From Halorussus sp. MSC15.2 (GTDB lineage: Archaea > Halobacteriota > Halobacteria > Halobacteriales > Haladaptataceae): a stretch of 64,000 nucleotides of DNA. The notes beneath the pieces are model-generated. The model worked only from the letters and a program-made list of their open reading frames with translations, did not search any database and was not told where the DNA came from. The position numbers were made by a program, and so were the translations under genes. The DNA lies in contig NZ_VSLZ01000008.1 of assembly GCF_010747475.1 (NCBI RefSeq), positions 1-64,000 on the forward strand, read 5' to 3'. Positions 1 to 64,000 of the stretch are shown piece after piece (position 1 is the first letter of the stretch; the number at the start of each line of letters is the position of its first letter).

Positions 1-59
1 TGATAGTTGAACCACCGACGTTGGACACGTAGTTCGCGGTTCGATTCCGCGAGTCGGCG
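1..59 (+). other. 23S-5S rRNA internal transcribed spacer with tRNA-like minihelix
   Basis: This lies directly before the 5S gene, so it is the 3' end of the 23S-5S spacer; the 23S end itself is outside or at the very edge of the window. CCGAC (15-19) can pair with GTCGG (53-57), enclosing a hairpin CGCGG/CCGCG (35-39 with 47-51) with a seven-base TTCGATT loop that resembles a tRNA T-arm. No D-arm or anticodon arm is visible, so it is not a complete tRNA. A role as precursor-processing stem is inference. Confidence 0.55.
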
Positions 60-181
60 TTAAGGCGGCCATAGCGGCGGGGAACCACCCGTACCCATCC
101 CGAACACGGTAGTTAAGCCCGCCTGCGTTCCGGCAAGTACTGGAGTGCGCGAGCCTCTGGAAACCCCGGTTCGCCGCCACC
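60..181 (+). rRNA. rrf: 5S ribosomal RNA
   Basis: A 122-nt sequence with the typical haloarchaeal 5S layout: it opens with TTAAGGCGGCC, carries CCCGTACCCATCCCGAACACG in the loop B/C region (split here as CCCGTACCC and ATCCCGAACACGG), then AAGTACTGGAGTGCGCGAG, and closes with TCGCCGCCACC, whose GGCGGC complement is at the 5' end. This is the distal gene of an rRNA operon that enters the window from the left. No tRNA-Cys gene, often found just after 5S in haloarchaea, is visible downstream. Confidence 0.95.
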
Positions 182-196
182 CACTCATACCACACA

Positions 197-232
197 CCCG
201 CTTCAGGCACCGCGCCCGAAGCGGGTTTCTTC
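197..232 (+). terminator. rRNA operon terminator hairpin
   Basis: CCCGCTTC (197-204) and GAAGCGGG (218-225) form an 8-bp perfect inverted repeat followed by TTTCTTCATTT. Stem plus T-rich tail directly after 5S rRNA fits an intrinsic-type terminator of the rRNA operon. Confidence 0.7.
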
Positions 233-409
233 ATTTCGAACCAACGGTCCGTTTCGTACAGGTAGTCGTAGCTTTACCGCCCGGCGTCGTTCACGCGACT
301 CCACCGTCCCGCGACTCGCCGCGTCCGATTCGAGGAAATCGCCCGACGCCCGCCATCGGCCAGCGGTACCAGCACAACGCTCTTGGCTCGTCGCTCCGTC
401 CTCCAGACG

Positions 410-1645
410 ATGACAGTCGCACGCACGGTCGAACTCGAAGGACACATCATCGATTCGGGGATGATGCAGCAGTGCTTCGGCGTGGTGATGGACCTCGGCG
501 GGAACTTCGACGTGGACATCTTCGAGGTGGGCAAGCACAAAGACGAGGAGTCGTACTGTCGGATGACGGTGAAGGCCGACGACGAGGAGAGCCTCCGCGA
601 GATTCTTCACGAACTCCACCAGAACGGCGCGCACCTTCCCGACCCACCGAACGCGACGCTGAAGCCAGCCCCGCAGGACCGGGTCGTGCCCCACGGATTC
701 TACTCGACGACGAACCACCCCACGCAGGTCCGCTACGAGGGCGAGTGGCTGCAGGTAGAGAACATCGAGATGGACTGCGTAGTCGTCGTGGACCCGGACG
801 ACGACGGCGGCCCGCGAGCGTACACGAAAGTGTTGAACGCCGTCGATGAGGGCGACCTGATAGTCACCGACGAGGCTGGCGTCCGGGTAGACCCGCCTGA
901 GCGGCCCCGCGGGTCGGGGAGTCCGTTCGGATTCATGCAGGGTGGTGTCTCGGCCGAGCGGCCCTCGGAGTCACTCATCCGGAAAATCGCGGAGGCTATC
1001 GAGGAGACGAAAGCCGAGGACGGGTCGGTGTTGGCCGTCGCCGGACCCGCACTCGTTCACTCGGGCGCGGGCGACGCGTTGGCCCGACTCGTCCGCGAGG
1101 GGTACGTCGATATGCTCTCTGCGGGCAACGGGTTCGCGGTTCACGACCTCGAACGCGGTCAGTACGGAACCTCGCTCGGCATGGACGTAGAGACGCTGGA
1201 GAATCCGCGCAAGGGCCACAAGCACCACATCTACACCATCAGCGAAATCGTCCGCGCCGGTGGTATCGAGGAGGCGGTCGAACAGGGACTCGTCGAAGAC
1301 GGCGTGATGTACGAGTGCGTGGACAACGACGTACCCTACGTCCTCGCGGGGTCGATTCGGGACGACGGGCCGCTCCCCGATACCATCACCGACGCCGTCG
1401 AAGCCCAGAACGCAATCCGCGAGCAGGCCCGCGAGGCCGACCTCGTGTTGATGCTCGCCACGCTCCTCCACTCGGTCGCAGTCGGTAACTGCCTGTCCTC
1501 GACGACGCGCGTCGTCTGCGTGGACATCAACCCCGCCACGGTCACGCAACTCCTCGACCGGGGGAGCGCGCAGGCCATCGGGATGGTGACGGACGTCGGC
1601 ACGTTCGTCCCGGCGCTCGCCGACGAGATTGTCGGCCAACCGTGA
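410..1645 (+). CDS. Archaeal ornithine cyclodeaminase (TIGR00300/COG1915, LOR/SDH-like)
   Basis: A 411-residue protein of the archaeal ornithine cyclodeaminase family, which converts ornithine to proline with loss of ammonia and uses NAD. The N-terminal third is the domain shared with bacterial LOR/SDH bifunctional proteins; the C-terminal half is a Rossmann-like region (conserved segments around SVLAVAGPALVHSG, SLGMDVETLENPRKGHKHH and ATLLHSVAVGNCL). The in-frame ATG at 383 would add nine basic residues not typical of the family, so ATG 410 is preferred. It stands alone between the rRNA operon and a convergent gene. Exact substrate specificity is inferred from family membership. Confidence 0.85.
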   Translation: MTVARTVELEGHIIDSGMMQQCFGVVMDLGGNFDVDIFEVGKHKDEESYCRMTVKADDEESLREILHELHQNGAHLPDPPNATLKPAPQDRVVPHGFYSTTNHPTQVRYEGEWLQVENIEMDCVVVVDPDDDGGPRAYTKVLNAVDEGDLIVTDEAGVRVDPPERPRGSGSPFGFMQGGVSAERPSESLIRKIAEAIEETKAEDGSVLAVAGPALVHSGAGDALARLVREGYVDMLSAGNGFAVHDLERGQYGTSLGMDVETLENPRKGHKHHIYTISEIVRAGGIEEAVEQGLVEDGVMYECVDNDVPYVLAGSIRDDGPLPDTITDAVEAQNAIREQAREADLVLMLATLLHSVAVGNCLSSTTRVVCVDINPATVTQLLDRGSAQAIGMVTDVGTFVPALADEIVGQP

Positions 1646-1657
1646 CCTCGCAGGACG

Positions 1658-3343
1658 TCACGCGACCCTCGATTCCCAGTTTTTCGACAGCACTTCGCGG
1701 TATCGTTCGACGAGCGTCGCACCCAACCGTCGCTCGACCCGCGTGAACCCGAGGAGCTGAAGCGTCTTCGCGTACGCCACCAAACCCGCCGCGGTTCCGA
1801 CGAGCGCAGCGAGCAGCCCCGGAACTGCGGCTTTAACGCCGAGCGCGACCAGCGTCAGCGGTACCGCCGCGACTAACGGTTTCGCGTGGAGGCGAGTGAA
1901 CGGCTGGAGTCCTTCGAGGTAGTACAACACCGCGACCTCCAGTCCGTTGTTCACGGTCAGCATCAGGACGTAACTGACTACCAGTCCCGGGAGTCCGAAC
2001 CGCGTCGTTAGCGGAATCGCGGTGACCGCCAGAAACGCGGTGATGCCCACGTTCACCACGAGGAGCGCCCGCTGGTGGTCGGTCATCGTCAGTAGGATGC
2101 CGACGCTCCCGGCGGCGCACGCGGCGTACTGCGCGAGGACGAACCCCGGCACGAGCGCGGCGTACTCCACGTACGTCGGACCGAACAGCCCCATCACCGT
2201 CTCCCGGTACACCACGACCGGAATCGAGAGCGCGGTGACTCCGACGAGGACGAGTCGGCTAGTGACGTGGTAGAGACGCTTCAGCGCCTCGCGGTGGTCC
2301 TCCTCGTTGAGCGCGGCCGCCACCGGCGGGATGAACTGGTTGATTCCCATCAGCGGCAACCGGACGAGCGTCCCGAGCAGGACCCCCACGGCGAACACGC
2401 CACCGGCCACGCTCGACAGGAAGACCGCGATGAGCGGGTAGAATCCGAGTCGCTGGGTCGTCGTCGCGAACCCGCCGACGAACAGCGGGAAGGTGAACCG
2501 CAGGTACTTCCGGCGGAGTCGGCCCGCGTCTGCCCCGCGTATCCGGGGCCTGAACCCGCGACTGTGCGCCAGCCAGAGTGCGGCGACGACGCCGACCGAC
2601 CCCATGGCGAGGAGGACGCCCGCAGCGGCCAACGCGAGGTCGTGGAAGGCGTAGGTCGCTACTGCTCCGGCGATTAGCTGCGCAGTCGGAAAACCGACGC
2701 GCATCGTGAGGTTGAGCGGACCGACCGCCTCGATGCCTCGCAGAATCTCGGTGACGGTGAACAACCACACGCCCGCGGGCAGTCCGAGTGCGAAGATGCG
2801 CAGGAAGGACTCGAACTGCCCGCTCTCGTCGGCCAACTCGGTCACGAGCGGCGCGGCCGCGAACAACGCGCCGCCGAACGCGGTGGCGACGCCGACCAAC
2901 AGCAGACTCGCGAAGGTAGTGAGAGCGTCGCGCTCGGCGTCCGACTCGGCGTTGGGGAGGAACCTGCTCAGTCCGCTCCGGAACCCCATCGTGAGTCGGA
3001 GGAGGAATCGCTGGAGTCGCCGGGCCAGCGCGAACGCGCCGTAGGTACTCGCGGCGAACGCGTTCGTCAGGACCGCGGTGAACGCCAACGTGAGTCCTCG
3101 CTGGAGCAGGATGGCCGGGACCGAAACCGTCGCGCCGTGGGCGACTCGCTCGAGGGCGTCTTCGAGGCGCGCGTCTACCGAGCCGGAGCGGTCGTCTTCG
3201 GCGTCCGAGTCGGGCGCGTCCTCGAACTGGTCCAAATCGGTGGCCACGGGGGCCACTTGCTCCAAGGGTGGAATAAGTCCGCCGGTGTCGGTCCAACCGC
3301 CGGACTCCTCGCTTCCCTCGGCGTCTCGAATCGCGCGCCACAT
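1658..3343 (-). CDS. Polysaccharide biosynthesis flippase (Wzx/RfbX-like, MATE superfamily)
   Basis: A 561-residue integral membrane protein. An acidic cytoplasmic N-terminus of about 100 residues is followed by roughly 12-14 hydrophobic segments, with repeat-like halves and short basic loops as in oligosaccharide-lipid flippases. It probably moves a lipid-linked glycan across the membrane for S-layer glycosylation or exopolysaccharide; no glycosyltransferases lie nearby. The open frame extends 67 codons upstream, but the ATG at 3343 sits 30 bp from the TATA-like AAATTTA at 3371-3377 and begins a typical haloarchaeal N-terminus (MWRAIRDAEG), so it is chosen. It is divergent from the esterase gene. 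Confidence 0.85.
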   Translation of the reverse strand: MWRAIRDAEGSEESGGWTDTGGLIPPLEQVAPVATDLDQFEDAPDSDAEDDRSGSVDARLEDALERVAHGATVSVPAILLQRGLTLAFTAVLTNAFAASTYGAFALARRLQRFLLRLTMGFRSGLSRFLPNAESDAERDALTTFASLLLVGVATAFGGALFAAAPLVTELADESGQFESFLRIFALGLPAGVWLFTVTEILRGIEAVGPLNLTMRVGFPTAQLIAGAVATYAFHDLALAAAGVLLAMGSVGVVAALWLAHSRGFRPRIRGADAGRLRRKYLRFTFPLFVGGFATTTQRLGFYPLIAVFLSSVAGGVFAVGVLLGTLVRLPLMGINQFIPPVAAALNEEDHREALKRLYHVTSRLVLVGVTALSIPVVVYRETVMGLFGPTYVEYAALVPGFVLAQYAACAAGSVGILLTMTDHQRALLVVNVGITAFLAVTAIPLTTRFGLPGLVVSYVLMLTVNNGLEVAVLYYLEGLQPFTRLHAKPLVAAVPLTLVALGVKAAVPGLLAALVGTAAGLVAYAKTLQLLGFTRVERRLGATLVERYREVLSKNWESRVA

Positions 3344-3401
3344 CGCCCGAATTACTTCAGACGGATGGATAAATTTACATATTAACCTACGATTATATAA
3401 T

Positions 3402-3423
3402 ATATCACCCTGTGGTGTGATAT
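3402..3423. promoter_or_regulatory. Candidate operator (7-bp inverted repeat) in divergent promoter region
   Basis: ATATCAC (3402-3408) and GTGATAT (3417-3423) form a perfect inverted repeat with an 8-nt spacer. It lies between the TATA element TATATAAT (about 3394-3402) and the ATG at 3432 of the esterase gene, i.e. over the expected transcription start, where a bound repressor would block RNA polymerase. The intergenic region 3344-3431 is AT-rich and carries TATA-like elements in both directions. The regulator is unknown. Confidence 0.5.
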
Positions 3424-3431
3424 TGAGTGTC

Positions 3432-4424
3432 ATGAACTGTGATAGACGCACGTTCATCCAGTCGGCAGGGAGCGCAATCGGTGCGGCGACCGTCCTCGGC
3501 GGCGTCGGCACTGCCGCGGCCGCGGGGTCGTACACGAACCACACCCACGACGGGTTCGACTACTGGAAGTACGTCCCCGACGGCGTCGGGGCGGGCGACC
3601 CGTTGGTGGTGATGCTCCACGGGTGTTCCCAGACCGCCGACCAGTTCCGGGAGGAGACTCGGATGAACGAGGTCGCGGACAGCGAAGGGTTCGCGGTTAT
3701 CTACCCCGACCAGTACAACGCCCGAAACGGCGCGCTGTGCTGGAACTGGTTCTACGACGCGAACACCACCCGGGGCGACGGCGAGGCGGCGGTCATCGCC
3801 GGGATGACTCAGGAGACCATCGACGCGGAGGGGATAGACTCCGAGCGCGTCTACGTCGCGGGTCTGTCGGCGGGCGCGGCGATGGTGCCGAACCTGCTGG
3901 CGGAGTACGCCGACCTCTACGCGGCGGGCGGCGTCCACTCCGGTCTGGAGTACGACGCCGCAGACACCGCCTACGGCGGGACGACCGCCATGACCTACGG
4001 AGGACCGGACCCGCAGGACCAAGGGACCGACGCCTACGAGACCATGGAGGACTACGGTATCACGAGTCCCGTCCCGACTATCGTCTTCCACGGCACCGAC
4101 GACACCACGGTCTATCCGGTCAACGGTCATCAGGCGGCCGAGCAGGCCACCCAGACGAACGACCTCGCCAGCGACGGCGCGGACGACGACGACACCGATT
4201 ACGCCGCCGACGCGGTGAGCGAGGGGTCGTCGGAGGGCTACGGGTACACCACCTACGAGTACCGCGACGATAGCGGCGACACCGTCGTCGAGAAGTGGAT
4301 GGTCGAGGGCATGGACCACGCGTGGTCGGGCGGCGCGTCAGGCGGCGAGTTCACCGCGCCGGGCGGTCCCGACGCCAGTCGAATCATCTGGGAGTTCTTC
4401 GAGGGTCGGACGAACGGCGAGTGA
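3432..4424 (+). CDS. Tat-exported esterase of the PHB depolymerase (LpqC-like) family
   Basis: 330 residues. The N-terminus (RRTFIQSAG followed by a hydrophobic AIGAATVLGGVG stretch) is a Tat signal, so the enzyme is exported folded. The mature part is an alpha/beta hydrolase of the esterase/PHB-depolymerase family: oxyanion-hole HGCSQ at 63-67, nucleophile motif GLSAG with Ser146, late aspartate region FHGTDDTTVYP and a catalytic His in MDHAWSGG near the C-terminus. Likely cleaves extracellular polyester or aryl/acyl esters; substrate cannot be told from sequence. The longer open frame upstream is ignored because ATG 3432 starts the signal peptide and follows the TATA box. Confidence 0.88.
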   Translation: MNCDRRTFIQSAGSAIGAATVLGGVGTAAAAGSYTNHTHDGFDYWKYVPDGVGAGDPLVVMLHGCSQTADQFREETRMNEVADSEGFAVIYPDQYNARNGALCWNWFYDANTTRGDGEAAVIAGMTQETIDAEGIDSERVYVAGLSAGAAMVPNLLAEYADLYAAGGVHSGLEYDAADTAYGGTTAMTYGGPDPQDQGTDAYETMEDYGITSPVPTIVFHGTDDTTVYPVNGHQAAEQATQTNDLASDGADDDDTDYAADAVSEGSSEGYGYTTYEYRDDSGDTVVEKWMVEGMDHAWSGGASGGEFTAPGGPDASRIIWEFFEGRTNGE

Positions 4425-4509
4425 CCGGAACCGACGACGGCCGGACGCGACGAACTGCGCCGCCCGCCGGAAGGAAACCGTTTTTCGCCCGCACTCCGAA
4501 ACCCACTCC

Positions 4510-5784
4510 ATGAACGTTCAGGAGTTGGCGGACCTCGGTCCCGACGACCGGCAGGCGCTGTTCGACCGCGACGCTGGCATCGAGGGCGTCCGCGACGACG
4601 TGCGCGACATCGTTTCGCGCGTTCGCACGGAGGGCGACGTGGCCGTCCGGGAGTTCTGCGAGGAGTTCGACGGCGTCTCGGTCGGCAACCTCGACATCAC
4701 CGACGAGGGAGAGCGCGCCTACGAGGAGATAGACGACGAGACCCGAGAGGCCATCGAGACCGCCGCGGAGAACGTCCGGGAGTTCCACGAGGCCCAGCTC
4801 CCCGAGGACTGGCGACGCGAGTTCTCGGAGGGTCGGGAACTCGGACGTCGGTTCCGGCCCATCGAGCGCGTCGGTGTGTACGTCCCCGGCGGGGCCGCGG
4901 CCTACCCCTCCAGCGCGCTGATGGGCGTGATTCCGGCGAAGGTCGCGGGCGTCGAACAGGTCGCGGTCGCGACCCCGCCCGCCGAGGAGACGAACCCCGC
5001 GACGCTCGCGGCTATCCACGCCGCGGGCGCGGACCGAGTGTTCAACGTCGGCGGTGCGCAGGCGGTCGCCGCGCTCGCGTACGGCACCGAGCAGATAGAC
5101 CGCGTGCAGAAGATAGTCGGTCCCGGGAACAAGTGGGTCACTGCGGCGAAGGCCGAGGTGCAGGGCGACGTGGCCATCGACTTCCTCGCGGGACCGAGCG
5201 AGTTGCTGGTGGTGGCCGACGAGACGGCGAACCCCGCGTTCGTCGCGGCGGACCTCCTCGCGCAGGCCGAACACGACCCCGAGGCGTCGGTCGTGGCGGT
5301 GACCCACCACGACGAGACGGCGGCGGCAATCGTCGAGGAAGTCGAGCGGCAAATCGAAGACCGCGAACGCGCCGAGGTCGCCCGCGAGGCCCTCGAAAGC
5401 GACGAGAGCGGTGTCCTGCTCGCGCGTTCGCCCAGCGAGGCCGTCCTGTTCGCCGAGGAGTACGCCGCCGAACACCTCTCGATTCAGGCCGACGACGACG
5501 AGGAGATTCTGGACCGCATCGACAGCGCGGGCAGCGTCTTCCTCGGACCCTACACCCCCGTCGCGGCGGGCGACTACGCCAGCGGAACGAACCACGTCCT
5601 GCCGACCAACGGCGTGGCGAAGATAGCGGGCGGCCTGTCGGTCGATACCTTCCTGCGTTCGACCACGGTTCAGCGACTCGACCGGGAGGCGCTCGGCGAC
5701 CTGTCGGAGACGATTACGACGCTCGCGGAAGCCGAGGGGCTGGAGGCCCACGCCGAGAGCGTCAGGAAGCGCTTCGAGGACTGA
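4510..5784 (+). CDS. hisD: Histidinol dehydrogenase
   Basis: 424 residues, full length for the family. Catalyses the last two steps of histidine synthesis, oxidising L-histidinol to histidine with NAD and a bound zinc. Characteristic segments are VGVYVPGGAAAYPSSALM, the NVGGAQAVAALAYGTE region, VGPGNKWVTAAK and DFLAGPSELLV, and the C-terminal GTNHVLPTNG. Start ATG 4510 gives the usual N-terminus. It is not in a his operon here; hisC lies about 46 kb away in the window, so histidine genes are scattered as usual in haloarchaea. Confidence 0.96.
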   Translation: MNVQELADLGPDDRQALFDRDAGIEGVRDDVRDIVSRVRTEGDVAVREFCEEFDGVSVGNLDITDEGERAYEEIDDETREAIETAAENVREFHEAQLPEDWRREFSEGRELGRRFRPIERVGVYVPGGAAAYPSSALMGVIPAKVAGVEQVAVATPPAEETNPATLAAIHAAGADRVFNVGGAQAVAALAYGTEQIDRVQKIVGPGNKWVTAAKAEVQGDVAIDFLAGPSELLVVADETANPAFVAADLLAQAEHDPEASVVAVTHHDETAAAIVEEVERQIEDRERAEVAREALESDESGVLLARSPSEAVLFAEEYAAEHLSIQADDDEEILDRIDSAGSVFLGPYTPVAAGDYASGTNHVLPTNGVAKIAGGLSVDTFLRSTTVQRLDREALGDLSETITTLAEAEGLEAHAESVRKRFED

Positions 5785-5799
5785 CCCCGTCCGCGTCGG

Positions 5800-7185
5800 C
5801 TACTCGCCTTCCGGGGTGTCCGCACGCCCTGCGCTCTCCGCGCCGTCGTCGCTCTCGACCTCTTTCTCCTCCTTCTCTCGCACGACGACCGTGGAGATTC
5901 GAGCGCCGTCAACCTCGGCCACCTCGAGGTAGTAGCCGTCGGTCTCGACCCGGTCGCCGACCTCCGGCGCGCGTCCGAGTCGGTCCAGAACGAGTCCGCC
6001 GACGGTGTCGAAGTCCGCCACCTCGAAGTCGGCGTTCAGCGTCTGGTTGACCTCCGTGACCGCGAGACCGCCGTCCACGGTGTAGGCCCCGTCGCTGCGC
6101 CTGTCGATGGACGGTTCGCGGTGGTCCACGTCGAACTCGTCGCGGATGTCGCCGACGACTACCTCCACGAGGTCCTCGACGGTCACGATGCCCTCGAACG
6201 ACCCCCACTCGTCGATAACCGCGGCCATCTGGCTCTGCTCGTTTTGGAATTCGGTGAGGAGGTCGTTGACGCGACCGGTCTCCGGGACGACGGGCAGGTC
6301 CCGCGCGATGTCGCCGGCGGTCACGAACTCGCTCCCCTCGTCGTCGGACTCGCCCGCCCGAAGCACGTCCTTCACGTCCACGAATCCGACGGCCTGTTCG
6401 CTGTCCTCGGCGTCCACGACCGGATAGCGCGTGTGTCCGGACTCGATTATCAGTTCGCGGAGGTCCGACAGCGGGAGGTCCGACGGGACGCTGACCACGT
6501 CCGGGCGCGGGACCATCACCTCGCGGACCGAGACGTCGTCGAGGTCGAACACCCGCTCTATCATGTCTACCTCCTCTTTGTCGATGTGTCCCTGATTGCC
6601 CGAGCGAGTCAACACCATCAGCAGTTCCTCCTCTTCGAGGCTCTCCTCGGTCTCGGACACCGGCGGGACGCCGAGCAGTCGGGTGAAGGCGTTGGCCGTG
6701 CCGTTGAACACGATGATGCCCGGGACGAACAGGTAGTAGAAGAACTTCATCGGCGGCGCGGCCAAGAGCGAGACTCGCTCGGCGCGCGCGATGGCGATGG
6801 TCTTGGGCGCGAGTTCGCCGAAGACGACGTGGAGGAACGTGATGAGACCGAATCCCACGGCGAAGGAGACGAGGTGGACGAGGTTCGTCGGCAGGAACGG
6901 TCCGATTACCGGTTCGAGGACCGCCGCCACGGCCGGTTCGCCAATCCACCCGAGACCCAGCGACGCGATAGTGATTCCGAGCTGGGTCACCGCGAGGTAG
7001 TCGTCGAGGTTGTCGATGGCCGCCTGCAACGTGGTCGCGCCCGGCGCGCCCTCCTCGACGAGCGACTCGACGGTGGTCGACCGGATGCGGACGAACGCGA
7101 ACTCCGTGGCCACGAAGAAGCCGTTCAGTACCACCAGAAAGAGCGCGACCAGAATTCGCCCGGCCGAAAAGACGAGGTCTACCAT
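5800..7185 (-). CDS. Hemolysin family membrane protein (DUF21-CBS-CorC_HlyC)
   Basis: 461 residues in three parts: a DUF21/CNNM transmembrane domain (about 1-195, with the GELAPKTIAIARAE motif), a tandem CBS pair (about 205-335, beginning near MIERVFDLDDVSVREVMVPR) and a C-terminal CorC/HlyC domain (about 350-435), then an acidic tail. Family members are implicated in Mg2+/Co2+ efflux or homeostasis, with CBS domains sensing adenine nucleotides. It converges on hisD with a 15-bp gap. Cation specificity is inference. Confidence 0.9.
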   Translation of the reverse strand: MVDLVFSAGRILVALFLVVLNGFFVATEFAFVRIRSTTVESLVEEGAPGATTLQAAIDNLDDYLAVTQLGITIASLGLGWIGEPAVAAVLEPVIGPFLPTNLVHLVSFAVGFGLITFLHVVFGELAPKTIAIARAERVSLLAAPPMKFFYYLFVPGIIVFNGTANAFTRLLGVPPVSETEESLEEEELLMVLTRSGNQGHIDKEEVDMIERVFDLDDVSVREVMVPRPDVVSVPSDLPLSDLRELIIESGHTRYPVVDAEDSEQAVGFVDVKDVLRAGESDDEGSEFVTAGDIARDLPVVPETGRVNDLLTEFQNEQSQMAAVIDEWGSFEGIVTVEDLVEVVVGDIRDEFDVDHREPSIDRRSDGAYTVDGGLAVTEVNQTLNADFEVADFDTVGGLVLDRLGRAPEVGDRVETDGYYLEVAEVDGARISTVVVREKEEKEVESDDGAESAGRADTPEGE

Positions 7186-7400
7186 CCAGCCCCCCGTGGC
7201 GGTCTCCGCCGCCCGGACGAACGAGCGCGCACCGTTCCCCCGGATTCGATAGTCGCGTGTCGCATCATGTACTCACGTAGCGTTCTCGGCGTGATAAGAA
7301 TGGCCCACGACAGCGTTGCGTGCCCGACGAACTCAGCGACCCGGGCGGCTTTCGGTGCGAGGTCGAAGGCCGGCCGCTTCTCGGTGGGACTCGCGGTTGT

Positions 7401-7769
7401 TTACGTCCGGAAGCTCTCCCCGCACCCGCACTCGCTGACGACGTTCGGGTTGTCCACGTGGAAGCCCGCACCCTGCAGGCCGTCCTCGTAGTCAACGACG
7501 CTCCCCTCGATGTAGTTCATGCTCGCCGGGTCCACGAACACCCGGAGACCGTGATGCTCGTAGACGGTGTCGTCGTCCTCGGGTTCCTCGTCGAAGCGCA
7601 TTCCGTACGAGAGACCCGCACAACCGCCCTGCTGGACGAACAGCCGGAGACCGGCGATTCCGGTGTCCAACTCCTCGCCCTCCAACAGCGCGAGGGCCTG
7701 TTCGGCGGCTCCCTCCGTCACCTCTATCTTCGGCGTGGAGTCGCCGTCGGGTGCGGTGTCGGTACTCAT
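7401..7769 (-). CDS. Iron-sulfur cluster assembly accessory protein (IscA/ErpA/HesB type)
   Basis: 122 residues. A-type carrier for Fe-S cluster maturation. The three conserved cysteines are present: Cys50 in QQGGCAGLSY and Cys114/Cys116 in the C-terminal ECGCGESF. The first 14 residues are a variable acidic extension typical of haloarchaea. Single gene between the CBS/DUF21 gene and dodecin; no suf genes nearby. Confidence 0.92.
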   Translation of the reverse strand: MSTDTAPDGDSTPKIEVTEGAAEQALALLEGEELDTGIAGLRLFVQQGGCAGLSYGMRFDEEPEDDDTVYEHHGLRVFVDPASMNYIEGSVVDYEDGLQGAGFHVDNPNVVSECGCGESFRT

Positions 7770-7994
7770 ATGTACGTAGTTGGGTTCCGGGGGTGTTAAT
7801 CTTGACGCTGATTCGCGAACGGATTCGGCCGAGCGTTTATCCGAGACGGGACGGCCAGCGCCGCCCGGACGGTCCGTGCGGTGGCTCCGAGGCTCCGTAC
7901 GGTCGGCGGCCGGTTCCGAGCGTGAGAATCGGCGTCCCGGACCGGCGGTCCGACTGGGTCGAGCGGACTGAACCCCGAAGGGGGCGAGGGACCG

Positions 7995-8204
7995 TTAGCT
8001 TCGCGGTTCCTCCAACTCGAAGGCGACCGTGACCTCGGCCTGATACTGGCGGTCGGGCGCGTTGGCGACTTCGACGCCGAGTTCGTCTACCTCGACCCAC
8101 TTGACGTTCTCCAGCGTCTGCTCGGCGCGTTCGATGGCGTCGTCCGCCGCGGCGTCGAAGCTCTCGTCGCTCGTTCCGATGAGCGTTATCTTCTTGAAAA
8201 CCAT
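7995..8204 (-). CDS. Dodecin (flavin-storage protein)
   Basis: 69 residues, close to the Halobacterium salinarum dodecin: [12 protein letters not shown] start, [18 protein letters not shown] helix, KWVEV with the flavin-stacking Trp, and the [11 protein letters not shown] strand. The protein forms a hollow dodecamer that binds riboflavin or lumichrome. The frame is open to 8240, but ATG 8204 gives the conserved N-terminus. Monocistronic. Confidence 0.93.
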
Positions 8205-8478
8205 GTCTGTGTTCACCGTTTGCGTTAGGCACCGCGACACCGATGCCCGCTGTGGTCAACCACGGAGAAACCGAAATAGATTGGGGGTGGGCCGTTCCGC
8301 GCGTCGGTACGCTCGCAGGTGTACGAACGAACGCACTCGAACAGGACAGGGCCGGTTCACCTCGGTGATACCCCCACTCGACGTGCGTGAATCTTCGTCT
8401 GGTCCGACGTGAGTTTTAACCGCGACTCGAAAGAAATCTTGAAATACTGACTTGCCGCCCAGTGTGTTGGTTGCCAAC

Positions 8479-9162
8479 ATGCAACCTAACCGACGCACTC
8501 TGTTGAAGAGCGCCTCGATGGTGGGACTCGCCGGAATCGGGGTGGCAGGGACCGCGAGCGCGCAGGACGCCGAGGGAGACGAGAACGAGGACGGAGAGTA
8601 CAGGGAACTCACTATCTGCTCGACCACCGAGACGACGTTCAATTTCGTGGTCGAGGTGAGCGGCGAGATACGGCGCGGCGGCGAGTTCCCGACCGACGAG
8701 TACGACGAAGTAGGCCCCGACTACGTCGAGGGGCAGGTGTGGAAGGAGAAGTGCGACAGTTACCGCTTCACGGGAGAGATAGAGAGACTCGACAGGCAAG
8801 GTCCCGGCGAAGCGGAGGTGTTCGTCGACGGCGAACCGTTTGCGGGTACGTCCCAAGAAGGCGACGGTGGCGAGCAAGAGGCGGGCGGAGAGGAGACCCG
8901 ACGACTCCCGAAGGAAGTCGTCGTCTCCAGTCCCGACACCGACGAGTTCCTGACCTATCAGTTCAGAGTGACCGGGGACCTAGAGAAGCTAGAACCGAAC
9001 GAGGACAGCAGCGACGCGGTCGACGACGTGATAGACCTCGGCGAGGAGGGAACGAGAGTCGAGGGGGGCGTCGGTAGCGGCGACGACCGATTCGCGTTCT
9101 CCGGGGAACTCGTCCGCGAGGACGTTCTGCCGGAGGTCGAACTCACCGTCAGCGAGCGGTGA
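8479..9162 (+). CDS. Tat-exported acidic protein of unknown function
   Basis: 227 residues. NRRTLLKSASMVGLAGIGVAG is a clear Tat signal ending at TASAQ, followed by a very acidic mature part with a central linker rich in Gly/Glu (about 120-140). Motifs such as ELTICSTTETTFNFVVEVSG recur in several haloarchaeal secreted proteins of unknown function; two similar beta-rich blocks (about 45-110 and 150-225) may be an internal repeat. ATG 8479 is used because the upstream TTG in frame (8452) would place residues before the Tat motif without need. The 274-nt region before it holds no recognised gene. Confidence 0.75.
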   Translation: MQPNRRTLLKSASMVGLAGIGVAGTASAQDAEGDENEDGEYRELTICSTTETTFNFVVEVSGEIRRGGEFPTDEYDEVGPDYVEGQVWKEKCDSYRFTGEIERLDRQGPGEAEVFVDGEPFAGTSQEGDGGEQEAGGEETRRLPKEVVVSSPDTDEFLTYQFRVTGDLEKLEPNEDSSDAVDDVIDLGEEGTRVEGGVGSGDDRFAFSGELVREDVLPEVELTVSER

Positions 9163-9207
9163 CCGCGACGCGTCCGTCTCGGACGCCTCGACCCGAGTCC
9201 GACGGAC

Positions 9208-9861
9208 TCACTCCGCACCGGGTGACTCGCCGTCCATGCGGTCGGTGAGTGCGCCAACCACGTCCGAGAGGTAGGCCGCGCCCCAGACCGCGACGACGAC
9301 GCCCCCGACCGTGTCGAACAGGAGGTCCTTCATCGTGTCTTCGAGACCGAACTGCGTCAGTATCTTGTCGCTCCCGAGGATGGTCGCGAGACCGCCCACG
9401 CCGAACTCGATGACCTCCCAGACGACGCCGAACGCCACGACGAACAGGAGGATGAACACGAACGTGAACCGCGGCGGGAAGTAGACGTCGTCGGTGTGTT
9501 CGTCGAGCGCCCGGGTCGTCGCGTAGCCGATGGCCGCGACCAGCGACGACGAGAGCGCGTGGGTCACGTGGTCCCACCACCAGAGCGTCGGGTCGCGGTA
9601 CGGGCCGATGGTCCCCAGCGCGTGGAGGAACACCGCGGTCGTAATCCAGAGCGTGAGTCCGGCGTCCATCGGGATGTCGTAGTCGCGTTCCAGCATCGCC
9701 GGGAGGAACGTGACCGCGAGCGCGATGGCCGAGTTGACCACGACGCCGACGTTGCCGCGATAGAGACCGAGGAGGAGGATGACGACGAGTCCCGCCTCCA
9801 TCGCGCGGGTCACCAGTTCCTGTCCGCGCTCGGATATCCCGAGTCGTTCGCGGACTCTCAT
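9208..9861 (-). CDS. DUF2238-like integral membrane protein
   Basis: 217 residues with about six hydrophobic segments. The pattern of a WWWDHVTHALSSSLVAAIGY segment followed by FGVVWEVIEFGVG and a C-terminal DTMKDLLFDTVGG fits the DUF2238/YjdF family of inner-membrane proteins of unknown function. Its start overlaps the stop of the upstream gene (ATGA), so the two are co-translated. Confidence 0.75.
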   Translation of the reverse strand: MRVRERLGISERGQELVTRAMEAGLVVILLLGLYRGNVGVVVNSAIALAVTFLPAMLERDYDIPMDAGLTLWITTAVFLHALGTIGPYRDPTLWWWDHVTHALSSSLVAAIGYATTRALDEHTDDVYFPPRFTFVFILLFVVAFGVVWEVIEFGVGGLATILGSDKILTQFGLEDTMKDLLFDTVGGVVVAVWGAAYLSDVVGALTDRMDGESPGAE

Positions 9862-10463
9862 CGGGACTCACCGAGTTCGTCTGGGAGTCGCGTGCCGACC
9901 CGTGCGAACCGTCGGAAGTACCACTCGAAGACCACGCCCGCCATCCCGCCGATGACGGTGGCGGCCACGAAGTCCCACATGAGCCGATGTTCGGACCGGA
10001 GGAACGCGGTGCCGAGATAGAGGTCCGAGAGCCACTGGACGACCGCCCAGATGCCCGCGGTCGCTATCGTCGCGACGACCACGAACAGGACCGCGAACCA
10101 GTGGTTCATCTCGACCGGCGTGAAGAGGTGTAACTCGACGGCGACGATGAGCGCCAGCGCCGCGACCGAGAGGTACGTCGTGACCCGGGAGGTGTACGAC
10201 AGGGTCGCCAGCGCCCGACCGAGTATCGGGAACGCGGCGAGGGCCAACACCTCCCACGGGAGCATGACGGTCCAGTCGCGGTGGCCGACCGCGGGGACCA
10301 GCGCCAGCGCCGCGACGAACGCCGCGAACCCGGCCCACAGCAAGTCACCGTCGAGTATCTCCTCGGTCGCCACGAGGGCGAGGAACGCGACGAGCGCCCA
10401 CCCCAACCCGGCGTTCACGCGCTCGTTACCCACGAGGTCGAGCGTCCCCCCACTGCGTGCCAT
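9858..10463 (-). CDS. Multipass membrane protein, related to its DUF2238-like neighbour
   Basis: 201 residues with about six transmembrane segments. The C-terminal motif LMWDFVAATVIGGMAGVVFEWYF matches the layout of the next gene (conserved Asp and Glu in membrane segments), suggesting a paralogous pair. The open frame runs much further upstream but becomes Arg-rich and lies antisense-like over the next gene; ATG 10463 is the only start giving membrane-protein composition. The 4-bp ATGA overlap with the downstream gene indicates one operon. Confidence 0.7.
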   Translation of the reverse strand: MARSGGTLDLVGNERVNAGLGWALVAFLALVATEEILDGDLLWAGFAAFVAALALVPAVGHRDWTVMLPWEVLALAAFPILGRALATLSYTSRVTTYLSVAALALIVAVELHLFTPVEMNHWFAVLFVVVATIATAGIWAVVQWLSDLYLGTAFLRSEHRLMWDFVAATVIGGMAGVVFEWYFRRFARVGTRLPDELGESR

Positions 10464-10519
10464 ACTCGTGGCGTAGACAACAGGGGGTAAGAAAAGTTCG
10501 GGTGTCGGAACCAGCGTGT

Positions 10520-11512
10520 TCACAGGAGCGGCGATAGCGCGTAGACCAGCGTGGAAGTCAGTGCGGCGACGCTGACGGCCGTGAGACCGGTCACGACCCA
10601 CGTCACGGTCTCGTCCCACTCCGCGGACAGCACGGACCGCGAGGGGAGTAGGTTCGGCGCGACGCCGACCGCACCCACTGCCAGCACCGAGAACACGAAG
10701 TGGTACGACACTTCCATCGTCGGCGCGGGGAGCGCCATTGCGGCGATGGCGTAGGCGACGCCGAACGCCGCGCGCGTGTCCACGTGTGAGAGGACTCGCC
10801 TGTCGGTGGCGTGGAGGTAGACCCACGCTGCGAGCCATATCGTCGCCAACTCGACGCCGAAGACCGCCAGGAGGTTGAGCGTCGGGTCCGACAGCAGGAC
10901 GACGCGTTCCGTCAGGAGTCGCAGGTCGAAGGGGTAGAGGAACCGGGGCGGCCCGCCGGTCAACACGTCGCCGAACGGGTGACTGAGGAGACCGAGCAGC
11001 GCGGCGGCGAGCACCTCGCGGGGTCCGAGGGCGGCGGTTCTCGCGGCGACCGCGGCGATTGCGAGACCGGCGACGAGGAACGCGAGCATGACCGCGCCGC
11101 CGAGCGCGCCGCTCTCGAAGTACGCGACGGCGGCGAGACCCGCGACGAGCGAGACGGCGAGGAGTCGCGACCACCGTCCGGCGACAGTGCTGGTCGCGCT
11201 GTCACCGTCGGTCGGACCGCGACCGGCGACGCTCGCGGCGAAGGCCGCGGCCCCGACCACGCCGACGACGAGCGAGTGCGTCACCGCGCGGTGGACGACG
11301 TGGGAACTCGACCAGAACGCGTCGGTCATGGTCCAGACGCCCGCCAGACCGACCTGCGCCAGTCCGAACACGGCGTAGAGCATGTCCACGTCCGGGACCG
11401 CCGCGAACGCGCCCGCGGCGACGCCGAACGCCAGCGCGCGCTCGCGGGACCACCGCCGGGCCGTCAGTGCGGTGGCGAGGGCGAACGCCAACATCGCGTG
11501 TCCGACCATCAT
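10520..11512 (-). CDS. Membrane-bound metal-dependent hydrolase (YdjM/DUF457 family)
   Basis: 330 residues with 8-9 hydrophobic segments. Family hallmarks are the N-terminal GHAMLAFALATA, an acidic PDVDMLYAVFG site, HRAVTHSLVVG and LLSHPFGDVLTGG, whose His/Asp residues are presumed metal ligands. Reaction unknown. ATG 11512 (or 11509) lies about 27 bp from the TATA-like GATATAAG at 11537-11544, fitting a leaderless transcript. Probably first gene of a three-gene membrane operon running to 9208 (56-bp gap). Confidence 0.82.
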   Translation of the reverse strand: MMVGHAMLAFALATALTARRWSRERALAFGVAAGAFAAVPDVDMLYAVFGLAQVGLAGVWTMTDAFWSSSHVVHRAVTHSLVVGVVGAAAFAASVAGRGPTDGDSATSTVAGRWSRLLAVSLVAGLAAVAYFESGALGGAVMLAFLVAGLAIAAVAARTAALGPREVLAAALLGLLSHPFGDVLTGGPPRFLYPFDLRLLTERVVLLSDPTLNLLAVFGVELATIWLAAWVYLHATDRRVLSHVDTRAAFGVAYAIAAMALPAPTMEVSYHFVFSVLAVGAVGVAPNLLPSRSVLSAEWDETVTWVVTGLTAVSVAALTSTLVYALSPLL

Positions 11513-12133
11513 GGGTACGACTGTTGACGCTCGGGAGATATAAGCCTCTCCCCGCGAGCGTGGCTCTGTCTGGCATAATTCGGAACGAGAGACGCCGAGA
11601 CGTTGATTCTGGTCTCCCGACCGGCGTACGTACTCCGTCCTACGGGTATCCAGTCGTACAGGTACTCGGTAGAACGAACTGTGTCGTCGCGGGCAGAACC
11701 CCCGAAAAGACGGCTCGGGACGCCGCGAGGACGGTAGCGGCCGACGAGTCGGCCCCGGCAACGGGCCGGGTGGTCGTGCCCGCACGGGGCCGAACCAACC
11801 TCCCCCGTTTAGCTCGGCCCTCGTGCGCGCGTTCTCGGCCGTCCGTCGGTCGCTACTGCGGTCCTCGAATCCGGTCGTGCCGTTTCAAATTTCTCGCCCG
11901 GCGAACGCGCCCCCATCGCGTCCGTCGGGGCGTTATCTCGTACAGCGGAGTGCCGAATAAACCGGTGCGACTGTTTTGTTCGTTCAGTCCGGGAAACGAC
12001 CTGTTTCCTCGCTGTCCGTGGGTTCGCGGCGGGTCAACGCCGGGTTACGACCGCGCGAGCGGCCGACAACCACGGGATAACGCGCTGCTTCGGGTGGAAC
12101 TTTTTAAGTCCTCCCGGGTAGATACCACGCACC
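11513..12133. other. 621-bp intergenic region with divergent leaderless promoters
   Basis: No coding region, RNA gene or repeat could be supported here. It holds a minus-strand TATA element (11537-11544) for the hydrolase gene and a plus-strand element TTTTTAAG (12101-12108) about 28 bp before the aminotransferase start. The remainder is unusually long for this otherwise compact genome. Confidence 0.6.
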
Positions 12134-13324
12134 ATGGTGGAGAAACCGGACGTTGGCGAGTTGACACCGCCGGACAGAACGCTCATGGGTCCCGGACCGA
12201 GCGAGGTCCACCCGCGGGTGCTTCGCGCGATGAGTACGCCGCTGGTCGGCCACCTCGACCCCTCGTTCATCGAAATCATGAACGAAGTACAGGACCTCCT
12301 GCGGTACACGTTCCGGACCGACAACCAGTGGACGATTCCGGTGTCCGGCACCGGGTCGGCCGCGATGGAGGCCGCCATCGGCAACGTCGTCGAACCGGGC
12401 GACACGATGCTGGTGCCGACCAACGGCTACTTCGGCGGCCGGATGGAGGAGATGGCGACTCGCGCGGGCGGAGAGGTCGTCCACGTCGATGCCCCGTGGG
12501 GCGAACCGCTCGCCCCGGCCGACGTGGCAGACGCGATGGACGAGCACCAACCCGACGTGTTCGGGTTCGTTCACGCCGAGACGAGCACGGGGGTCCTCCA
12601 ACCGCAGGTGTCCGAACTGACCGACGTGGCCCACGACCACGACGCGCTCGTGATTGCGGACACCGTGACGTCGCTCGGCGGCGTGGAACTGAAGGTGGAC
12701 GACTGGGGCATCGACGTGGCTTACTCCGGCCCGCAAAAGTGCCTCTCGTGTCCGCCCGGTGCGGCCCCGCTCACGCTCAACGACCGCGCGATGGACAAGG
12801 TCCTCTCCCGCGAGGAGGACGCCCGGTCGTGGTACCTCGACCTCTCGCTGCTCGAAGGCTACTGGGGCGAGGACCGGTCGTACCACCACACCGCGCCCAT
12901 CACGAACGTCTACGCGCTCCGGGAGGCCCTCCGCCTCGTCGCCGAGGAGGGCATCGAGGAGCGGTGGGAGCGCCACCGCGAGAACGCCGGCGCGCTCAAG
13001 GCCGGCGTCGAAGCGATGGGGCTGGAGATGAACGCGCCCGACGACTACTGGCTCCCGAGTCTCAACGCGGTTCGGGTGCCCGACGGCGTCACCGACACCG
13101 ACGTGACCGACTACCTCATCGACCGCTACGACCTCGAAATCGCGACCGGTCTGGGCGACTTGGACGGCGACATCTTCCGCATCGGCTGCATGGGTTACTC
13201 CTCGCGCGCCGAGACTATCTCGTACCTGATGGCGGCGCTCGGCGACGCACTCGACACGCAGGGCGCGGACGTGGACGTGGACGCCGGACTCGCCGCTACC
13301 GCCCGGGCGCTGGGCGAGCAGTAA
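12134..13324 (+). CDS. Class V aminotransferase (alanine-glyoxylate / serine-pyruvate type)
   Basis: 396 residues. Fold-type I PLP enzyme: GPGPSEVHPRVLRAM start, SGTGSAAMEAA phosphate-binding region at 71-81, FVHAETSTGV at 145-154, DTVTSLGG at 176-183 and the Schiff-base lysine K202 in SGPQKCLSCPPG, all as in alanine-glyoxylate and serine-pyruvate aminotransferases. It likely links glyoxylate, serine and glycine metabolism; ureide metabolism (PucG) is an alternative but no purine genes are near. Promoter TTTTTAAG sits at the expected distance. Confidence 0.9.
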   Translation: MVEKPDVGELTPPDRTLMGPGPSEVHPRVLRAMSTPLVGHLDPSFIEIMNEVQDLLRYTFRTDNQWTIPVSGTGSAAMEAAIGNVVEPGDTMLVPTNGYFGGRMEEMATRAGGEVVHVDAPWGEPLAPADVADAMDEHQPDVFGFVHAETSTGVLQPQVSELTDVAHDHDALVIADTVTSLGGVELKVDDWGIDVAYSGPQKCLSCPPGAAPLTLNDRAMDKVLSREEDARSWYLDLSLLEGYWGEDRSYHHTAPITNVYALREALRLVAEEGIEERWERHRENAGALKAGVEAMGLEMNAPDDYWLPSLNAVRVPDGVTDTDVTDYLIDRYDLEIATGLGDLDGDIFRIGCMGYSSRAETISYLMAALGDALDTQGADVDVDAGLAATARALGEQ

Positions 13325-13403
13325 CCTCGGCGAGACAGGAACGCACGGTCGGTCAGAAATAGCGCGGCTTGTCGGAAGGGTCCGCTGGTCGGAAGGGTCG
13401 GCG

Positions 13404-13724
13404 TTACACTGCCGCCGTCGCGCACGGCGGCGCGCGAAGGACTTCGTAGTCGCCGCCCTCCCGGACGCTGATTACCGCCCACTCGTACTCGGGGTCGCTC
13501 CGTCGGAGTCGATTACGGAGTTGTGACGCGTACTCGTTCCACGTGACGAAACATCGAAGGTCACCGTCGTCGGGCGTCTCGTCCGAATCGGTTACCGCTG
13601 TGACGCGGACGACTCGCCACTTTCGTTCGGCCCGGAACTCCTCGCCGTCGCCGGAGACGGTGTATCCCAAGTCGTCGAAGATAGTCTTCGCTTGGTCGAT
13701 GGGCGGTGTGCTAACAGTGGCCAT
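13404..13724 (-). CDS. Small conserved haloarchaeal protein
   Basis: 106 residues, mixed alpha/beta, acidic, no membrane segment or known motif. N-terminus MATVSTPPIDQAKTIFDDLG and a central RKWRVVRVTAV strand are typical of a short single-domain haloarchaeal protein. Start is set at ATG 13724, because the open frame upstream is Arg-rich and out of character. The C-terminus APPCATAAV is short and odd. Function unknown. Confidence 0.65.
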   Translation of the reverse strand: MATVSTPPIDQAKTIFDDLGYTVSGDGEEFRAERKWRVVRVTAVTDSDETPDDGDLRCFVTWNEYASQLRNRLRRSDPEYEWAVISVREGGDYEVLRAPPCATAAV

Positions 13725-13768
13725 CCACGTGGGGCTACCACCGACCGGGTAATAAACCTTCTTGCGAC

Positions 13769-14302
13769 CTACGTGAGCTTGATGGTCGGATTGCGGTGCT
13801 GGGACGCGAACTCCTCTATCTCGCCGTTGTCCCGCAGTTCCTTGATTCGGTCGCGGGCGTCGTCCCGGTCGATGCCCGCCACGACCTCTCCGACGTGGAA
13901 CACCTTCTCCTCCGGGACGCCTCGCTGCTCGCTGACCGCCTCCCACATGTCGCCCTCGGCCGCCGTGACCTCGCTCTGGATGATTTCGACCACGTCGCGG
14001 ATATCGTCGGTGCTGCTCATCGTCTCGTGCCAGTCCGGCGGGTAGACGCTGATTCGACCGTCGCGGAGTTCGTAGAACCGCCCGCCCTCGCGCCACTCGT
14101 CGCTGTCGGTCGTGCGGTCGTCCAACGCGTCGAGGTCCACGTCGTACCGCACCGCGTCGGCGTACTCCCCGACGAGTTCCCGCGAGACGCCGCGTCCCTC
14201 CGTCGCGTGGTGGGCCTCGATGATTCGGACGAAATCTTGGAGCGTGATGACTTCGCTCTCGTGGTCGAGTTCGGCGACCACGTCCTCACGTACCTCGGTC
14301 AT
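13769..14302 (-). CDS. Uncharacterised acidic protein with possible winged-helix C-terminus
   Basis: 177 residues. The C-terminal half (about 95-175: DDIRDVVEIIQSEV..., KVFHVGEVVAGIDRDDARDRIKELRDNGEIEEF) resembles a DNA-binding winged helix in layout: two helices followed by a short tail. The N-terminal half has no known motif. ATG 14302 is preferred to 14329. It may be a small regulator, but that is inference. The next gene upstream ends 42 bp away on the same strand. Confidence 0.65.
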   Translation of the reverse strand: MTEVREDVVAELDHESEVITLQDFVRIIEAHHATEGRGVSRELVGEYADAVRYDVDLDALDDRTTDSDEWREGGRFYELRDGRISVYPPDWHETMSSTDDIRDVVEIIQSEVTAAEGDMWEAVSEQRGVPEEKVFHVGEVVAGIDRDDARDRIKELRDNGEIEEFASQHRNPTIKLT

Positions 14303-14344
14303 GGTGGGACGTTCGGGAAACCCGGCCAAAAGCAGACTGGCCGA

Positions 14345-14584
14345 CTACTCGTGGGCCGCGTCCCACTCGGTCGGCTTGCGGATGTTGCCGCAGACGTTGC
14401 ACTCGATGCGACCCATCGAGTCCATCGCGTTGTCGATGCGCTCGCAGTTGCCACAGAGGTAGCCGTACCGGTTCTCGCGGTCCTCGTCGCCGTAGACGAC
14501 GAAGAAGGGACCCTTCGAACCCCGGTCGCCCTCGTCGCGGGCGACGTACACCGTCCGTCCCTCGGTCGTCGTGGTCGCGTCCAT
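14345..14584 (-). CDS. Zinc-ribbon protein (DUF5816-like)
   Basis: 79 residues with two CxxC knuckles (CGNC and CNVC) in a C-terminal zinc ribbon of the form YLCGNCERIDNAMDSMGR-IECNVCGNIRKP. It matches my memory of the haloarchaeal DUF5816 family. ATG 14584 begins the conserved MDATTT start; the 32 upstream codons are basic and rejected. Likely nucleic-acid or protein binding; no function known. Confidence 0.75.
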   Translation of the reverse strand: MDATTTTEGRTVYVARDEGDRGSKGPFFVVYGDEDRENRYGYLCGNCERIDNAMDSMGRIECNVCGNIRKPTEWDAAHE

Positions 14585-14702
14585 CGCGTTCACCTTGTTC
14601 CTTGAGCGATTTATGGGTGCTGACTTCCCGCCGGTCGGACTCGGGCGGGAACGCACGACAGCCACAAGACACTTGCGCAAAAAATTTTAGATACGCAACA
14701 CG

Positions 14703-15122
14703 ATGCAGACCAGACGGAGCGTCGTCGGGGCGGTCGCGGTGTCCCTCGCGGGTCTCGCTGGTTGTGTGAACGACCTGCCGACGGACGACGCGACCGGCCC
14801 CGACACGGAGACGACCACCGAGGTGGAATCGGACGACGTCACAGACGTAGCGGTCGTGAACGAGCGCACGGAGCGCGTCGAGGTGACGGTCCGCGCCACG
14901 ACCGGCGGCGAGACGGTGTTCGACCGGACGGTCACGCTCGACGGGGGGTCGAACCGCCGGTTCGACGACCCCTTCGAGAACGGGACGAGCTACGCGGTCA
15001 CCGCGACGACAGACGACGGTCTCAGCGAACGGTACGAGTGGACGCCGGAACGGAGGGACAACGCCGGCGTCCGAGTGTTAATCGAGGACGACCGCGTGAC
15101 GTTCGAGGACATCACCGCCTGA
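14703..15122 (+). CDS. Small Tat lipoprotein of unknown function
   Basis: 139 residues. TRRSVVGAVAVSLAGLAGC combines a Tat motif with a lipobox (LAGC, Cys21), so the mature protein should be lipid-anchored on the outer face. A Thr/Asp/Glu-rich linker precedes a beta-sandwich-like domain (about 50-139) with alternating strands (DVAVVNERTERVEVTVRAT), as seen in haloarchaeal secreted proteins of unknown function. An AT-rich AAAAATTTTAGAT element lies just upstream, fitting a leaderless transcript. Confidence 0.75.
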   Translation: MQTRRSVVGAVAVSLAGLAGCVNDLPTDDATGPDTETTTEVESDDVTDVAVVNERTERVEVTVRATTGGETVFDRTVTLDGGSNRRFDDPFENGTSYAVTATTDDGLSERYEWTPERRDNAGVRVLIEDDRVTFEDITA

Positions 15123-15227
15123 CCGACGCGGGGTTCGAGACGCTTCGCCGGAGAAAAAGCGGTCGAACTCGCGGGTCCGAGCGACCCGTCGAGGGGGACG
15201 CCCCCCGGCGGCGAGGCTACCCGCGAC

Positions 15228-15905
15228 TCAGTGTTGCCCTGCGTCGTGTTGCCACGACCGCTTCAGAGATTTCTTCGTACACACCGTCTGTTCGTTCTTG
15301 TATCGGTCCACGCTCTTCCAGCGGTCACAGCTATCGCTTGCCTCCGCGACGCTTTGTCCGTAGTGGCCCAGCATCGTCGAGGCCTGATTCGGGTTGAGCA
15401 ACGACCCGGTGTTCAGGACCTTCCCGAGTTCGTGGTCGGAACTCACGCCGAACTTCTGGACCTCGTCGCAGACGTCGGCGTAGATGTAGGGGTGGAGCGC
15501 CTCGTGGACGCCGGAGAACGCCGTCTGGTGGGCGTTCGGGTATCTCGTCGTCCCGATGAACCCTTGTCTGCGCTCGGCCCAACCGTTCCGGTCGTGGGCG
15601 ACTGCCGTGTCGCACTTCACGACCCAGAGATACATCCCGTCGCCGAAGTTGTTGTCGTTGAGCCAACTGTTCCCGTCGGAGAACTTGTTGTTGCAGTCGA
15701 TTGTCTTGTCGGTGTCGTACTTCCGTGCGATGGTCGCGGGGACGTAGCCGTCGTTGTACAGCGAGTCCAGCGTATCGACGACGAAGTTGTAGGTCTTGTC
15801 CCAGTACTTCGCGTCCGGATTCGACGCCTTCAGGACGTTGACTTCCAGCACTTGGTCTCCGCCGGTGTCGCCGTTGTACTTGGAGTCCTTGAGGGTGTAG
15901 GCCAT
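15228..15905 (-). CDS. Putative metallopeptidase-like protein with HEALH motif
   Basis: 225 residues, not assigned to a named family. HEALH at 134-138 is an HExxH zinc-site pattern, and SSDHELGKV supplies His158 and Glu159 as possible third ligand or helper. Several cysteines (including Cys71 and Cys98) could form disulfides, which suits an extracellular protein, yet no signal peptide is seen. The gene starts 2 bp after the stop of a Tat-signal protein gene, so the two are surely co-expressed. Less acidic and richer in Asn/Lys/Tyr than its neighbours, hinting at transfer. Peptidase activity is inference from the motif. Confidence 0.6.
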   Translation of the reverse strand: MAYTLKDSKYNGDTGGDQVLEVNVLKASNPDAKYWDKTYNFVVDTLDSLYNDGYVPATIARKYDTDKTIDCNNKFSDGNSWLNDNNFGDGMYLWVVKCDTAVAHDRNGWAERRQGFIGTTRYPNAHQTAFSGVHEALHPYIYADVCDEVQKFGVSSDHELGKVLNTGSLLNPNQASTMLGHYGQSVAEASDSCDRWKSVDRYKNEQTVCTKKSLKRSWQHDAGQH

Positions 15906-15907
15906 GG

Positions 15908-16633
15908 TTACTCCGCCTCCGTTCGGGTCGAGAGCCGATGCGCGTTCAGTTCGCCGTGGTTCCGGAGCGTGACGACGGGCGTGACCTCCGCCGACCCGGT
16001 GACCTCCTCGTAGGTCCGCGTCGAGTCAGACTGCTCGCCCGGCCCTCCGGACTGCTCGGTGCCGGACGGTTCGAAATGGGTTGTCTTCACTCGACGAGTC
16101 GGGAGCGAGAGCGTCACCTCGTCGTTCGACCCGGCGACGGCGGACTTCCCGTCGGCCCGGAGTTCGAGCGTTCCGCCCGACGGCGTGACGTCGATGCCGG
16201 GCGGTCGGTACGGGTCGGCGAGCAGGACGCCGTTGCGCGGGGCCAAGTCCGGACGCGTCTCGGTCACCGCGACGTTCTCGGTGGCGGTCTCGACTCCGTT
16301 CGCGGGGAGCGCCCGAACGCCGTCGAAGCCGAGCAGCGCCGCACCGTCTCCGACTCGCGCGTTCTCGGTGGCCGTCAGATGCTCTCCGAACAGCAGGAGT
16401 TCGTCTCCGTTCACGTGGTACTTCGGCGGCGAGTCGAGCGCGAGGCGGGAGAGGTCTCCGTCGATTACCGACACCTCGTGCTTCACGCCGACCTCCGCGA
16501 ACCGGACGGTACCGACCGATTCGGTCTGCGCCCCCGCCACGGTGCCGGAGGCGAGCAATGTGGCCCCCGACGCGGAGATACCCTTCAACACGTCGCGCCT
16601 GTCCATCGGTCCGTGACTGTTTTCACTTGTCAT
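15908..16633 (-). CDS. Tat-exported protein of unknown function, partner of the HEALH protein
   Basis: 241 residues. MDRRDVLKGISASGATLLASG is a Tat signal (either ATG 16633 or ATG 16606 keeps it), ending near AGAQ. The mature part is beta-rich and acidic, with no known motif. The upstream region has an AT-rich AATTAATTT element near 16685. Its stop is separated by 2 bp from the downstream start, so it forms a two-gene operon with the HEALH protein; it could be an export partner, inhibitor or propeptide-like chaperone (inference). Confidence 0.7.
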   Translation of the reverse strand: MTSENSHGPMDRRDVLKGISASGATLLASGTVAGAQTESVGTVRFAEVGVKHEVSVIDGDLSRLALDSPPKYHVNGDELLLFGEHLTATENARVGDGAALLGFDGVRALPANGVETATENVAVTETRPDLAPRNGVLLADPYRPPGIDVTPSGGTLELRADGKSAVAGSNDEVTLSLPTRRVKTTHFEPSGTEQSGGPGEQSDSTRTYEEVTGSAEVTPVVTLRNHGELNAHRLSTRTEAE

Positions 16634-16849
16634 GCGTCTCAGTCGGCTTGTTTGCCGACGAGCTAGGTTCGAAATCAAGACCAAATTAATTTATTGGCTA
16701 AAACTAAAGTAAAATATTCAACCCCGGCCTTCTAACGTACCGACCTCAGGCGTAACAGCTCCGAGGTCGAACGCTCGGTGCGCGACGCTTCGAGGGACGG
16801 CGGTCGCGTCCCGAAGGAATCATACCGTGAGACTGGCTACGGCGAACAA

Positions 16850-18220
16850 ATGCCTCCCCGTCTCGTCCACTACTCCGACGTGGAGAACGTCTACGACTCC
16901 CCCGAGCGCGTCGGTCGCCTCGCCGGACTCCTGCGGGACCTCCGGGGCGACGACGCGATTCTGGCCGGGTCGGGCGACAACACCTCGCCCGGCGTCCTCG
17001 CGCTGGTCGAAGACGGCGCGCAGGCCCTCGACCTCTTCGACGCCGTCGCGCCCGACGTGGAGACCTTCGGCAACCACGAGTTCGACCACGACCTGTCGGC
17101 GCTCCGCCGACTCGTCGCCGACTCGCCCCAGACGTGGGTCAGCGCGAACGTCTGGCGCGACCGAGCGGGCGGCGAGCGATTCGGCGCGGACGCCGGCGTC
17201 GTCCCCGCGACCGTCGTCGAGGCCGACGGCACGTCGGTGGGGTTCGTCGGCGTCACGACCGAACGAACCGCCTCGATAAATCCCGCCGCCACGGCCCTCG
17301 AATTCGCCGACCCCGTCGCGGCCGCGCGCGACGCGCTGGCGGACCTCGACGCCGACTACACCGTCGTCCTCTCGCACCTCGGACGGGGCGACGAGCGACT
17401 CGCCCGCGAGGTCGAGGCAGACGCCATCCTCGGCGGCCACGTCCCGACCGAGCGCCGCGACCGAATCGGCGACACGCTGCTCACCCGGCCCGGGGACGGC
17501 GGGTCGGTCGTCCTCGAAGTGGACCTCGCTGGCGACGTGACCCGCCACCGCGTCGCGGACGCGCCGGTCCACGAGGGCGTGGCCGACGCGATGCGCGAGC
17601 GACTCGCCGAGACCGGCCTGAACGACGTCGTCGGGACCGTCAAGGACCCCATCGACCGCGCGGAGACGACGCTGTTCGGCGGCGAGTGCAGACTCGGCAA
17701 TCTGGTCGCGGACGCTTACCGATGGGAGACCGGCGCGGACGTCGGTCTCCAGAACAGCGGCGGGGTCCGGACCGGCGAGGCGCTGGCCGGGGAGGTCACG
17801 GCCGGGGACCTCGTGAGCGTCACGCCGTTCGAGGAGCGCGTGGTGGTCGCGGAGGTATCGGGGGCGACCCTCCGGGACGCCTTCGAGTGGGCGGCCGGTC
17901 CGGACCTCGGGTTCGCCGAACCGGAGTGGTGGCACGCACAGGTAAGCGGCGCGTCGGTGAGGTGGAACCCGGAGACCCACGCGGTCGAGTCCGTGCGCGT
18001 CGGCGGCGAACCGCTCGACGACGACCGGACCTACTCGGTCGCGCTGTCGGACTACGTCCTCCACACCGACGACGAGTTCCCCTCGCTCCGGGAGGACCAC
18101 CGCGTCTCGACCGCCGGAATCCAGTACGAGGTGCTGGTCGAGTACGCCCGCGAGACCGGAATCGACCCCCGACTCGACGGCCGAATCGTGGAGGTCGAGA
18201 CGCCGCCGACCGAGAGGTAG
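16850..18220 (+). CDS. 5'-nucleotidase / 2',3'-cyclic phosphodiesterase-like enzyme (UshA family)
   Basis: 456 residues in two domains: an N-terminal calcineurin-like metallophosphatase (HYSDVEN start, GSGDNTSPG, GNHEFDHD at about 74-81, SHLGRGDERLA, ILGGHVPTERRD) and a C-terminal 5'-nucleotidase domain with NSGGVRTG and VTPFEERVVV. The first motif reads SDVEN in place of the usual NDxHG. There is no signal peptide, so it should act in the cytoplasm on nucleotides or other phosphoesters, unlike bacterial UshA. ATG 16850 is used because upstream codons do not resemble the family. Confidence 0.85.
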   Translation: MPPRLVHYSDVENVYDSPERVGRLAGLLRDLRGDDAILAGSGDNTSPGVLALVEDGAQALDLFDAVAPDVETFGNHEFDHDLSALRRLVADSPQTWVSANVWRDRAGGERFGADAGVVPATVVEADGTSVGFVGVTTERTASINPAATALEFADPVAAARDALADLDADYTVVLSHLGRGDERLAREVEADAILGGHVPTERRDRIGDTLLTRPGDGGSVVLEVDLAGDVTRHRVADAPVHEGVADAMRERLAETGLNDVVGTVKDPIDRAETTLFGGECRLGNLVADAYRWETGADVGLQNSGGVRTGEALAGEVTAGDLVSVTPFEERVVVAEVSGATLRDAFEWAAGPDLGFAEPEWWHAQVSGASVRWNPETHAVESVRVGGEPLDDDRTYSVALSDYVLHTDDEFPSLREDHRVSTAGIQYEVLVEYARETGIDPRLDGRIVEVETPPTER

Positions 18221-18247
18221 AAGGGTTCGGATTCCCTCGGTTCGAAC

Positions 18248-18652
18248 GTGACCCGCGTCGTCGTCCCAGTCCGCTATCCGCCGACAGCCCACTCCGAGCG
18301 AACGCTGGCGGAGGCGGTCCGAATCGCCGAGGAGCGCGGCGCGGCGCTGACCGTCCTGCACGTGAATCTCTACCACCGCGGCGGGGAGGTGTCGCGCGCC
18401 GACCTCAAGCGCGCGGTCGAAGCCGAGTTCGGTCGGGTGCCGAACGTCAGGTACGTCGTCCGCGACGGGTTCCTCGTCGAGGAGACCATCCTCGAAGAGG
18501 TCGCCGCCGAGGGGGCGGACGTGGTCGTCATCGGCCACAAGCAGGCCGGGCGGTGGCGGCGCGCGCTTCGGAAACTGACCTCGGACCCCGACATCGAAGC
18601 GTACCTCCGCGAGAAACTCGACGCCGAAATCGTGACGGTCGGGCGAGACTAG
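18248..18652 (+). CDS. Universal stress protein UspA-like
   Basis: 134 residues of one Usp domain: TRVVVPVRYP strand at the start, TVLHVNLYH, and a C-terminal GADVVVIGHKQAGRWRR segment in the ATP-binding loop position. Starts with GTG at 18248. Its stop overlaps the stop of the convergent mscS gene at CTAG (18649-18652). Confidence 0.85.
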   Translation: MTRVVVPVRYPPTAHSERTLAEAVRIAEERGAALTVLHVNLYHRGGEVSRADLKRAVEAEFGRVPNVRYVVRDGFLVEETILEEVAAEGADVVVIGHKQAGRWRRALRKLTSDPDIEAYLREKLDAEIVTVGRD

Positions 18653-19590
18653 TCGGGCGCGTCGAACTCCTCGGGTCGGGACTGGCGCTCGTCCTGTCCG
18701 AGTTCGACGCGAGCGGTGCCGCTGTTCTCGTCGAAGACGAGGTGGCTGTGGGGGTAGGCTATCTCCACGTCGGCCTCGTCGAGGTCGTCCCAGATGCGTT
18801 CCTGAATCTTCGACCGGACGCGGGGCATGTAGTAGGGGTCTTTCACCCAGTATCGGAGGTCGAGCAGAACGCCGTGGTCGGCGAACTCCTTGATGTACGA
18901 GACGGGCGCGGAGGGGTAGCGCGCGCTCCCGATGCGGATGTCCGGACCGCCCTCCACGACCTCCGTGGTCTCTCTGGCCGCCCGTTCCATGATGGCGCGG
19001 GCCTCCTCCACGTCGCCCTCGTAGGTCACCAGCACTTCGAGCGAGAGGCGCGACCGGGTGTCCTCGGCCGAGTAGTTGATGACGTCCCGGTCGCGCATGT
19101 TCGAATTCGGAATCACGAGGAACGTGTTTTCGAGCGTGAATATCTTGGTGTACCGGAGCGTGATGTCCTCGACGTAGCCCCGCCTGTCCTTGTCCACGAG
19201 TTCTATCATGTCGCCGATTTCGTACGGCTGGTCGGCCAGCAGGAACAGGCCGTTGATGACGCTCCCGATGATGGGCGCGAGGACCAGACCGAGGACGGCA
19301 GAGAACACCGTCACCGACAGCAGGATGTCGCTCGCCCGGAAGCCGAACCCGACTTTCACCGCGACCGACGCGGCGACGACCATCACGACGGCCCGAATCC
19401 CGCCGAGGACCGTCTTGGTCAGACTCGGCCGCTGAAACCGTCTCGCGACCGGGCGGCCGAGAAACCGAATGAGCAGTCGGCTCCCGTACCAACCGGCGAC
19501 GAGTATCACCACGGCGTAGAGGACGCCGCCGACCGGCGACGCCAGTATCTCGTCGGCGACCGACTGAATCCGGTCCAACACGCTCGCCAT
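18649..19590 (-). CDS. MscS-type mechanosensitive ion channel
   Basis: 313 residues. Three to four N-terminal hydrophobic segments, then the pore-lining helix (about 85-115) and the beta domain (GDMIELVDKDRRGYVEDITLRYTKI, PNSNMRDRDVINYS), as in small-conductance mechanosensitive channels. It releases solutes on hypo-osmotic shock. The extended frame upstream is rejected because it overlaps the promoter side of the divergent PAC2 gene. Acidic C-terminal tail. Confidence 0.92.
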   Translation of the reverse strand: MASVLDRIQSVADEILASPVGGVLYAVVILVAGWYGSRLLIRFLGRPVARRFQRPSLTKTVLGGIRAVVMVVAASVAVKVGFGFRASDILLSVTVFSAVLGLVLAPIIGSVINGLFLLADQPYEIGDMIELVDKDRRGYVEDITLRYTKIFTLENTFLVIPNSNMRDRDVINYSAEDTRSRLSLEVLVTYEGDVEEARAIMERAARETTEVVEGGPDIRIGSARYPSAPVSYIKEFADHGVLLDLRYWVKDPYYMPRVRSKIQERIWDDLDEADVEIAYPHSHLVFDENSGTARVELGQDERQSRPEEFDAPD

Positions 19591-19740
19591 GGCGGTATCT
19601 CTCTCGCGGTTGGGGAAAACGTTAGGGTTCGCAGTCGCCCGCGTCGAGGGAGTTGGCAGTCGAACCAAGTCGAATCCGGTAACCGCGCCGTGGCGAGCGT
19701 CCCGCAAAGAGATAAGGACCGCGTGTACGTAGCCTCCGGC

Positions 19741-20484
19741 ATGAACGGACAACCGGGTCCCGGGGGCGCTTCGTTCGAAATCAACGCCGAAAATCCGCAA
19801 GACACGGTCATCGCCGGATTCTCCCACTTCGGTCTGGCTGGACTGACCGCGGCGAACTACCTCGTGGACCACCTCGAATTCGAGCAGGTCGGCCACATCT
19901 CGGCCGACCAACTCCCCGCCATCACCCCGTTCGAGAACGGCCACCCGCGCCACCACACCCGCGTCTTCTCCCACGAGCAGGCCGGACTGTCGGTCCTCGT
20001 CGGCGAACTGTTCGTTCCGCTGTGGGCCGCCCAACCGTTCAGCGAGGCCGTATTGGAGTGGACCGAGACCGAGGGCGTCGACGAGGTCGCGGTCCTGCAA
20101 GGGGTAACGATGCCCCACGCGCCCGACGACCATCAGGTGTTCTACGTCGCCACCGACGACTACCGGGAGCACCGCCTCGCGGACGCCGACGTCCCGCCGA
20201 TGGGGCAGGGCTTCCTCGACGGGATGAACGCCGAACTCGTGGCTCGGGGGATGGAGTCGGACCTCCGGACCGCGGTGTACGTCACGCCCGTCCACGAGCA
20301 GGCCCCGGACGTGGAGGCCGCGATTCGCCTGCTGAACGCGGTCGGGCGTGTGTACGACCTCGAAATCGACACCGGACCGCTGGAGGAGTTCGCCGCGGAG
20401 ATTCGCGGCTACTACGAGGAACTCGCCGAACGACTCTCGGAGCGCACCGAGACCGAGGGGACCGAAAACCGGATGTACATGTGA
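19741..20484 (+). CDS. PAC2 family protein (proteasome-assembly-chaperone-like)
   Basis: 247 residues. The PAC2 fold is indicated by the N-terminal VIAGFSHFGLAGLTAANYLVD, then HHTRVFSHEQAGLSVLVGELF and VAVLQGVTMP. Archaeal members are related to proteasome assembly chaperones and to ATP-grasp-partner proteins, but their function is not established. ATG 19741 is the family-like start. Followed by a 258-nt intergenic region that holds a candidate RNA gene. Confidence 0.85.
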   Translation: MNGQPGPGGASFEINAENPQDTVIAGFSHFGLAGLTAANYLVDHLEFEQVGHISADQLPAITPFENGHPRHHTRVFSHEQAGLSVLVGELFVPLWAAQPFSEAVLEWTETEGVDEVAVLQGVTMPHAPDDHQVFYVATDDYREHRLADADVPPMGQGFLDGMNAELVARGMESDLRTAVYVTPVHEQAPDVEAAIRLLNAVGRVYDLEIDTGPLEEFAAEIRGYYEELAERLSERTETEGTENRMYM

Positions 20485-20574
20485 AGCGGTCGCTGTGGTC
20501 GAACGTCTCGAATCAAACCGTAGCGAGTCGGGAATCGCACCGCTCTGAAGGTTTATAAACGAAGCCGCGGCAAT

Positions 20575-20674
20575 CCCGTAGCGTGCCGACCTCCCGATTT
20601 GTCACGCAGGTGGTTTACGCACTCGTCAGGGCCTCTCAGACGGGATTGACTCGCGAACGTCACTGAGCTACGGG
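20575..20674 (+). ncRNA. Candidate small RNA between PAC2 and TrmB genes
   Basis: A strong TATA box TTTATAAA (20552-20559) has no start codon at leaderless distance. Downstream, CCCGTAGC (20575-20582) and GCTACGGG (20667-20674) are perfect complements, and a nested GCGTG/CACGC pair (20581-20585 with 20603-20607) could start at the predicted transcription start near 20581. TTTT follows at about 20692-20695. The trmB gene has its own promoter further down, so this would be a separate unit of roughly 100-120 nt. Weak point: the outer 5' arm lies partly before the predicted start. No known RNA family recognised. Confidence 0.3.
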
Positions 20675-20728
20675 AAGGATGAAACGCGTTTTCGCAAATC
20701 GGTGCTACTCGAAACCGGATAAATCATT

Positions 20729-20743
20729 TACCCCTCGGGAGTA
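20729..20743. promoter_or_regulatory. Candidate TrmB operator overlapping the trmB start codon
   Basis: TACCCCTCGGGAGTA is an imperfect palindrome (TACYCC-N3-GGRGTA) and resembles the haloarchaeal TrmB motif TACT-N7-8-GAGTA known from Halobacterium, here with one mismatch and slightly shorter spacing. It lies between the TATA-like GGATAAAT (about 20718-20725) and the first codons of the regulator gene, a position suited to autorepression. Confidence 0.45.
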
Positions 20744-21810
20744 TGTCCTCGTATATGACCTCCGACGACTTGCGCGTGACCATGGAGCAGGTCGGCGACC
20801 GGTTCGACCTCGGGGAGTACGAAATCGACGCGTACCTCACCGTGCTCGAACACGGCGACCTGACCGCCAGCCAAATCGCCGACCGGACCGACATCCCGCA
20901 ACCGCGGGTGTACGACACGGTCCGGAGCCTCAGCGACCGCGGACTCGTGGAACTGCGCGAGTCCCGACCGATGAAGGTCATCGCGGTGGACCCCGAGGAG
21001 GCGTTCTCCGGCGTCCAGACCTCGCTGATGGACATGGTCTCGGAGTTGGAGGCCCGGTACACGGCTCCCGCCCGCGATACCGAGGCCGTCTCGCTGGTCA
21101 AGTCGCGCTCGACAATCCTCCGGTACCTCGAAGAGGTCATCGACGCGGCCGAGTTCGAACTCGCGCTGTCGCTGACGCCCGACCTCCTGACCCGATACGA
21201 GGACGAACTCAGCGCCGCCATCGACACGGGCGTCAGCATCGAACTGCTGGTCACGCCCGCCTCGGAAGCGCCCGACCCCGACGAGTTCGACTACCGCGAC
21301 GTGGCGACGACGGCCCGCGCTCGGCGAGGCATCACCACGCCGGTCATCGCCGTCGCGGACGGCGAGTACTCCATCTACGCCACCCAAGACGCCCTCCGGG
21401 ACGACGAGGACCGATACGGCGTCATCTTCAACCGCTCGGCGCTGGGCTTCCTCGTCTCCGGGTTCTTCGGCACCGTCCTCTGGACCACCGCCGAACGCAC
21501 CCTCGCCGCCAACGGCGAGGACCGCCCGTTCCCCCGACGCTACTCGTCCATCCGGCGCTGCGTCAAGGAACTGCAGGAACTCGAGGGCGACTTCTACGCG
21601 ACGATAGAGGGCCGGGACATCGAGCGGGGGTCCTCGCGCGTCGTGCGAGGCGAAGTGGTCGGCTTCTCGTTCGAGGCGGGCGAGCGCGTCGCCGGGATGA
21701 AGATTCGGACGGACGACGGCGTCGTCACGGTCGGCGGGCAGGTCGCGGCACTGGAGGACGTGGAGGCTCACGAAATCCGGGTCGGGCGGAACAGTCCGCC
21801 CGAGCAGTGA
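20743..21810 (+). CDS. trmB: TrmB-type sugar-responsive transcriptional regulator
   Basis: 355 residues. N-terminal winged helix (about 15-85; [25 protein letters not shown] is the recognition region) and a C-terminal sugar-binding domain of the TrmB family (about 110-350, with SITRS-like [14 protein letters not shown] and a final beta-barrel region). Regulators of this type control central carbon and sugar-transport genes. ATG 20755 is an alternative start. A TrmB-like motif overlaps its own start, and a sugar ABC operon lies 2.3 kb downstream, making that operon a likely target (inference). The gene symbol reflects family, not proven orthology. Confidence 0.85.
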
Positions 21811-21900
21811 GCGCGACGCGGTCGTCGGTCGCGCGCCGACACGCTACCTGCCGGCCGCGCGGAGGATTCTGATTACTGCCGACCGAGCGGAAATCACCGA

Positions 21901-22752
21901 CTACTGGAACGTGTAGAGCCGAGCACCGCAGTCGTCACAGGCCAGCACTTCGTCGGGTGCGTCGGGACGCGCCCCGCCCGGTCCGCCGCAGCACTCGACC
22001 ACGGTTGTCTCCACGACCGGTCCGTCACAGACCGGGCAGCGTTCGAGGACGGTCCGGAGCGGTCCCGCCGCCTGCGCCCGCCGAGTCGCGGACAGGTCGG
22101 TGTCGTCGGCCAGCGCCCGGACCGCGGCCGTCTCCGCGACGGCGACCGGCCGAGTGAGCCACTTCTCGTTCGCCGGGTCGTCGCCCCCGTCCGAGACCAC
22201 GAACCAGCGGTCGCCGTCGCGTTCGAGCGGAGCGTTCGCGCTCGGGGTCACCACCTCCACGACCCGACCCTCGGGTGCGGCCGCCCGGAGCGCGGCCGCG
22301 AGAGCCTCGTCGTCGCGCTCCCGGAGGTCTCGAATCTCCGCGCGCCACGCCTCCCGGAAGTCGTCGTCGAGAGTCACCGTCTCGCCGTCCGCGACGACCG
22401 CACCGGTGTCCACGAGGGCGGCGAGGACCGCTTCGCCGGATTCGTCGTCGCCGAGCGACCCCGAGGCGTCGGGAGTCCCGCGGCCGTCGCCGCGGTCCGC
22501 GTGAAAGACGTTCGTCGGGAGTCGCGCGGCGAGTCCGGGCGCGAACCGCGGGGTGTAGGGGACCAGATACCCCCGGAGCGCGATGGCGGCCGCGCCGCCG
22601 ACGCCGAGCACGGTGGCGAGGGCGCGCGAACGCCGCCGCGCGACGCCCGCGCAGGCGGCGAGCAGTAGTACGGCGTTGACAGACGTGCAGGGCCAGCATC
22701 GGCGCTCGCCCGTGTGGTCCGGGTTCCGAAGGTGGTCGTAGAGCGACCGCAT
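21901..22752 (-). CDS. Membrane-anchored protein with C-terminal zinc ribbon
   Basis: 283 residues. RRCWPCTSVNAVLLLAACAGVARRR and a second hydrophobic stretch near 48-65 anchor the N-terminus; residues about 90-215 form a soluble domain with an NEKWLTRPVAVAETAAVRAL segment; the end is a zinc ribbon with CPVC and CDDC plus an intervening CC. The same architecture occurs in uncharacterised haloarchaeal proteins. Convergent with trmB, divergent from the reductase gene. Function unknown. Confidence 0.75.
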   Translation of the reverse strand: MRSLYDHLRNPDHTGERRCWPCTSVNAVLLLAACAGVARRRSRALATVLGVGGAAAIALRGYLVPYTPRFAPGLAARLPTNVFHADRGDGRGTPDASGSLGDDESGEAVLAALVDTGAVVADGETVTLDDDFREAWRAEIRDLRERDDEALAAALRAAAPEGRVVEVVTPSANAPLERDGDRWFVVSDGGDDPANEKWLTRPVAVAETAAVRALADDTDLSATRRAQAAGPLRTVLERCPVCDGPVVETTVVECCGGPGGARPDAPDEVLACDDCGARLYTFQ

Positions 22753-22901
22753 ACCTCTCGTATCGACGCGGCGGGGCTTGAGGCTTTTCCGGGGGCAGTC
22801 GTCTTTCGTGGACTGGACGTCCCCGGAAATCTGTCGCTATCGGAACCGGTCGCGCCGACTCGCCCCGTACCGTTTTGTCGGCCTTCGTCGTACGCAGTCC
22901 C

Positions 22902-23894
22902 ATGCCCGACACGGAGATGGAGTACACGAACCTCGGCGACACGGGTCTCGAAGTCTCTCGGTTCTGCCTCGGATGCATGAACTTCGGGAGCGACCGCGAG
23001 TGGATGATTGGCGACGAGGAGAAGAGCCGCGAGATAATCGACCGCGCCATCGACCTCGGCATCAACTTCCTCGACACGGCGAACGTCTACTCTCAGGGCG
23101 AGAGCGAGGAGATAGTCGGTCGGGCCATCGAGGAGTACGACCGCGAGCAACTGGTAATCGCGACGAAAGTCTACGGGTCAATGGGCGAGGGACCGAACAA
23201 ACAGGGTCTCTCGCGCAAGCACGTCCTCGACCAAGTGGAGGGGAGCCTCGAACGCCTCGGCACCGACTACATCGACCTCTACCAGATTCACCGCTGGGAC
23301 GAGTCCACGCCGATAGCGGAGACGCTCCACGCGCTCGACCACCTCGTGGAGACCGGAAAAGTGCGGTACATCGGAGCCTCCACGATGGCGTCGTGGCAGT
23401 TCACGAAGGCGCTCTACGAGAGCGACCTGAACGACTACGCCCGGTTCACGTGCATGCAACCACAGTACAATCTGGTTGACCGCCAAGAGGAGGAGAACGT
23501 CCTCCCGGTCTGTGCCGACGAGGGAATCGGCGTCATCCCGTGGAGTCCGCTCGGCGGCGGGTTCCTGACGGGCAAGTACGACCGCGATTCGGAACCCGAA
23601 TCGGGCCGGGCGGCCACCGACGAACACACCTACGAGCGATTCACCGACGAGAACTGGGCGGTGCTGGACGCGGTTCGAGAGCTAGCCGACGAGAAGGACG
23701 TCACGCCCGCGCAGGTCAGTCTCTCGTGGTTGCTTCACGAGGAAGTCGTGGACGCGCCCATCGTCGGTCCCCGCAGTATCGACCACTTGGAGGAGAACGT
23801 CGCGGCACTCGACGTCTCGCTCTCTGACGACGAGAGAGCGCGACTCGAAGCGCCGAAAGACCCGGTGTGGTCCCGAGATATCGCGGACACGTAA
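22902..23894 (+). CDS. Aldo/keto reductase
   Basis: 330 residues of a TIM-barrel NADPH-dependent reductase. Catalytic tetrad candidates are visible: Asp in FLDTANVYSQGESEE, Tyr of the same segment, Lys in IATKVYGSMG and His in YQIHRWDESTP. Cofactor-binding part: IPWSPLGGGFLTGKY and GPRSIDHLEENVAAL. ATG 22902 is used; ATG 22917 is possible. Its place between trmB and the sugar operon suggests a role in sugar or aldehyde conversion, but substrate is unknown. Confidence 0.9.
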   Translation: MPDTEMEYTNLGDTGLEVSRFCLGCMNFGSDREWMIGDEEKSREIIDRAIDLGINFLDTANVYSQGESEEIVGRAIEEYDREQLVIATKVYGSMGEGPNKQGLSRKHVLDQVEGSLERLGTDYIDLYQIHRWDESTPIAETLHALDHLVETGKVRYIGASTMASWQFTKALYESDLNDYARFTCMQPQYNLVDRQEEENVLPVCADEGIGVIPWSPLGGGFLTGKYDRDSEPESGRAATDEHTYERFTDENWAVLDAVRELADEKDVTPAQVSLSWLLHEEVVDAPIVGPRSIDHLEENVAALDVSLSDDERARLEAPKDPVWSRDIADT

Positions 23895-24079
23895 CACGCT
23901 TCCGAGTAAATATTACGAGACGGCGGGGCGATTAGGCCACTCGGACCCTGACACAATACCGACAGCCGAGACGAAATCCCCGTCCCGAGCCTGATTTTTT
24001 TCTAATCACTTCCGTTGGAGGCTGGCCAAAGCTGTTATACGGAGGTTTGCCGTTACAGGGTGTGGGGGAGTGAGAGACA

Positions 24080-25542
24080 ATGACAAATGAGGGTAGCGGA
24101 ACTTCTAGGCGACGGTTCGTCAAAGCTGTCGGTGCGTCGGGAGCGGCGGCGGGCCTGACAGGATACGTAGACGATGGGGCGGTCGGCGACGTTCAGCAGG
24201 GCGGGACGACCACCGTCCAGTGGGCGACGGACCCGGACTTCAAGGGGTCGACGTGGAAACAGGAGTTACAACCAGTTCTGCACAACAACGGTCTCTCGAA
24301 GGACATCGAAGTCGAAATTCTCGCGGGACCGTCCGTGACCGACAACCGCCGCGCGCAGTACCAGCAGTGGCTGTCGGCGGGACGGGCGAAACCCGACATT
24401 CTCTACATGGACAGCGGGTGGACGATTCCGTTCATCGTCAGGAACCAACTGCTGAATTTGAGCAAATCGGGGAACTTCCCGCAGAAGCGGATTCAGCGTA
24501 TCGAGAACCAGTACTTCGACGCGAGCGTCTCGACTGCCAAGGGACCGGACGGCGACCTGTACGGCGTCCCCCTGTTCCCGGACTTCCCGACGATGCTGTA
24601 CAACCAGAACTATCTGAAGAACGCCGGGTTCGGGCAGTCGGACTTCGACAAGTGGGCCACCGACTCGATGACGTGGCAGAAGTTCTCGCAGGTGACCAAG
24701 CAGGCGATGAACAACAACGACGTGGAGTACGGCTACACCTTCCAAGCGAAGGCCTACGAGGGACTGTCGTGCTGTGACTTCAACGAGTTCATGTCGAGTT
24801 GGGGCGGGGCCTACTTCGGCAACCCCGAGAAGTACCTGTTCGGGCCGGTCGGCGACCGACCGATTACCGTGGACGAACCCCAGGTCGTCAACGCAATCAA
24901 GATGGTGCGGACGTTCATCCACGGTTCGGACGCCAACAACACGCTCGACGAGTATCAGGGCAACATCGCACCGCAGGCGGTGATGCAGTGGGTCGAGGAA
25001 CCGTCCCGGAAGCCGTTCACCAACGGTAACGCCGTCATGCACCGCAACTGGCCCTACGCCATCAACATCAGCGGTGCCGAGGACGCGCTGGGCAAGGACC
25101 TCGGCGTGATGCCAATTCCGTACGCCAAGACGCCCGACGAGGCGCAGTACCCGATGACGGGAGGGCCGGTCGCGGCGCTGGGCGGATGGCACAACGCCAT
25201 CAACCCCAACTCCAAGAAGCAGGAGCGGCCGCCGAGGTACTGAAAGCGATGATGAGCGAGGAGTTCAAGTACAAGCTCTTCGAGGTGCTGGGATTCCTCC
25301 CGCCGGAACCCAAACTCCTGACCACCAACCGGGCCAAGCAGGTGCCGGTAATGGGCCGGTATCTCGATTCGCTGCGCGTCGCGGGCGAGAACGCGATTCC
25401 GCGCCCGGTCACGCCGGTCTGGCCCGCCGAATCGTCCAAAATCGCCCAGCAGGTCAACGGTGCCTTCGCACAGGGCGGCAACCCCAGTCAGGCGATGAGT
25501 CAACTCAAGGCACAACTAGAGGCAATCGAGAGCAGCGCGTGA
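24080..25542 (+). pseudogene. Sugar ABC transporter substrate-binding protein, frameshifted
   Basis: The binding component of the importer encoded next to it. Residues from SRRRFVKAVGAS are a Tat signal, followed by a family 1 type solute-binding fold (TVQWATDPDF, DILYMDSGWT, GVPLFPDFPTMLYN). The frame ends early near 25235 (KKQERPPRY-stop); one missing G at about 25225 would give KKQEAAAEVLKAM and continue to the stop at 25542, about 487 residues in all. The lipobox that normally follows this Tat signal reads LTGY (Tyr29, codon TAC at 24164) in place of LTGC. The rest of the operon is intact, so the frameshift may be a sequencing error; the Cys loss is separate. Confidence 0.85.
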
Positions 25543-25561
25543 ACTAGCTTCACAATCTCCA

Positions 25562-26563
25562 ATGGCAACAACCGAAGAGGAGGCCCCGGACTCCCGGCGG
25601 TCGGGACCGTACGTCGCGGCAGTGCGCTGGATGGAGAACCTGAGCGACACGCAGTTCGCGTACCTGTTGCTGACGCCGGTACTGCTGTTGCTCGGACTCA
25701 TCGCGTTCTGGCCGTTACTGAGCACGTTCCGGATGTCGCTGTACTCCGACAACCTCGTCGGGAGCGCTCCGCTCGGCGAGTTCGTCGGTCTGCAGAACTA
25801 CGTCGCGCTGTTGACGGGCGAACGCAACGCGTTGCTGGTCCGGCCGTTCTTCGACCTCTCGACGCCGTTCAGGAGCGCACTCACCGTGACGCTCATCTTC
25901 ACGGTGGTGAGCGTCTTCTTCGAGACAATCGTGGGGTTCGCACAGGCGCTCGTCCTCGACCAAGACTTCCGCGGGCGACGGTGGGTCCGGGTCGCCATCA
26001 TCATCCCGTGGGCGGTGCCCATCGTGATTCAGGGGATGATTTTCTTCCTGATGTTCCAGCCCGGAATCGGGTTCCTCGTCGGCACGCCGGAGAACCCGGC
26101 GTTCCTCAATCGACTCGGAATCCTCGGGTTCACGCCGCTATCGACCCCGTCGGAGTCGGTGCTGATACTCATCGTCGCCGACGTGTGGAAGACTTCGGCG
26201 TTCATGGCGCTCATCATCCTCGCGGGACTCCAGAGCGTGGACCGGAGCCTCTACGACGTGGGGAGAGTCGCCGGGGCCTCGAAGTACCAGCAGTTCAAGA
26301 TGATAACCCTGCCGCTGGTCCTGCCGTCGGTGCTGGTGGCGATGCTGTTTCGGACCATCGGCGCGATGCGAATCTACGGTCTCATCGAGACGGTCGTGGG
26401 ATGTAACACGGTGCCGTCACTGTCCTGTCTAGTGGTCACGACCTTCCGCGGGTCGCGGATGTACGGAACGTCGGCGGCGGTGGCGTTCATCACGGCGGCA
26501 CTCATCGGTCTCGTGGTCTCGGTGTACATCGTCAAGTACGCGGACACGGAGACGGGAGGATAA
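25562..26563 (+). CDS. ABC sugar transporter permease (MalF/UgpA type)
   Basis: 333 residues with six membrane segments and the binding-protein-dependent transport signature at about 225-245 (SLYDVGRVAGASKYQQFKM), which docks to the ATPase. N-terminal tail is cytoplasmic. Starts 20 bp after the binding-protein gene and 2 bp before the second permease gene. Confidence 0.93.
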   Translation: MATTEEEAPDSRRSGPYVAAVRWMENLSDTQFAYLLLTPVLLLLGLIAFWPLLSTFRMSLYSDNLVGSAPLGEFVGLQNYVALLTGERNALLVRPFFDLSTPFRSALTVTLIFTVVSVFFETIVGFAQALVLDQDFRGRRWVRVAIIIPWAVPIVIQGMIFFLMFQPGIGFLVGTPENPAFLNRLGILGFTPLSTPSESVLILIVADVWKTSAFMALIILAGLQSVDRSLYDVGRVAGASKYQQFKMITLPLVLPSVLVAMLFRTIGAMRIYGLIETVVGCNTVPSLSCLVVTTFRGSRMYGTSAAVAFITAALIGLVVSVYIVKYADTETGG

Positions 26564-26564
26564 C

Positions 26565-27488
26565 ATGGCTACGGAAACTGATTCGAGTCGAGGCGCGTTC
26601 TCGCGGTGGGTGAACTCGGCGATACAGAACCCTCAGAAGGTGTACAGGGCGATGTTCTACGTCGCCATGCTGTTCTTCCTGTTCACGACGCTGTTCCCGT
26701 TCTACTGGCTGCTGGTGCTGGCGCTCACGCCGAACGAGGCCATCACCAGTTTCGGCTTCCCGCCGGTGCCCCACGGGTTCAATCCGGAGGCGTTCGTGAC
26801 GGTGTTCACGAAGGTGCCGTTCCACATCTACATGTTCAACAGCTTCGTGCTCGGCATCGCCACGACGGTCGTCGTGCTGATACTGGCGAGTCTCGCTGGC
26901 TACGTGTTCGGCAGGCTCGAATTCCCCGGAAAGGGACCGCTGATGCTGCTGATACTGGCGGTGTCGTACTTTCCGCCGGCGGCGTTCATCATCCCGCTGT
27001 TCCGACTGTTCACCGGCAACGTCTCGGTGCTGGGCGTGTCGAGTCCCAGCCTGTTCAACACGCCGTTCGCCATGATACTGCCGTTCAGCGCGCTGTTCAT
27101 GCCGCTGTCTATCTTCATCCTCTCGACGTTCTACGGCCAGATTCCGGACGGACTGGAGGACGCTGCTCGAATCGAGGGGACGACGCGCCTCGGCGCGCTG
27201 TTCCGGGTCATCATGCCGCTGTCGGCACCGGGCGTAGCGACGGCCGGCGTGCTGACGTTCATCTCGGTGTACAACGAGTTCTTCTTCTCGTTCCTGATGA
27301 CCTCGGGGGAGGCGCGCAGTTGGGCACCCATCGTGTGGGGTATCCTGAGCTATCAGGGCCAGTACACCCAACTGTACAACCTCATGGCGGCCGCGAGCAT
27401 CGTCGGGGTCCTGCCCGTCGCCATCCTCGTGGTCGTGGCACAGGAGAAGATAGTCAGCGGACTCACCGCGGGAGCGCTCAAGGAGTGA
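26565..27488 (+). CDS. ABC sugar transporter permease (MalG/UgpE type)
   Basis: 307 residues, six membrane segments, and the EAA loop near 195-215 (DGLEDAARIEGTTRLGALF). Forms the heterodimeric channel with the preceding permease. The ATPase gene follows after 6 bp. Confidence 0.93.
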   Translation: MATETDSSRGAFSRWVNSAIQNPQKVYRAMFYVAMLFFLFTTLFPFYWLLVLALTPNEAITSFGFPPVPHGFNPEAFVTVFTKVPFHIYMFNSFVLGIATTVVVLILASLAGYVFGRLEFPGKGPLMLLILAVSYFPPAAFIIPLFRLFTGNVSVLGVSSPSLFNTPFAMILPFSALFMPLSIFILSTFYGQIPDGLEDAARIEGTTRLGALFRVIMPLSAPGVATAGVLTFISVYNEFFFSFLMTSGEARSWAPIVWGILSYQGQYTQLYNLMAAASIVGVLPVAILVVVAQEKIVSGLTAGALKE

Positions 27489-27494
27489 TTCACA

Positions 27495-28691
27495 ATGGGT
27501 AAAGTCATCTTAGACGGCGTCACGAAACGCTACGCGGACGTAACGGCGGTGGACGACATGAACCTCGAAATCGAGGACGGCGAGTTCGTCACGCTCGTCG
27601 GCCCCTCGGGGTGCGGGAAGTCCACGACGCTGGAGACCATCGCGGGGTTGACTCTCCCCAGCGAGGGGACCATCACCATCGCCGACCGGGACGTCACGAA
27701 CCTGCCGCCGAAGGACCGGGGCATCGCGATGGTGTTCCAGAACATCGCGCTGTTCCCGCACATGGACGTGTACGACAACATCAGCTTCGGCCTGCGTCTG
27801 CGCGACTACCCGAAGGACGAAATCGAGCGCCGCGTCGAGCGCGCGACCGACATCGTCCAGTTGGAGGGGATGCTCGAACGGATGCCCGACGAACTCTCGG
27901 GCGGACAGCGCCAGCGCGTCGCCATCGCCCGCGCCATCGTGCGCGAACCCGAGGTGTTCCTGATGGACGAACCGCTGGCGAACCTCGACGCGAAACTCCG
28001 GGTCCACATGCGGACCGAACTCCAGCGCCTCCACAAGGAACTGGACACCACCATCATCTACGTCACCCACGACCAAGCCGAGGCGATGACGATGTCCGAC
28101 CGCATCGCGGTCATCGACGGGGGTCAACTCCAGCAGATTGCGCCCCCGCTGGTCTGTTACAACGAACCCGCGAACCTCTTCGTCGCGGGGTTCATCGGGT
28201 CGCCCTCGATGAACTTCGTCGAGGGCGAGGTCACCGCCACCGGTCTCACGACGCCCAACTTCGACGTGGACTTCGACCCCGGACAGTTGCCGGGGGTCGC
28301 GGAGGGCGACCACCTCACGCTGGGGGTCCGGCCCGAGGACGTCTACCTCGACCACACCGGCGGGAGCATCAGCAACCCGACCCAACCCATTCCGGCGAAG
28401 ACCGACGTGTTAGAGCCGATGGGCGACGAGATATTCGTCTACCTGTTGACCGGCGGGGCGGCCGACACGAGTATGGAGGGCGACCCCGCCGCGGCAGAGA
28501 ACCAACTCCTGATGAGCATCGACCCCTCCTCGGACATCGAACCGGAGGAGGACGTCGAGGTGGTTCTGGACCGCGAACGCGTCCACCTCTTCGACACCGA
28601 GTCGGGCGACGCCATCAGCCACACCCTCGACTTCGCGGCGGTCGAACCGGGCACGCGAGAGACCGAGCGGGAAGCGGAGGGCGACGACTGA
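27495..28691 (+). CDS. ABC sugar transporter ATP-binding protein (UgpC/MalK type)
   Basis: 398 residues. Walker A GPSGCGKST at 36-44, Q-loop in VFQNIALFPHMDV, signature LSGGQRQRVAIARAI, Walker B FLMDEPLANLD, switch His in YVTHDQAEAM. The C-terminal 130 residues form the OB-fold (TOBE) region typical of sugar-importer ATPases, plus an acidic tail. One ATPase would energise both permeases. Confidence 0.95.
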   Translation: MGKVILDGVTKRYADVTAVDDMNLEIEDGEFVTLVGPSGCGKSTTLETIAGLTLPSEGTITIADRDVTNLPPKDRGIAMVFQNIALFPHMDVYDNISFGLRLRDYPKDEIERRVERATDIVQLEGMLERMPDELSGGQRQRVAIARAIVREPEVFLMDEPLANLDAKLRVHMRTELQRLHKELDTTIIYVTHDQAEAMTMSDRIAVIDGGQLQQIAPPLVCYNEPANLFVAGFIGSPSMNFVEGEVTATGLTTPNFDVDFDPGQLPGVAEGDHLTLGVRPEDVYLDHTGGSISNPTQPIPAKTDVLEPMGDEIFVYLLTGGAADTSMEGDPAAAENQLLMSIDPSSDIEPEEDVEVVLDRERVHLFDTESGDAISHTLDFAAVEPGTRETEREAEGDD

Positions 28692-28894
28692 TGGTCACGC
28701 CCCTCGGGTGGTTCTATCTGGTCGGCGGGACGGTGCTGTTCTTCTTCTGGGCGTACGGCATCGTCTCGTTCGCGCTGGACTGCAAGCACAAGTTCCTCCC
28801 CGCGATTCGGGCGTGGCTGTCGGCCCGACGGAGTGCCAAACGGGAGAGCGACCGCGAGACCGAACGGGAGGAGACCGAGCGGCAACTCTACTGA
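28691..28894 (+). CDS. Small membrane protein at the end of the sugar ABC operon
   Basis: 67 residues: one hydrophobic segment (GWFYLVGGTVLFFFWAYGIV) followed by a charged coiled tail rich in Arg and Glu. Its ATG overlaps the stop of the ATPase gene (TGATG), so translation is coupled. Small proteins of this kind end several haloarchaeal sugar ABC operons; a role in assembly or regulation of the transporter is inference. Confidence 0.8.
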   Translation: MVTPLGWFYLVGGTVLFFFWAYGIVSFALDCKHKFLPAIRAWLSARRSAKRESDRETEREETERQLY

Positions 28895-29025
28895 GATGCA
28901 CGGCGGTCGGACGACCTCGGACGTAGCGCAGACGACGTATCACGCCGCGTCAGGTTCTCGAATCCTGATAGACGGCCGAACAGAAAAACCTAACAACGAC
29001 TCACGGTTGGCTACCACTAGTACCT

Positions 29026-30099
29026 ATGTCTAGAACGAATGAGCCGGTCCGAGTCGGTTTCGTCGGTCTCGGGAACATCGGTCACTATCACGCCGACCGT
29101 CTCCTCGACCTCGGCGGCATCGAAATCGTCGGGGGCGTGGACATCAACCCCGACGCGCGCGCCCGCTTCGCCGAGAAATACGGCGTCGAGTCCTTCGAGA
29201 ACTACGAGGACCTCTACGGGACGGAGGTGGACGCCGTCATCGTCACGACGCCCAACAAGTTCCACGAGGAGTACGCGGTGGCCGCCCTCCAGTCGGGACT
29301 CGACGTGCTGCTGGAGAAACCTCTCGCACACTCGCTCGAGAGCGCCGAGCGCATCGCCGAGGCGGCGCGCAACGCCGAGGGCTTCTGCATGGTCGGGTTC
29401 CACAACCGATTCCGGAACCCGGTCGAAGTCGTCAAGTCCTACCAGCAGGAGGGTCGGTTCGGGCGGACCCGCCACGTCGAAGCCAACTTCATCCGGCGGC
29501 GCGGGATTCCCGGTCGGGGGTCGTGGTTCACCAACCGGGAGATAGCGGGCGGCGGCGCGCTCATCGACATCGGCGTCCACGCCATCGACCTCGCGCTCCA
29601 CTTCCACGACTTCCCGACGGTGCAGGAAGTGTCGGGCACCATCCGGTCGCAGTTCGGGTCGCGCGACGACTACGCCTACCTCGAAATGTGGGGCGAGGAC
29701 ACCAACTCCGGCGAGTTCTCGGTCGACGACTCCGTCAGCGCGTTCGTCCGGTGCGAGGGCGGCAAGACCTTCTCGCTGGAGGTGGCGTGGGCCGCCAACC
29801 GCTCGCCGAACGAGGAGTTCGTCGTCCGGGGGACCGAGGCGGGCGCGAACTTCGACAAGGCCGACGACTCGCTGACCATCTACGAGTCGGGCCGACAGGG
29901 CACCGACCACTTCTCGGACTCCGAGATTCAGACCCGCCACGAGGACCCGCACAAGGCCGAACAGCGCGTCTTCTTCGAGGCGGTCCGCGACGGCGTTGCG
30001 CCGACCCGCAACACGGTCGAACAGGCGCTCGAAGTCCAGCGCGTCATCGACGGCATCTATCGGTCCCACGAGCAACAGCGCGCGGTTCAGCTCGGGTAG
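29026..30099 (+). CDS. Gfo/Idh/MocA family sugar dehydrogenase
   Basis: 357 residues. N-terminal Rossmann NAD(P) domain with GFVGLGNIGHYHADRL, the catalytic EKPLAHS motif (Lys about 97), and a C-terminal domain with GGGALIDIGVHAIDLALHF, the usual active-site helix with Asp and His. It oxidises a sugar or inositol-like ligand. Placed 131 bp after the ABC operon in the same direction, it is the probable first intracellular step for the imported sugar. Confidence 0.9.
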   Translation: MSRTNEPVRVGFVGLGNIGHYHADRLLDLGGIEIVGGVDINPDARARFAEKYGVESFENYEDLYGTEVDAVIVTTPNKFHEEYAVAALQSGLDVLLEKPLAHSLESAERIAEAARNAEGFCMVGFHNRFRNPVEVVKSYQQEGRFGRTRHVEANFIRRRGIPGRGSWFTNREIAGGGALIDIGVHAIDLALHFHDFPTVQEVSGTIRSQFGSRDDYAYLEMWGEDTNSGEFSVDDSVSAFVRCEGGKTFSLEVAWAANRSPNEEFVVRGTEAGANFDKADDSLTIYESGRQGTDHFSDSEIQTRHEDPHKAEQRVFFEAVRDGVAPTRNTVEQALEVQRVIDGIYRSHEQQRAVQLG

Positions 30100-30229
30100 T
30101 CTTACTTCGTCTCTCCCGGCGGCTCTCTTCTCCGTCTCTCGGCCGAGACCTGCGAGCGACAGGGTCCGCTCGCGAGCGTCAGGGTCCGCTCGGCCAAAGC
30201 AGGCCCGCAGCGGGACCGACTCGGACTCG

Positions 30230-32689
30230 TCATCGGTCCCGTTCGACGTTCCTGAACTCGAACCGCGCCCCGCCGTCCGCGCTCTCGGTCACCGCGCACT
30301 CCCAGTCGTACACCTCGGCCAACTCCCGGACGAACGCCAGTCCCAACCCGGTTCCGCCGTGTTCGCCCGCTGTCGTGTACCCCGCCTCGAACACGGTGTC
30401 CCAGTCGTCGTCGGGGATACCGCACCCGTCGTCGGCCACGTAGAATCCCGACGGGAGTTCGCCGACCGTAATCGTGACGCCGCTCCCGCCGTGTTCGACG
30501 GCGTTCTCGAAGAGGTTGCGGAACAGGTGTCGGATGTACGTCTCGTCGGCGCGCATTTCGAGGTCCAGAGCGACGTCGAGGGTCGCCTCGGGGGCGTCCA
30601 CCTCGGCCCACCCCGCCCTCGCCACTTCCGCGAGGTCCACCGGCGTCTGCTCGCCGACCGCCTCGCGGCCCCGCGTCAACACCAGCATGACGTCGATGAT
30701 GTCCTCGATGCGGTCGAACGCCTCCGTGACGTACTCGACCGCTTCCGTGTTCAAGCCGGCCGCCTCCGAGTCCGTACGGACCGCTAACTGCTGACTGTAT
30801 ATCTGGCCGACCGTGACCGGGTTCCGAAGTTCGTGAGCCAGCATGCTGGCGAACGATTCCAGTCGCTCGTTCTGCTCCTGCAGTCGCTGTTTGCGCTCCT
30901 CGCGCTCGGTGACGTCGGTCAGGGTGACGACCGCGCGGTTGACCTCGCCGTCCGCGTCCCGGACCGGCATGCCGTGGTTCAGGACGGTGCGACGCTCCCC
31001 GTCGAACCCCTCGATTTCGACCACGGCGGGGTCTGTGACCTCCTCACCCCGTAACGCCCGAGCGAGCGGCCAATCCTCGGGGTCGAGGGGTTCGCCCGTG
31101 TCGGCCCACCACCCGTCGTACTCCTCGTACTCCGCGACCGACTCGGACTCGGCGACCTCCCCACCCCAGATTTCCTCGGCGGCCTCGTTCCACTCGACGA
31201 TGCGACCGTCCGCTTCGGCCACGAAGACGGCGACCGGGAGCAGTTCGACGAGCGCCCGAAGCTGGTTCTTGTTCTTGCGGAGCGCCTGCTCGCGCTCGAT
31301 ACGTTCGGTGATGTCCTGCACTATGAGTATGCCCGCAGAGGCGTCGCCTTCACCGTCGTTGACCGGGACCGTGTGTGCGAGCCAGTGTCGGTCGTGTAAC
31401 TCGAACTCGAAGGCGCTCGTCTCGCCGTCGAGGGCGGCCCGGAACCGCGGTTCGAGTTGGTCCGCGACCTCTTCGGGATAGCGTTCCGAGACTGTCTGAC
31501 CGACGACCTCGTCGGCAGAAACTCTGATGTCGTCCAGAATCTCCCCGCCGGTGACCGTGTACTGGAGGTTCTCGTCGAAGAGCGCGACCGCCCCGTTGGG
31601 GAAGTGTTCGACCAGCGTCCGGTACCGGCGCTCGGACTCCGCCAGCTTCCGCTCGGCCTCGACGCGTTCGGTGATGTCCTGTGACATCCCCAGCGCCGCG
31701 AAGATGTCGCCGTCGTCGTCCCGAATCGGCACGACACGAAACTCGAAGGTTCGGCCCTCGAACTCGGCCTCGAACGTACTCGACTCGCCCTCCAAGGCGG
31801 TCTCGTACCGCGGGGCGAGTTCGTCGGCCAGCGTCGGCGGGAGCACCTCCCGAACCGTCTGGCCCTCCAGTTCGTCGGCCGTGACGTCGGCGACGTCGTG
31901 GGGGGTACCGCCGACGGTGCGGTAGCGTAGGTCCCGGTCCACGAGGGCGACCGCACCGTTCGGGAAGTGTTCGACGAGGGCGCGATAGCGGCGTTCGCTC
32001 TCGTCGAGTTTCCGTTCGCGCTCCTTGCGCTCGGTGACGTCCTGAAAGTACACCGACAGGCCGGTCTCCGAGGGGTACGCGTGGACTTCGAACCACGCCG
32101 TCAGCGGTTCGGGGTAGTAGAACTCGAAGGTGGTCGGCTCCTGTGTCCGCATCGCGGTCCGGTACTCTTCGCCGAGTTTCGAGTCGTCGGCCCACTCGAA
32201 CGCCTCCCAGAAGGTACGACCGACGAGACCCTCGCCCTGATAGTCGATGAGTTCCTCGGCGCGTTCGTTAACGTGAGTGAACTGCCACTGGTCGTCGAGC
32301 GCGTAGAAGCCGTCCGAAATGCGACCGAAGACCTCCGCGAGTTCGGTTTCGAGGCGCTCGCGCTCGGCGGCGTCGGAGACGATTCCCTCCAGCGTGACGG
32401 GAGTCGCTTCGAGAGCGTCGTCGGCGCTCTCACGCTCAGGACGGCCGGAGACCGAACCGTCGGAGGCCCGTTCGTGGTCCGCGGGTCGCCACCACACGCG
32501 ACTCCGCGAACCGACCTTCTTGCTGCGAACGTCGCCGCGGTCGGCCAACTCGTCGAGTTTGTTGTACGCGGTGCGCCGGGTGCAGTCCAGTTCCTCCGCG
32601 ATTTCGTTCGTCGTCACGGGTTCGCGGACCAACGCCTTCTCGTCACAGACTTCGAGCACGTCGTCGGGCGTAATCCGACCGGAATCCAT
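30230..32689 (-). CDS. HTH-PAS multidomain sensor histidine kinase
   Basis: 819 residues. In order: an N-terminal winged helix (about 1-65, TTNEIAEELDCTRRTAYNKLDELADRG), four PAS domains (beginning near FGRISDGFYALDDQWQFTHVNE, then LVEHFPNGAVALVDRDLRY, LVEHFPNGAVALFDENLQY and LVELLPVAVFVAEADGRIVEW), a dimerisation/phosphoacceptor domain (SMLAHELRNPVTVGQ) and an ATPase domain (LFRNLFENAVEHGG, VADDGCGIPDDD, GGTGLGLAF). Soluble, so it should sense cytoplasmic signals. PAS 2 and 3 are near duplicates. No receiver domain or response regulator lies next to it. ATG 32689 is chosen; ATG 32716 would add nine residues. Confidence 0.88.
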   Translation of the reverse strand: MDSGRITPDDVLEVCDEKALVREPVTTNEIAEELDCTRRTAYNKLDELADRGDVRSKKVGSRSRVWWRPADHERASDGSVSGRPERESADDALEATPVTLEGIVSDAAERERLETELAEVFGRISDGFYALDDQWQFTHVNERAEELIDYQGEGLVGRTFWEAFEWADDSKLGEEYRTAMRTQEPTTFEFYYPEPLTAWFEVHAYPSETGLSVYFQDVTERKERERKLDESERRYRALVEHFPNGAVALVDRDLRYRTVGGTPHDVADVTADELEGQTVREVLPPTLADELAPRYETALEGESSTFEAEFEGRTFEFRVVPIRDDDGDIFAALGMSQDITERVEAERKLAESERRYRTLVEHFPNGAVALFDENLQYTVTGGEILDDIRVSADEVVGQTVSERYPEEVADQLEPRFRAALDGETSAFEFELHDRHWLAHTVPVNDGEGDASAGILIVQDITERIEREQALRKNKNQLRALVELLPVAVFVAEADGRIVEWNEAAEEIWGGEVAESESVAEYEEYDGWWADTGEPLDPEDWPLARALRGEEVTDPAVVEIEGFDGERRTVLNHGMPVRDADGEVNRAVVTLTDVTEREERKQRLQEQNERLESFASMLAHELRNPVTVGQIYSQQLAVRTDSEAAGLNTEAVEYVTEAFDRIEDIIDVMLVLTRGREAVGEQTPVDLAEVARAGWAEVDAPEATLDVALDLEMRADETYIRHLFRNLFENAVEHGGSGVTITVGELPSGFYVADDGCGIPDDDWDTVFEAGYTTAGEHGGTGLGLAFVRELAEVYDWECAVTESADGGARFEFRNVERDR

Positions 32690-32967
32690 TACCCGCCATT
32701 CGGTTGGCGAGCGCATAAGAATTTCCCTCGTGGGAAAATCGGTCGCCGCCCCGGAAACTGCGTGCGTCAGAAACGACTCGTCCGGGGCGAGAGTCGGACA
32801 CGTCCGCCTCGCGCCGAGCGCGTCGTTCTTGCGTACCGGTGTTGGGCGCGACGATGGGGTCCGTGACGAGTCCGCGTGACCGGACCGCACGTGTCGGACC
32901 GAGACCGAGCGCAGTACGCTCAGAAAGCGCAACCCCGAAACCTCGGAGGACCGAACCACCGCGTAGC

Positions 32968-33537
32968 ATGTACGAGGTCGAAGTGAAGGTCAGGACCGAC
33001 CACGCCAGCGTCCGCGAGCGACTCGTCGAACTCGGGGCCGAACCGGTGAACGAAGTCACCCAAGAGGACACCTACTACGACGCGCCCCACCGCGAGTTCG
33101 CCGAGACCGACGAGGCCCTGCGCGTCCGCCGCGAGACCCCGGTGGACGCCGAATCGTTCGCGGAACTCACCTACAAAGGTCCCCTCGTCGAGACCGAGTC
33201 GAAGACGCGCCGGGAGGTCCAGACCGGCGTCGAGGACGGCGAGGCCGCCGCCGACATCCTCTCGGCGCTCGGGTTCGACCCCGCGGCGACCGTCCGGAAG
33301 GAGCGCGAGCGGTTCGCGCTCGACGGGTTCACGGTCACGCTCGACGCGGTCGCGGGACTGGGCGAGTTCGTGGAAGTCGAGACCGACGTTTCGGGCGAGG
33401 ACTCCGTCGAGTCGGCCCGCGAGGACGCGTTCGACATTCTGCACGACCTCGGTCTCGACCCCGACGACCAGATTCGGACCTCCTATCTCGGTCTCCTGCT
33501 CGCCGACCAGAGTGCCGCCGCGGACGCCGACGAGTAA
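32968..33537 (+). CDS. cyaB: CYTH-domain protein (class IV adenylate cyclase / CyaB-like)
   Basis: 189 residues. The EVEVKV start is the ExExK signature of the CYTH fold; further conserved charged strands are YYDAPHREFAETDEALRVRRE, LTYKGPLVETESKTRREVQT, VRKERERFAL and EFVEVET. Members act on triphosphates (cyclase, thiamine triphosphatase or inorganic triphosphatase). In archaea the physiological activity is uncertain. ATG 32968 matches the signature position. Confidence 0.88.
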   Translation: MYEVEVKVRTDHASVRERLVELGAEPVNEVTQEDTYYDAPHREFAETDEALRVRRETPVDAESFAELTYKGPLVETESKTRREVQTGVEDGEAAADILSALGFDPAATVRKERERFALDGFTVTLDAVAGLGEFVEVETDVSGEDSVESAREDAFDILHDLGLDPDDQIRTSYLGLLLADQSAAADADE

Positions 33538-33605
33538 CACCGGCCGCGAGGACGGACCGAACCCACCTGTCTGGCCGAGAGCGGGCGGTCATTGCTAACT
33601 CGCGT

Positions 33606-33622
33606 GATAACCGGTAGTTATC
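33606..33622. promoter_or_regulatory. Candidate operator upstream of methionine adenosyltransferase
   Basis: GATAAC and GTTATC flank a five-base spacer (CGGTA), a perfect 6-bp inverted repeat. It lies about 60 bp before the ATG and 30 bp before the TATA-like AAGTTATAGAA (about 33647-33657), a place where an activator or repressor could act. Regulator unknown. Confidence 0.35.
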
Positions 33623-33681
33623 CCCGGTACCCGACTTCGTTTCCGCAAGTTATAGAATCCGTGACCCGATAGGTGGGAGTA

Positions 33682-34893
33682 ATGACCGACCGGAACATCG
33701 AGGTCGAACCCATCGACCGACCCGCTGTAGAGGACCAAGAGATAGAGATTGTAGAGCGAAAGGGACTCGGACACCCCGACTCAATCTGTGACGGCATCGC
33801 CGAGAGCGTCTCGCAGGCGCTGGCGAACGCCTACCTCGACCGGGTCGGCAAAGTGCTCCACTACAACACCGACGAGACCCAACTGGTCGCCGGACGGTCG
33901 AACCCGCAGTTCGGCGGCGGCGAGATGATAGAACCCATCTACCTCCTCATCGTCGGTCGCGCGACCACGCAGTACGGCGACCAGACCATCCCGACCGAGA
34001 CCATCGCGCTGGAGGCCGCCCGCGACTACCTCGGCGAGAACTTCCCCGAACTCGAGTTCGGCACGGACATCGTCGTGGACGTGAAGATGGGCGAGGGGAG
34101 CGGAGACCTCAAGGAGGTCTTCGGCGAGGACGGCGTGACCGTCCCGATGGCGAACGACACGAGTTTCGGCGTGGGCCACGCGCCCCTGACCGAGACCGAG
34201 CGAATCGTACTGAACGCGGAGCGACGTCTCAACGGCGAGTACGCCGAGGACCACCCCGCGCTGGGACAGGACGTGAAGATAATGGGCAAGCGCGAGGGCG
34301 ACGCCATCGACATCACGGTCGCGGCCGCGATGATAGACCGCTACGTTGAGGACCGCGCCGACTACGACGACGAGGTCGAGAGCGTCCGGGAGTTCGTCCG
34401 CGACGTGGCCCACGAGTACACCGACCGCGACGTGAGCGTCTACGTCAACACCGCCGACGGCGACGGGTCCGACGAGGAGAGCGTCTACCTCACGACCACC
34501 GGCACCAGCGCCGAGATGGGCGACGACGGGTCGGTCGGGCGCGGCAACCGCTCGAACGGTCTCATCACGCCCAACCGCTCGATGTCGATGGAGGCGACCT
34601 CCGGCAAGAACCCGGTCAACCACATCGGGAAGATATACAACCTGCTCGGGACCGAAATCGCCGAGTCGGTCGTGGCCGAGGTCGACGGGATTCGCGACCT
34701 CCGGATTCGCCTGCTCTCCCAGATAGGCCGCCCCATCGACCAACCGCACGTCGCCGACGCCGAAATCGTCACCGAGGAGGACGTCGCCCTCTCGGACATC
34801 GAGAGCGACGTGGTGGACATCGTGGACCGCGAACTCGCCGACGTGACCTCCATCACCGAGCGCGTCATCGACGGCGAACTCACGACGTTCTGA
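33682..34893 (+). CDS. mat: Archaeal S-adenosylmethionine synthetase
   Basis: 403 residues of the archaeal MAT type, which makes S-adenosylmethionine from methionine and ATP. Recognised by [42 protein letters not shown], the [12 protein letters not shown] region and [17 protein letters not shown] 33682 follows the TATA-like element at leaderless distance; the GTG at 33673 is rejected. Confidence 0.96.
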
Positions 34894-35020
34894 ACGCTAC
34901 GCCGTTCAGAGCACGGGAACCGCTTTTTCCGACGTTCTGAACGCTACGTCGCCCGGGGTCGAATTCGACTCCGAGTCCGATTCAGTTTTTGCGCCGAGGG
35001 ACGACCAGAGACGACTCGAC

Positions 35021-37231
35021 TCAGAAGGCGAGTCGTTCGAGCAGGTACCGGAGGAACGTGTGACGCCGCGGTTGATGCGAGTGGACCAGCAGGACGGTGC
35101 AGTCGAGTTCGTCGGCCAACGTCTCGGGGAGTGTTCCGAACACCGCGTCGTACAGCGGGTTCTGTGCGGAGACGCCCGCCACCGCGAGGTCCGTCCCCGC
35201 CGTCGCCGAGAGCAGGACCGCCTCTCGGTCCGAGTCGCGGAGGAGTTCGAACTCGGCGGGCGCGGTGCAAAGTTCGGTCAGGTCCTCGTGATAGGTCAGA
35301 ATCGGCGCGAGTTGCTCGTCTCTGGCGTCCTCGTCGGCGGCGTAGACGAACCGAAGCCTCGCGTCGCGAGCGTGCGCGACGGCGTCCGCGACGAGGACTT
35401 CGAGCGGGTCGTACGGGCCGCGGTCGGCGATGACCGTGACCTCATCGATGGAGTCGAACCCGCGGTCCCTGACGAAGACCACGTCCGCGCCGACGTGTTC
35501 GAGGAACCAGTCGGCATCGTGACCGACGAACTCCGCACCCAGAACCTCGGGCCGCCACTCGCCGACGAGCAGGTTCATCTCCCGGTCCCGGACGTAGTTG
35601 GCGACCGCGTGTTCGGCGTCGTGGGTGACGACCGTCTCGGTTTCGACCGGGGCGTCGAGTCGGCCGACGTGCGACGCTAACTCGGCCTCGCTCCCGTCGT
35701 CGGTCGTCGCGGCGGCCGACAGCGTCACCTGCTCGGGGACCGACTCGAACCGGACCACGTCGATTCGACCGCCCCGACGGGTGACGACCGCCTGCGCGAC
35801 GCCGACCAGCGTCCGGTAGGTACTCGCCTCCGTCTCCGGGTCTACGCCGACGAGGACGCCGCCTCCGCCGCCGGTGGCCAGCATGGCGCGGGCGGTGTCG
35901 AGCGAGTAGTCGCCGGTGGTTCGCCGGATGGCGTCGAGCGCCGCGCCCTCGCGCTCGGTTCGCTCGCGGCCGTAGACGTAGTACCAACCGGTTCCGGTGA
36001 CGAGCAGACCGACCGCACCCGCGAGCGGGAGCGCCCCCATCTGGGTGACGAGTACGAGTCCGGCGACCAGACCGAACAGTTGGACCCACGGGTAGCCGGG
36101 TGCGACGAACTCCGGGTCGTAGGATTCGAGGTCGCTCTCCCGGAAGGCCATCAGCGCCACGTTCACCAGCGAGAAGACGAGTATCTTGAACGCGCTTGCG
36201 AGTTTGGCGAGTTCGAGGACCGGGACGAACGCGATGAGCGCGAGCAACACGACGCCGGTGAACGCGATGGAGTAGACCGGCGTCTTGAACCCCCCGTGGA
36301 CTCGACCGAGTCGGGGCGGTGCGAGGTCGTCCCTGCTCATCGCGAGCGGGAATCTGGCGGACGAGAGCACGCCCGCGTTCGCCATGCTCGTCAGCGCGAG
36401 AACCGCGACGACGCCGATGGCAGTCCTGCCCCACCCGCCGAGGAACTCCTCGGCCGCGACCGCCATCGGCGTCAGCGTCGTCTTCAGTCCCTCGTGGGGG
36501 ACGACGCCGACGACCACGAACAGGACGAACGTGTAGACCAGCATCATCACGGCGACGGACACGAGGATGCTGATGGGGATGTTCCGGCCGGGGTCCTCGA
36601 CCTCCTCGGCCACGCTCGCTATCTTGGTGACGCCCGCGTACGAGACGAAGACGAACCCGGTCGCCGCGAGCAGGCCGCCGCCGCCGTGTTCGAAGAAGGG
36701 GTGGTACTGACTCCGGTCCACGTAGGTGATACCGTCGGCGATGAAGACCACCAGCGCCGCCAAGACGAGCGTCACGATGGCGGCCTGAAGCCGCCCGGTC
36801 TGCTTGACGCCCGCGACGTTCACGACGAGAAGCACCACCGCGAGCGCGAGACCCACGACCGTCACGGCTCCGGGCGGGACGGGAACGAACAGCAGGAGGT
36901 ACGCTCCGAGTCCGACGAGCGCGAACGCGCTCTTGAACGTGAGCGAGAACCACGCGCCGACGCCCGCGATGGTCCCGGGAAGCGGTCCCATCGCCCGGTC
37001 GATGTAGAGGTACGTGCCGCCCGCCTCGGGCATCGCAGTCGCCATCTCGGCCTTCGCCAGCGCGGCGGGGAGGACGACCAGACCCGCGAGCAGGTACGCC
37101 AGTATCGCGGCGGGACCGGCTATCTTGGTCGCTAGGCCCGGCAGAACGAAGATGCCGCTCCCTATCATCGCCCCCATGCTGATGGTGACGGTGGCGTACA
37201 GGCCGAGGTCGCGTTCGAGTTCCTTCGCCAC
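35021..37231 (-). CDS. APC amino-acid transporter with C-terminal universal-stress domains
   Basis: 736 residues. Residues 1-430 form a 12-segment amino acid/polyamine/organocation permease (GSGIFVLPG in helix 1, AEMATAMPEAGGTYLY, FVSYAGVTKIASVAEEVEDP). Residues about 455-736 hold two Usp-like repeats (for example GGGGGVLVGVDPETEAST and DEVTVIADRGPYDPLEVLVADAVAHA), a common haloarchaeal fusion thought to let nucleotide or stress signals control uptake. Substrate unknown. No partner gene adjacent. Confidence 0.9.
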   Translation of the reverse strand: MAKELERDLGLYATVTISMGAMIGSGIFVLPGLATKIAGPAAILAYLLAGLVVLPAALAKAEMATAMPEAGGTYLYIDRAMGPLPGTIAGVGAWFSLTFKSAFALVGLGAYLLLFVPVPPGAVTVVGLALAVVLLVVNVAGVKQTGRLQAAIVTLVLAALVVFIADGITYVDRSQYHPFFEHGGGGLLAATGFVFVSYAGVTKIASVAEEVEDPGRNIPISILVSVAVMMLVYTFVLFVVVGVVPHEGLKTTLTPMAVAAEEFLGGWGRTAIGVVAVLALTSMANAGVLSSARFPLAMSRDDLAPPRLGRVHGGFKTPVYSIAFTGVVLLALIAFVPVLELAKLASAFKILVFSLVNVALMAFRESDLESYDPEFVAPGYPWVQLFGLVAGLVLVTQMGALPLAGAVGLLVTGTGWYYVYGRERTEREGAALDAIRRTTGDYSLDTARAMLATGGGGGVLVGVDPETEASTYRTLVGVAQAVVTRRGGRIDVVRFESVPEQVTLSAAATTDDGSEAELASHVGRLDAPVETETVVTHDAEHAVANYVRDREMNLLVGEWRPEVLGAEFVGHDADWFLEHVGADVVFVRDRGFDSIDEVTVIADRGPYDPLEVLVADAVAHARDARLRFVYAADEDARDEQLAPILTYHEDLTELCTAPAEFELLRDSDREAVLLSATAGTDLAVAGVSAQNPLYDAVFGTLPETLADELDCTVLLVHSHQPRRHTFLRYLLERLAF

Positions 37232-37330
37232 TGTGGGTGTAATTGTCAGCCAGCGGCTTGAATTTAGGGAGGAACGCGACTGCGCGGGACGGCGGACTGA
37301 CTCGCCGAACGACCGGGCACCGCGACTGAC

Positions 37331-37510
37331 CTACTCGCTCTCGACGGACTGAAGTTCGGTCGCGAGTTCGTCGAGTAGTTCGACCGCCTCCTCTTGGAGT
37401 CGCAACACGTCCGGGTCCTCGTAGTCGCTCCTGTCGATGTCGGCCACGAGCGCCTGCGCTCGAAGCGCCTTCTTCGGGTCGGTGAGGTCCGTCTCGTCGA
37501 GGTCGACCAT
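37331..37510 (-). CDS. Small acidic helical protein
   Basis: 59 residues, mostly predicted helix: DPKKALRAQALVADIDRSDYEDPDVLRLQEEAVELLDEL split over two amphipathic helices, with 16 acidic residues. ATG 37510 is preferred, because codons upstream of it are basic. It belongs to a type of tiny conserved haloarchaeal protein without known role. Confidence 0.65.
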   Translation of the reverse strand: MVDLDETDLTDPKKALRAQALVADIDRSDYEDPDVLRLQEEAVELLDELATELQSVESE

Positions 37511-37782
37511 ACTCGGCGTTCGACGCCGATTTCCATAGTTGTGGTGCCGGTCGAGTCGGACGATTCGGGGCCGTCCAGAGAACGACACTGGTCCTCGCTC
37601 GCACAGCGGGCCGACTCCGAACGGGACCGACAGAGACGCGTTCGACGAACCACTCGTTCGACACCGTCAGTCCGTAGCTACGGTCGTTTCCGCTCCTATA
37701 ATCCAGCTAGCGCCGTTCCTCCCGGCGTCCTGCGTCGCCCCCAACCGAAGGCCGTTTATTCGCCTCGCGTCTATCCCCGGCC

Positions 37783-38985
37783 ATGAAACCGCCGGGAGCC
37801 GACACCGTCCTCGTTCGCCACGCCGACATCGGCGTCAAGAGCGGGAAGGTTCAGGCAGAGATGGAGCGACGGCTCCGGGACAACATCGAGGCCATCGTCA
37901 GCGACCGGGACATCGACGCCGAGGTCGAGCGACGCTGGTCGCGCATCCTCCTCCACGCCGACGCCGAGAGCGTGGACGCCGCGACCGACGCCGCGGCCGA
38001 CGCCTTCGGCGTGCGGTCGGCCAGTCCGGCCGCCGTCGTCCCGGCCGAGAAAGGACCCATCGTGGACGCGCTGGCCGGGACCGCCCGGAAGTACGCGGAC
38101 GCGGCGGCGCGCGGAGACGAGGACCTCGGCGACACGTTCGCCGTGCGCGCCCGTCGCGCCGGTAACGCGGACGCCCACCCCTTCACCAGCGAGGACTTGG
38201 AGCGGGAGGGCGGCGCGGCCGTCTTCGAGCAACTCCCCGACCCCGAGGTGGACCTGAACGACCCCGACGTCACCTTCTCCGTCGAGTGTCGCGAGGACGA
38301 GGCGTTCGTCTACACCGAGCAGCGGCCCGGTCCGGGCGGTCTCCCGCTCGGGTCGCAGGCCAAGGTAATCGCGCTGGTCAGCGGCGGCATCGACTCGCCG
38401 GTCGCGGCGTGGGAGGTCATGAAGCGCGGCGCGCCTATCGTCCCGGTCTACCTCGAACTCGGCGACTACGGCGGACCGGACCACGAGGCCCGCGCGATGG
38501 AGACGGTCCGGCGTCTCGCCGACTACGCCCCGAACTTCGATATGCGCGTCCGGAAGGTCCCAGCGGGCGACGTGATGGACCTGCTCGCCGAGGAGGTCGG
38601 ACCGGCCCGAATGTTGGTCTACCGCCGGTTCATGTACCGCGTGGCCGAACACGTCGCCCGCGAGACGAACGCGACCGGAATCGTGACCGGCGAGGCAATC
38701 GGCCAGAAGTCCTCGCAGACCGCCCGGAATCTGGGCGTGACGAGTCGGGCCGCCGACCTCCCGATTCACCGACCCCTGCTCTCGATGGACAAGAGCGACA
38801 TCACCGAGCGCGCCCGCCGCATCGGCACGTTCCGCGACTCGACGATTCCGGCGGGGTGCAACCGCATCGCGCCGGACTATCCGGAGACCAACGCCACGCT
38901 CGAAATCGTGGAGAACGCCGAACCCGACGACCTCTTCGAGCGCGCGGCGGAGGCGGCCGCGAACGCGACTGTCGTGGACATTTAA
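37783..38985 (+). CDS. thiI: tRNA 4-thiouridine synthase ThiI
   Basis: 400 residues: N-terminal ferredoxin-like plus THUMP domain (about 5-175) and a PP-loop ATPase domain with SGGIDSPVAAW. It adenylates U8 of tRNA for sulfur insertion, and may take part in thiazole synthesis. The C-terminal rhodanese domain of the E. coli enzyme is absent, as usual in archaea, so another sulfur donor is required. TATA-like GTTTATTCG lies about 27 bp before the start. Confidence 0.94.
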   Translation: MKPPGADTVLVRHADIGVKSGKVQAEMERRLRDNIEAIVSDRDIDAEVERRWSRILLHADAESVDAATDAAADAFGVRSASPAAVVPAEKGPIVDALAGTARKYADAAARGDEDLGDTFAVRARRAGNADAHPFTSEDLEREGGAAVFEQLPDPEVDLNDPDVTFSVECREDEAFVYTEQRPGPGGLPLGSQAKVIALVSGGIDSPVAAWEVMKRGAPIVPVYLELGDYGGPDHEARAMETVRRLADYAPNFDMRVRKVPAGDVMDLLAEEVGPARMLVYRRFMYRVAEHVARETNATGIVTGEAIGQKSSQTARNLGVTSRAADLPIHRPLLSMDKSDITERARRIGTFRDSTIPAGCNRIAPDYPETNATLEIVENAEPDDLFERAAEAAANATVVDI

Positions 38986-39047
38986 TCCTCCGAACCGGGG
39001 GAACTGCTTTCACGCCGCCCGTCGGACCTCCGGTCGGGGGAAGGGGA

Positions 39048-39542
39048 ATGACACGGACATCGAGACGGCGAGTCCTGACGCTGCTCGGAAGCGGTGCGTT
39101 CGGTGGGACAGCACTTCGACGGCGACGAGAACTCCGCACCGAAACGTTCGGCGCGTGGCTGACCGGCGCGAGCGAGGTCCCGCCGGTAGAGACCGACGCC
39201 TTCGGCTTCGCGCTCTTCCGAATGGGTCCGGAGGAGCGGGCCATCGACTATTGGCTGGTCGTGGCCGACGTCGAGAACGTCGAGGAGTCGCACGTCCACA
39301 AGGGACCGCCCGACCTGAACGGCAACGTCGTGGCGTACCTGTTCGGTCCGGCACAGGACCCAGTGACGAGGACCGGCCTGCTCGCGTCGGGACGACTGAC
39401 CGACGACGAGATGATATGGCCGCTTACAGACGTCGCCGACATGCTCGAACAGATGCGCGCGGAGAACGTCTACGTGAACGTCCACACCACCGCGCATCCG
39501 TCGGGCGAGATTCGTGGGCAAATCCGGCCACTCGACGGCTGA
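39048..39542 (+). CDS. CHRD-domain protein with twin-arginine N-terminus
   Basis: 164 residues. A CHRD domain (named after chordin) spans about 32-162, from TFGAWLTGASEVPPVETDAFG to the C-terminal VHTTAHPSGEIRGQIRPL, with the typical SHVHKGPPDLNG turn. The first 30 residues have SRRRVLTLLGSGAFGG, which resembles a Tat signal, but the hydrophobic core is short and followed by RRRREL, so export is likely rather than certain. Function of CHRD domains in prokaryotes is unknown. Confidence 0.8.
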   Translation: MTRTSRRRVLTLLGSGAFGGTALRRRRELRTETFGAWLTGASEVPPVETDAFGFALFRMGPEERAIDYWLVVADVENVEESHVHKGPPDLNGNVVAYLFGPAQDPVTRTGLLASGRLTDDEMIWPLTDVADMLEQMRAENVYVNVHTTAHPSGEIRGQIRPLDG

Positions 39543-39594
39543 GGCCTCGCCACGGAACGAAATCGCTTTACGGCGGTGGTGCCTTCGAAGACGT

Positions 39595-40053
39595 GTGACT
39601 CAGGTCTGTCTCGTCGGTTCCGAGGGCGTGGACCTCCGCACCGAACTCGTCTCGCGCGAGACCGCCCGCGAGGCGCTGGCCACCTACGACCTCCGGGAGG
39701 AGTACGAGAACTCGCTGACCGTCGAAACCATCAGCCTCGGCTCCGCGGTGGCGCTGTTGAACGACCTGAACTGGTATCTCGTCCGGTTCGCCGACGACGC
39801 GCTGGTCCTCGAACCGAGCGTCAGCGAGACCGAGTGGCTCTCGCGAGACCTCGCAGAAGCGGTTCGGGACGGCGAAATCGAACCGGAAGCGACCGACCGC
39901 TACCTCAAGGTCTACGGCCTGACCGCGGAGGGCCGACTCGTCGAACCGATGTTCGTGGCCCGCCGCGAGGACGGCGAGATACCGAGCTACGACCTGCGAG
40001 ACGTGGAAGACACCGTCGTCGTTCGCGTCGCCGAAGACGAGTTCGCCGGCTGA
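39595..40053 (+). CDS. Conserved haloarchaeal protein (DUF5804-like)
   Basis: 152 residues, soluble, acidic. Starts with GTG at 39595, 27 bp after the TATA-like CTTTA (39566-39570). The N-terminus TQVCLVGSEGVDLRTELVSRET and the LNDLNWYLVRFADDALVLEPSVSETEW block agree with my memory of DUF5804, present in most haloarchaea. No catalytic motif visible; function unknown. Confidence 0.75.
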   Translation: MTQVCLVGSEGVDLRTELVSRETAREALATYDLREEYENSLTVETISLGSAVALLNDLNWYLVRFADDALVLEPSVSETEWLSRDLAEAVRDGEIEPEATDRYLKVYGLTAEGRLVEPMFVARREDGEIPSYDLRDVEDTVVVRVAEDEFAG

Positions 40054-40064
40054 GGGCAGACTGC

Positions 40065-40332
40065 TCAAACTTCCACATCCCGGACGTTTTCCGCAAGTCC
40101 GTTGACCTCCTCGCGGAGGTCGGCTATCGCGTCGTCGGCCCACTCGAAGTAGACCCACTCGCGGTACTCGCCTTCCTCGTGGCGCTTCGGACGGTTCCTG
40201 CGCCGCAGGCCCACGACCGGTCTCGATTTCCACGAGACCGCAGTACTGAGTGGCGTCGTCCACGCCCGTCCGCTGAATTTTGCACTTCCGGCCCTTGTAC
40301 GTCCATCGCCTCGCCGTCTGCCAGAGTAACAT
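40065..40332 (-). pseudogene. Small conserved gene broken by a one-base frameshift
   Basis: Two frames together make a coherent acidic protein of about 88 residues: the first gives TYKGRKCKIQRTGVDDATQYCG and LVEIETGRG; the second gives NRPKRHEEGEYREWVYFEW, then ADDAIADLREEVNGLAENV to a TGA at 40065. The join is near 40205-40215, where an extra C in GGGCC would explain it. Codon use is normal for the chromosome on both sides. No family recognised. Decay or sequencing error are both possible. Confidence 0.55.
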
Positions 40333-40422
40333 GGGGAGGCTCTGGCTACGTCGAATCCATAGACCGTCTATGCTTTTCGGTGACCGGGCGACGATTGGAA
40401 GGCCGCGCGTCGTTAGTGTTCC

Positions 40423-40557
40423 GTGTCAACGAACAACGTTTCGAAAACCACCGTCTCGCTCGACGGGATACAAGTTCTAATGCTTCTAATATTATTCGTC
40501 GAGGGAAAAGTCAAGGAGTTCGTTGAGTTGATTCGTGGATTTCTCAATGAGTTGTAG
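40423..40557 (+). CDS. Possible 44-residue hydrophobic/amphipathic protein
   Basis: Open frame from GTG 40423 to TAG 40557. The sequence has a polar start (STNNVSKTTVSLDG), a short hydrophobic run (IQVLMLLILFV) and an amphipathic helix (EGKVKEFVELIRGFLNEL), the look of a membrane-active or membrane-attached small protein. ATG 40480 would leave 25 residues. No clear TATA box or ribosome binding site was found, so this is a weak call. It faces the membrane-protein gene at 40567 tail to tail. Confidence 0.3.
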   Translation: MSTNNVSKTTVSLDGIQVLMLLILFVEGKVKEFVELIRGFLNEL

Positions 40558-40566
40558 CGGGCAGTG

Positions 40567-40953
40567 CTATTTGACCACGTATCGGAGTCCTGCGCCGACG
40601 AGATGGGCAGGGAGCCCGAAGACGGCCCCCATCAGGAGCGCACGGAGGAACTCGCTAAGTAGAACGTTCGCGGGTGGTTGATTGGTCACGGCCGCGAGTG
40701 TGAACGCTCCAAGTGGAATTGACGTTGCAAGCACGAAACTAATCACGACCCCGCTATTCCGGTACGCGTTGACCAATGCGGTCAGAGCCATAACACCGAA
40801 CAGGCCGTATGCGAACCACTGCCGGTGCTTGAGAGTCGGTGTGAGCTTAAATAATATGGCTATTCCGGAGAAAAGGGCGAATCCGAGTCCGGTATGGTTA
40901 CGCGATATCGAGCGGGACCGACCGAATAACATCTCGTTGAGTTCGAACTCCAT
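40567..40953 (-). CDS. Small multipass membrane protein in the AT-rich island
   Basis: 128 residues with about four hydrophobic segments (HTGLGFALFSGIAILF, WFAYGLFGVMALTALV, VVISFVLATSIPLGAF, LLMGAVFGLPAHLVGAG). Codon use is less GC-biased than in neighbours. TTAAGTATAA near 40974-40983 is 25 bp from ATG 40953, a leaderless promoter. It lies downstream of, and on the same strand as, the Cys-rich peptide gene and could be an immunity or accessory membrane protein for it (inference). No family recognised. Confidence 0.65.
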   Translation of the reverse strand: MEFELNEMLFGRSRSISRNHTGLGFALFSGIAILFKLTPTLKHRQWFAYGLFGVMALTALVNAYRNSGVVISFVLATSIPLGAFTLAAVTNQPPANVLLSEFLRALLMGAVFGLPAHLVGAGLRYVVK

Positions 40954-41075
40954 ATCTTAATAAGATAATCCATTATACTTAAGTATTAATATGTGTATTC
41001 TGGTATAATATAGAAGTATTGACGCTTCGTCCAGTTCTCACTCGAAAACCGAGAATAATTTACGAGCTATGCATC

Positions 41076-41108
41076 GCTTCTGTCTAACCCTCTAAAGGAG
41101 ACAGAAGC
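41076..41108 (-). terminator. Perfect 10-bp hairpin overlapping the 3' end of the Cys-rich peptide gene
   Basis: GCTTCTGTCT (41076-41085) and AGACAGAAGC (41099-41108) are perfect complements with a 13-nt loop. The right arm is the last codons of the peptide gene and the loop contains its stop codon. It could act as terminator, transcript stabiliser or attenuator before the membrane-protein gene; no T-run follows on the minus strand, which argues against a simple intrinsic terminator. Confidence 0.5.
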
Positions 41109-41157
41109 AGAAACTCGTGCACTTGGGGCAGTTACCCTGAGGCTTGATGTCAATCAT
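41092..41157 (-). CDS. Cys-rich 21-residue micropeptide (candidate secreted or modified peptide)
   Basis: Reads MIDIKPQGN followed by CPKCTSFCFCLL and TAG: four cysteines in the last 12 residues. A perfect Shine-Dalgarno GGAGGTG (41170-41164) lies six bases before the ATG, rare in this mostly leaderless genome, and TTATTTTTAAG (41205-41195) is at the right distance for transcription to start about 17 bases before the ATG. An in-frame GTG three codons upstream is an alternative start. It is divergent from an ABC-2 exporter and upstream of a small membrane protein. It could be a bacteriocin-like or signalling peptide, a small metal-binding (CPxC) peptide, or a leader peptide controlling the next gene. 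No modification enzyme is visible nearby. Confidence 0.5.
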   Translation of the reverse strand: MIDIKPQGNCPKCTSFCFCLL

Positions 41158-41194
41158 TGGATTCACCTCCGCCAGATAATATTTCTCGCTTTCA

Positions 41195-41205
41195 CTTAAA
41201 AATAA
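41195..41205 (-). promoter_or_regulatory. TATA box of the Cys-rich peptide gene
   Basis: Minus-strand TTATTTTTAAG. Its centre is about 25 nt before a predicted transcription start near 41175, leaving a short leader with GGAGGTG before the ATG at 41157. Confidence 0.45.
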
Positions 41206-41418
41206 CTATATGAAAAATATTTGGTAACTATGAACAAGCATAATTTGAAGATTAAACATAAGTGTATGTCGAGATAATTTCTAATCTAGTGCACCAAATG
41301 TCTGCCTATCAACACCAGCCTCCAGTAATTCCGAGAAGAGTACTGCTGTCGAATTTCACAGTTTTTATTACATTTGGGTATCGTTCTATTTTAGTATAGA
41401 AAGTAAAAACTATATAAT

Positions 41419-42292
41419 ATGCATGAACTAGTGGTCGAAAGTGTCGGAAAGAAGTACGGAGACCTCTGGGCGCTTCGGAACTTCTCCCTCCGTGCCGACA
41501 CTGGTGTACTCGGCTTGCTTGGACCGAACGGAGCCGGGAAATCAACGTTGATGCGGATTATCGCGACAATTACCGAACCGACCGAAGGATTCGTGACGTG
41601 GGAGGGAACGAACGTCGTCACCTCGCCGGAAAGCATCCGCAAAGATATTGGTTACCTTCCCCAGAGTTTTGGGACGTACCCCGACCTGACAGCCGAGGAG
41701 TTTTTAGAGTACTTCGCAGCGCTGAATGGCGTCTCGGTGAAGCAGGGTAAGGAGCGAATCGACGAACTCCTTGATTTAGTTAATCTGGAAGACGCTAGAG
41801 ACCGAAAATTGGCTACCTTTTCGGGTGGCATGGAACAGCGTGTCGGTATCGCCCAGGCGCTACTTAACGACCCGAATATCTTGATAGTTGACGAGCCGAC
41901 CGTGGGTCTCGACCCCCAGGAGCGAGTCCGTTTTCGAAAACGTCCTGTCTAGTCTCGCCGACGACATCGTCGTAATTCTCTCTACGCACATTGTCTCCGA
42001 CATCGAGGCGACGGCGAGCGAAATCGCGGTGATGAACGACGGAACTCTCGTCACGCATACGACGCCAGAGTCGGGGATTTCGTCTGTCGAAGGCGACGTC
42101 TGGGAGTGGGTGGTTTCTAGCGAGAGACTCTCGAACGTCAAACGGGACCACCTCATCAGTACGACGACACGGCGGGCCGACGGCGTTCACGTTCGAGTCA
42201 TCTCTGACCAACCGCCGGACTCAGATGCGACTGCCGTCGAACCAACGCTCGAAGACGCCTATCTCGCCATGACGACCGGTGAGTCACGATGA
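41419..42292 (+). pseudogene. ABC-2 type exporter ATP-binding protein, frameshifted
   Basis: Walker A GPNGAGKST (about 33-41), Q-loop GYLPQSFGTYPDLTAEE, signature FSGGMEQRVGIAQAL and Walker B LIVDEPTVGLD are intact. The frame then breaks: after ERVRFR it runs into a stop at 41952, while the continuation NVLSSLADDIVVILSTHIVSD, with the switch His, is in another frame to 42292. An extra A in AAAA at 41937-41940 explains the shift; corrected length is about 290 residues. Its stop overlaps the permease ATG (ATGA). Could be functional if the indel is a sequencing error. Exporter type suits drug, peptide or immunity transport. Confidence 0.85.
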
Positions 42293-43757
42293 GCCAGCTT
42301 CGGGCCTGCTATCACGTCGCTCGGACCAGTTTCTACAGTCGCCTGGCAGGGTATCGACTCTTGGTTGTCGTGGTGGTTGGAGCGTACTTCGCACTCTCCA
42401 AGACTGCGACAGTCGGATTTGCGCGGGATTTAGCTGTTGACAACGCCGCGCTCGTCGGGTCTCACACCGCGGTCGTCGCAGCGATAACCATCCTCCTACT
42501 TGGCTTCTTTGTCGTCAGGGACGCGATAGCGATGGACCGCTACAATGGTCCTGGTGAGTTAATCGCCGCGACGCCGATTCGGAATCTTACCTACGTCTTT
42601 GGTAAGTGGCTCGGGAACGTTTCGGTTCTTACCGTCGCTTCGTTCATGATGGCGGTTATCGCCATTGTCCGATTTCAACTGCAGGGTGTCGGTCCCTTCA
42701 ACCTCTGGAAACTCCTCTCGCCGTTCGTACTGTTAACCATTCCGGCGGTGATGCTGGTCTCGGCACTCGCGCTCCTGTTCGAAACCGTCGAGAGACTTCG
42801 CGGTGGGTGGGCTAGTGTGGCCTACTTCCTCATGGTCATCCTTATTCTCGTCTCGGGCGTCGTGGACCCGATGGGAATCAGACCCGTTGTGTCCAGCATT
42901 CAGTCGGTGCCCGAGAGCCAGACATTAGACGGGCAGAAAGTGTGGCACGGACTCTCGCTGACTGGCGAGGTCGCACTCCGGCGGCTTCTGTACGCCGCGG
43001 CCGCGCTTGGTATCGTCGTCGTCAGCGCTGTCCGTTTCGACCGCTTCGACGGGAGCGACCACAGCGGTACTGACGCAAACGCCGACTCCGATATGAGTGG
43101 CGACGCGACTTCACCTGACCGGACCCCAGTCGGGACGTCGCTCTCTCCGGTAGAGACCAACGTCGGGTCGACCCCGTGCCGATTCTTCGCGCCGAAGGAC
43201 GGCTTGCGTTCCGGAGCCAGCGTCGGTGGTGGTACGTTGGCGGTGGGCTCCTCTGGCTCGCGTCCGTTCTCGTTCCGCTTTCGACTGTCCGCGATGCAGT
43301 TGTGCCACTACTCTGGATTTGGCCGCTCCTCGTCTGGTCGGAGATGGGTATTCGAGAGCGTCGCTATCGGACGACCGCATTAGTTGGGTCTTCCCGTTAC
43401 CCTATCGGACAACTTCTCGCCGTCTGGACCGTCGGAGTGGCGGTCGCGCTTTCCGTGACAGCAGGCCTCGGAGTTCGATTCCTACTGGTAGGCGACCTGA
43501 CGCAACTGCTTGCACTTCTTTCAGGTGCGGTTTTCGTTCCGTCTTTCGCTCTTGCGAGCGGTATCTGGAGCGGGACCCGTCGGTTGTTCGAAGGCATCTA
43601 CCTACTGCTCTGGTACGCAGGCGCACAAATCGGGTGGCTTGATTTCATGGGCGCAACGGGACGTGCTAGCATCGAAACGTCCGTCTCATTCGCCTGCTGT
43701 GCCGTCGTCCTTCTCTATCTGTCTATCGTCGGTCGCCGCCGACAATTCCAGCGTTAA
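42289..43757 (+). pseudogene. ABC-2 type exporter permease, frameshifted
   Basis: About 489 residues when corrected. First part (42289 to about 43170): six hydrophobic segments beginning RLLVVVVVGAYFALS and a Ser/Asp-rich linker near 255-300. Second part, in another frame from 43176 (VPILRAEGRLAFRSQRRWWY) to 43757: another six segments. A missing C in the CCCC run at 43172-43175 would rejoin them as a two-half permease. Operon with the ATPase gene by ATGA overlap. Together they look like an exporter without binding protein. Confidence 0.78.
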
Positions 43758-43784
43758 TTCCAAACCGCGTCCGGTTCATCGACT

Positions 43785-44869
43785 TCAGTCGAACATCCCG
43801 GTCGAGAGGTATCGCTCGCCGCTGTCGGGGAACACCGTCACGACCAGCGGGCAGTCGTCGTAGCCGTCGAGTGCGCCGCCGTCCGATTGAACTTCGGTCG
43901 CCGCTCCGCCAGTGGTACTCGCTTCGCCGCCGTCGGAGGCGACGAGGTCCTCGATTTCGTCGGGGGTCTCAGGGCAGTTCAGTTCGGGTCGGGCGATGCG
44001 CTCGGCGACGCGGCGGGCCGCGACCGCCGCCGCGCCCGACGACTGGCCGACGAGGATGCCCTCCTCGCGGGCGAGTCGGCGGGCCTCGCGTTCGGCGTCC
44101 TCCAGCGCCACCGTCTCGACGCCCGTGAGGAGGTCGGTGTCCAGCAGGTCGCTGACGAACCCCGGTCCCATCCCTTGGTAGTCGTCGTGTCCGGACTCGT
44201 CGGTCGGGAGGACGCCGTCTGAATCGTCCGACGCGCCGCCACTCAGTTCCCGGGTGAGGACCGCGTTGCGCTCGGGTTCGACCGCCACCACCTCCATCTC
44301 GGGGAACTCCTCCAGCAGGCGCGAGGCGGTGCCCGTGATGGTGCCGCCGGTACCCACCCCGGCCACGAAGGCGTCGATTTCCCGGCCTTCGACCTGCTCC
44401 AGTATCTCCTCGGCGGTCGTCCGGTAGTGGGCTCGGCGTTCGCGGGGTTGGCGAACTGCCCCATCTGGACGACGCCGTCCTCTTCGGCGAGTCGGTCGGC
44501 GCGCTCGCGGGCGTCCTCCATCTCGCCCTCGACCAGTTCGAGGTTCGCGCCGTACGCCCGCAGCAGTTTCCGACGCTCGGGTGATTTCGACGCGGGCATC
44601 ACGATGGTGAGGTCGTAGCCGCGGGCGGCGGCCGCCACTGCGAGACCGATGCCGGTGTTGCCGCTCGTGGGTTCGACGAGGTGGTCGCCCGGCGAGATGT
44701 CGCCCGCTCGCTCGGCGGCCGCTATCATCTCGCGCGCGGGACGGTCCTTGGCTGACCCGCCGGGGTTGAAACCCTCGACCTTCGCCGCTATCGTCGCGCC
44801 CTCGGGAGAGGAGACGCTGACGAGCGGCGACCCCACTGCGTCGAGGATAGATTCCTTCATTAGCTCCAT
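43785..44869 (-). pseudogene. cysK: Cysteine synthase / PLP-dependent beta-replacing enzyme, frameshifted
   Basis: Fold-type II PLP enzyme making cysteine from O-acetylserine and sulfide. PLP lysine in GGSAKDRPA, the SGNTGIGLAVAA pocket, then FVAGVGTGGTITG phosphate loop and a C-terminal SSGAAAVAARRVA. The reading frame breaks at about 44429-44431: FANPANAEP must be joined to HYRTTAEEILEQVEG, which needs one extra C. Corrected length about 361 residues (358 if ATG 44860, the more usual MKESIL start, is used). C-terminal 35 residues are an acidic/Gly extension with two CBS-unrelated segments. Codon use is normal, so a sequencing error is likely. Confidence 0.88.
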
Positions 44870-44975
44870 CTACGCAGGCGACGTATAAACGAATGGCGAC
44901 TGGTGACACTACGTGCCGGGAATGTCAGTATTTGCCGGTTTTCGGAGTCCGGGTCGCCGGTCGTGCGACCCCCGA

Positions 44976-44986
44976 CCGTTTATGAG
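44976..44986 (+). promoter_or_regulatory. Promoter of the original herA-like gene
   Basis: CCGTTTATGAG lies about 33 bp before ATG 45014. This is the usual position of a TATA element for a leaderless gene, but the open frame it drives stops after 22 codons; the HNH and HerA genes probably depend on it. Confidence 0.5.
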
Positions 44987-45013
44987 GGGCCGGTGAGAGG
45001 TAGCCGCCAAGAG

Positions 45014-45082
45014 ATGTCCCAGGAGACCATCGACGTGGCCGAGGTGAGCGCCGGGAAAGAGGGATTCGAATTTCGCTATTAG
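45014..45082 (+). pseudogene. Displaced 5' end of the herA-like gene (22 codons)
   Basis: Reads MSQETIDVAEVSAGKEG then FEFRY and TAG. It resembles the N-terminus of the HerA-like protein encoded 1 kb downstream (MTDEETIEVGKHGENS): both have ETI(D/E)V, a GK and acidic residues, and this start has the leaderless promoter expected of the ATPase gene. GC-rich codons match the host chromosome. Interpreted as the original start of the gene, cut off by arrival of the HNH gene; it may now serve as a translated leader. Confidence 0.5.
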
Positions 45083-45095
45083 GAGATAGTCACAA

Positions 45096-46058
45096 ATGAC
45101 TAACATACAAGTGAGGGCCGGAGGGATATCTGTCCAAATGACGGACGGAAATAAACCGTGGAGAGACGAACAACGACTGCGTACGCTCTACGTGGAGAAA
45201 CGACTTTCCACGAGAGAAATCGGGGAGCGTCTCGACTGCAGTCGTAAGACAGTCGAGAAGTGGATTCGTGAGTACGAATTAAAGACCGAGGCAAAACCGT
45301 GGCAAGATGAGGCGACGCTCTCTCGATTGAGGAACGAGGAGTATCTCAGCCAAGCGGAAATCGCCGAACGATTCGACTGTAGCCAAACGGTAATCTCGTA
45401 CTGGTTACGCGAGTTCGATTTAGAGTCTGGAAAACTTACGAAGCCCGAACCGTGGAGAGACGAAGAGGTTCTGCGGCGATTGTACGTGGAGCAACAACTG
45501 ACGATGGCGGAAGTTGCCGACACCCTGCAATGTAGCAGAGAGGCAGTCGAAGAGTGGATTCACCGCCACGGAATAGGGACTCGGTCGAGAAATCCCGACG
45601 TACCGGAAGAACTTACTGACCGTGATACTCTCCAAAAACTCTATATCGAGGCCGGAATGAGTACGTATCAAATCGGCGAAAAACTCGACTGCGCCCCCTC
45701 GACGGTCTTCGATTGGCTCCGAGAACACGGAATCGAAACGCGGTCTGTCGGCTCACAACCCGGCGAACTCCATCACCGCTGGAGGGGTGGCGGAGACCCA
45801 TACTACGGTGAGAACTGGCACGAACAGCGTCGAACGGCCCTTCGACGCGACGGTTTCGAGTGTCAAAAGTGCGGTATCAGCGAAGAAGAGCACCGGGAAT
45901 CGCATCACGTGGGTCTCGATGTACATCACATTGTACCACTGCGTGATTTTTCGACACCGGAGGGCGCGAACCGTTTGGAAAATCTCGTTACCCTCTGTCG
46001 TAACTGTCACAATAAAGTCGAAGCTGAGCAACCGGATACAGTAAAAGAGCTACTATGA
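45096..46058 (+). CDS. HNH endonuclease with four helix-turn-helix repeats (homing-endonuclease-like)
   Basis: 320 residues. Four related repeats of about 48 residues (roughly 20-66, 67-116, 117-165, 172-216), each with a PWRDE-like start, an LSTREIGERLDCSRKTVEKW-type helix-turn-helix and a basic tail, then a C-terminal HNH nuclease (235-310): zinc-type pairs C256/C259 and C301/C304, catalytic-type His277-His278 in DVHHIVPL and the ENLVTLCRNCH end. Repeated small DNA-binding modules plus HNH are typical of mobile homing-type endonucleases. Visibly lower GC than neighbours. ATG 45138 is an alternative start; GGAG at 45082-45085 precedes ATG 45096. Its stop overlaps the HerA start (ATGA). Confidence 0.85.
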   Translation: MTNIQVRAGGISVQMTDGNKPWRDEQRLRTLYVEKRLSTREIGERLDCSRKTVEKWIREYELKTEAKPWQDEATLSRLRNEEYLSQAEIAERFDCSQTVISYWLREFDLESGKLTKPEPWRDEEVLRRLYVEQQLTMAEVADTLQCSREAVEEWIHRHGIGTRSRNPDVPEELTDRDTLQKLYIEAGMSTYQIGEKLDCAPSTVFDWLREHGIETRSVGSQPGELHHRWRGGGDPYYGENWHEQRRTALRRDGFECQKCGISEEEHRESHHVGLDVHHIVPLRDFSTPEGANRLENLVTLCRNCHNKVEAEQPDTVKELL

Positions 46059-47590
46059 CTGACGAGGAAACTATCGAAGTCGGGAAACACGGCGAAAACT
46101 CAGTCGACCTCCCTGTCATCGACTTGCTTACCGGACGCGGTTTCGTCACCGGCAAGTCGGGGTCCGGGAAGTCGAATACGATGTCGGTCGTCGCGGAGAA
46201 TCTGTTGGACCGTGGGTACGGGCTGATGATTGTGGACGTAGATGGTGAATATTACGGCCTGAAGGAGGAGTACGAACTGCTCCACGCGGGGGCCGACGAG
46301 GAGTGCGACATTCAGGTCGAACCCCAGCACGCCGAGAAACTCGCGTCGCTGGCGCTGGAGGAGAACGTCCCCATCATCCTCGACGTGTCGGGCTACCTGA
46401 ACGAGGACGACGGCAAAGAACTGCTGAAGGCGGTCGCCCAGCAGTTGTTCGCCAAGGAGAAGAAGCTCAAGAAGCCGTTCCTGATGGTGGTCGAGGAGGT
46501 CCACGAATACATCCCCGAGGGCGGCGGGATGGACGAGTGCGGCCGAATGCTCATCAAGATAGGCAAGCGCGGGCGCAAGCACGGACTCGGTATCGCGGGC
46601 ATCAGCCAGCGCCCGGCCGACGTGAAGAAAGACTTCATCACCCAGTGCGACTGGCTGGTGTGGCACCGGCTCACGTGGAACAACGACACCAACGTCGTCG
46701 GGCGCATCCTCGGCAACGACTACGCCGACGCCATCGAGGACATGGGCGACGGCGAGGCGTTCATGACGACCGACTGGTCCGAGGAGACCCGCCGGGTCAA
46801 GTTCCACCGCAAGCAGACGTTCGACGCCGGGGCCACGCCCGGTCTCGACGACTTCGAGCGCCCCGACCTCAAGTCGGTCAGCGACGACCTCGTGAGCGAC
46901 CTCCGGGAGATAAGCGAGGAGGAGTCCCGCAGGGAGGACCGCATCGAGGAACTCCAGCAGGAACTCCGCGAGAAGGAGAACCACATCGAGGACCTCGAAC
47001 GCCAACTGGAGGAGGCCCGCGAGATGGAGGAGGTCGCCGACAAGTTCGCCAAGGCGATGCTCGACACCTCCCGGAACCAGCGCGCTAACCCCTACGTCGA
47101 TACCGGCGGGGCGAACTCGGGCGGGCGAGTCGTCGGTGGGGGCCAGCGAGTCCAGCAGGCCGACCTCGGCGGCTTCGAACAGGCCGAGGCGAAGGACGCC
47201 GAGAGCGAGACGGACGACGACGCGACCGAGGCGGACGCCCCCGACGCCGAGGACCGCGAACCGCTCGAAGCGATTCGAGCGGAACTCGACGCGCTCGACC
47301 CCGTCGAGCGCGGGATGCTGGCCTACTATCTCGGCGAGGGACCGGCGAGTCCGGTCGAGGCCCACGTCGTTGCGGGCGGGGCGGAGGACCGCGAACTCGC
47401 CTACAACCACAACCGGACGCTCCGCCAGCGCGGGTTCGTCCAGCACGCCGGGCACGGCGAGTACGTCGCCGCGTTACCGAGTCTGCTCGCGGCGCTGACA
47501 GACGGCGAGATGGACGACGACACCCGGAGCGAGGCGCTGGCGGAGGTCGCCCAGGAACTCCCCGACGTGGAAGCGGGAGAGTCGGCGTAG
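46055..47590 (+). CDS. HerA-like ATPase (DUF87/DUF853 family)
   Basis: 511 residues. FtsK/HerA-type P-loop ATPase: Walker A GKSGSGKS at 33-40, Walker B region PFLMVVEEVHEYIP, sensor ISQRP. Residues about 280-330 form a coiled coil, followed by an acidic, Gly-containing linker and a C-terminal winged-helix-like domain (about 405-490). Relatives are DNA-pumping ATPases for recombination or of unknown haloarchaeal role; no NurA nuclease is adjacent. The first 65 or so codons use more AT-ending triplets (GAT GGT GAA TAT TAC) than the rest, as if that stretch had been replaced. Start ATG overlaps the HNH stop. Confidence 0.9.
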   Translation: MTDEETIEVGKHGENSVDLPVIDLLTGRGFVTGKSGSGKSNTMSVVAENLLDRGYGLMIVDVDGEYYGLKEEYELLHAGADEECDIQVEPQHAEKLASLALEENVPIILDVSGYLNEDDGKELLKAVAQQLFAKEKKLKKPFLMVVEEVHEYIPEGGGMDECGRMLIKIGKRGRKHGLGIAGISQRPADVKKDFITQCDWLVWHRLTWNNDTNVVGRILGNDYADAIEDMGDGEAFMTTDWSEETRRVKFHRKQTFDAGATPGLDDFERPDLKSVSDDLVSDLREISEEESRREDRIEELQQELREKENHIEDLERQLEEAREMEEVADKFAKAMLDTSRNQRANPYVDTGGANSGGRVVGGGQRVQQADLGGFEQAEAKDAESETDDDATEADAPDAEDREPLEAIRAELDALDPVERGMLAYYLGEGPASPVEAHVVAGGAEDRELAYNHNRTLRQRGFVQHAGHGEYVAALPSLLAALTDGEMDDDTRSEALAEVAQELPDVEAGESA

Positions 47591-47675
47591 GGACGCTCCG
47601 CGACTCGGCAGTCCGGTTCTCAGTCGATAGAAATCCGAGTGAGGTTTTTAAGACCAGACTGCCCATCAACCATAC

Positions 47676-48158
47676 ATGTTAGTCAGAGAACTGATGACTG
47701 AATCTGTCGTAACGGTCGAGAGTGGTTCTTCGGTCCAGCAGGCGGCGACCCAGATGCTCAGGCACAGCGTCGGTAGCGTAATCGTGACTCACGCGGGGAC
47801 GCCCGCGGGCATCGTCACGAAGTCCGACATTCTGTACGCGGGGGTCGCGACCGGACGGCCGTACGACCGAATTCCGCTCGACTCGGTCGTGAGCCATCCC
47901 GTGGTGACGATTCGGCCCGACGACACCGTCGTCCGGGCGGTCGCGGTGATGAAGGAAAACGCGACGAAGCACCTCCCCGTGACGGTTGACGACGAACTGA
48001 GGGGCATCGTGACGACCACCGACATCGCCACGCACCACCGAGACCTGTTCGACGACGTTCGGCGGATTCAGTCGGGCGGCCGGGAGTTGTCGGACGCGGA
48101 GGGTCGGCCTCTCGACGGAGACGACGAGCGGGTGGGCCACGCGCCGGGAGAGTTTTAG
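47676..48158 (+). CDS. Tandem CBS-domain protein
   Basis: 160 residues with two CBS motifs: VRELMTESVVTVESG to GIVTKSDIL, and DSVVSHPVVTIRPDD to GIVTTTDIA, then a charged tail. Binds adenosyl ligands and acts as a regulatory partner; target unknown. TTTTTAAG at 47645-47652 is 27 bp before the ATG, so it is transcribed separately from the HerA gene. Confidence 0.88.
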   Translation: MLVRELMTESVVTVESGSSVQQAATQMLRHSVGSVIVTHAGTPAGIVTKSDILYAGVATGRPYDRIPLDSVVSHPVVTIRPDDTVVRAVAVMKENATKHLPVTVDDELRGIVTTTDIATHHRDLFDDVRRIQSGGRELSDAEGRPLDGDDERVGHAPGEF

Positions 48159-48181
48159 GTCGGTTCCGGCTATCTGTTCCT

Positions 48182-48454
48182 ATGAACACGCTGGCCCGGG
48201 CGGGCGAGGACGAGTGGAAGCTTCCCCAGCACGCCTACGTGGTCGTCTACGACGAGCGCGAAACCGAACTGCTGACCATCTACGACTGCGGCGCGGCCCA
48301 GAAACCGCCGTCGGCGCGGGTGCTGGGCAACCTCGTCCGCGTGAAAGCCGACCACGAACTGGAGAACACCGTCACTGGGTACGTCGTCCGGATGCGGGAG
48401 GAGTCGATTCTGGAGAAGCAGGACGACGACCACTGGATAATCGTCGCCGAGTAG
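48182..48454 (+). CDS. Small conserved haloarchaeal protein
   Basis: 90 residues, beta-rich: HAYVVVYDERETELLTIYDC, ARVLGNLVRVKADHEL, TGYVVRMREESIL. No motif, membrane segment or signal. Lies 23 bp after the CBS gene in the same direction, so it may share its transcript. Function unknown. Confidence 0.7.
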   Translation: MNTLARAGEDEWKLPQHAYVVVYDERETELLTIYDCGAAQKPPSARVLGNLVRVKADHELENTVTGYVVRMREESILEKQDDDHWIIVAE

Positions 48455-48478
48455 TACGGCGGTTCGTCCGCTCGGTCT

Positions 48479-49123
48479 CTACAGCGGTGCCACCAAGTCC
48501 TCCAGCGCCGCCTTCGGGTCGTCGGCCTTCGCCACGCCGCTGGCCAGCAGGACTCCCTCCGCGCCGAGTTCCTGCGCGGAGGTCAGGTCCTCGCCGGTCG
48601 AGATTCCCGCGCCGCAGTACACCGCCACCGAGTCGTCCACCGCCTCGGCGGCCTCGACCGCGTCGGTGACGATGTCGGGGTCGGCCTTGCTGACTGGCGT
48701 CCCGGTGCCGATGAGTTCCGGAGGTTCGACGGCCACGGCGTCCGGGCCGAGCGCGGCGACCGCCCCGATTTGGTCGGGGTTGTTCGCGCAGACGCAGGTG
48801 TCGAGGTCCGCGCGCTGTGCTGCGTCGAGCGCGCCGTCGATGTCCGCGAGTTTCAGGCGGCGCTCGGAGTGGTTGAGCAGGGTCCCGGTCGCGCCCGCCT
48901 CGGCGGCGGGCTCGGCCAGCGTCGAACCGGTGTGGCTGCCGTGTTCGACCGGTCCGACGTGCTGTGCCCACGTCTCGACGCCCGTCTGGGCGACGCGTTC
49001 GAGGTGCGCGGCCTGCGGCGCGACGGCGATGTCCACACCCGACGCGTCGCTGACCTCGCGGGCGGCGGTGGCGACTTCGACCGGGTCACACGGGTACGCT
49101 TTCAGATTGACGACGACCTTCAT
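48479..49123 (-). CDS. tpiA: Triosephosphate isomerase (archaeal type)
   Basis: 214 residues, the short archaeal form. NLKAYP with the active-site Lys at the start, [16 protein letters not shown] with the catalytic His, [16 protein letters not shown] with the catalytic Glu, and phosphate-binding [10 protein letters not shown] and [10 protein letters not shown]. Interconverts dihydroxyacetone phosphate and glyceraldehyde 3-phosphate. Converges on the preceding small gene. The 294-nt region on its upstream side shows no gene. Confidence 0.95.
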
Positions 49124-49417
49124 GTCCGAACCGACCGGCGGGCGCGACTAATAGGTTGCGAGACCGGAGTAACCTGCGGAGCAGCGGACGGTCTCGGAGA
49201 CACGAAAATCGAATCGGTCGAGGGCTTCGCGAGGCTCCGGGAGACACCAGCTACGAGACTGCCAAAGAGCTAATCGCGCGAACGGAGCGAACCGGCCGTG
49301 CCGACCGAGCGACGGCACGAACCGGGCGTAGCGGGGCGGGCGGAGTACCGTGCCGTGAGTGGGACCGACGACCCTCGAAAGTCGGGACCGTCCTTCTGCT
49401 CTCGCCGTCGCGTCTCT

Positions 49418-49948
49418 CTAGTCCTTGCGCTTGACCACGTCGCCGAGCGTGTACTCGCCCGACGAACTGCCGCCGCTCCACTCCTCGTCGTCGGCGGAGC
49501 TACCGGCGGTCAACCGGATGTCGAGTTCGCTCTCGAGTTTCTGCCGCACTTCGTCGCTGGGGAGCACGTCGCCGCGCTCCAGTTTCCGGATGAGGCTCGC
49601 CTTCTCGTTGAGTTCGTCGGCGAGGTCCTCTTGGGTCATGCCCTCGCTCTCGCGGGCGTTTCGGATGCGGTCGTCGTAGTCTTGGGCGATTTCGTCCATG
49701 TCGTCGAACATGTCCGAGCGCCGTGACTGGGACGAACTCGAAGACGTACTCGACGAGGAGGAGGACCCGGAACTCCCCGACGAGGAAGAGGAGGTCGAGT
49801 ACTTGGTCGAGGTGGAACTGGAGGTGTCCTGCGTCTTGACCTCGGTCCCGAAGTCCGAGCAGTTGTCGCAAACGTCCAACTCGGCCCCCTCGACCTTGAT
49901 GGTCTTCGGGGAACCCGTCTCGGCACCGCACATCTCACACTGTACCAT
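49418..49948 (-). CDS. mbf1: Archaeal multiprotein bridging factor 1
   Basis: 176 residues. N-terminal zinc ribbon (CEMCG and CDNC), a flexible Ser/Thr-rich linker (about 40-78, runs of SSSS), then a Cro/C1-type helix-turn-helix (DYDDRIRNARESEGMTQEDLADELNEKASLI in parts) and a short tail SGEYTLGDVVKRKD. aMBF1 binds the ribosome or transcription machinery. Start ATG 49948 gives the conserved MVQCEMCG. The long Ser linker is characteristic of halophiles. Confidence 0.92.
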   Translation of the reverse strand: MVQCEMCGAETGSPKTIKVEGAELDVCDNCSDFGTEVKTQDTSSSTSTKYSTSSSSSGSSGSSSSSSTSSSSSQSRRSDMFDDMDEIAQDYDDRIRNARESEGMTQEDLADELNEKASLIRKLERGDVLPSDEVRQKLESELDIRLTAGSSADDEEWSGGSSSGEYTLGDVVKRKD

Positions 49949-50129
49949 GAGGGAAGGTAGTCTGTCGCCGCTCTTAAATTCCACGCCGTGGCATCCGGCG
50001 AACGTCGTCGGTCCGACGGCCGTTCGTTCGAATCTCGTCGTCCAGTCGTCCGAAAACCACCGGTCAGTCAGACTGCGGCATCGCTGTCGGGTCGCCCGTA
50101 AAGAGGTCGCCCATCGAACGAACGAGGTC

Positions 50130-50384
50130 CTACGGCAGTTTGTCGTCGTCCTGTTGGTCGCGGAGATAGCCGAACCCCTGTTTGACCTCCTCGCTCCGCT
50201 CGAAGTACTTCAAAACCCGTCGGCAGGTCTCGCGAGAGAGCCGTGTCTCGCGGCTCAACTCGAACAGCGAGTCCACCTCCTCGGCGACTTCGAGGAACTC
50301 GTCCATGCTGATGTGGCTGTTCGCCGGTAGTATGTCGTCCAAGTCCACGCTGATGCCCGATTCACCCGGTCGTTCGTCCGTCAT
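50130..50384 (-). CDS. Small helix-turn-helix-like protein
   Basis: 84 residues, acidic. The segment ELSRETRLSRETCRRVLKYFE resembles a helix-turn-helix, preceded by a helical SMDEFLEVAEEVDSL. Possible small DNA-binding or toxin-antitoxin-type regulator, but no family recognised and no partner gene adjacent. Confidence 0.6.
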   Translation of the reverse strand: MTDERPGESGISVDLDDILPANSHISMDEFLEVAEEVDSLFELSRETRLSRETCRRVLKYFERSEEVKQGFGYLRDQQDDDKLP

Positions 50385-50485
50385 AACACTTCGCTACCTC
50401 TGTTCCTTTCGACATTACCGACTGTGAAAAAGCTAACTAACCGACGGCCAACTGACTAGTTTCAGTGGCGGAGACCGACGTCGGC

Positions 50486-51094
50486 CTACGACAGCGCTCG
50501 CCAAGAGTAGTAGAATCGCTGGAGCGCGGTGACGTGGCCGACGACGGCGAAGACCACGAGCAACCACGCCGCGACCGAAAGTCCCGCGGGGGTCGCCGAC
50601 ACGACGGCCGCGAGGACCCCGGTGACGCCGACGAGCGCGAGTCGGTCGGCGCGCCCGAGCAGGCCGCCGTACACCCTGTCGAGTCCGACCGCCTGCGCCT
50701 GCGTCCCGAGGTAGGAGGTCATCAGCACGCCGGTCACGGCCGCGAGACCCAGCGCGTATCGGTCGATTCCGGCCGCGAGTCCCGTGATGATGACGATGTC
50801 GGCGTACCGGTCGAGGACGTGGTCCAGCAGGTCGCCCGCCTTCGAGTCGGTGCCGAGTTCCCGCGCCAGCGCGCCGTCGAGCAGGTCGAGCCACCCGTTC
50901 AGGAAGACGAGGACGGCCCCCGCGAAGTACCAGACTGGGTCCTGTTCGCCGAGGTAGAACGCTCCCCCCGCGCCACCCGCGAGCGCGAACGCGACGACGC
51001 TGACCGCGTCCGGAGTCAGGCCGAGTCTCGTCGAGAGCGAGACGAACGGGTCGAGCATCCGGTCGGCCACGTGGCGGAACTGGTCGAGGGTCAT
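50486..51094 (-). CDS. CDP-alcohol phosphatidyltransferase family membrane enzyme
   Basis: 202 residues with about five to six hydrophobic segments and the family signature D-G-x2-A-R-x8-G-x3-D-x3-D (DGALARELGTDSKAGDLLDHVLD). Transfers a phospho-alcohol from a CDP-lipid to make an archaeal phospholipid head group, for example archaetidylinositol phosphate; which alcohol is not clear. Start overlaps the stop of the kinase gene (ATGA); last gene of an operon with hisC. Confidence 0.9.
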   Translation of the reverse strand: MTLDQFRHVADRMLDPFVSLSTRLGLTPDAVSVVAFALAGGAGGAFYLGEQDPVWYFAGAVLVFLNGWLDLLDGALARELGTDSKAGDLLDHVLDRYADIVIITGLAAGIDRYALGLAAVTGVLMTSYLGTQAQAVGLDRVYGGLLGRADRLALVGVTGVLAAVVSATPAGLSVAAWLLVVFAVVGHVTALQRFYYSWRALS

Positions 51095-51618
51095 AGGTAA
51101 TCGAGGTAGGAGACCGTTCCGGCGCTGGGTTCGCGGTCGTCGGAGACGACCGCCGAGATTTCGGCGGCCACCGCTTCGGGGTCACGGTCGGTCGTCTCGA
51201 TTTCGTACACGTTCTCGACGCCGTGCTCGTTCACTGCCTCCGAGAGAATCACGTCCAGCGCCTCGCTCTCGGCGTTCTCGCTGGCCTTCGCCTCTGACTC
51301 CCCGCGGTCGGTGAGCCTGCGTTCCAGTTCCTCGGGGTGGCACCGAAGGACGACCACTCTGTCGGCGTCGAGGTGGTGGGCGAGGTGCGACTCCACGAGC
51401 AGGTCGTCGCGGTCCGACAGACGCTCGGCGACCGCGTCGAGGTCGGCGACGAGACTGTCGCGCTCCTCGTCGCGCTCGCTCCAGAGGTCCTCGTCGCGAA
51501 TCAGTTCGTTGAGGTGGACGACTTCGAGACCGGCGTCGGCGAACTCGGGTTCTGATTCGAGCGCCTCGACCGCTGAGGTCTTGCCGGTGCCGGGCGTTCC
51601 AGTGACAACGACTCTCAC
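51091..51618 (-). CDS. AK6-type adenylate kinase / nucleotide kinase
   Basis: 175 residues. P-loop GTPGTGKTS at the very N-terminus, HLNELIRDEDLW, LVESHLAHHLDADRVVVLRC, and an arginine-rich lid DRGESEAKASENAESEAL, all as in the Fap7/AK6 family, which has adenylate kinase activity and a role in 18S/16S rRNA maturation. Starts with GTG (51618) overlapping the hisC stop, and ends overlapping the next ATG, so the three genes are translationally coupled. Confidence 0.88.
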   Translation of the reverse strand: MRVVVTGTPGTGKTSAVEALESEPEFADAGLEVVHLNELIRDEDLWSERDEERDSLVADLDAVAERLSDRDDLLVESHLAHHLDADRVVVLRCHPEELERRLTDRGESEAKASENAESEALDVILSEAVNEHGVENVYEIETTDRDPEAVAAEISAVVSDDREPSAGTVSYLDYL

Positions 51619-52688
51619 GACGATAACACCTCGTTGAGTTCGGCGACCGCGCGCTCGGTCTCGGCCTCGGTGCCGCAGGTGATGCGAACGCACTCTGGAA
51701 GGCCGAAACTCGTGCAGTCCCGGACGATGACCCCGCGGTGCTGGAGTTCGTCGGCGACTTCGCTCGCGTTCCCGACCTCCGCCAGCACGAAGTTCGCGTG
51801 GCTCTCCCACGTCGGCGCGTCGAGGTTCTCGTAGACGTACTCCCGCGCCCACGCGGCGGTCTCGACCGTCTTCTCGGCGTGGTCGTCGTCGTCCAGTGCG
51901 GCGAGTCCGGCCCGACAGGCGATTTCGCTCGCGGCGAACGGGGTGTTCACCCGGGCGTAGGCGTCGGCCCACTCCTCGGGCACGACGCCGTAGCCGAGGC
52001 GGACCCCTGCCAGTCCGTACACCTTCGAGAACGTCCTGAGGACCGCCACGTCGTCGCGCGTCCGGACGAGTTCGACCGCGCTCGGCGCGTCGGCGAACTC
52101 GCCGTACGCCTCGTCCACGACGACGAGGGTGTCGTCGCTCGTCTCGTCGGCGATTGCCTCTACCGCGTCGAGGTCGAACCGCTTCCCGGTCGGATTGTGC
52201 GGACTCGTGAGGTGGACGATTCGCTCGCCGTCGTAGTCCGAGAGGACCGTCTCGGCCGTCAGTGCGAAGTCGTCGTCCTTCGAGAGACTGTACTCCTCGA
52301 CCTCGCCGTGGTGGAAGCGCGCGCTCATCCCGTAGTAGGCGAACCCGGGGTCCGGCACGAGGACGGTGTCGCCGGGTTCGAGCGTGGCCCGAGCGAGGTA
52401 GTCGAGGACGCCGTCGCCGCCGTTGCCCAACCAGACCTGCTCGGACGCGACGTCCCAGCGGTCGGCCAGTTTCTCGGTGAGGTCGGCGTGCGACGCTTTG
52501 GGGTAGGAGCTAGCCGACGCGGCCGTCTCCCGGATGGCCTCAACTGCGGCCGGACTCGGGCCGAAGGGGTTCTCGTTCGAAGCGAGTTTCACGAGGTCGT
52601 CGGGGTCGAGTCCGAGTTCCCGAGCGACCTCTTCGATGCCCCGTCCGGCCTGATAGACGGTGTGCGCGGAGAGGTCCCGTGGTTGCAT
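51615..52688 (-). CDS. hisC: Histidinol-phosphate aminotransferase
   Basis: 357 residues. PLP fold type I: KLASNENPFGPSP start, NGGDGVLDYLAR phosphate-binding loop, DEAYGEF, and the Schiff-base lysine in TFSKVYGLAGVRLGYG. Transaminates imidazole-acetol phosphate in histidine synthesis. ATG 52688 is 27 bp after a minus-strand TTAAG element (about 52710-52716), suiting a leaderless start; the frame extending upstream is rejected. Confidence 0.94.
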   Translation of the reverse strand: MQPRDLSAHTVYQAGRGIEEVARELGLDPDDLVKLASNENPFGPSPAAVEAIRETAASASSYPKASHADLTEKLADRWDVASEQVWLGNGGDGVLDYLARATLEPGDTVLVPDPGFAYYGMSARFHHGEVEEYSLSKDDDFALTAETVLSDYDGERIVHLTSPHNPTGKRFDLDAVEAIADETSDDTLVVVDEAYGEFADAPSAVELVRTRDDVAVLRTFSKVYGLAGVRLGYGVVPEEWADAYARVNTPFAASEIACRAGLAALDDDDHAEKTVETAAWAREYVYENLDAPTWESHANFVLAEVGNASEVADELQHRGVIVRDCTSFGLPECVRITCGTEAETERAVAELNEVLSS

Positions 52689-53049
52689 GTGAGAGAGGTG
52701 TGGGCGACTTGCCTTAAGAGTGCTTACCTCGGGTAGGAGCGCATCCGAGGCGAAGGGACGGCGGCGCGACTGCACACTAACTGCGTGTAGTGGAACGCCG
52801 GTGAGAAGCGAAACGACGAGCAGAGATGAACTGACGAGTAGAGAGAGAGAACGACGAGCAGCGACGGAACCACGAACTGGCCGACTCCCGAGTAGCGTCG
52901 AACTGTGAAGAACCCACTCGGCCGACAGAGCGCCGAAGTGCGAATTGCGGCCGTTAGCGACGCTATGGGCCGATTTGGCGGTGGTTATGTCAATGTCCGC
53001 CCAGTACAAATAAGGAGAAACCTGCCGACTACCCGACGGGGAGACAACG
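52689..53049. other. 361-bp intergenic region
   Basis: Holds the hisC promoter and that of the Gln/His/Gly-rich gene (ACAAATAAGG near 53005-53014). Between them a purine-rich stretch repeats AACGACGAGCAG twice (about 52811 and 52850) with imperfect copies around it; no gene or RNA could be supported. Confidence 0.5.
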
Positions 53050-53958
53050 ATGGCACGAGACAATCGTAACCGGTGGGGAAGAGGGAGTCACGAGTCAGAC
53101 CGTCAGCAGCGAAGCGAACAGGGCGAAGGCGACACCCGAGGCGGCCGATACTCCGCGGGCGGTCGAGAGTCCGCGGGCGGCGGCGACCGGCGAGGTGAGT
53201 CCGGTCACCGACAGTCCGGCCAGCAGAACATGCCCGGCCAGCATCAGACCGGCCAACATCGAACCGGCCAGCAACAGGGCGGTCAGCACCAGACCGGCCA
53301 GCACCAGACCGGTCGGCACCAGATGGGTGAACACGACGTACAGGAACACGGCGGCCAGCAGATGGGCCGACAGTCCGGCGAGCAGCACCACCATCACCAC
53401 CATCATCACCACGGAGGCGACCAACAGCAGGGCCGACAGGGCGGTCAGCAGATGGGTCACGGCCAGTCCGGCCAGCGTCAGCAGTCGGGTCGAACCGGCA
53501 CCCGATACGGGAGTAACCGCCAGCAGTCCGGCCAGCGAGGAGGACAGCACCAGCAGTCGGGACAGGGCCAACAGATGGGCCGCCACGGGAGCAGTCAGCG
53601 CCACGAGGTCGGGCAGAATCAGGGACGCGGTCAGTCCCGCCACCAGAGCGGTGACGTACACGAACTGAGCCAACACGGCGGAAGCGGCGGCCAGTACACG
53701 GGGCACGACCGCCAGCAGTCCGGCCAGCATCAGCAATCCGGACGGCACCAACAGTCGGGACAGCATCAGCAGTCCGGGCAGCACCAGCAGACCGGTCGGC
53801 AGTCCCGACAGGGCGGACAGGGGCAGGACCAGAACCAGTACGGTGGTAGCTCCGAGAGCGGGTTCAGCCCGGTTCAGCAGACCATGATGCGCGGTCAGGA
53901 GCATCACGGCCGCCAGAGCGAGCAGGGTCACGGCGACGAGTCACACCGCCGACGGTAA
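53050..53958 (+). CDS. Gln/His/Gly-rich low-complexity protein
   Basis: 302 residues, almost entirely Gln, Gly, Ser, His and Arg, with few hydrophobic residues. Degenerate repeats QTGQHQ and QSGQHQ (five- to ten-residue units, many copies between 55 and 255), a run of nine His at about 114-122, and Arg/Ser ends. Predicted disordered, prion-like in composition and a possible metal binder through the His run. The reverse strand also holds a long Leu/Ala open frame, but this strand has GGGGAG six bases before the ATG and a TATA-like element upstream. Positive or neutral charge is unusual for a haloarchaeal protein. Confidence 0.6.
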   Translation: MARDNRNRWGRGSHESDRQQRSEQGEGDTRGGRYSAGGRESAGGGDRRGESGHRQSGQQNMPGQHQTGQHRTGQQQGGQHQTGQHQTGRHQMGEHDVQEHGGQQMGRQSGEQHHHHHHHHHGGDQQQGRQGGQQMGHGQSGQRQQSGRTGTRYGSNRQQSGQRGGQHQQSGQGQQMGRHGSSQRHEVGQNQGRGQSRHQSGDVHELSQHGGSGGQYTGHDRQQSGQHQQSGRHQQSGQHQQSGQHQQTGRQSRQGGQGQDQNQYGGSSESGFSPVQQTMMRGQEHHGRQSEQGHGDESHRRR

Positions 53959-54155
53959 CCGCCGGAACTGGAACGGACACCCCTACCTGCACCAGCACCA
54001 GCGGCTCTACCGCCCGGGAATTCCTTTTTGCACGGTATTCGACCACGGTGACAGACGTTAGCCCTAATGGCGTTCGGGGCCGAGGAACGGTAGGGGATGG
54101 GTATGTTCGAGTTATATACTACTGACAGCCGAGTGCGGCGTCGAGGTGGGAGACG

Positions 54156-55829
54156 ATGAGCGACGCTCCGGAGACCGACTCCGAGGTACCGGCGTCACAA
54201 CAGCGCGGGGCGGTCGATTACGACGAACTCGAAGCGCTGCTCGGCGACCGAGCGATTCGACGTGAGGACCACGTCAACTCCGGCGGGTTCGTCGTCCGAC
54301 CTGACGAGGTGCAGGAGGTCTTGGGGACGCTCAAGGAGGAGGCGGGCTTCGACCACCTCTCGTTGCTGACCGCCCAAGAGTACGAGGACCGCTACGAGAG
54401 CATCTATCACCTCCGCAAGTACCACGATGCCTCTCAGGAGGTCAACGTAATCGTTCCGACCGGCAAGGACGACCCGTGGAACGAGACGGCAGTGCCGGTG
54501 TACAAGACGGCGGAATGGCACGAACGGGAGGCTTACGACCTCGTCGGTATCGAATACAGAGGTCACCCGGACCTCCGGCGCATCCTCCTGCCAGAGACGT
54601 GGCAGGGCCACCCGCTCGCCCGCGACTACGACCAAGACCGGCCGCAAATCGTCTCGCTGAAGGAACACGTCAACCCGGTCGCGTCCTCGAAGAAGGACGC
54701 CGAATCGGACACGATGTTCCTGAACATCGGTCCGCACCACCCCGCGACTCACGGCGTGCTCCACCTCAAGACGGTGCTGGACGGCGAGCAGGTCGCGGAC
54801 GTGGAACCCGACATCGGCTACCTCCACCGCTGCGAGGAGCAGATGTGCCAGACCAAGAACTACCGCTATCAGATAATGCCGTACCCCGACCGGTGGGACT
54901 ACACGGCCAACATGCCCAACGAATGGGCGTACGCGCGGGCGGCCGAGGACCTCAACGACATCGAGGTGCCCGAGTACGCCCAGATACTCCGGACGATGGC
55001 GGTCGAACTCGCCCGCATCAAGGGGCACATGCTGGCGCTCGGGACCTTCGCGCTCGACGTCTACGGCGACTTCACGGCCACGTTCATGTACGCCATCCGC
55101 GACCGGGAGATAGTACAGAACATTCTGGAGGACCTGACGGGCCAGCGCATGATGTTCAACTACTTCCGCCTCGGCGGGGTGGTCTGGGACCTGCCCGAAC
55201 CCCGCGAGGAGTGGTTCGCCAAGGTCCGGGAGTTCCTCGACGCGCTACCGCAACACGTCGAGGAGTACCACGACCTGCTGACCGACAACGAAATCTTCCA
55301 GAAGCGGACCGTCGATACCGGAGTCATCTCCGCGGAGACGGCCAAGGCGTACGGCTGTACGGGACCGGTCGCCCGCGGGTCGGGCGTTGACTACGACCTG
55401 CGCCGCGACGACCCCTACGGCTACTACGACGAACTCGACTGGGACGTCGTCACGGAACCGTACGGCGACAACTTCTCGCGTGTGATGGTTCGGATGCGCG
55501 AGGTCGAGGAGTCGGCCAAGATAATCGGCCAGTGCATCGACCTGCTCGAAGACTGGCCCGAGGACGAGCGCAACATCCAGAGCAACGTCCCGCGGACTCT
55601 CAAGCCCGAACCCGACACGGAGATTTACCGCGCGGTCGAGGCCGCCAAGGGGGAACTGGGCGTGTACATCCGGTCGGACGGCACTTCTCAACCCGCGCGA
55701 TTCAAGATTCGGAGCGCGTGCTTCAACAACCTCCACTCGCTGGAGTCGATGGCCGAGGGCGAGTACGTCCCTGACCTCGTGGCCGCACTGGGGAGTTTGG
55801 ACATCGTGTTGGGGTCGGTGGACCGGTAA
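54156..55829 (+). CDS. nuoCD: NADH-quinone oxidoreductase-like subunits C and D fused (NuoCD)
   Basis: 557 residues: NuoC domain (about 20-165, with EREAYDLVGIEYRGHPDLRRIL) fused to NuoD (about 185-557, with NIGPHHPATHGVLH, CEEQMCQTKNYRY, GDNFSRVMVRMREVEES and RSACFNNL). Part of the peripheral arm of complex I, near the quinone site. In haloarchaea the gene normally lies within a nuoABCDHIJKLMN cluster; here no other nuo gene is adjacent and the flanks are unrelated. It has its own AT-rich promoter GTTATATACTAC near 54111. Confidence 0.92.
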   Translation: MSDAPETDSEVPASQQRGAVDYDELEALLGDRAIRREDHVNSGGFVVRPDEVQEVLGTLKEEAGFDHLSLLTAQEYEDRYESIYHLRKYHDASQEVNVIVPTGKDDPWNETAVPVYKTAEWHEREAYDLVGIEYRGHPDLRRILLPETWQGHPLARDYDQDRPQIVSLKEHVNPVASSKKDAESDTMFLNIGPHHPATHGVLHLKTVLDGEQVADVEPDIGYLHRCEEQMCQTKNYRYQIMPYPDRWDYTANMPNEWAYARAAEDLNDIEVPEYAQILRTMAVELARIKGHMLALGTFALDVYGDFTATFMYAIRDREIVQNILEDLTGQRMMFNYFRLGGVVWDLPEPREEWFAKVREFLDALPQHVEEYHDLLTDNEIFQKRTVDTGVISAETAKAYGCTGPVARGSGVDYDLRRDDPYGYYDELDWDVVTEPYGDNFSRVMVRMREVEESAKIIGQCIDLLEDWPEDERNIQSNVPRTLKPEPDTEIYRAVEAAKGELGVYIRSDGTSQPARFKIRSACFNNLHSLESMAEGEYVPDLVAALGSLDIVLGSVDR

Positions 55830-55909
55830 GAGAGGGGCCGTCCCCCGCCGGACTTCGCCTCTTCACGGGTGGCCACAATCGCCTTACCGACGACTGCCGT
55901 GCCACTTCT

Positions 55910-56875
55910 ATGGTCGAACTCGGTTACGCGCTCTCCAGCGAAGAGCATCGCCCCAACGACCTCGTGGACTACGCGGTCCGCGCCGAGGACGTGGGCTTCG
56001 ACTTCGTCTCGATTTCCGACCACTACCACCCGTGGCTGAGCGAACAGGACGAGTCCCCGTTCGCGTGGGCGACGCTCGGCGGCATCGCTCGTGCGACCAT
56101 CGACATCGACGTGGGCGTGGGCGTGACCTGTCCCATAATCCGGTACGAACCCGCGGTCCTCGCGCAGGCCGCGGCGACCGTCGAGACGATGCTGGAAGAC
56201 GACGGCCAGCGGTTCTACTTCGGCGTCGGCACCGGAGAGAACCTGAACGAACACGTCACGGGAGACCACTGGCCGCCCCACCACGTCCGACTGGAGATGC
56301 TCGAAGAGGCCGTCGAGGTGATTCGCAAACTCTGGACGGGCAAGATGGTGAGCTATCACGGCGACCACTACACCGTCGAGAACGCCAAACTGTTCACTCT
56401 CCCGGAGCAGAACGCACCCATCTGCGTGTCCGCCTACGGCGACCAGACCGCGAAGAAGGCGGCCGACCTCGGCGACGGCTTCTGGTCGGTCGGTCCCCGA
56501 GACGTGGTCCAGACCTTCGAGGACGAAGGCGGCGAGGGACCGAAGTTCAGCCAGTTGACGGTCTGTTACGCCGACGACGAGGACGAGGCGGTCGAGACCG
56601 CTCACCAGATGTGGCGTCAGAGCCTTCTCCCCGGACAGTTAGCCACCGAACTGGAGACGCACAAACTCTTCGAGGAGGCCAGCCAACTGGTCACGGAGGA
56701 GAAGGTGCGCGAGTCCGACAGCATCGTGACCGACCCCGACCCGCAGGCGCACGTCGAGAACCTCCGGAAGTTCACCGACGCGGGCTACGACCACGTCTAC
56801 GTCCACCAAGTCGGCCCGAATCAGGAGCAGTTCTTCCAGTTCTACGAGGACGAGGTGTTGCCCGAGTTCGAGTGA
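55910..56875 (+). CDS. F420-dependent LLM-class oxidoreductase (TIGR03557-like)
   Basis: 321 residues, TIM-barrel luciferase-like fold. GYALSSEEHRPNDLVDYAV start, SISDHYHPWL, GVGVTCPIIRYEPAVLAQA, FGVGTGENLNEHVTG and LWTGKMVSYHGDHYTVENAKL match the F420-dependent glucose-6-phosphate dehydrogenase-like group common in haloarchaea. Cofactor F420; substrate uncertain. Follows nuoCD by 80 bp in the same direction. Confidence 0.9.
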   Translation: MVELGYALSSEEHRPNDLVDYAVRAEDVGFDFVSISDHYHPWLSEQDESPFAWATLGGIARATIDIDVGVGVTCPIIRYEPAVLAQAAATVETMLEDDGQRFYFGVGTGENLNEHVTGDHWPPHHVRLEMLEEAVEVIRKLWTGKMVSYHGDHYTVENAKLFTLPEQNAPICVSAYGDQTAKKAADLGDGFWSVGPRDVVQTFEDEGGEGPKFSQLTVCYADDEDEAVETAHQMWRQSLLPGQLATELETHKLFEEASQLVTEEKVRESDSIVTDPDPQAHVENLRKFTDAGYDHVYVHQVGPNQEQFFQFYEDEVLPEFE

Positions 56876-56959
56876 TTCGGTGGCAGGTTCCCTCGGAACG
56901 CTAAAACGGTCCTTTCACCCATCCAGAACTTTACGGGGTCTCGATATGATAGGTAGCCT

Positions 56960-57943
56960 ATGGCACGCGACACGCGACGATGGCTAGTTCCCGTGGCGCT
57001 CGCGCTCCTGCTCGTTCTCGCGGGATGTTCGGGCAGCGGCAGTGACGCTTCGCGGCAAGCGACCGCCGCCGCAGGCGACCCGAGTCTGTCGAACGACGAG
57101 GCGGCGACGCAGGCGTCGTCGGGCACCTCGAATCCCGGCTTTCAGGGACAGGACGCGCAGGTCCGCCAGCGAGCGCTGATTCGGACGGGAACGGTGTCGG
57201 TCGAAGTCGAAGACTACGACGACGTCCGGCGCAACCTCACGCGGACGACCCGGCGACTCGGCGGGTTCGTCGGGGACTCGTCCGAGAAGGTTCACACCCG
57301 CGGGAATCGGTCGTGGACCACCGGGAAACTGGTCGTCCGAGTTCCCAAGGAGAACTTCTCGGCGCTCGTCACCCGGGCCAAGCGGACCGGCGAGGTCCGG
57401 AAGGCCAGTACGAACACCAAGGACGTGACCGAGAAACTCGTGGATATCGACGCCCGACTGAAGAATCTGGAGGCCCAGCGCGAGAAGCTACGGAGTCTCT
57501 ACGAGGAGGCCAACGACACCGAGAACGTCCTCGAAGTCCAGCAGCGACTCTCTGAGGTCCAGTCCGAAATCGAGCGGCTTCAGGCCCAGCGCAAGTCGCT
57601 GAAGCGCCAAGTCGCCTACTCGACGCTGACCGTCCGACTGAACGAGCGCCCGCCCGAACCCGAATCGCCCGACGAGGACCGAGACGCGTGGTACGACACC
57701 GGGTTGGTCTCTGCGTTCCTCGCGTCGGCAGACGGCGTCGTCGTCGTGGTTCGCGGTCTCGCGGTGGGACTGGCCTACGCGATGCCGTATCTGCTGGCGT
57801 TCGGTGTTCCCGTCGGCGGGGTTGTCGCGCTCTGGCGACGCCGACGGTCGGCCGACACCGCGAGCGCGGGTGCGAACCTCCCCGACGCGCCGGAACCTCC
57901 GGACGCCACCGACGCCTCGGAGACCCCGGACGAGGACGACTGA
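56960..57943 (+). CDS. DUF4349 membrane-anchored lipoprotein
   Basis: 327 residues. Sec signal and lipobox LAGC near residue 23 (VLAGCSGSGSD), a Ser/Thr/Ala linker, then the DUF4349 domain (about 70-240): RTGTVSVEVEDYDDVRRNL, a long coiled coil (LKNLEAQREKLRSLYEEAN, VLEVQQRLSEVQSEIERLQ), a C-terminal transmembrane segment (about 265-290) and an acidic tail. Probably a cell-surface structural or stress protein; function unknown. Confidence 0.88.
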   Translation: MARDTRRWLVPVALALLLVLAGCSGSGSDASRQATAAAGDPSLSNDEAATQASSGTSNPGFQGQDAQVRQRALIRTGTVSVEVEDYDDVRRNLTRTTRRLGGFVGDSSEKVHTRGNRSWTTGKLVVRVPKENFSALVTRAKRTGEVRKASTNTKDVTEKLVDIDARLKNLEAQREKLRSLYEEANDTENVLEVQQRLSEVQSEIERLQAQRKSLKRQVAYSTLTVRLNERPPEPESPDEDRDAWYDTGLVSAFLASADGVVVVVRGLAVGLAYAMPYLLAFGVPVGGVVALWRRRRSADTASAGANLPDAPEPPDATDASETPDEDD

Positions 57944-58022
57944 CCGGAACGAACGACGGCCCTCTGAAGGACGCCTGATTGGGACGAACGACGGTCCTCC
58001 GGCGGTCGAATCAGTCTCCCGG

Positions 58023-59645
58023 TTACAGTCGCTCGTCCACGTGGTCGGCCGCCTTCAGCGCGAGCGCTGCAATAGTCAGCGTCGGGTTCAGCGCGCCGCT
58101 CGTCACGAAGACGCTGCTCGACGCGATAGCGAGGTTCCGGAGGTCGTGGGTCCGCAGTCGCGAGTTCACCACGCTCTCGTCGGGGTCGGTTCCCATCCGA
58201 GTCGTACCCATGTGGTGAAACGCGGGACCCGTGTTCTCCGGGCCGACGGTCCACGAGACGTCCGCGCCGAGTTCGTCGAGTATCGCGCGCTGGATTTCGT
58301 TCGCCCGCCGGAGCGACGACTTCGTCCGAGCGTCCACCGACCAGTGTATCTTCGGGACGGGATTCCCGTGGTCGTCCGTGGTGGACGGGTCGAGCGTGAC
58401 GCGGTTCTCTTTCCGCGGGCGCTGGCCGACGAGTCCGCCCATCGCTATCGAGTTTCCGTACCCCTCCCGGAGGGTGTCGAGCAGGTCGTCGCCCCACTGG
58501 TCGCCCGAGAGCGCCATTTCGACCGGCGAGGGACCGGCGTAGTTCAGGAACTCCAGTTTGATGCTGTCGGGGGCCGGTTCGTCGCCGGAGTCGGTCCACT
58601 CCGGGACACCGCCGTCCGGACCCTCGGTCCCCCGGGTCGGGTCGTCGTAGAACTGGTGGCACTCGCTGGTGATGAACCCGACGTGATTCTGGCGGGTCTC
58701 CCGGTCCAGCGTCCCGCCGACGCCCGCGAACAGGTGGTCCATGAAGTACCGGCCGACTGCGCCCGACGAGTTGGCGAGTCCGTCCGGATACTGCGCCGAC
58801 TTCGAGAGCAACAGGAGGCGGGGAATCTCGACGCCCCCCGCCGCGAGGACGAACTCGCGGGCCTCCTGCCGGTGGGTCTCGCCGTCGGGGGTGGCGTAGA
58901 CCGCCGCGGTGACGCGCTCGCCGGGGTCGTCGTGTTCGAGGCGCTGAACCGGCGCTCGGTCGATGACCCGCGCCCCTTCGCTCTCGGCCTTCTCGACGTG
59001 GTGGTCGGCCGAGTACTTCGCGCCGGAGGGACAGACCGGCTTGCAGGTGCCGTAGCCCACGCAGGCGCTCCGGTCGTCGTAGGACTCGGAGTTCCGTGCG
59101 TTGGGCACCGAGTGCATCGTGACGCCGAGGCGCTCGCAGGCTACTGCGAACAGCGAATCGCTGTGCGAGGGCGGGAACGCCGTCATCGGGAACGGTTTCT
59201 CGCGAGGCGGCGCGTAGGGGTTGTCGTCCGCGCCCGCGACCCCCAGCGCCCGCTCGGCCTCGGCGTAGTACGGCCGGAGGTCCCCGTAGTCGAGCGGCCA
59301 CGACTCGAAGTCCGACTCGTGGAGGCGCATCACCATCCCCTGCCAGTGGAGCGTGGTGCCGCCGACGCCCTTGACGCGGGCGCGGTTAAGCGGGTAGAAT
59401 CGCTCTCCACTGGAAGTGTAGGCGTCTCGCGGGCCGCCCATCTCCCAGACCGACAGGGGGTCGTGACCGGGGCGAATCGCGCGCTCCATCCGCCGCTTAC
59501 GGTCCTCGAAGTCGAAGCGCTCCCCTGCTTCGAGAACGACTACGTCGTACCCCCGCTCCGCGAGTCGGTGTGCCGCGAGCGCGCCCGCTGGTCCAGCCCC
59601 GACCACGCACACGTCGGCGCGTTCGGACGGGTTCCTGTCGGTCAT
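58023..59645 (-). CDS. GMC-type flavin oxidoreductase (gluconate/sorbitol dehydrogenase-like large subunit)
   Basis: 540 residues. FAD-binding GAGPAGALAAHRLAERG at the start, GVGGTTLHWQGMVMRL, and the GMC C-terminal region with the catalytic His in FHHMGTTRMGTDP and Asn in SGALNPTLTIAALA. No signal peptide of its own; the adjacent small subunit has a Tat signal and the genes overlap by ATGA, suggesting the complex is exported on it. Likely oxidises a sugar or alcohol at the outer face of the membrane. Confidence 0.9.
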   Translation of the reverse strand: MTDRNPSERADVCVVGAGPAGALAAHRLAERGYDVVVLEAGERFDFEDRKRRMERAIRPGHDPLSVWEMGGPRDAYTSSGERFYPLNRARVKGVGGTTLHWQGMVMRLHESDFESWPLDYGDLRPYYAEAERALGVAGADDNPYAPPREKPFPMTAFPPSHSDSLFAVACERLGVTMHSVPNARNSESYDDRSACVGYGTCKPVCPSGAKYSADHHVEKAESEGARVIDRAPVQRLEHDDPGERVTAAVYATPDGETHRQEAREFVLAAGGVEIPRLLLLSKSAQYPDGLANSSGAVGRYFMDHLFAGVGGTLDRETRQNHVGFITSECHQFYDDPTRGTEGPDGGVPEWTDSGDEPAPDSIKLEFLNYAGPSPVEMALSGDQWGDDLLDTLREGYGNSIAMGGLVGQRPRKENRVTLDPSTTDDHGNPVPKIHWSVDARTKSSLRRANEIQRAILDELGADVSWTVGPENTGPAFHHMGTTRMGTDPDESVVNSRLRTHDLRNLAIASSSVFVTSGALNPTLTIAALALKAADHVDERL

Positions 59646-60202
59646 TCTCCGCCTCCGTCGGCGTTCGGTCCGCGTCGATAGCTCCCGGTTCCGCCGGGGT
59701 GACCCTGCGGATTCTCGATGCCGACCAACCTCCCGCCGGTCGGCGAGGTGTAGAGCGCGTACAGCAGTTCGTTGACGAGGTAGTACCGGACGCGGGCCGG
59801 GTCGCTCCCCTCCGGGTCCGGGTCGGCGGTGTCCGCGCCCATCTGGTCCAGCACCGACTCGCGGGTTTCGGCGTCGAGGCCGCGGAAGTCGGCACCGTGC
59901 CACGTCCGGGCGTACTCGTCGAGCGTCGAGAGGGCTTCGACCATCCCCTCGCGATAGTCTGCTCGGTCTTTCGTCCGGCCGAGGGCGTAGGTGCGGACGA
60001 ACTCCTCGACGCCCGTGACTGCGGATGGGTAGACCACGCCGGCCACAGCGAGCAGGGTCGCCATCCTGTCCTCCGGCGAGGGGGTCTCGGCGAAGGGGTT
60101 CCGGAGTCCCCCGTCACTGTCGGTTCCGACGACCGCGCCGGTCCCGACCGCGACGCCGCTGGCGGCGAGGGCGGCCAGCGCGTCTCGACGAGTCAGTTCC
60201 AT
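59642..60202 (-). CDS. Gluconate 2-dehydrogenase subunit 3-like Tat protein
   Basis: 186 residues. LTRRDALAALAASGVAVG is a Tat signal; the rest (about 45-180: EDRMATLLAVAGVVYPSA, EEFVRTYAL, YREGMVEALSTLDEYA) fits the small subunit of flavin-dependent gluconate dehydrogenase-like complexes. ATG 60208 is an alternative start two codons upstream. A TATA-like AGTTTTAGG lies about 27 bp before. Co-translated with the GMC large subunit. Confidence 0.85.
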   Translation of the reverse strand: MELTRRDALAALAASGVAVGTGAVVGTDSDGGLRNPFAETPSPEDRMATLLAVAGVVYPSAVTGVEEFVRTYALGRTKDRADYREGMVEALSTLDEYARTWHGADFRGLDAETRESVLDQMGADTADPDPEGSDPARVRYYLVNELLYALYTSPTGGRLVGIENPQGHPGGTGSYRRGPNADGGGE

Positions 60203-60394
60203 CTGCACCGAGTTAGGCCAGCCTAAAACTTAGGGGTTACCATGTCGGTGCTGTCGGTACGCTGGTACCTGAAGCGGAACTGTAGCACACTCGGAAACCC
60301 GGCGGTCACGTCGTTTCTGGAGTCCCGACGATTATCTGTTTCTGAGGCAACACTTACGTGCGGTGAAGTCGAAGGTCTGCGTCAGGAGACTATC

Positions 60395-60664
60395 ATGAGT
60401 GACTTGCTCCGGACGGTGAGCCGGTTCCTCAACGACCACTGGGTTCTGAAGTGGTTCGTCGCGCCGATACTGTTCATGGCTTCGGTGCTGTTCGTGCTCG
60501 GCCTGTTCGTCACGACGTCCCTGGGCGAAATCGGTCAATTAGTGGGCCTGTACGCCGCCGTCTCGCTCGCGGTAGTCACGCTCGGACTCGTCCTCGATTG
60601 GGTAGCCCGAAACGTCGTCGGTTGGAACGTCTTCACGTCGAACCGCACCCGCGAACGCCAGTGA
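60395..60664 (+). CDS. Small two-segment membrane protein
   Basis: 89 residues: an amphipathic start, two hydrophobic segments (WFVAPILFMASVLFVLGLFV and LVGLYAAVSLAVVTLGLVL) and a basic tail. ATG 60395 gives MSDLLRTVSRFL; the upstream frame extension to 60242 is Cys/Arg-containing and unlikely. Function unknown. Confidence 0.65.
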   Translation: MSDLLRTVSRFLNDHWVLKWFVAPILFMASVLFVLGLFVTTSLGEIGQLVGLYAAVSLAVVTLGLVLDWVARNVVGWNVFTSNRTRERQ

Positions 60665-60726
60665 GGACCTCCAGTTCACTCTGCCAACACCCTTTAAGTG
60701 GCAAACGAGTGTAGTTCGAACCGCAC

Positions 60727-61461
60727 ATGAAACTCACTTGGTACGGCCACTCGACGTGGCACGTCGAGGTAGACGGAACGGAACTCCTCATCGACCCCTT
60801 CTTCGACAACCCGAAGACCGAGACCGACCCCGAGGAACTCAACCCCGACTACCTCCTTCTCACCCACGGCCACGCGGACCACATCGGCGACGTGGACCGC
60901 TACGAGGGGACCGAACTGGTCGCCACGCCCGAAGTCGTGGAGTACTGCCGCGACGAGTTCGGCGACTTCGAGGCCGTCGGCGGGATGGGGATGAACCTCG
61001 GCGGGACCGTCGAGTGCGACGACGCCTTCGTCACGATGGTCCGGGCCGACCACACCAACGGCATGGACACCTCCTACGGCACCTCCGGCGGGATGCCCGC
61101 CGGGTTCGTCGTCAGCGACACCAAACCCACCCAAATCAGCGACGAGGAGAGCCAGTCGTTCTATCACGCCGGCGATACCTCGCTCCAGACCGAGATGCGC
61201 GAGGTCATCGGTCCGTTCCTCGAACCCGACGCCGCCGCGGTGCCCATCGGCGACCACTTCACGATGGGACCGATGCAGGCCGCCATCGCGGTCGATTGGG
61301 TGGACGCCGACTACGCGTTCCCGATGCACTACGACACCTTCCCGCCCATCGAGCAGGACCCCGAGGACTTCCGCAAGGAGGTCAAAGGAGCGGGAAGCGA
61401 CGCCGACGTACAGATTCTCGACGGCGACGAGACGTTCGACCTCGGCGGCGAACTCTACTGA
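60727..61461 (+). CDS. Metallo-beta-lactamase fold hydrolase (UPF0173 family)
   Basis: 244 residues. [14 protein letters not shown] start, metal site [10 protein letters not shown], further ligands in [23 protein letters not shown] and [12 protein letters not shown]. Predicted metal-dependent hydrolase without known substrate. CTTTAAG at 60692-60698 is about 30 bp before the ATG. Confidence 0.9.
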
Positions 61462-61625
61462 CGCTCCGGCGTTCGACTCCGGGCGGTTCCCGTCTCCTTC
61501 TCTCCTGCCCGGCGCGTGCTACGGTTGCCGTACTCGCGGCGTAATCGGTCCGAACGTCAGGTATCGTTTCACGCACGTCGGCCGAGAGCAATACTTAGGG
61601 GTCTGGCGGGCGAACGTCCGGGCGC

Positions 61626-62020
61626 ATGACGAAGGAAGTCACAACTGTCTCCGAGGAGGGGTACAAGTCCGAGAATCAGGTACGCGACTTTGAGGTCACC
61701 ATCGACGCGACCGGCGAGGACGCACCCGACACGCTCGAAAGTCTGCTGGCGGCGTACGGGTCGTGCTACGTCCCCGCGCTCCGCGTCGGCGCAGAACAGC
61801 GCGACGTCGGCGACCTCGGTCGCATCGAAATCGACGTGAGCGGCGACCTCAACGACGACGACAAACTCGACGCCGTCCAGTTCACGGTCCGGACGAGACC
61901 GAAATCGAGGACGAACAGGCCGACGAGGTCGTCGAGCGTGCCGACGAACTCTGTAAGGTCCACGACGCGCTGAAGGGCGAGTTGGCCGCGGACGTCACGG
62001 TCGAAGGCGGCGCGTTCTGA
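61626..62020 (+). pseudogene. OsmC family peroxiredoxin-like protein, frameshifted
   Basis: N-terminal part EEGYKSENQVRDFEVTIDATG and PDTLESLLAAYGSCYVPALR, with one Cys of the OsmC active site, runs in one frame to about 61890; the end, ETEIEDEQADEVVERADELCKVHDALKG with the second Cys, is in another. One missing base in the TCCGGAC run at 61888-61893 would restore about 131 residues. Members reduce organic hydroperoxides. Codon use is normal. Confidence 0.8.
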
Positions 62021-62127
62021 AGACCGGCGTCGCACTCTCCGTCGGACCGTTCTTTTTCCGAAAACGGGTTCGCTGTTGCCGTCACGCAGGAAAACCCTCA
62101 TACCATCTCCACCCGAACAGTCCGGGT

Positions 62128-62577
62128 ATGACCGAACGCGCGTGGCAGGACCTCATCGTCGGCGACCGGATGGCAGTCGACCAGGAGTTCGCACAGCGGA
62201 TTACCGACTCCCAGTTCTCCCGGCAGGAGTGGGGTCTCATCATGACCGCGGTGGAGTTCGAAATCGAGAACCCCGGGGACGACGAGCAGGCGCGAATCGT
62301 CGCCGACACCTCGAAGGTAGAGCAGGTGATGCCGGAACTGGAGAACATCCGGAATCAGATGAACTCCATGGCCGGTGGCGGCGGTGGGGGTAACGGCGGC
62401 GGCGGTGGCGTCTTCGACTCCGTGAAGGACGCCCTCGGTCTGGGCGGCGGTGGCGGTGCGGACCGCGACCGAATCGAGGCGGCCGACCGCCTCGCACAGG
62501 AGTACGCGGGCGAACTCCAGCAGCGACTCGAATCGCAGGGCAAGTGGTCACAAGTCCGCGACGCGGCCGCCGAGTGA
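62128..62577 (+). CDS. Conserved haloarchaeal protein with Gly-rich loops (DUF5799-like)
   Basis: 149 residues. VGDRMAVDQEFAQRITDSQFSRQEWGL and MTAVEFEIENPGDDEQARIVADTS resemble DUF5799 proteins as I remember them. Residues 81-108 hold two glycine-rich runs (GGGGGGNGGGGG, GLGGGGG), then a helical C-terminus. Its stop overlaps the asd ATG (TGATG). The fusion of Gly-rich linker suggests a flexible two-part protein. Confidence 0.75.
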   Translation: MTERAWQDLIVGDRMAVDQEFAQRITDSQFSRQEWGLIMTAVEFEIENPGDDEQARIVADTSKVEQVMPELENIRNQMNSMAGGGGGGNGGGGGVFDSVKDALGLGGGGGADRDRIEAADRLAQEYAGELQQRLESQGKWSQVRDAAAE

Positions 62578-63239
62578 TGGACCGCCAGCGAAACGCCGGT
62601 CGCCAGCGACTGCTTGGTCGGTTCGCGCCGGGGGCGTGGCGGTACGCCCTGCTGGCGCTGGCACTGGCGATACCCGCCTCGATACTCTCGCGTCTGGCCG
62701 ACCGGTCGCGGCGCTGGAGCGTCACGGCCCCGCTTCTGGCGGTCGGTGCGCTGCTGTTTCACCGGGACCCCGACCGAACGCCGCCGGACTCCGGCGTCCT
62801 CGCGCCCGCCGACGGTCGCGTCTCGGTCGTGCGCGAGGAGGACGGTCCGGACGGAGCGGGTGAGAGAGTCCGAATCGGCGTGTTCATGAACGTCACTGAC
62901 GTCCACGTCAATCGAGCGCCGTTCGGGGGCCGCGTCGAGGCGGTCGAACACGAACCCGGCAAGCACCGCCCGGCGTTCTCGAAGGAGTCGGACAACAACG
63001 AGAAACTCCACGTCCGGTTCCCGGACCACGAGGTGACGCTGATTGCCGGAGCGTTCGCGCGCCGCATCCACCCCTACGTCGAACCCGGCGACGAACTCGA
63101 CCGCGGCGAGCGACTCGGCCACATCTCGTTCGGCAGTCGCGCGGACGTGTTGCTCCCGGAGTCGTTCGACCCCGCGGACGTGACCGTCGAACCGGGCCAG
63201 AAGGTGCGGGCGGGCGAGACGGTAATCGCCGAGCGCTAA
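62577..63239 (+). CDS. asd: Archaetidylserine decarboxylase (protein-sorting-linked)
   Basis: 220 residues of the pyruvoyl-dependent phosphatidylserine decarboxylase family: two N-terminal hydrophobic segments, FHRDPDRTPP, LAPADGRVSVV, FMNVTDVHVNRAPFGG, and the C-terminal SFGSRADVLLPE, where cleavage before Ser forms the pyruvoyl group. Makes archaetidylethanolamine, needed for archaeosortase-dependent lipid anchoring of surface proteins. Start ATG 62577 overlaps the preceding stop; upstream frame codons are ignored. Confidence 0.88.
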   Translation: MDRQRNAGRQRLLGRFAPGAWRYALLALALAIPASILSRLADRSRRWSVTAPLLAVGALLFHRDPDRTPPDSGVLAPADGRVSVVREEDGPDGAGERVRIGVFMNVTDVHVNRAPFGGRVEAVEHEPGKHRPAFSKESDNNEKLHVRFPDHEVTLIAGAFARRIHPYVEPGDELDRGERLGHISFGSRADVLLPESFDPADVTVEPGQKVRAGETVIAER

Positions 63240-63390
63240 TCGCCGCTGTAATCGCCGCCGTGGAACAGCGTCCGTTCCTCGGCCTCGTAGATGTTGATTA
63301 GTTCGCTGACGATTTCGTCGTAGGACTCGTCTTCCACCCGGAGACTGTCGAGCGCTCTATCGTCTCCTCGTCGAGTTGTATCTCGGGCAT
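63236..63390 (-). pseudogene. Small antitoxin-like protein (DUF7557-like), frameshifted
   Basis: Two frames combine to PEIQLDEETIER then LDSLRVEDESYDEIVSEL and INIYEAEERTLFHGGDYSG, about 51 residues, similar to tiny VapB-like proteins common in haloarchaea. A missing C near 63350-63354 separates the frames. The stop (CTA, 63236-63238) overlaps the asd stop. ATG 63405 is a possible earlier start. No VapC toxin gene is seen next to it. Confidence 0.6.
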
Positions 63391-63783
63391 CGTCACGGAG
63401 TATGCCATCAATCCTCTTAAGCGACCGGGGGCGTCTCGCGGCCGCGGCGGCGAGCGCGCCGCGCCGCCGTGAGCGAGTGACGACCGTTGCGGAGTTGGTT
63501 GTCGGCGCAAGCAGACTCGGTAATTCGGTTCCGAAATCGGACACTACCGAATCCGAGTCGGACCGTTCTTTCGACTCCCATCCCGGTAGGCGCGGACCTC
63601 GCTCGCAGAGACGTCCCACTCGATTCACACCCCTCCGTGTTAAATTACGGGGTCGTTTGCGGAACATCCCGAGAGGTGGGTGACCGCGTAACAATCGGTT
63701 ACTGGGTCCGCTAAGCCCCGGTTACAGGGGTGTAGGTACTGGATAACAAAGTGGGTAGGATTGTGTGTATCTATCGCGCAGAC
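63391..63783. other. 393-bp intergenic region
   Basis: No gene, RNA or repeat supported. GC-rich simple sequence near 63430-63470 and a moderately AT-rich zone near 63735-63780 ahead of the last gene. Confidence 0.4.
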
Positions 63784-64000
63784 ATGACCACGACCGACAA
63801 CCGACTCACCAACGGCGACGACACGATGGCCGAGAACCGATGCCAGAGCTGCGGCTCCTTCGTTACGCGCGACTTCGCTCGCGTCTTCGGGAACAACCAC
63901 AACGAAGTCTTCGGCTGTCTGGAGTGCATGACCGCGACAGAGGTCAAGAAAGGAGGCGCACGGGCCGACGAGGTAGACACGACCAACCTCATCGGCGGCC
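63784..64000 (+). CDS. Small zinc-finger protein (DUF7563-like), cut by window end
   Basis: At least 72 residues, open at the window edge. CQSCGSFVTRDFARVFGNN and FGCLECMTATEV supply two CxxC pairs of a zinc finger, like the family of tiny CxxC haloarchaeal proteins. ATG 63826 (MAENRCQSCG) is an alternative start. The sequence after EVKKGG is not typical and may be extended. Confidence 0.6.
   Translation, partial: MTTTDNRLTNGDDTMAENRCQSCGSFVTRDFARVFGNNHNEVFGCLECMTATEVKKGGARADEVDTTNLIGG

Follow-up and report, generated by a model that had tools for sequence, protein, structure and literature searches.

A conserved 21-codon gene for a cysteine-rich peptide beside an ABC-2 transporter in Halorussus

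Introduction

Does the interval between cysK and the DUF5804 gene of Halorussus sp. MSC15.2 hold a gene for a 21-residue peptide and, if so, what might such a peptide do? The initial annotation of this DNA had proposed a complete small gene, with four cysteines in the last 12 residues of the product, a TATA box, a Shine-Dalgarno (SD) sequence with 6-base spacing and a terminal hairpin, the whole lying in a gene island that also encodes an ABC exporter; its suggested functions were a bacteriocin-like or signalling peptide, a metal-binding peptide, or a leader peptide sensing cysteine or metal. We followed up these proposals in the window, i.e., the whole stretch of 64,000 nucleotides that was analysed, and in related genomes. 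The outcome is a haloarchaeal peptide gene that is too short for usual gene finding and is supported by cross-species conservation.

The peptide ORF and its expression signals

The following features of the window describe the putative transcription unit:
41092–41157, minus strand: 21-codon ORF with product MIDIKPQGNCPKCTSFCFCLL and a TAG stop (sequence reading; homologue in the congener G020)
41163–41170, minus strand: Shine-Dalgarno sequence GGAGGTGA, ending 5 nt upstream of the ATG and unchanged in G020
41195–41212, minus strand: promoter-like CATATAGTTATTTTTAAG, partly conserved in G020 as CATATAGAAATATTTAAC (sequence and alignment with G020)
41076–41108, minus strand: hairpin GCTTCTGTCTCC...AGACAGAAGC, spanning the peptide stop codon; fold of -16.5 kcal/mol

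The ORF, which is unannotated, runs from an ATG at 41157–41155 to the TAG at 41094–41092, and its four Cys residues (positions 10, 13, 17 and 19) all fall among the final 12 residues, as had been claimed. The expression signals proposed earlier were likewise borne out. The SD-to-ATG spacing is 5 nt for GGAGGTGA, or the 6 nt given initially if the element is counted as GGAGGTG, and the TATA box corresponds to a TATA-like sequence, TTATTTTTAAG, at 41205–41195, about 40 nt before the peptide ATG; judging by its position, the mRNA would be expected to start near 41174. The stop-straddling hairpin, for which G020 has a similarly strong counterpart at the equivalent position, is possibly a terminator or stabiliser. 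ORFs that begin with ATG, encode 15–40 amino acids with at least four Cys and follow a strong SD sequence occur once in the 64-kb window, and were found neither in 10 first-order Markov versions of the window nor in 3000 Markov versions of the intergenic region. The computed monoisotopic mass of the unmodified, formyl-free peptide is 2360.09 for the window's genome and 2395.03 for G020.

Conservation of the reading frame

Among the 392 genomes of the order that were searched, a count that includes the window's own genome, one true homologue was identified, in G020: MIDLKPQGNCKNCTSFCFCPF (E 6e-8, L067:8800–8865). Its setting matches that in the window, with an ABC ATPase gene on one side and the gene for a 128-aa membrane protein on the other. 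The initial annotation had staked the gene on conservation of its frame in related islands, and the frame is indeed conserved in this sole other island-bearing genome. All other matches in the order had E values of 0.15 or worse; those readable in frame lay mostly inside longer frames of unrelated sequence, and none of them was recognisable as a homologue. Three further families yielded nothing, in sets that, unlike the order-wide search, had no positive control. In viral contigs two close peptide patterns had no match and a loose pattern retrieved 29 unrelated sequences; plasmids and phages gave only matches of E 6 or worse, and an Rfam search gave nothing.

The case for conservation, built on two homologous sequences only, is as follows. 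Over the ORF the two genomes share 79% of their nucleotides, as against a mean of 44% and a maximum of 62% in equally long windows of the flanks. The differences affect ten codons, one of which is the stop codon, changed yet still a stop; Gly8, Cys10, Ser15 and Cys19 carry silent changes, and I4L is a conservative one, so that the residues ahead of the first Cys read MIDIKPQGN or MIDLKPQGN. All four Cys are kept, as is TSFCF, and both SD and ATG are identical. Of the CPxC-x3-CxC pattern described initially, the spacing stood and the proline did not (CKNC in G020), leaving CxxC-x3-CxC as the conserved motif. The NG86 method gave dN 0.15 and dS 0.97 for the pair, i.e., a dN/dS of about 0.15. Given this ratio, the identity in excess of the flanks and the retention of Cys residues through silent changes, the ORF is, as judged from these comparisons, a genuine gene selected as a protein.

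These data also bear on whether the region is a conserved regulatory or RNA element in which the frame arose by chance. Such a reading could draw on there being two sequences only and on the 3'-end hairpin, which is kept in both species and could explain part of the conservation at that end. However, six of the seven changes in codons 1–19 (codon 11 excluded) fall at third positions (P 0.007), four silent changes preserve Gly, Cys, Ser and Cys, the SD and ATG are unchanged, and shuffled sequence contained no comparable ORF. We therefore consider an RNA element without a protein gene extremely improbable.

The island between cysK and the DUF5804 gene

Four genes, namely those for a permease, an ATPase, the peptide and a membrane protein here called tm128, make up the island, the first two being divergent from the last two:
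40567–40953, minus strand: tm128, a 128-aa predicted helical membrane protein, 66% identical in G020 and 52% in G025
40974–40982, minus strand: TATA-like TTAAGTATA, preceding the tm128 ATG by a distance that suits a leaderless transcript, with counterparts in G020 and G025
41419–42292, plus strand: ATPase of the ABC transporter, transcribed divergently from the peptide gene, its frame broken by one extra A near 41937; intact in G020 (292 aa)
42289–43757, plus strand: ABC-2-type permease, its frame interrupted near 43170–43250; intact in G020 (490 aa)

The island occupies about 3.5–3.7 kb between cysK and the DUF5804 gene in both genomes, and its GC content is 0.55 against 0.65 for the window, and 0.48 against 0.61 in G020. 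All 18 genomes of the genus examined have cysK, most with the DUF5804 gene beside it, and two of these 18 (the window's genome and G020) have the peptide together with the ABC pair. In G025 the peptide and the ABC pair are jointly absent from this site and an intact tm128 stands alone, an arrangement that would fit an orphan immunity gene and proves nothing. In thiI, G020 resembles G025 (93%) more than the window's genome (86%), whereas for tm128 the order is reversed (49 and 66%, respectively); this discord suggests that the island was exchanged, or that G025 lost part of it while the remainder changed faster. A small island that is gained or lost is the best explanation. A PADLOC search returned generic ATPase matches only and hence no defence system.

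Two observations concern the site itself. The cysK–DUF5804 interval (40053–43785 in the window) ranges from about 30 nt to more than 1 kb in congeners without the island, and is likely an insertion hotspot. In addition, three frames, those of the ATPase, the permease and cysK, are broken within about 3 kb of the window (41419–44869), the ATPase by an extra A within CGAAAACG; the adjoining genes are intact, as are all three frames in G020. A local sequence error is plausible since cysK is present throughout the genus, and the breaks could also be decay.

tm128 had no family match above cut-off, and its predicted structure is helical with a mean pLDDT of 56, too poor for structure search. By position it is a possible immunity factor. 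Its gene lies about 140 nt downstream of the peptide gene in the same direction, and this raises the prospect that the peptide ORF is a cis-acting leader in which stalling at Cys codons would alter the stop-straddling hairpin and hence the expression of tm128. In size and layout the ORF does resemble the amino-acid-sensing leader peptides, being short, rich in a single amino acid and closed by a hairpin, which spans the stop in both species. Unlike the gene downstream of such attenuators, tm128 comes with a TATA-like element of its own, placed as for a leaderless mRNA and present in three species including the peptide-less G025, and MIDxKPQGN and TSFCF are kept as residues, which a leader that merely counts codons does not need. 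An attenuator is thus disfavoured, and we regard the cysteine-sensing role among the functions first suggested as very unlikely; read-through from the peptide promoter into tm128 is possible.

The ABC transporter family

The best family matches of the island ATPase are the DrrA and lantibiotic-protection ABC-2 transporters (NCBIfam TIGR01188 and TIGR03740), although all are far below the curated cut-offs; the permease is likewise of ABC-2 type. A PDB search showed resemblance of the ATPase to those of ABCA and NosF, which is too unspecific to point to a substrate. Within the order, 48 of 382 genomes have matches to the ATPase at E 1e-50 or better, mostly with 50–64% identity. Up to 18 kb were inspected round each of 20 members, most of them among the highest-ranked matches and picked without reference to their neighbours, and round two paralogues from the window's genome, giving 22 loci.

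At 6 of the 22 loci the ATPase has a LanM and/or DUF6895 gene no more than 6 kb away, measured to whichever is nearer. The loci bearing DUF6895, described as an epimerase for lasso peptides in a title that PMC13352647 cites, are L183, L189, L193, L203, L204 and L207; L183 and L193 also have LanM, and a second ABC pair of a shared type is present in 5 of the 6. Control loci totalling 341 kb contained neither gene, and if these genes are assumed to occur at 3 per Mb, the Poisson probability of six such loci is still only about 0.001. In the genome_contigs scan with the ATPase as query, the closest match (52%), from Thermosporothrix hazakensis, adjoins Lant_dehydr_N (LanB-like) and LANC_like genes. 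By gene neighbourhood, then, the family is linked to peptide-maturation genes, and the exporter that had been noted beside the peptide belongs to a family found repeatedly near the maturation genes of ribosomal peptides. Sixteen of the 22 loci have no peptide-maturation gene; the family is therefore no proof of a peptide substrate, and it would not be a peptide exporter only. No Cys-rich analogue of the island peptide was found beside the other family members.

Two small ORFs were seen at the DUF6895 loci. L189:10309–10491 (minus strand) and L203:6391–6570 (plus strand), from two genera and both at loci with a double ABC pair, share a small protein (..SLTEKLHVKIPFSRSYVFNGQKGAFIIKYDRQRPIDRVLDE..) with 43–48% identity, which is a candidate for the ribosomal-peptide precursor in a haloarchaeal cluster with DUF6895. 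L203:6763–6891 (plus strand) is a 42-aa ORF, MTNELTIGELTELSEGGIEKRADYIIGWSSFIIDCEDGVCEN, upstream of the DUF6895 gene and resembling a leader followed by a Cys-containing core.

A proposed export island

At both peptide loci (2 of 2) the ABC genes adjoin the peptide gene and co-occur with it, as a bacteriocin exporter would. Since this type of export pump is often found beside peptide-antibiotic genes, the product is probably a small secreted peptide of salt-loving archaea. The reading that we favour, at a probability of roughly 45%, is that the island is a minimal one serving the export of a Cys-rich peptide that resembles a bacteriocin or a signal, with tm128 as a possible immunity factor; this leaves the bacteriocin-like or signalling role as the best candidate among the functions first suggested. 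The peptide would be produced from its own promoter via a short SD-led mRNA, and the divergent ABC-2 transporter would secrete it or protect its maker. Outside the cell it may act as a bacteriocin or a signal, its cysteines being stabilised by disulfides, by a metal or by an enzyme encoded elsewhere, and tm128 may serve in self-protection or as an accessory factor. We infer export, action outside the cell and the part played by tm128; past the reality of the gene, our ranking of mechanisms is also a matter of inference.

The island encodes no maturation enzyme or protease, and the peptide contains no recognisable leader. The fuller picture of a minimal archaeal weapon or signal, i.e., a practically leaderless 21-residue, four-Cys peptide without local maturase, with dedicated ABC-2 export and a new 128-aa immunity protein, is tentative and on balance doubtful. 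The characterised archaeal peptides are mostly lanthipeptides and halocins, and this one, if secreted, would add a type that has no maturation enzyme at its locus. If the fuller picture is true, minimal weapon or signal systems are likely missed by searches keyed to maturation enzymes. The exporter family can guide the discovery of further hidden archaeal peptide genes.

Metal binding and maturation in trans

The same cysteines may instead hold zinc or another metal, in which case the product would be an intracellular micropeptide acting as a metal or thiol buffer or regulator while the transporter exports something else. All four Cys are conserved, two of them through silent codon changes, and haloarchaea commonly have small proteins with four Cys (PMC11241148); the very small C(P)XCG zinc-finger proteins described there also have four Cys in two pairs. 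Those proteins have two CxxC knuckles with conserved P and G, whereas the second pair of the island peptide is CxC, its proline is unconserved and no glycine follows either pair. Moreover, at 21 aa it is shorter than any C(P)XCG protein listed for H. volcanii, for which none below 30 aa is known (PMC11241148), and the ABC pair always accompanies it (two cases). A CPxCG zinc-finger identity is thus disfavoured; the metal-binding function suggested at the outset would lie outside that class, and we judge it unlikely.

A further alternative to the favoured export island makes the ORF an orphan precursor, of a lanthipeptide or another modified peptide, on which a LanM or YcaO from elsewhere in the genome would act in trans. 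Both genomes encode LanM (2 and 4 matches) and YcaO proteins, and the peptide combines Ser/Thr with Cys in its core (T14, S15 and the four Cys, all conserved), as class II lanthipeptides do. It also recalls archalan and pellan, class II lanthipeptides of the same or a near genus that comprise LanA, LanM and a transporter (PMC10105419; PMC12144867), in being a short Cys-rich peptide with Thr/Ser and a transporter nearby; the island ABC family itself occurs near LanM in the window's genome (L183) and in G340 (L193). In contrast to these systems, neither island contains LanM, whose genes lie elsewhere, nor the YcaO expected of a thiazole/oxazole-modified peptide (TOMM), which is encoded on other contigs or far away. 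LanA candidates near the LanM genes of both genomes are 32–62 aa with long acidic leaders; the island peptide has at most nine residues ahead of its first Cys and no Kx(Y/F)(D/E)xx(F/Y)-type leader motif, and it is therefore no canonical LanA. Maturation in trans appears quite unlikely to us.

The pellan core, published from 'H. pelagicus RC-68' (PMC12144867), is also present in G020, where the candidate at L187:8359–8511 (minus strand) contains the identical STGCYISDKPVCI; a second copy at L187:8671–8823 has a different core, SSICGASMDPICG. In the window's genome, up to three LanA-like ORFs (L183:8106–8621, minus strand), with the cores ACGSLTCFWDSDSN, ECFSLTCFVGSDSS and EFCPSSICG, precede a LanM whose two domains are split over two adjacent, overlapping ORFs.
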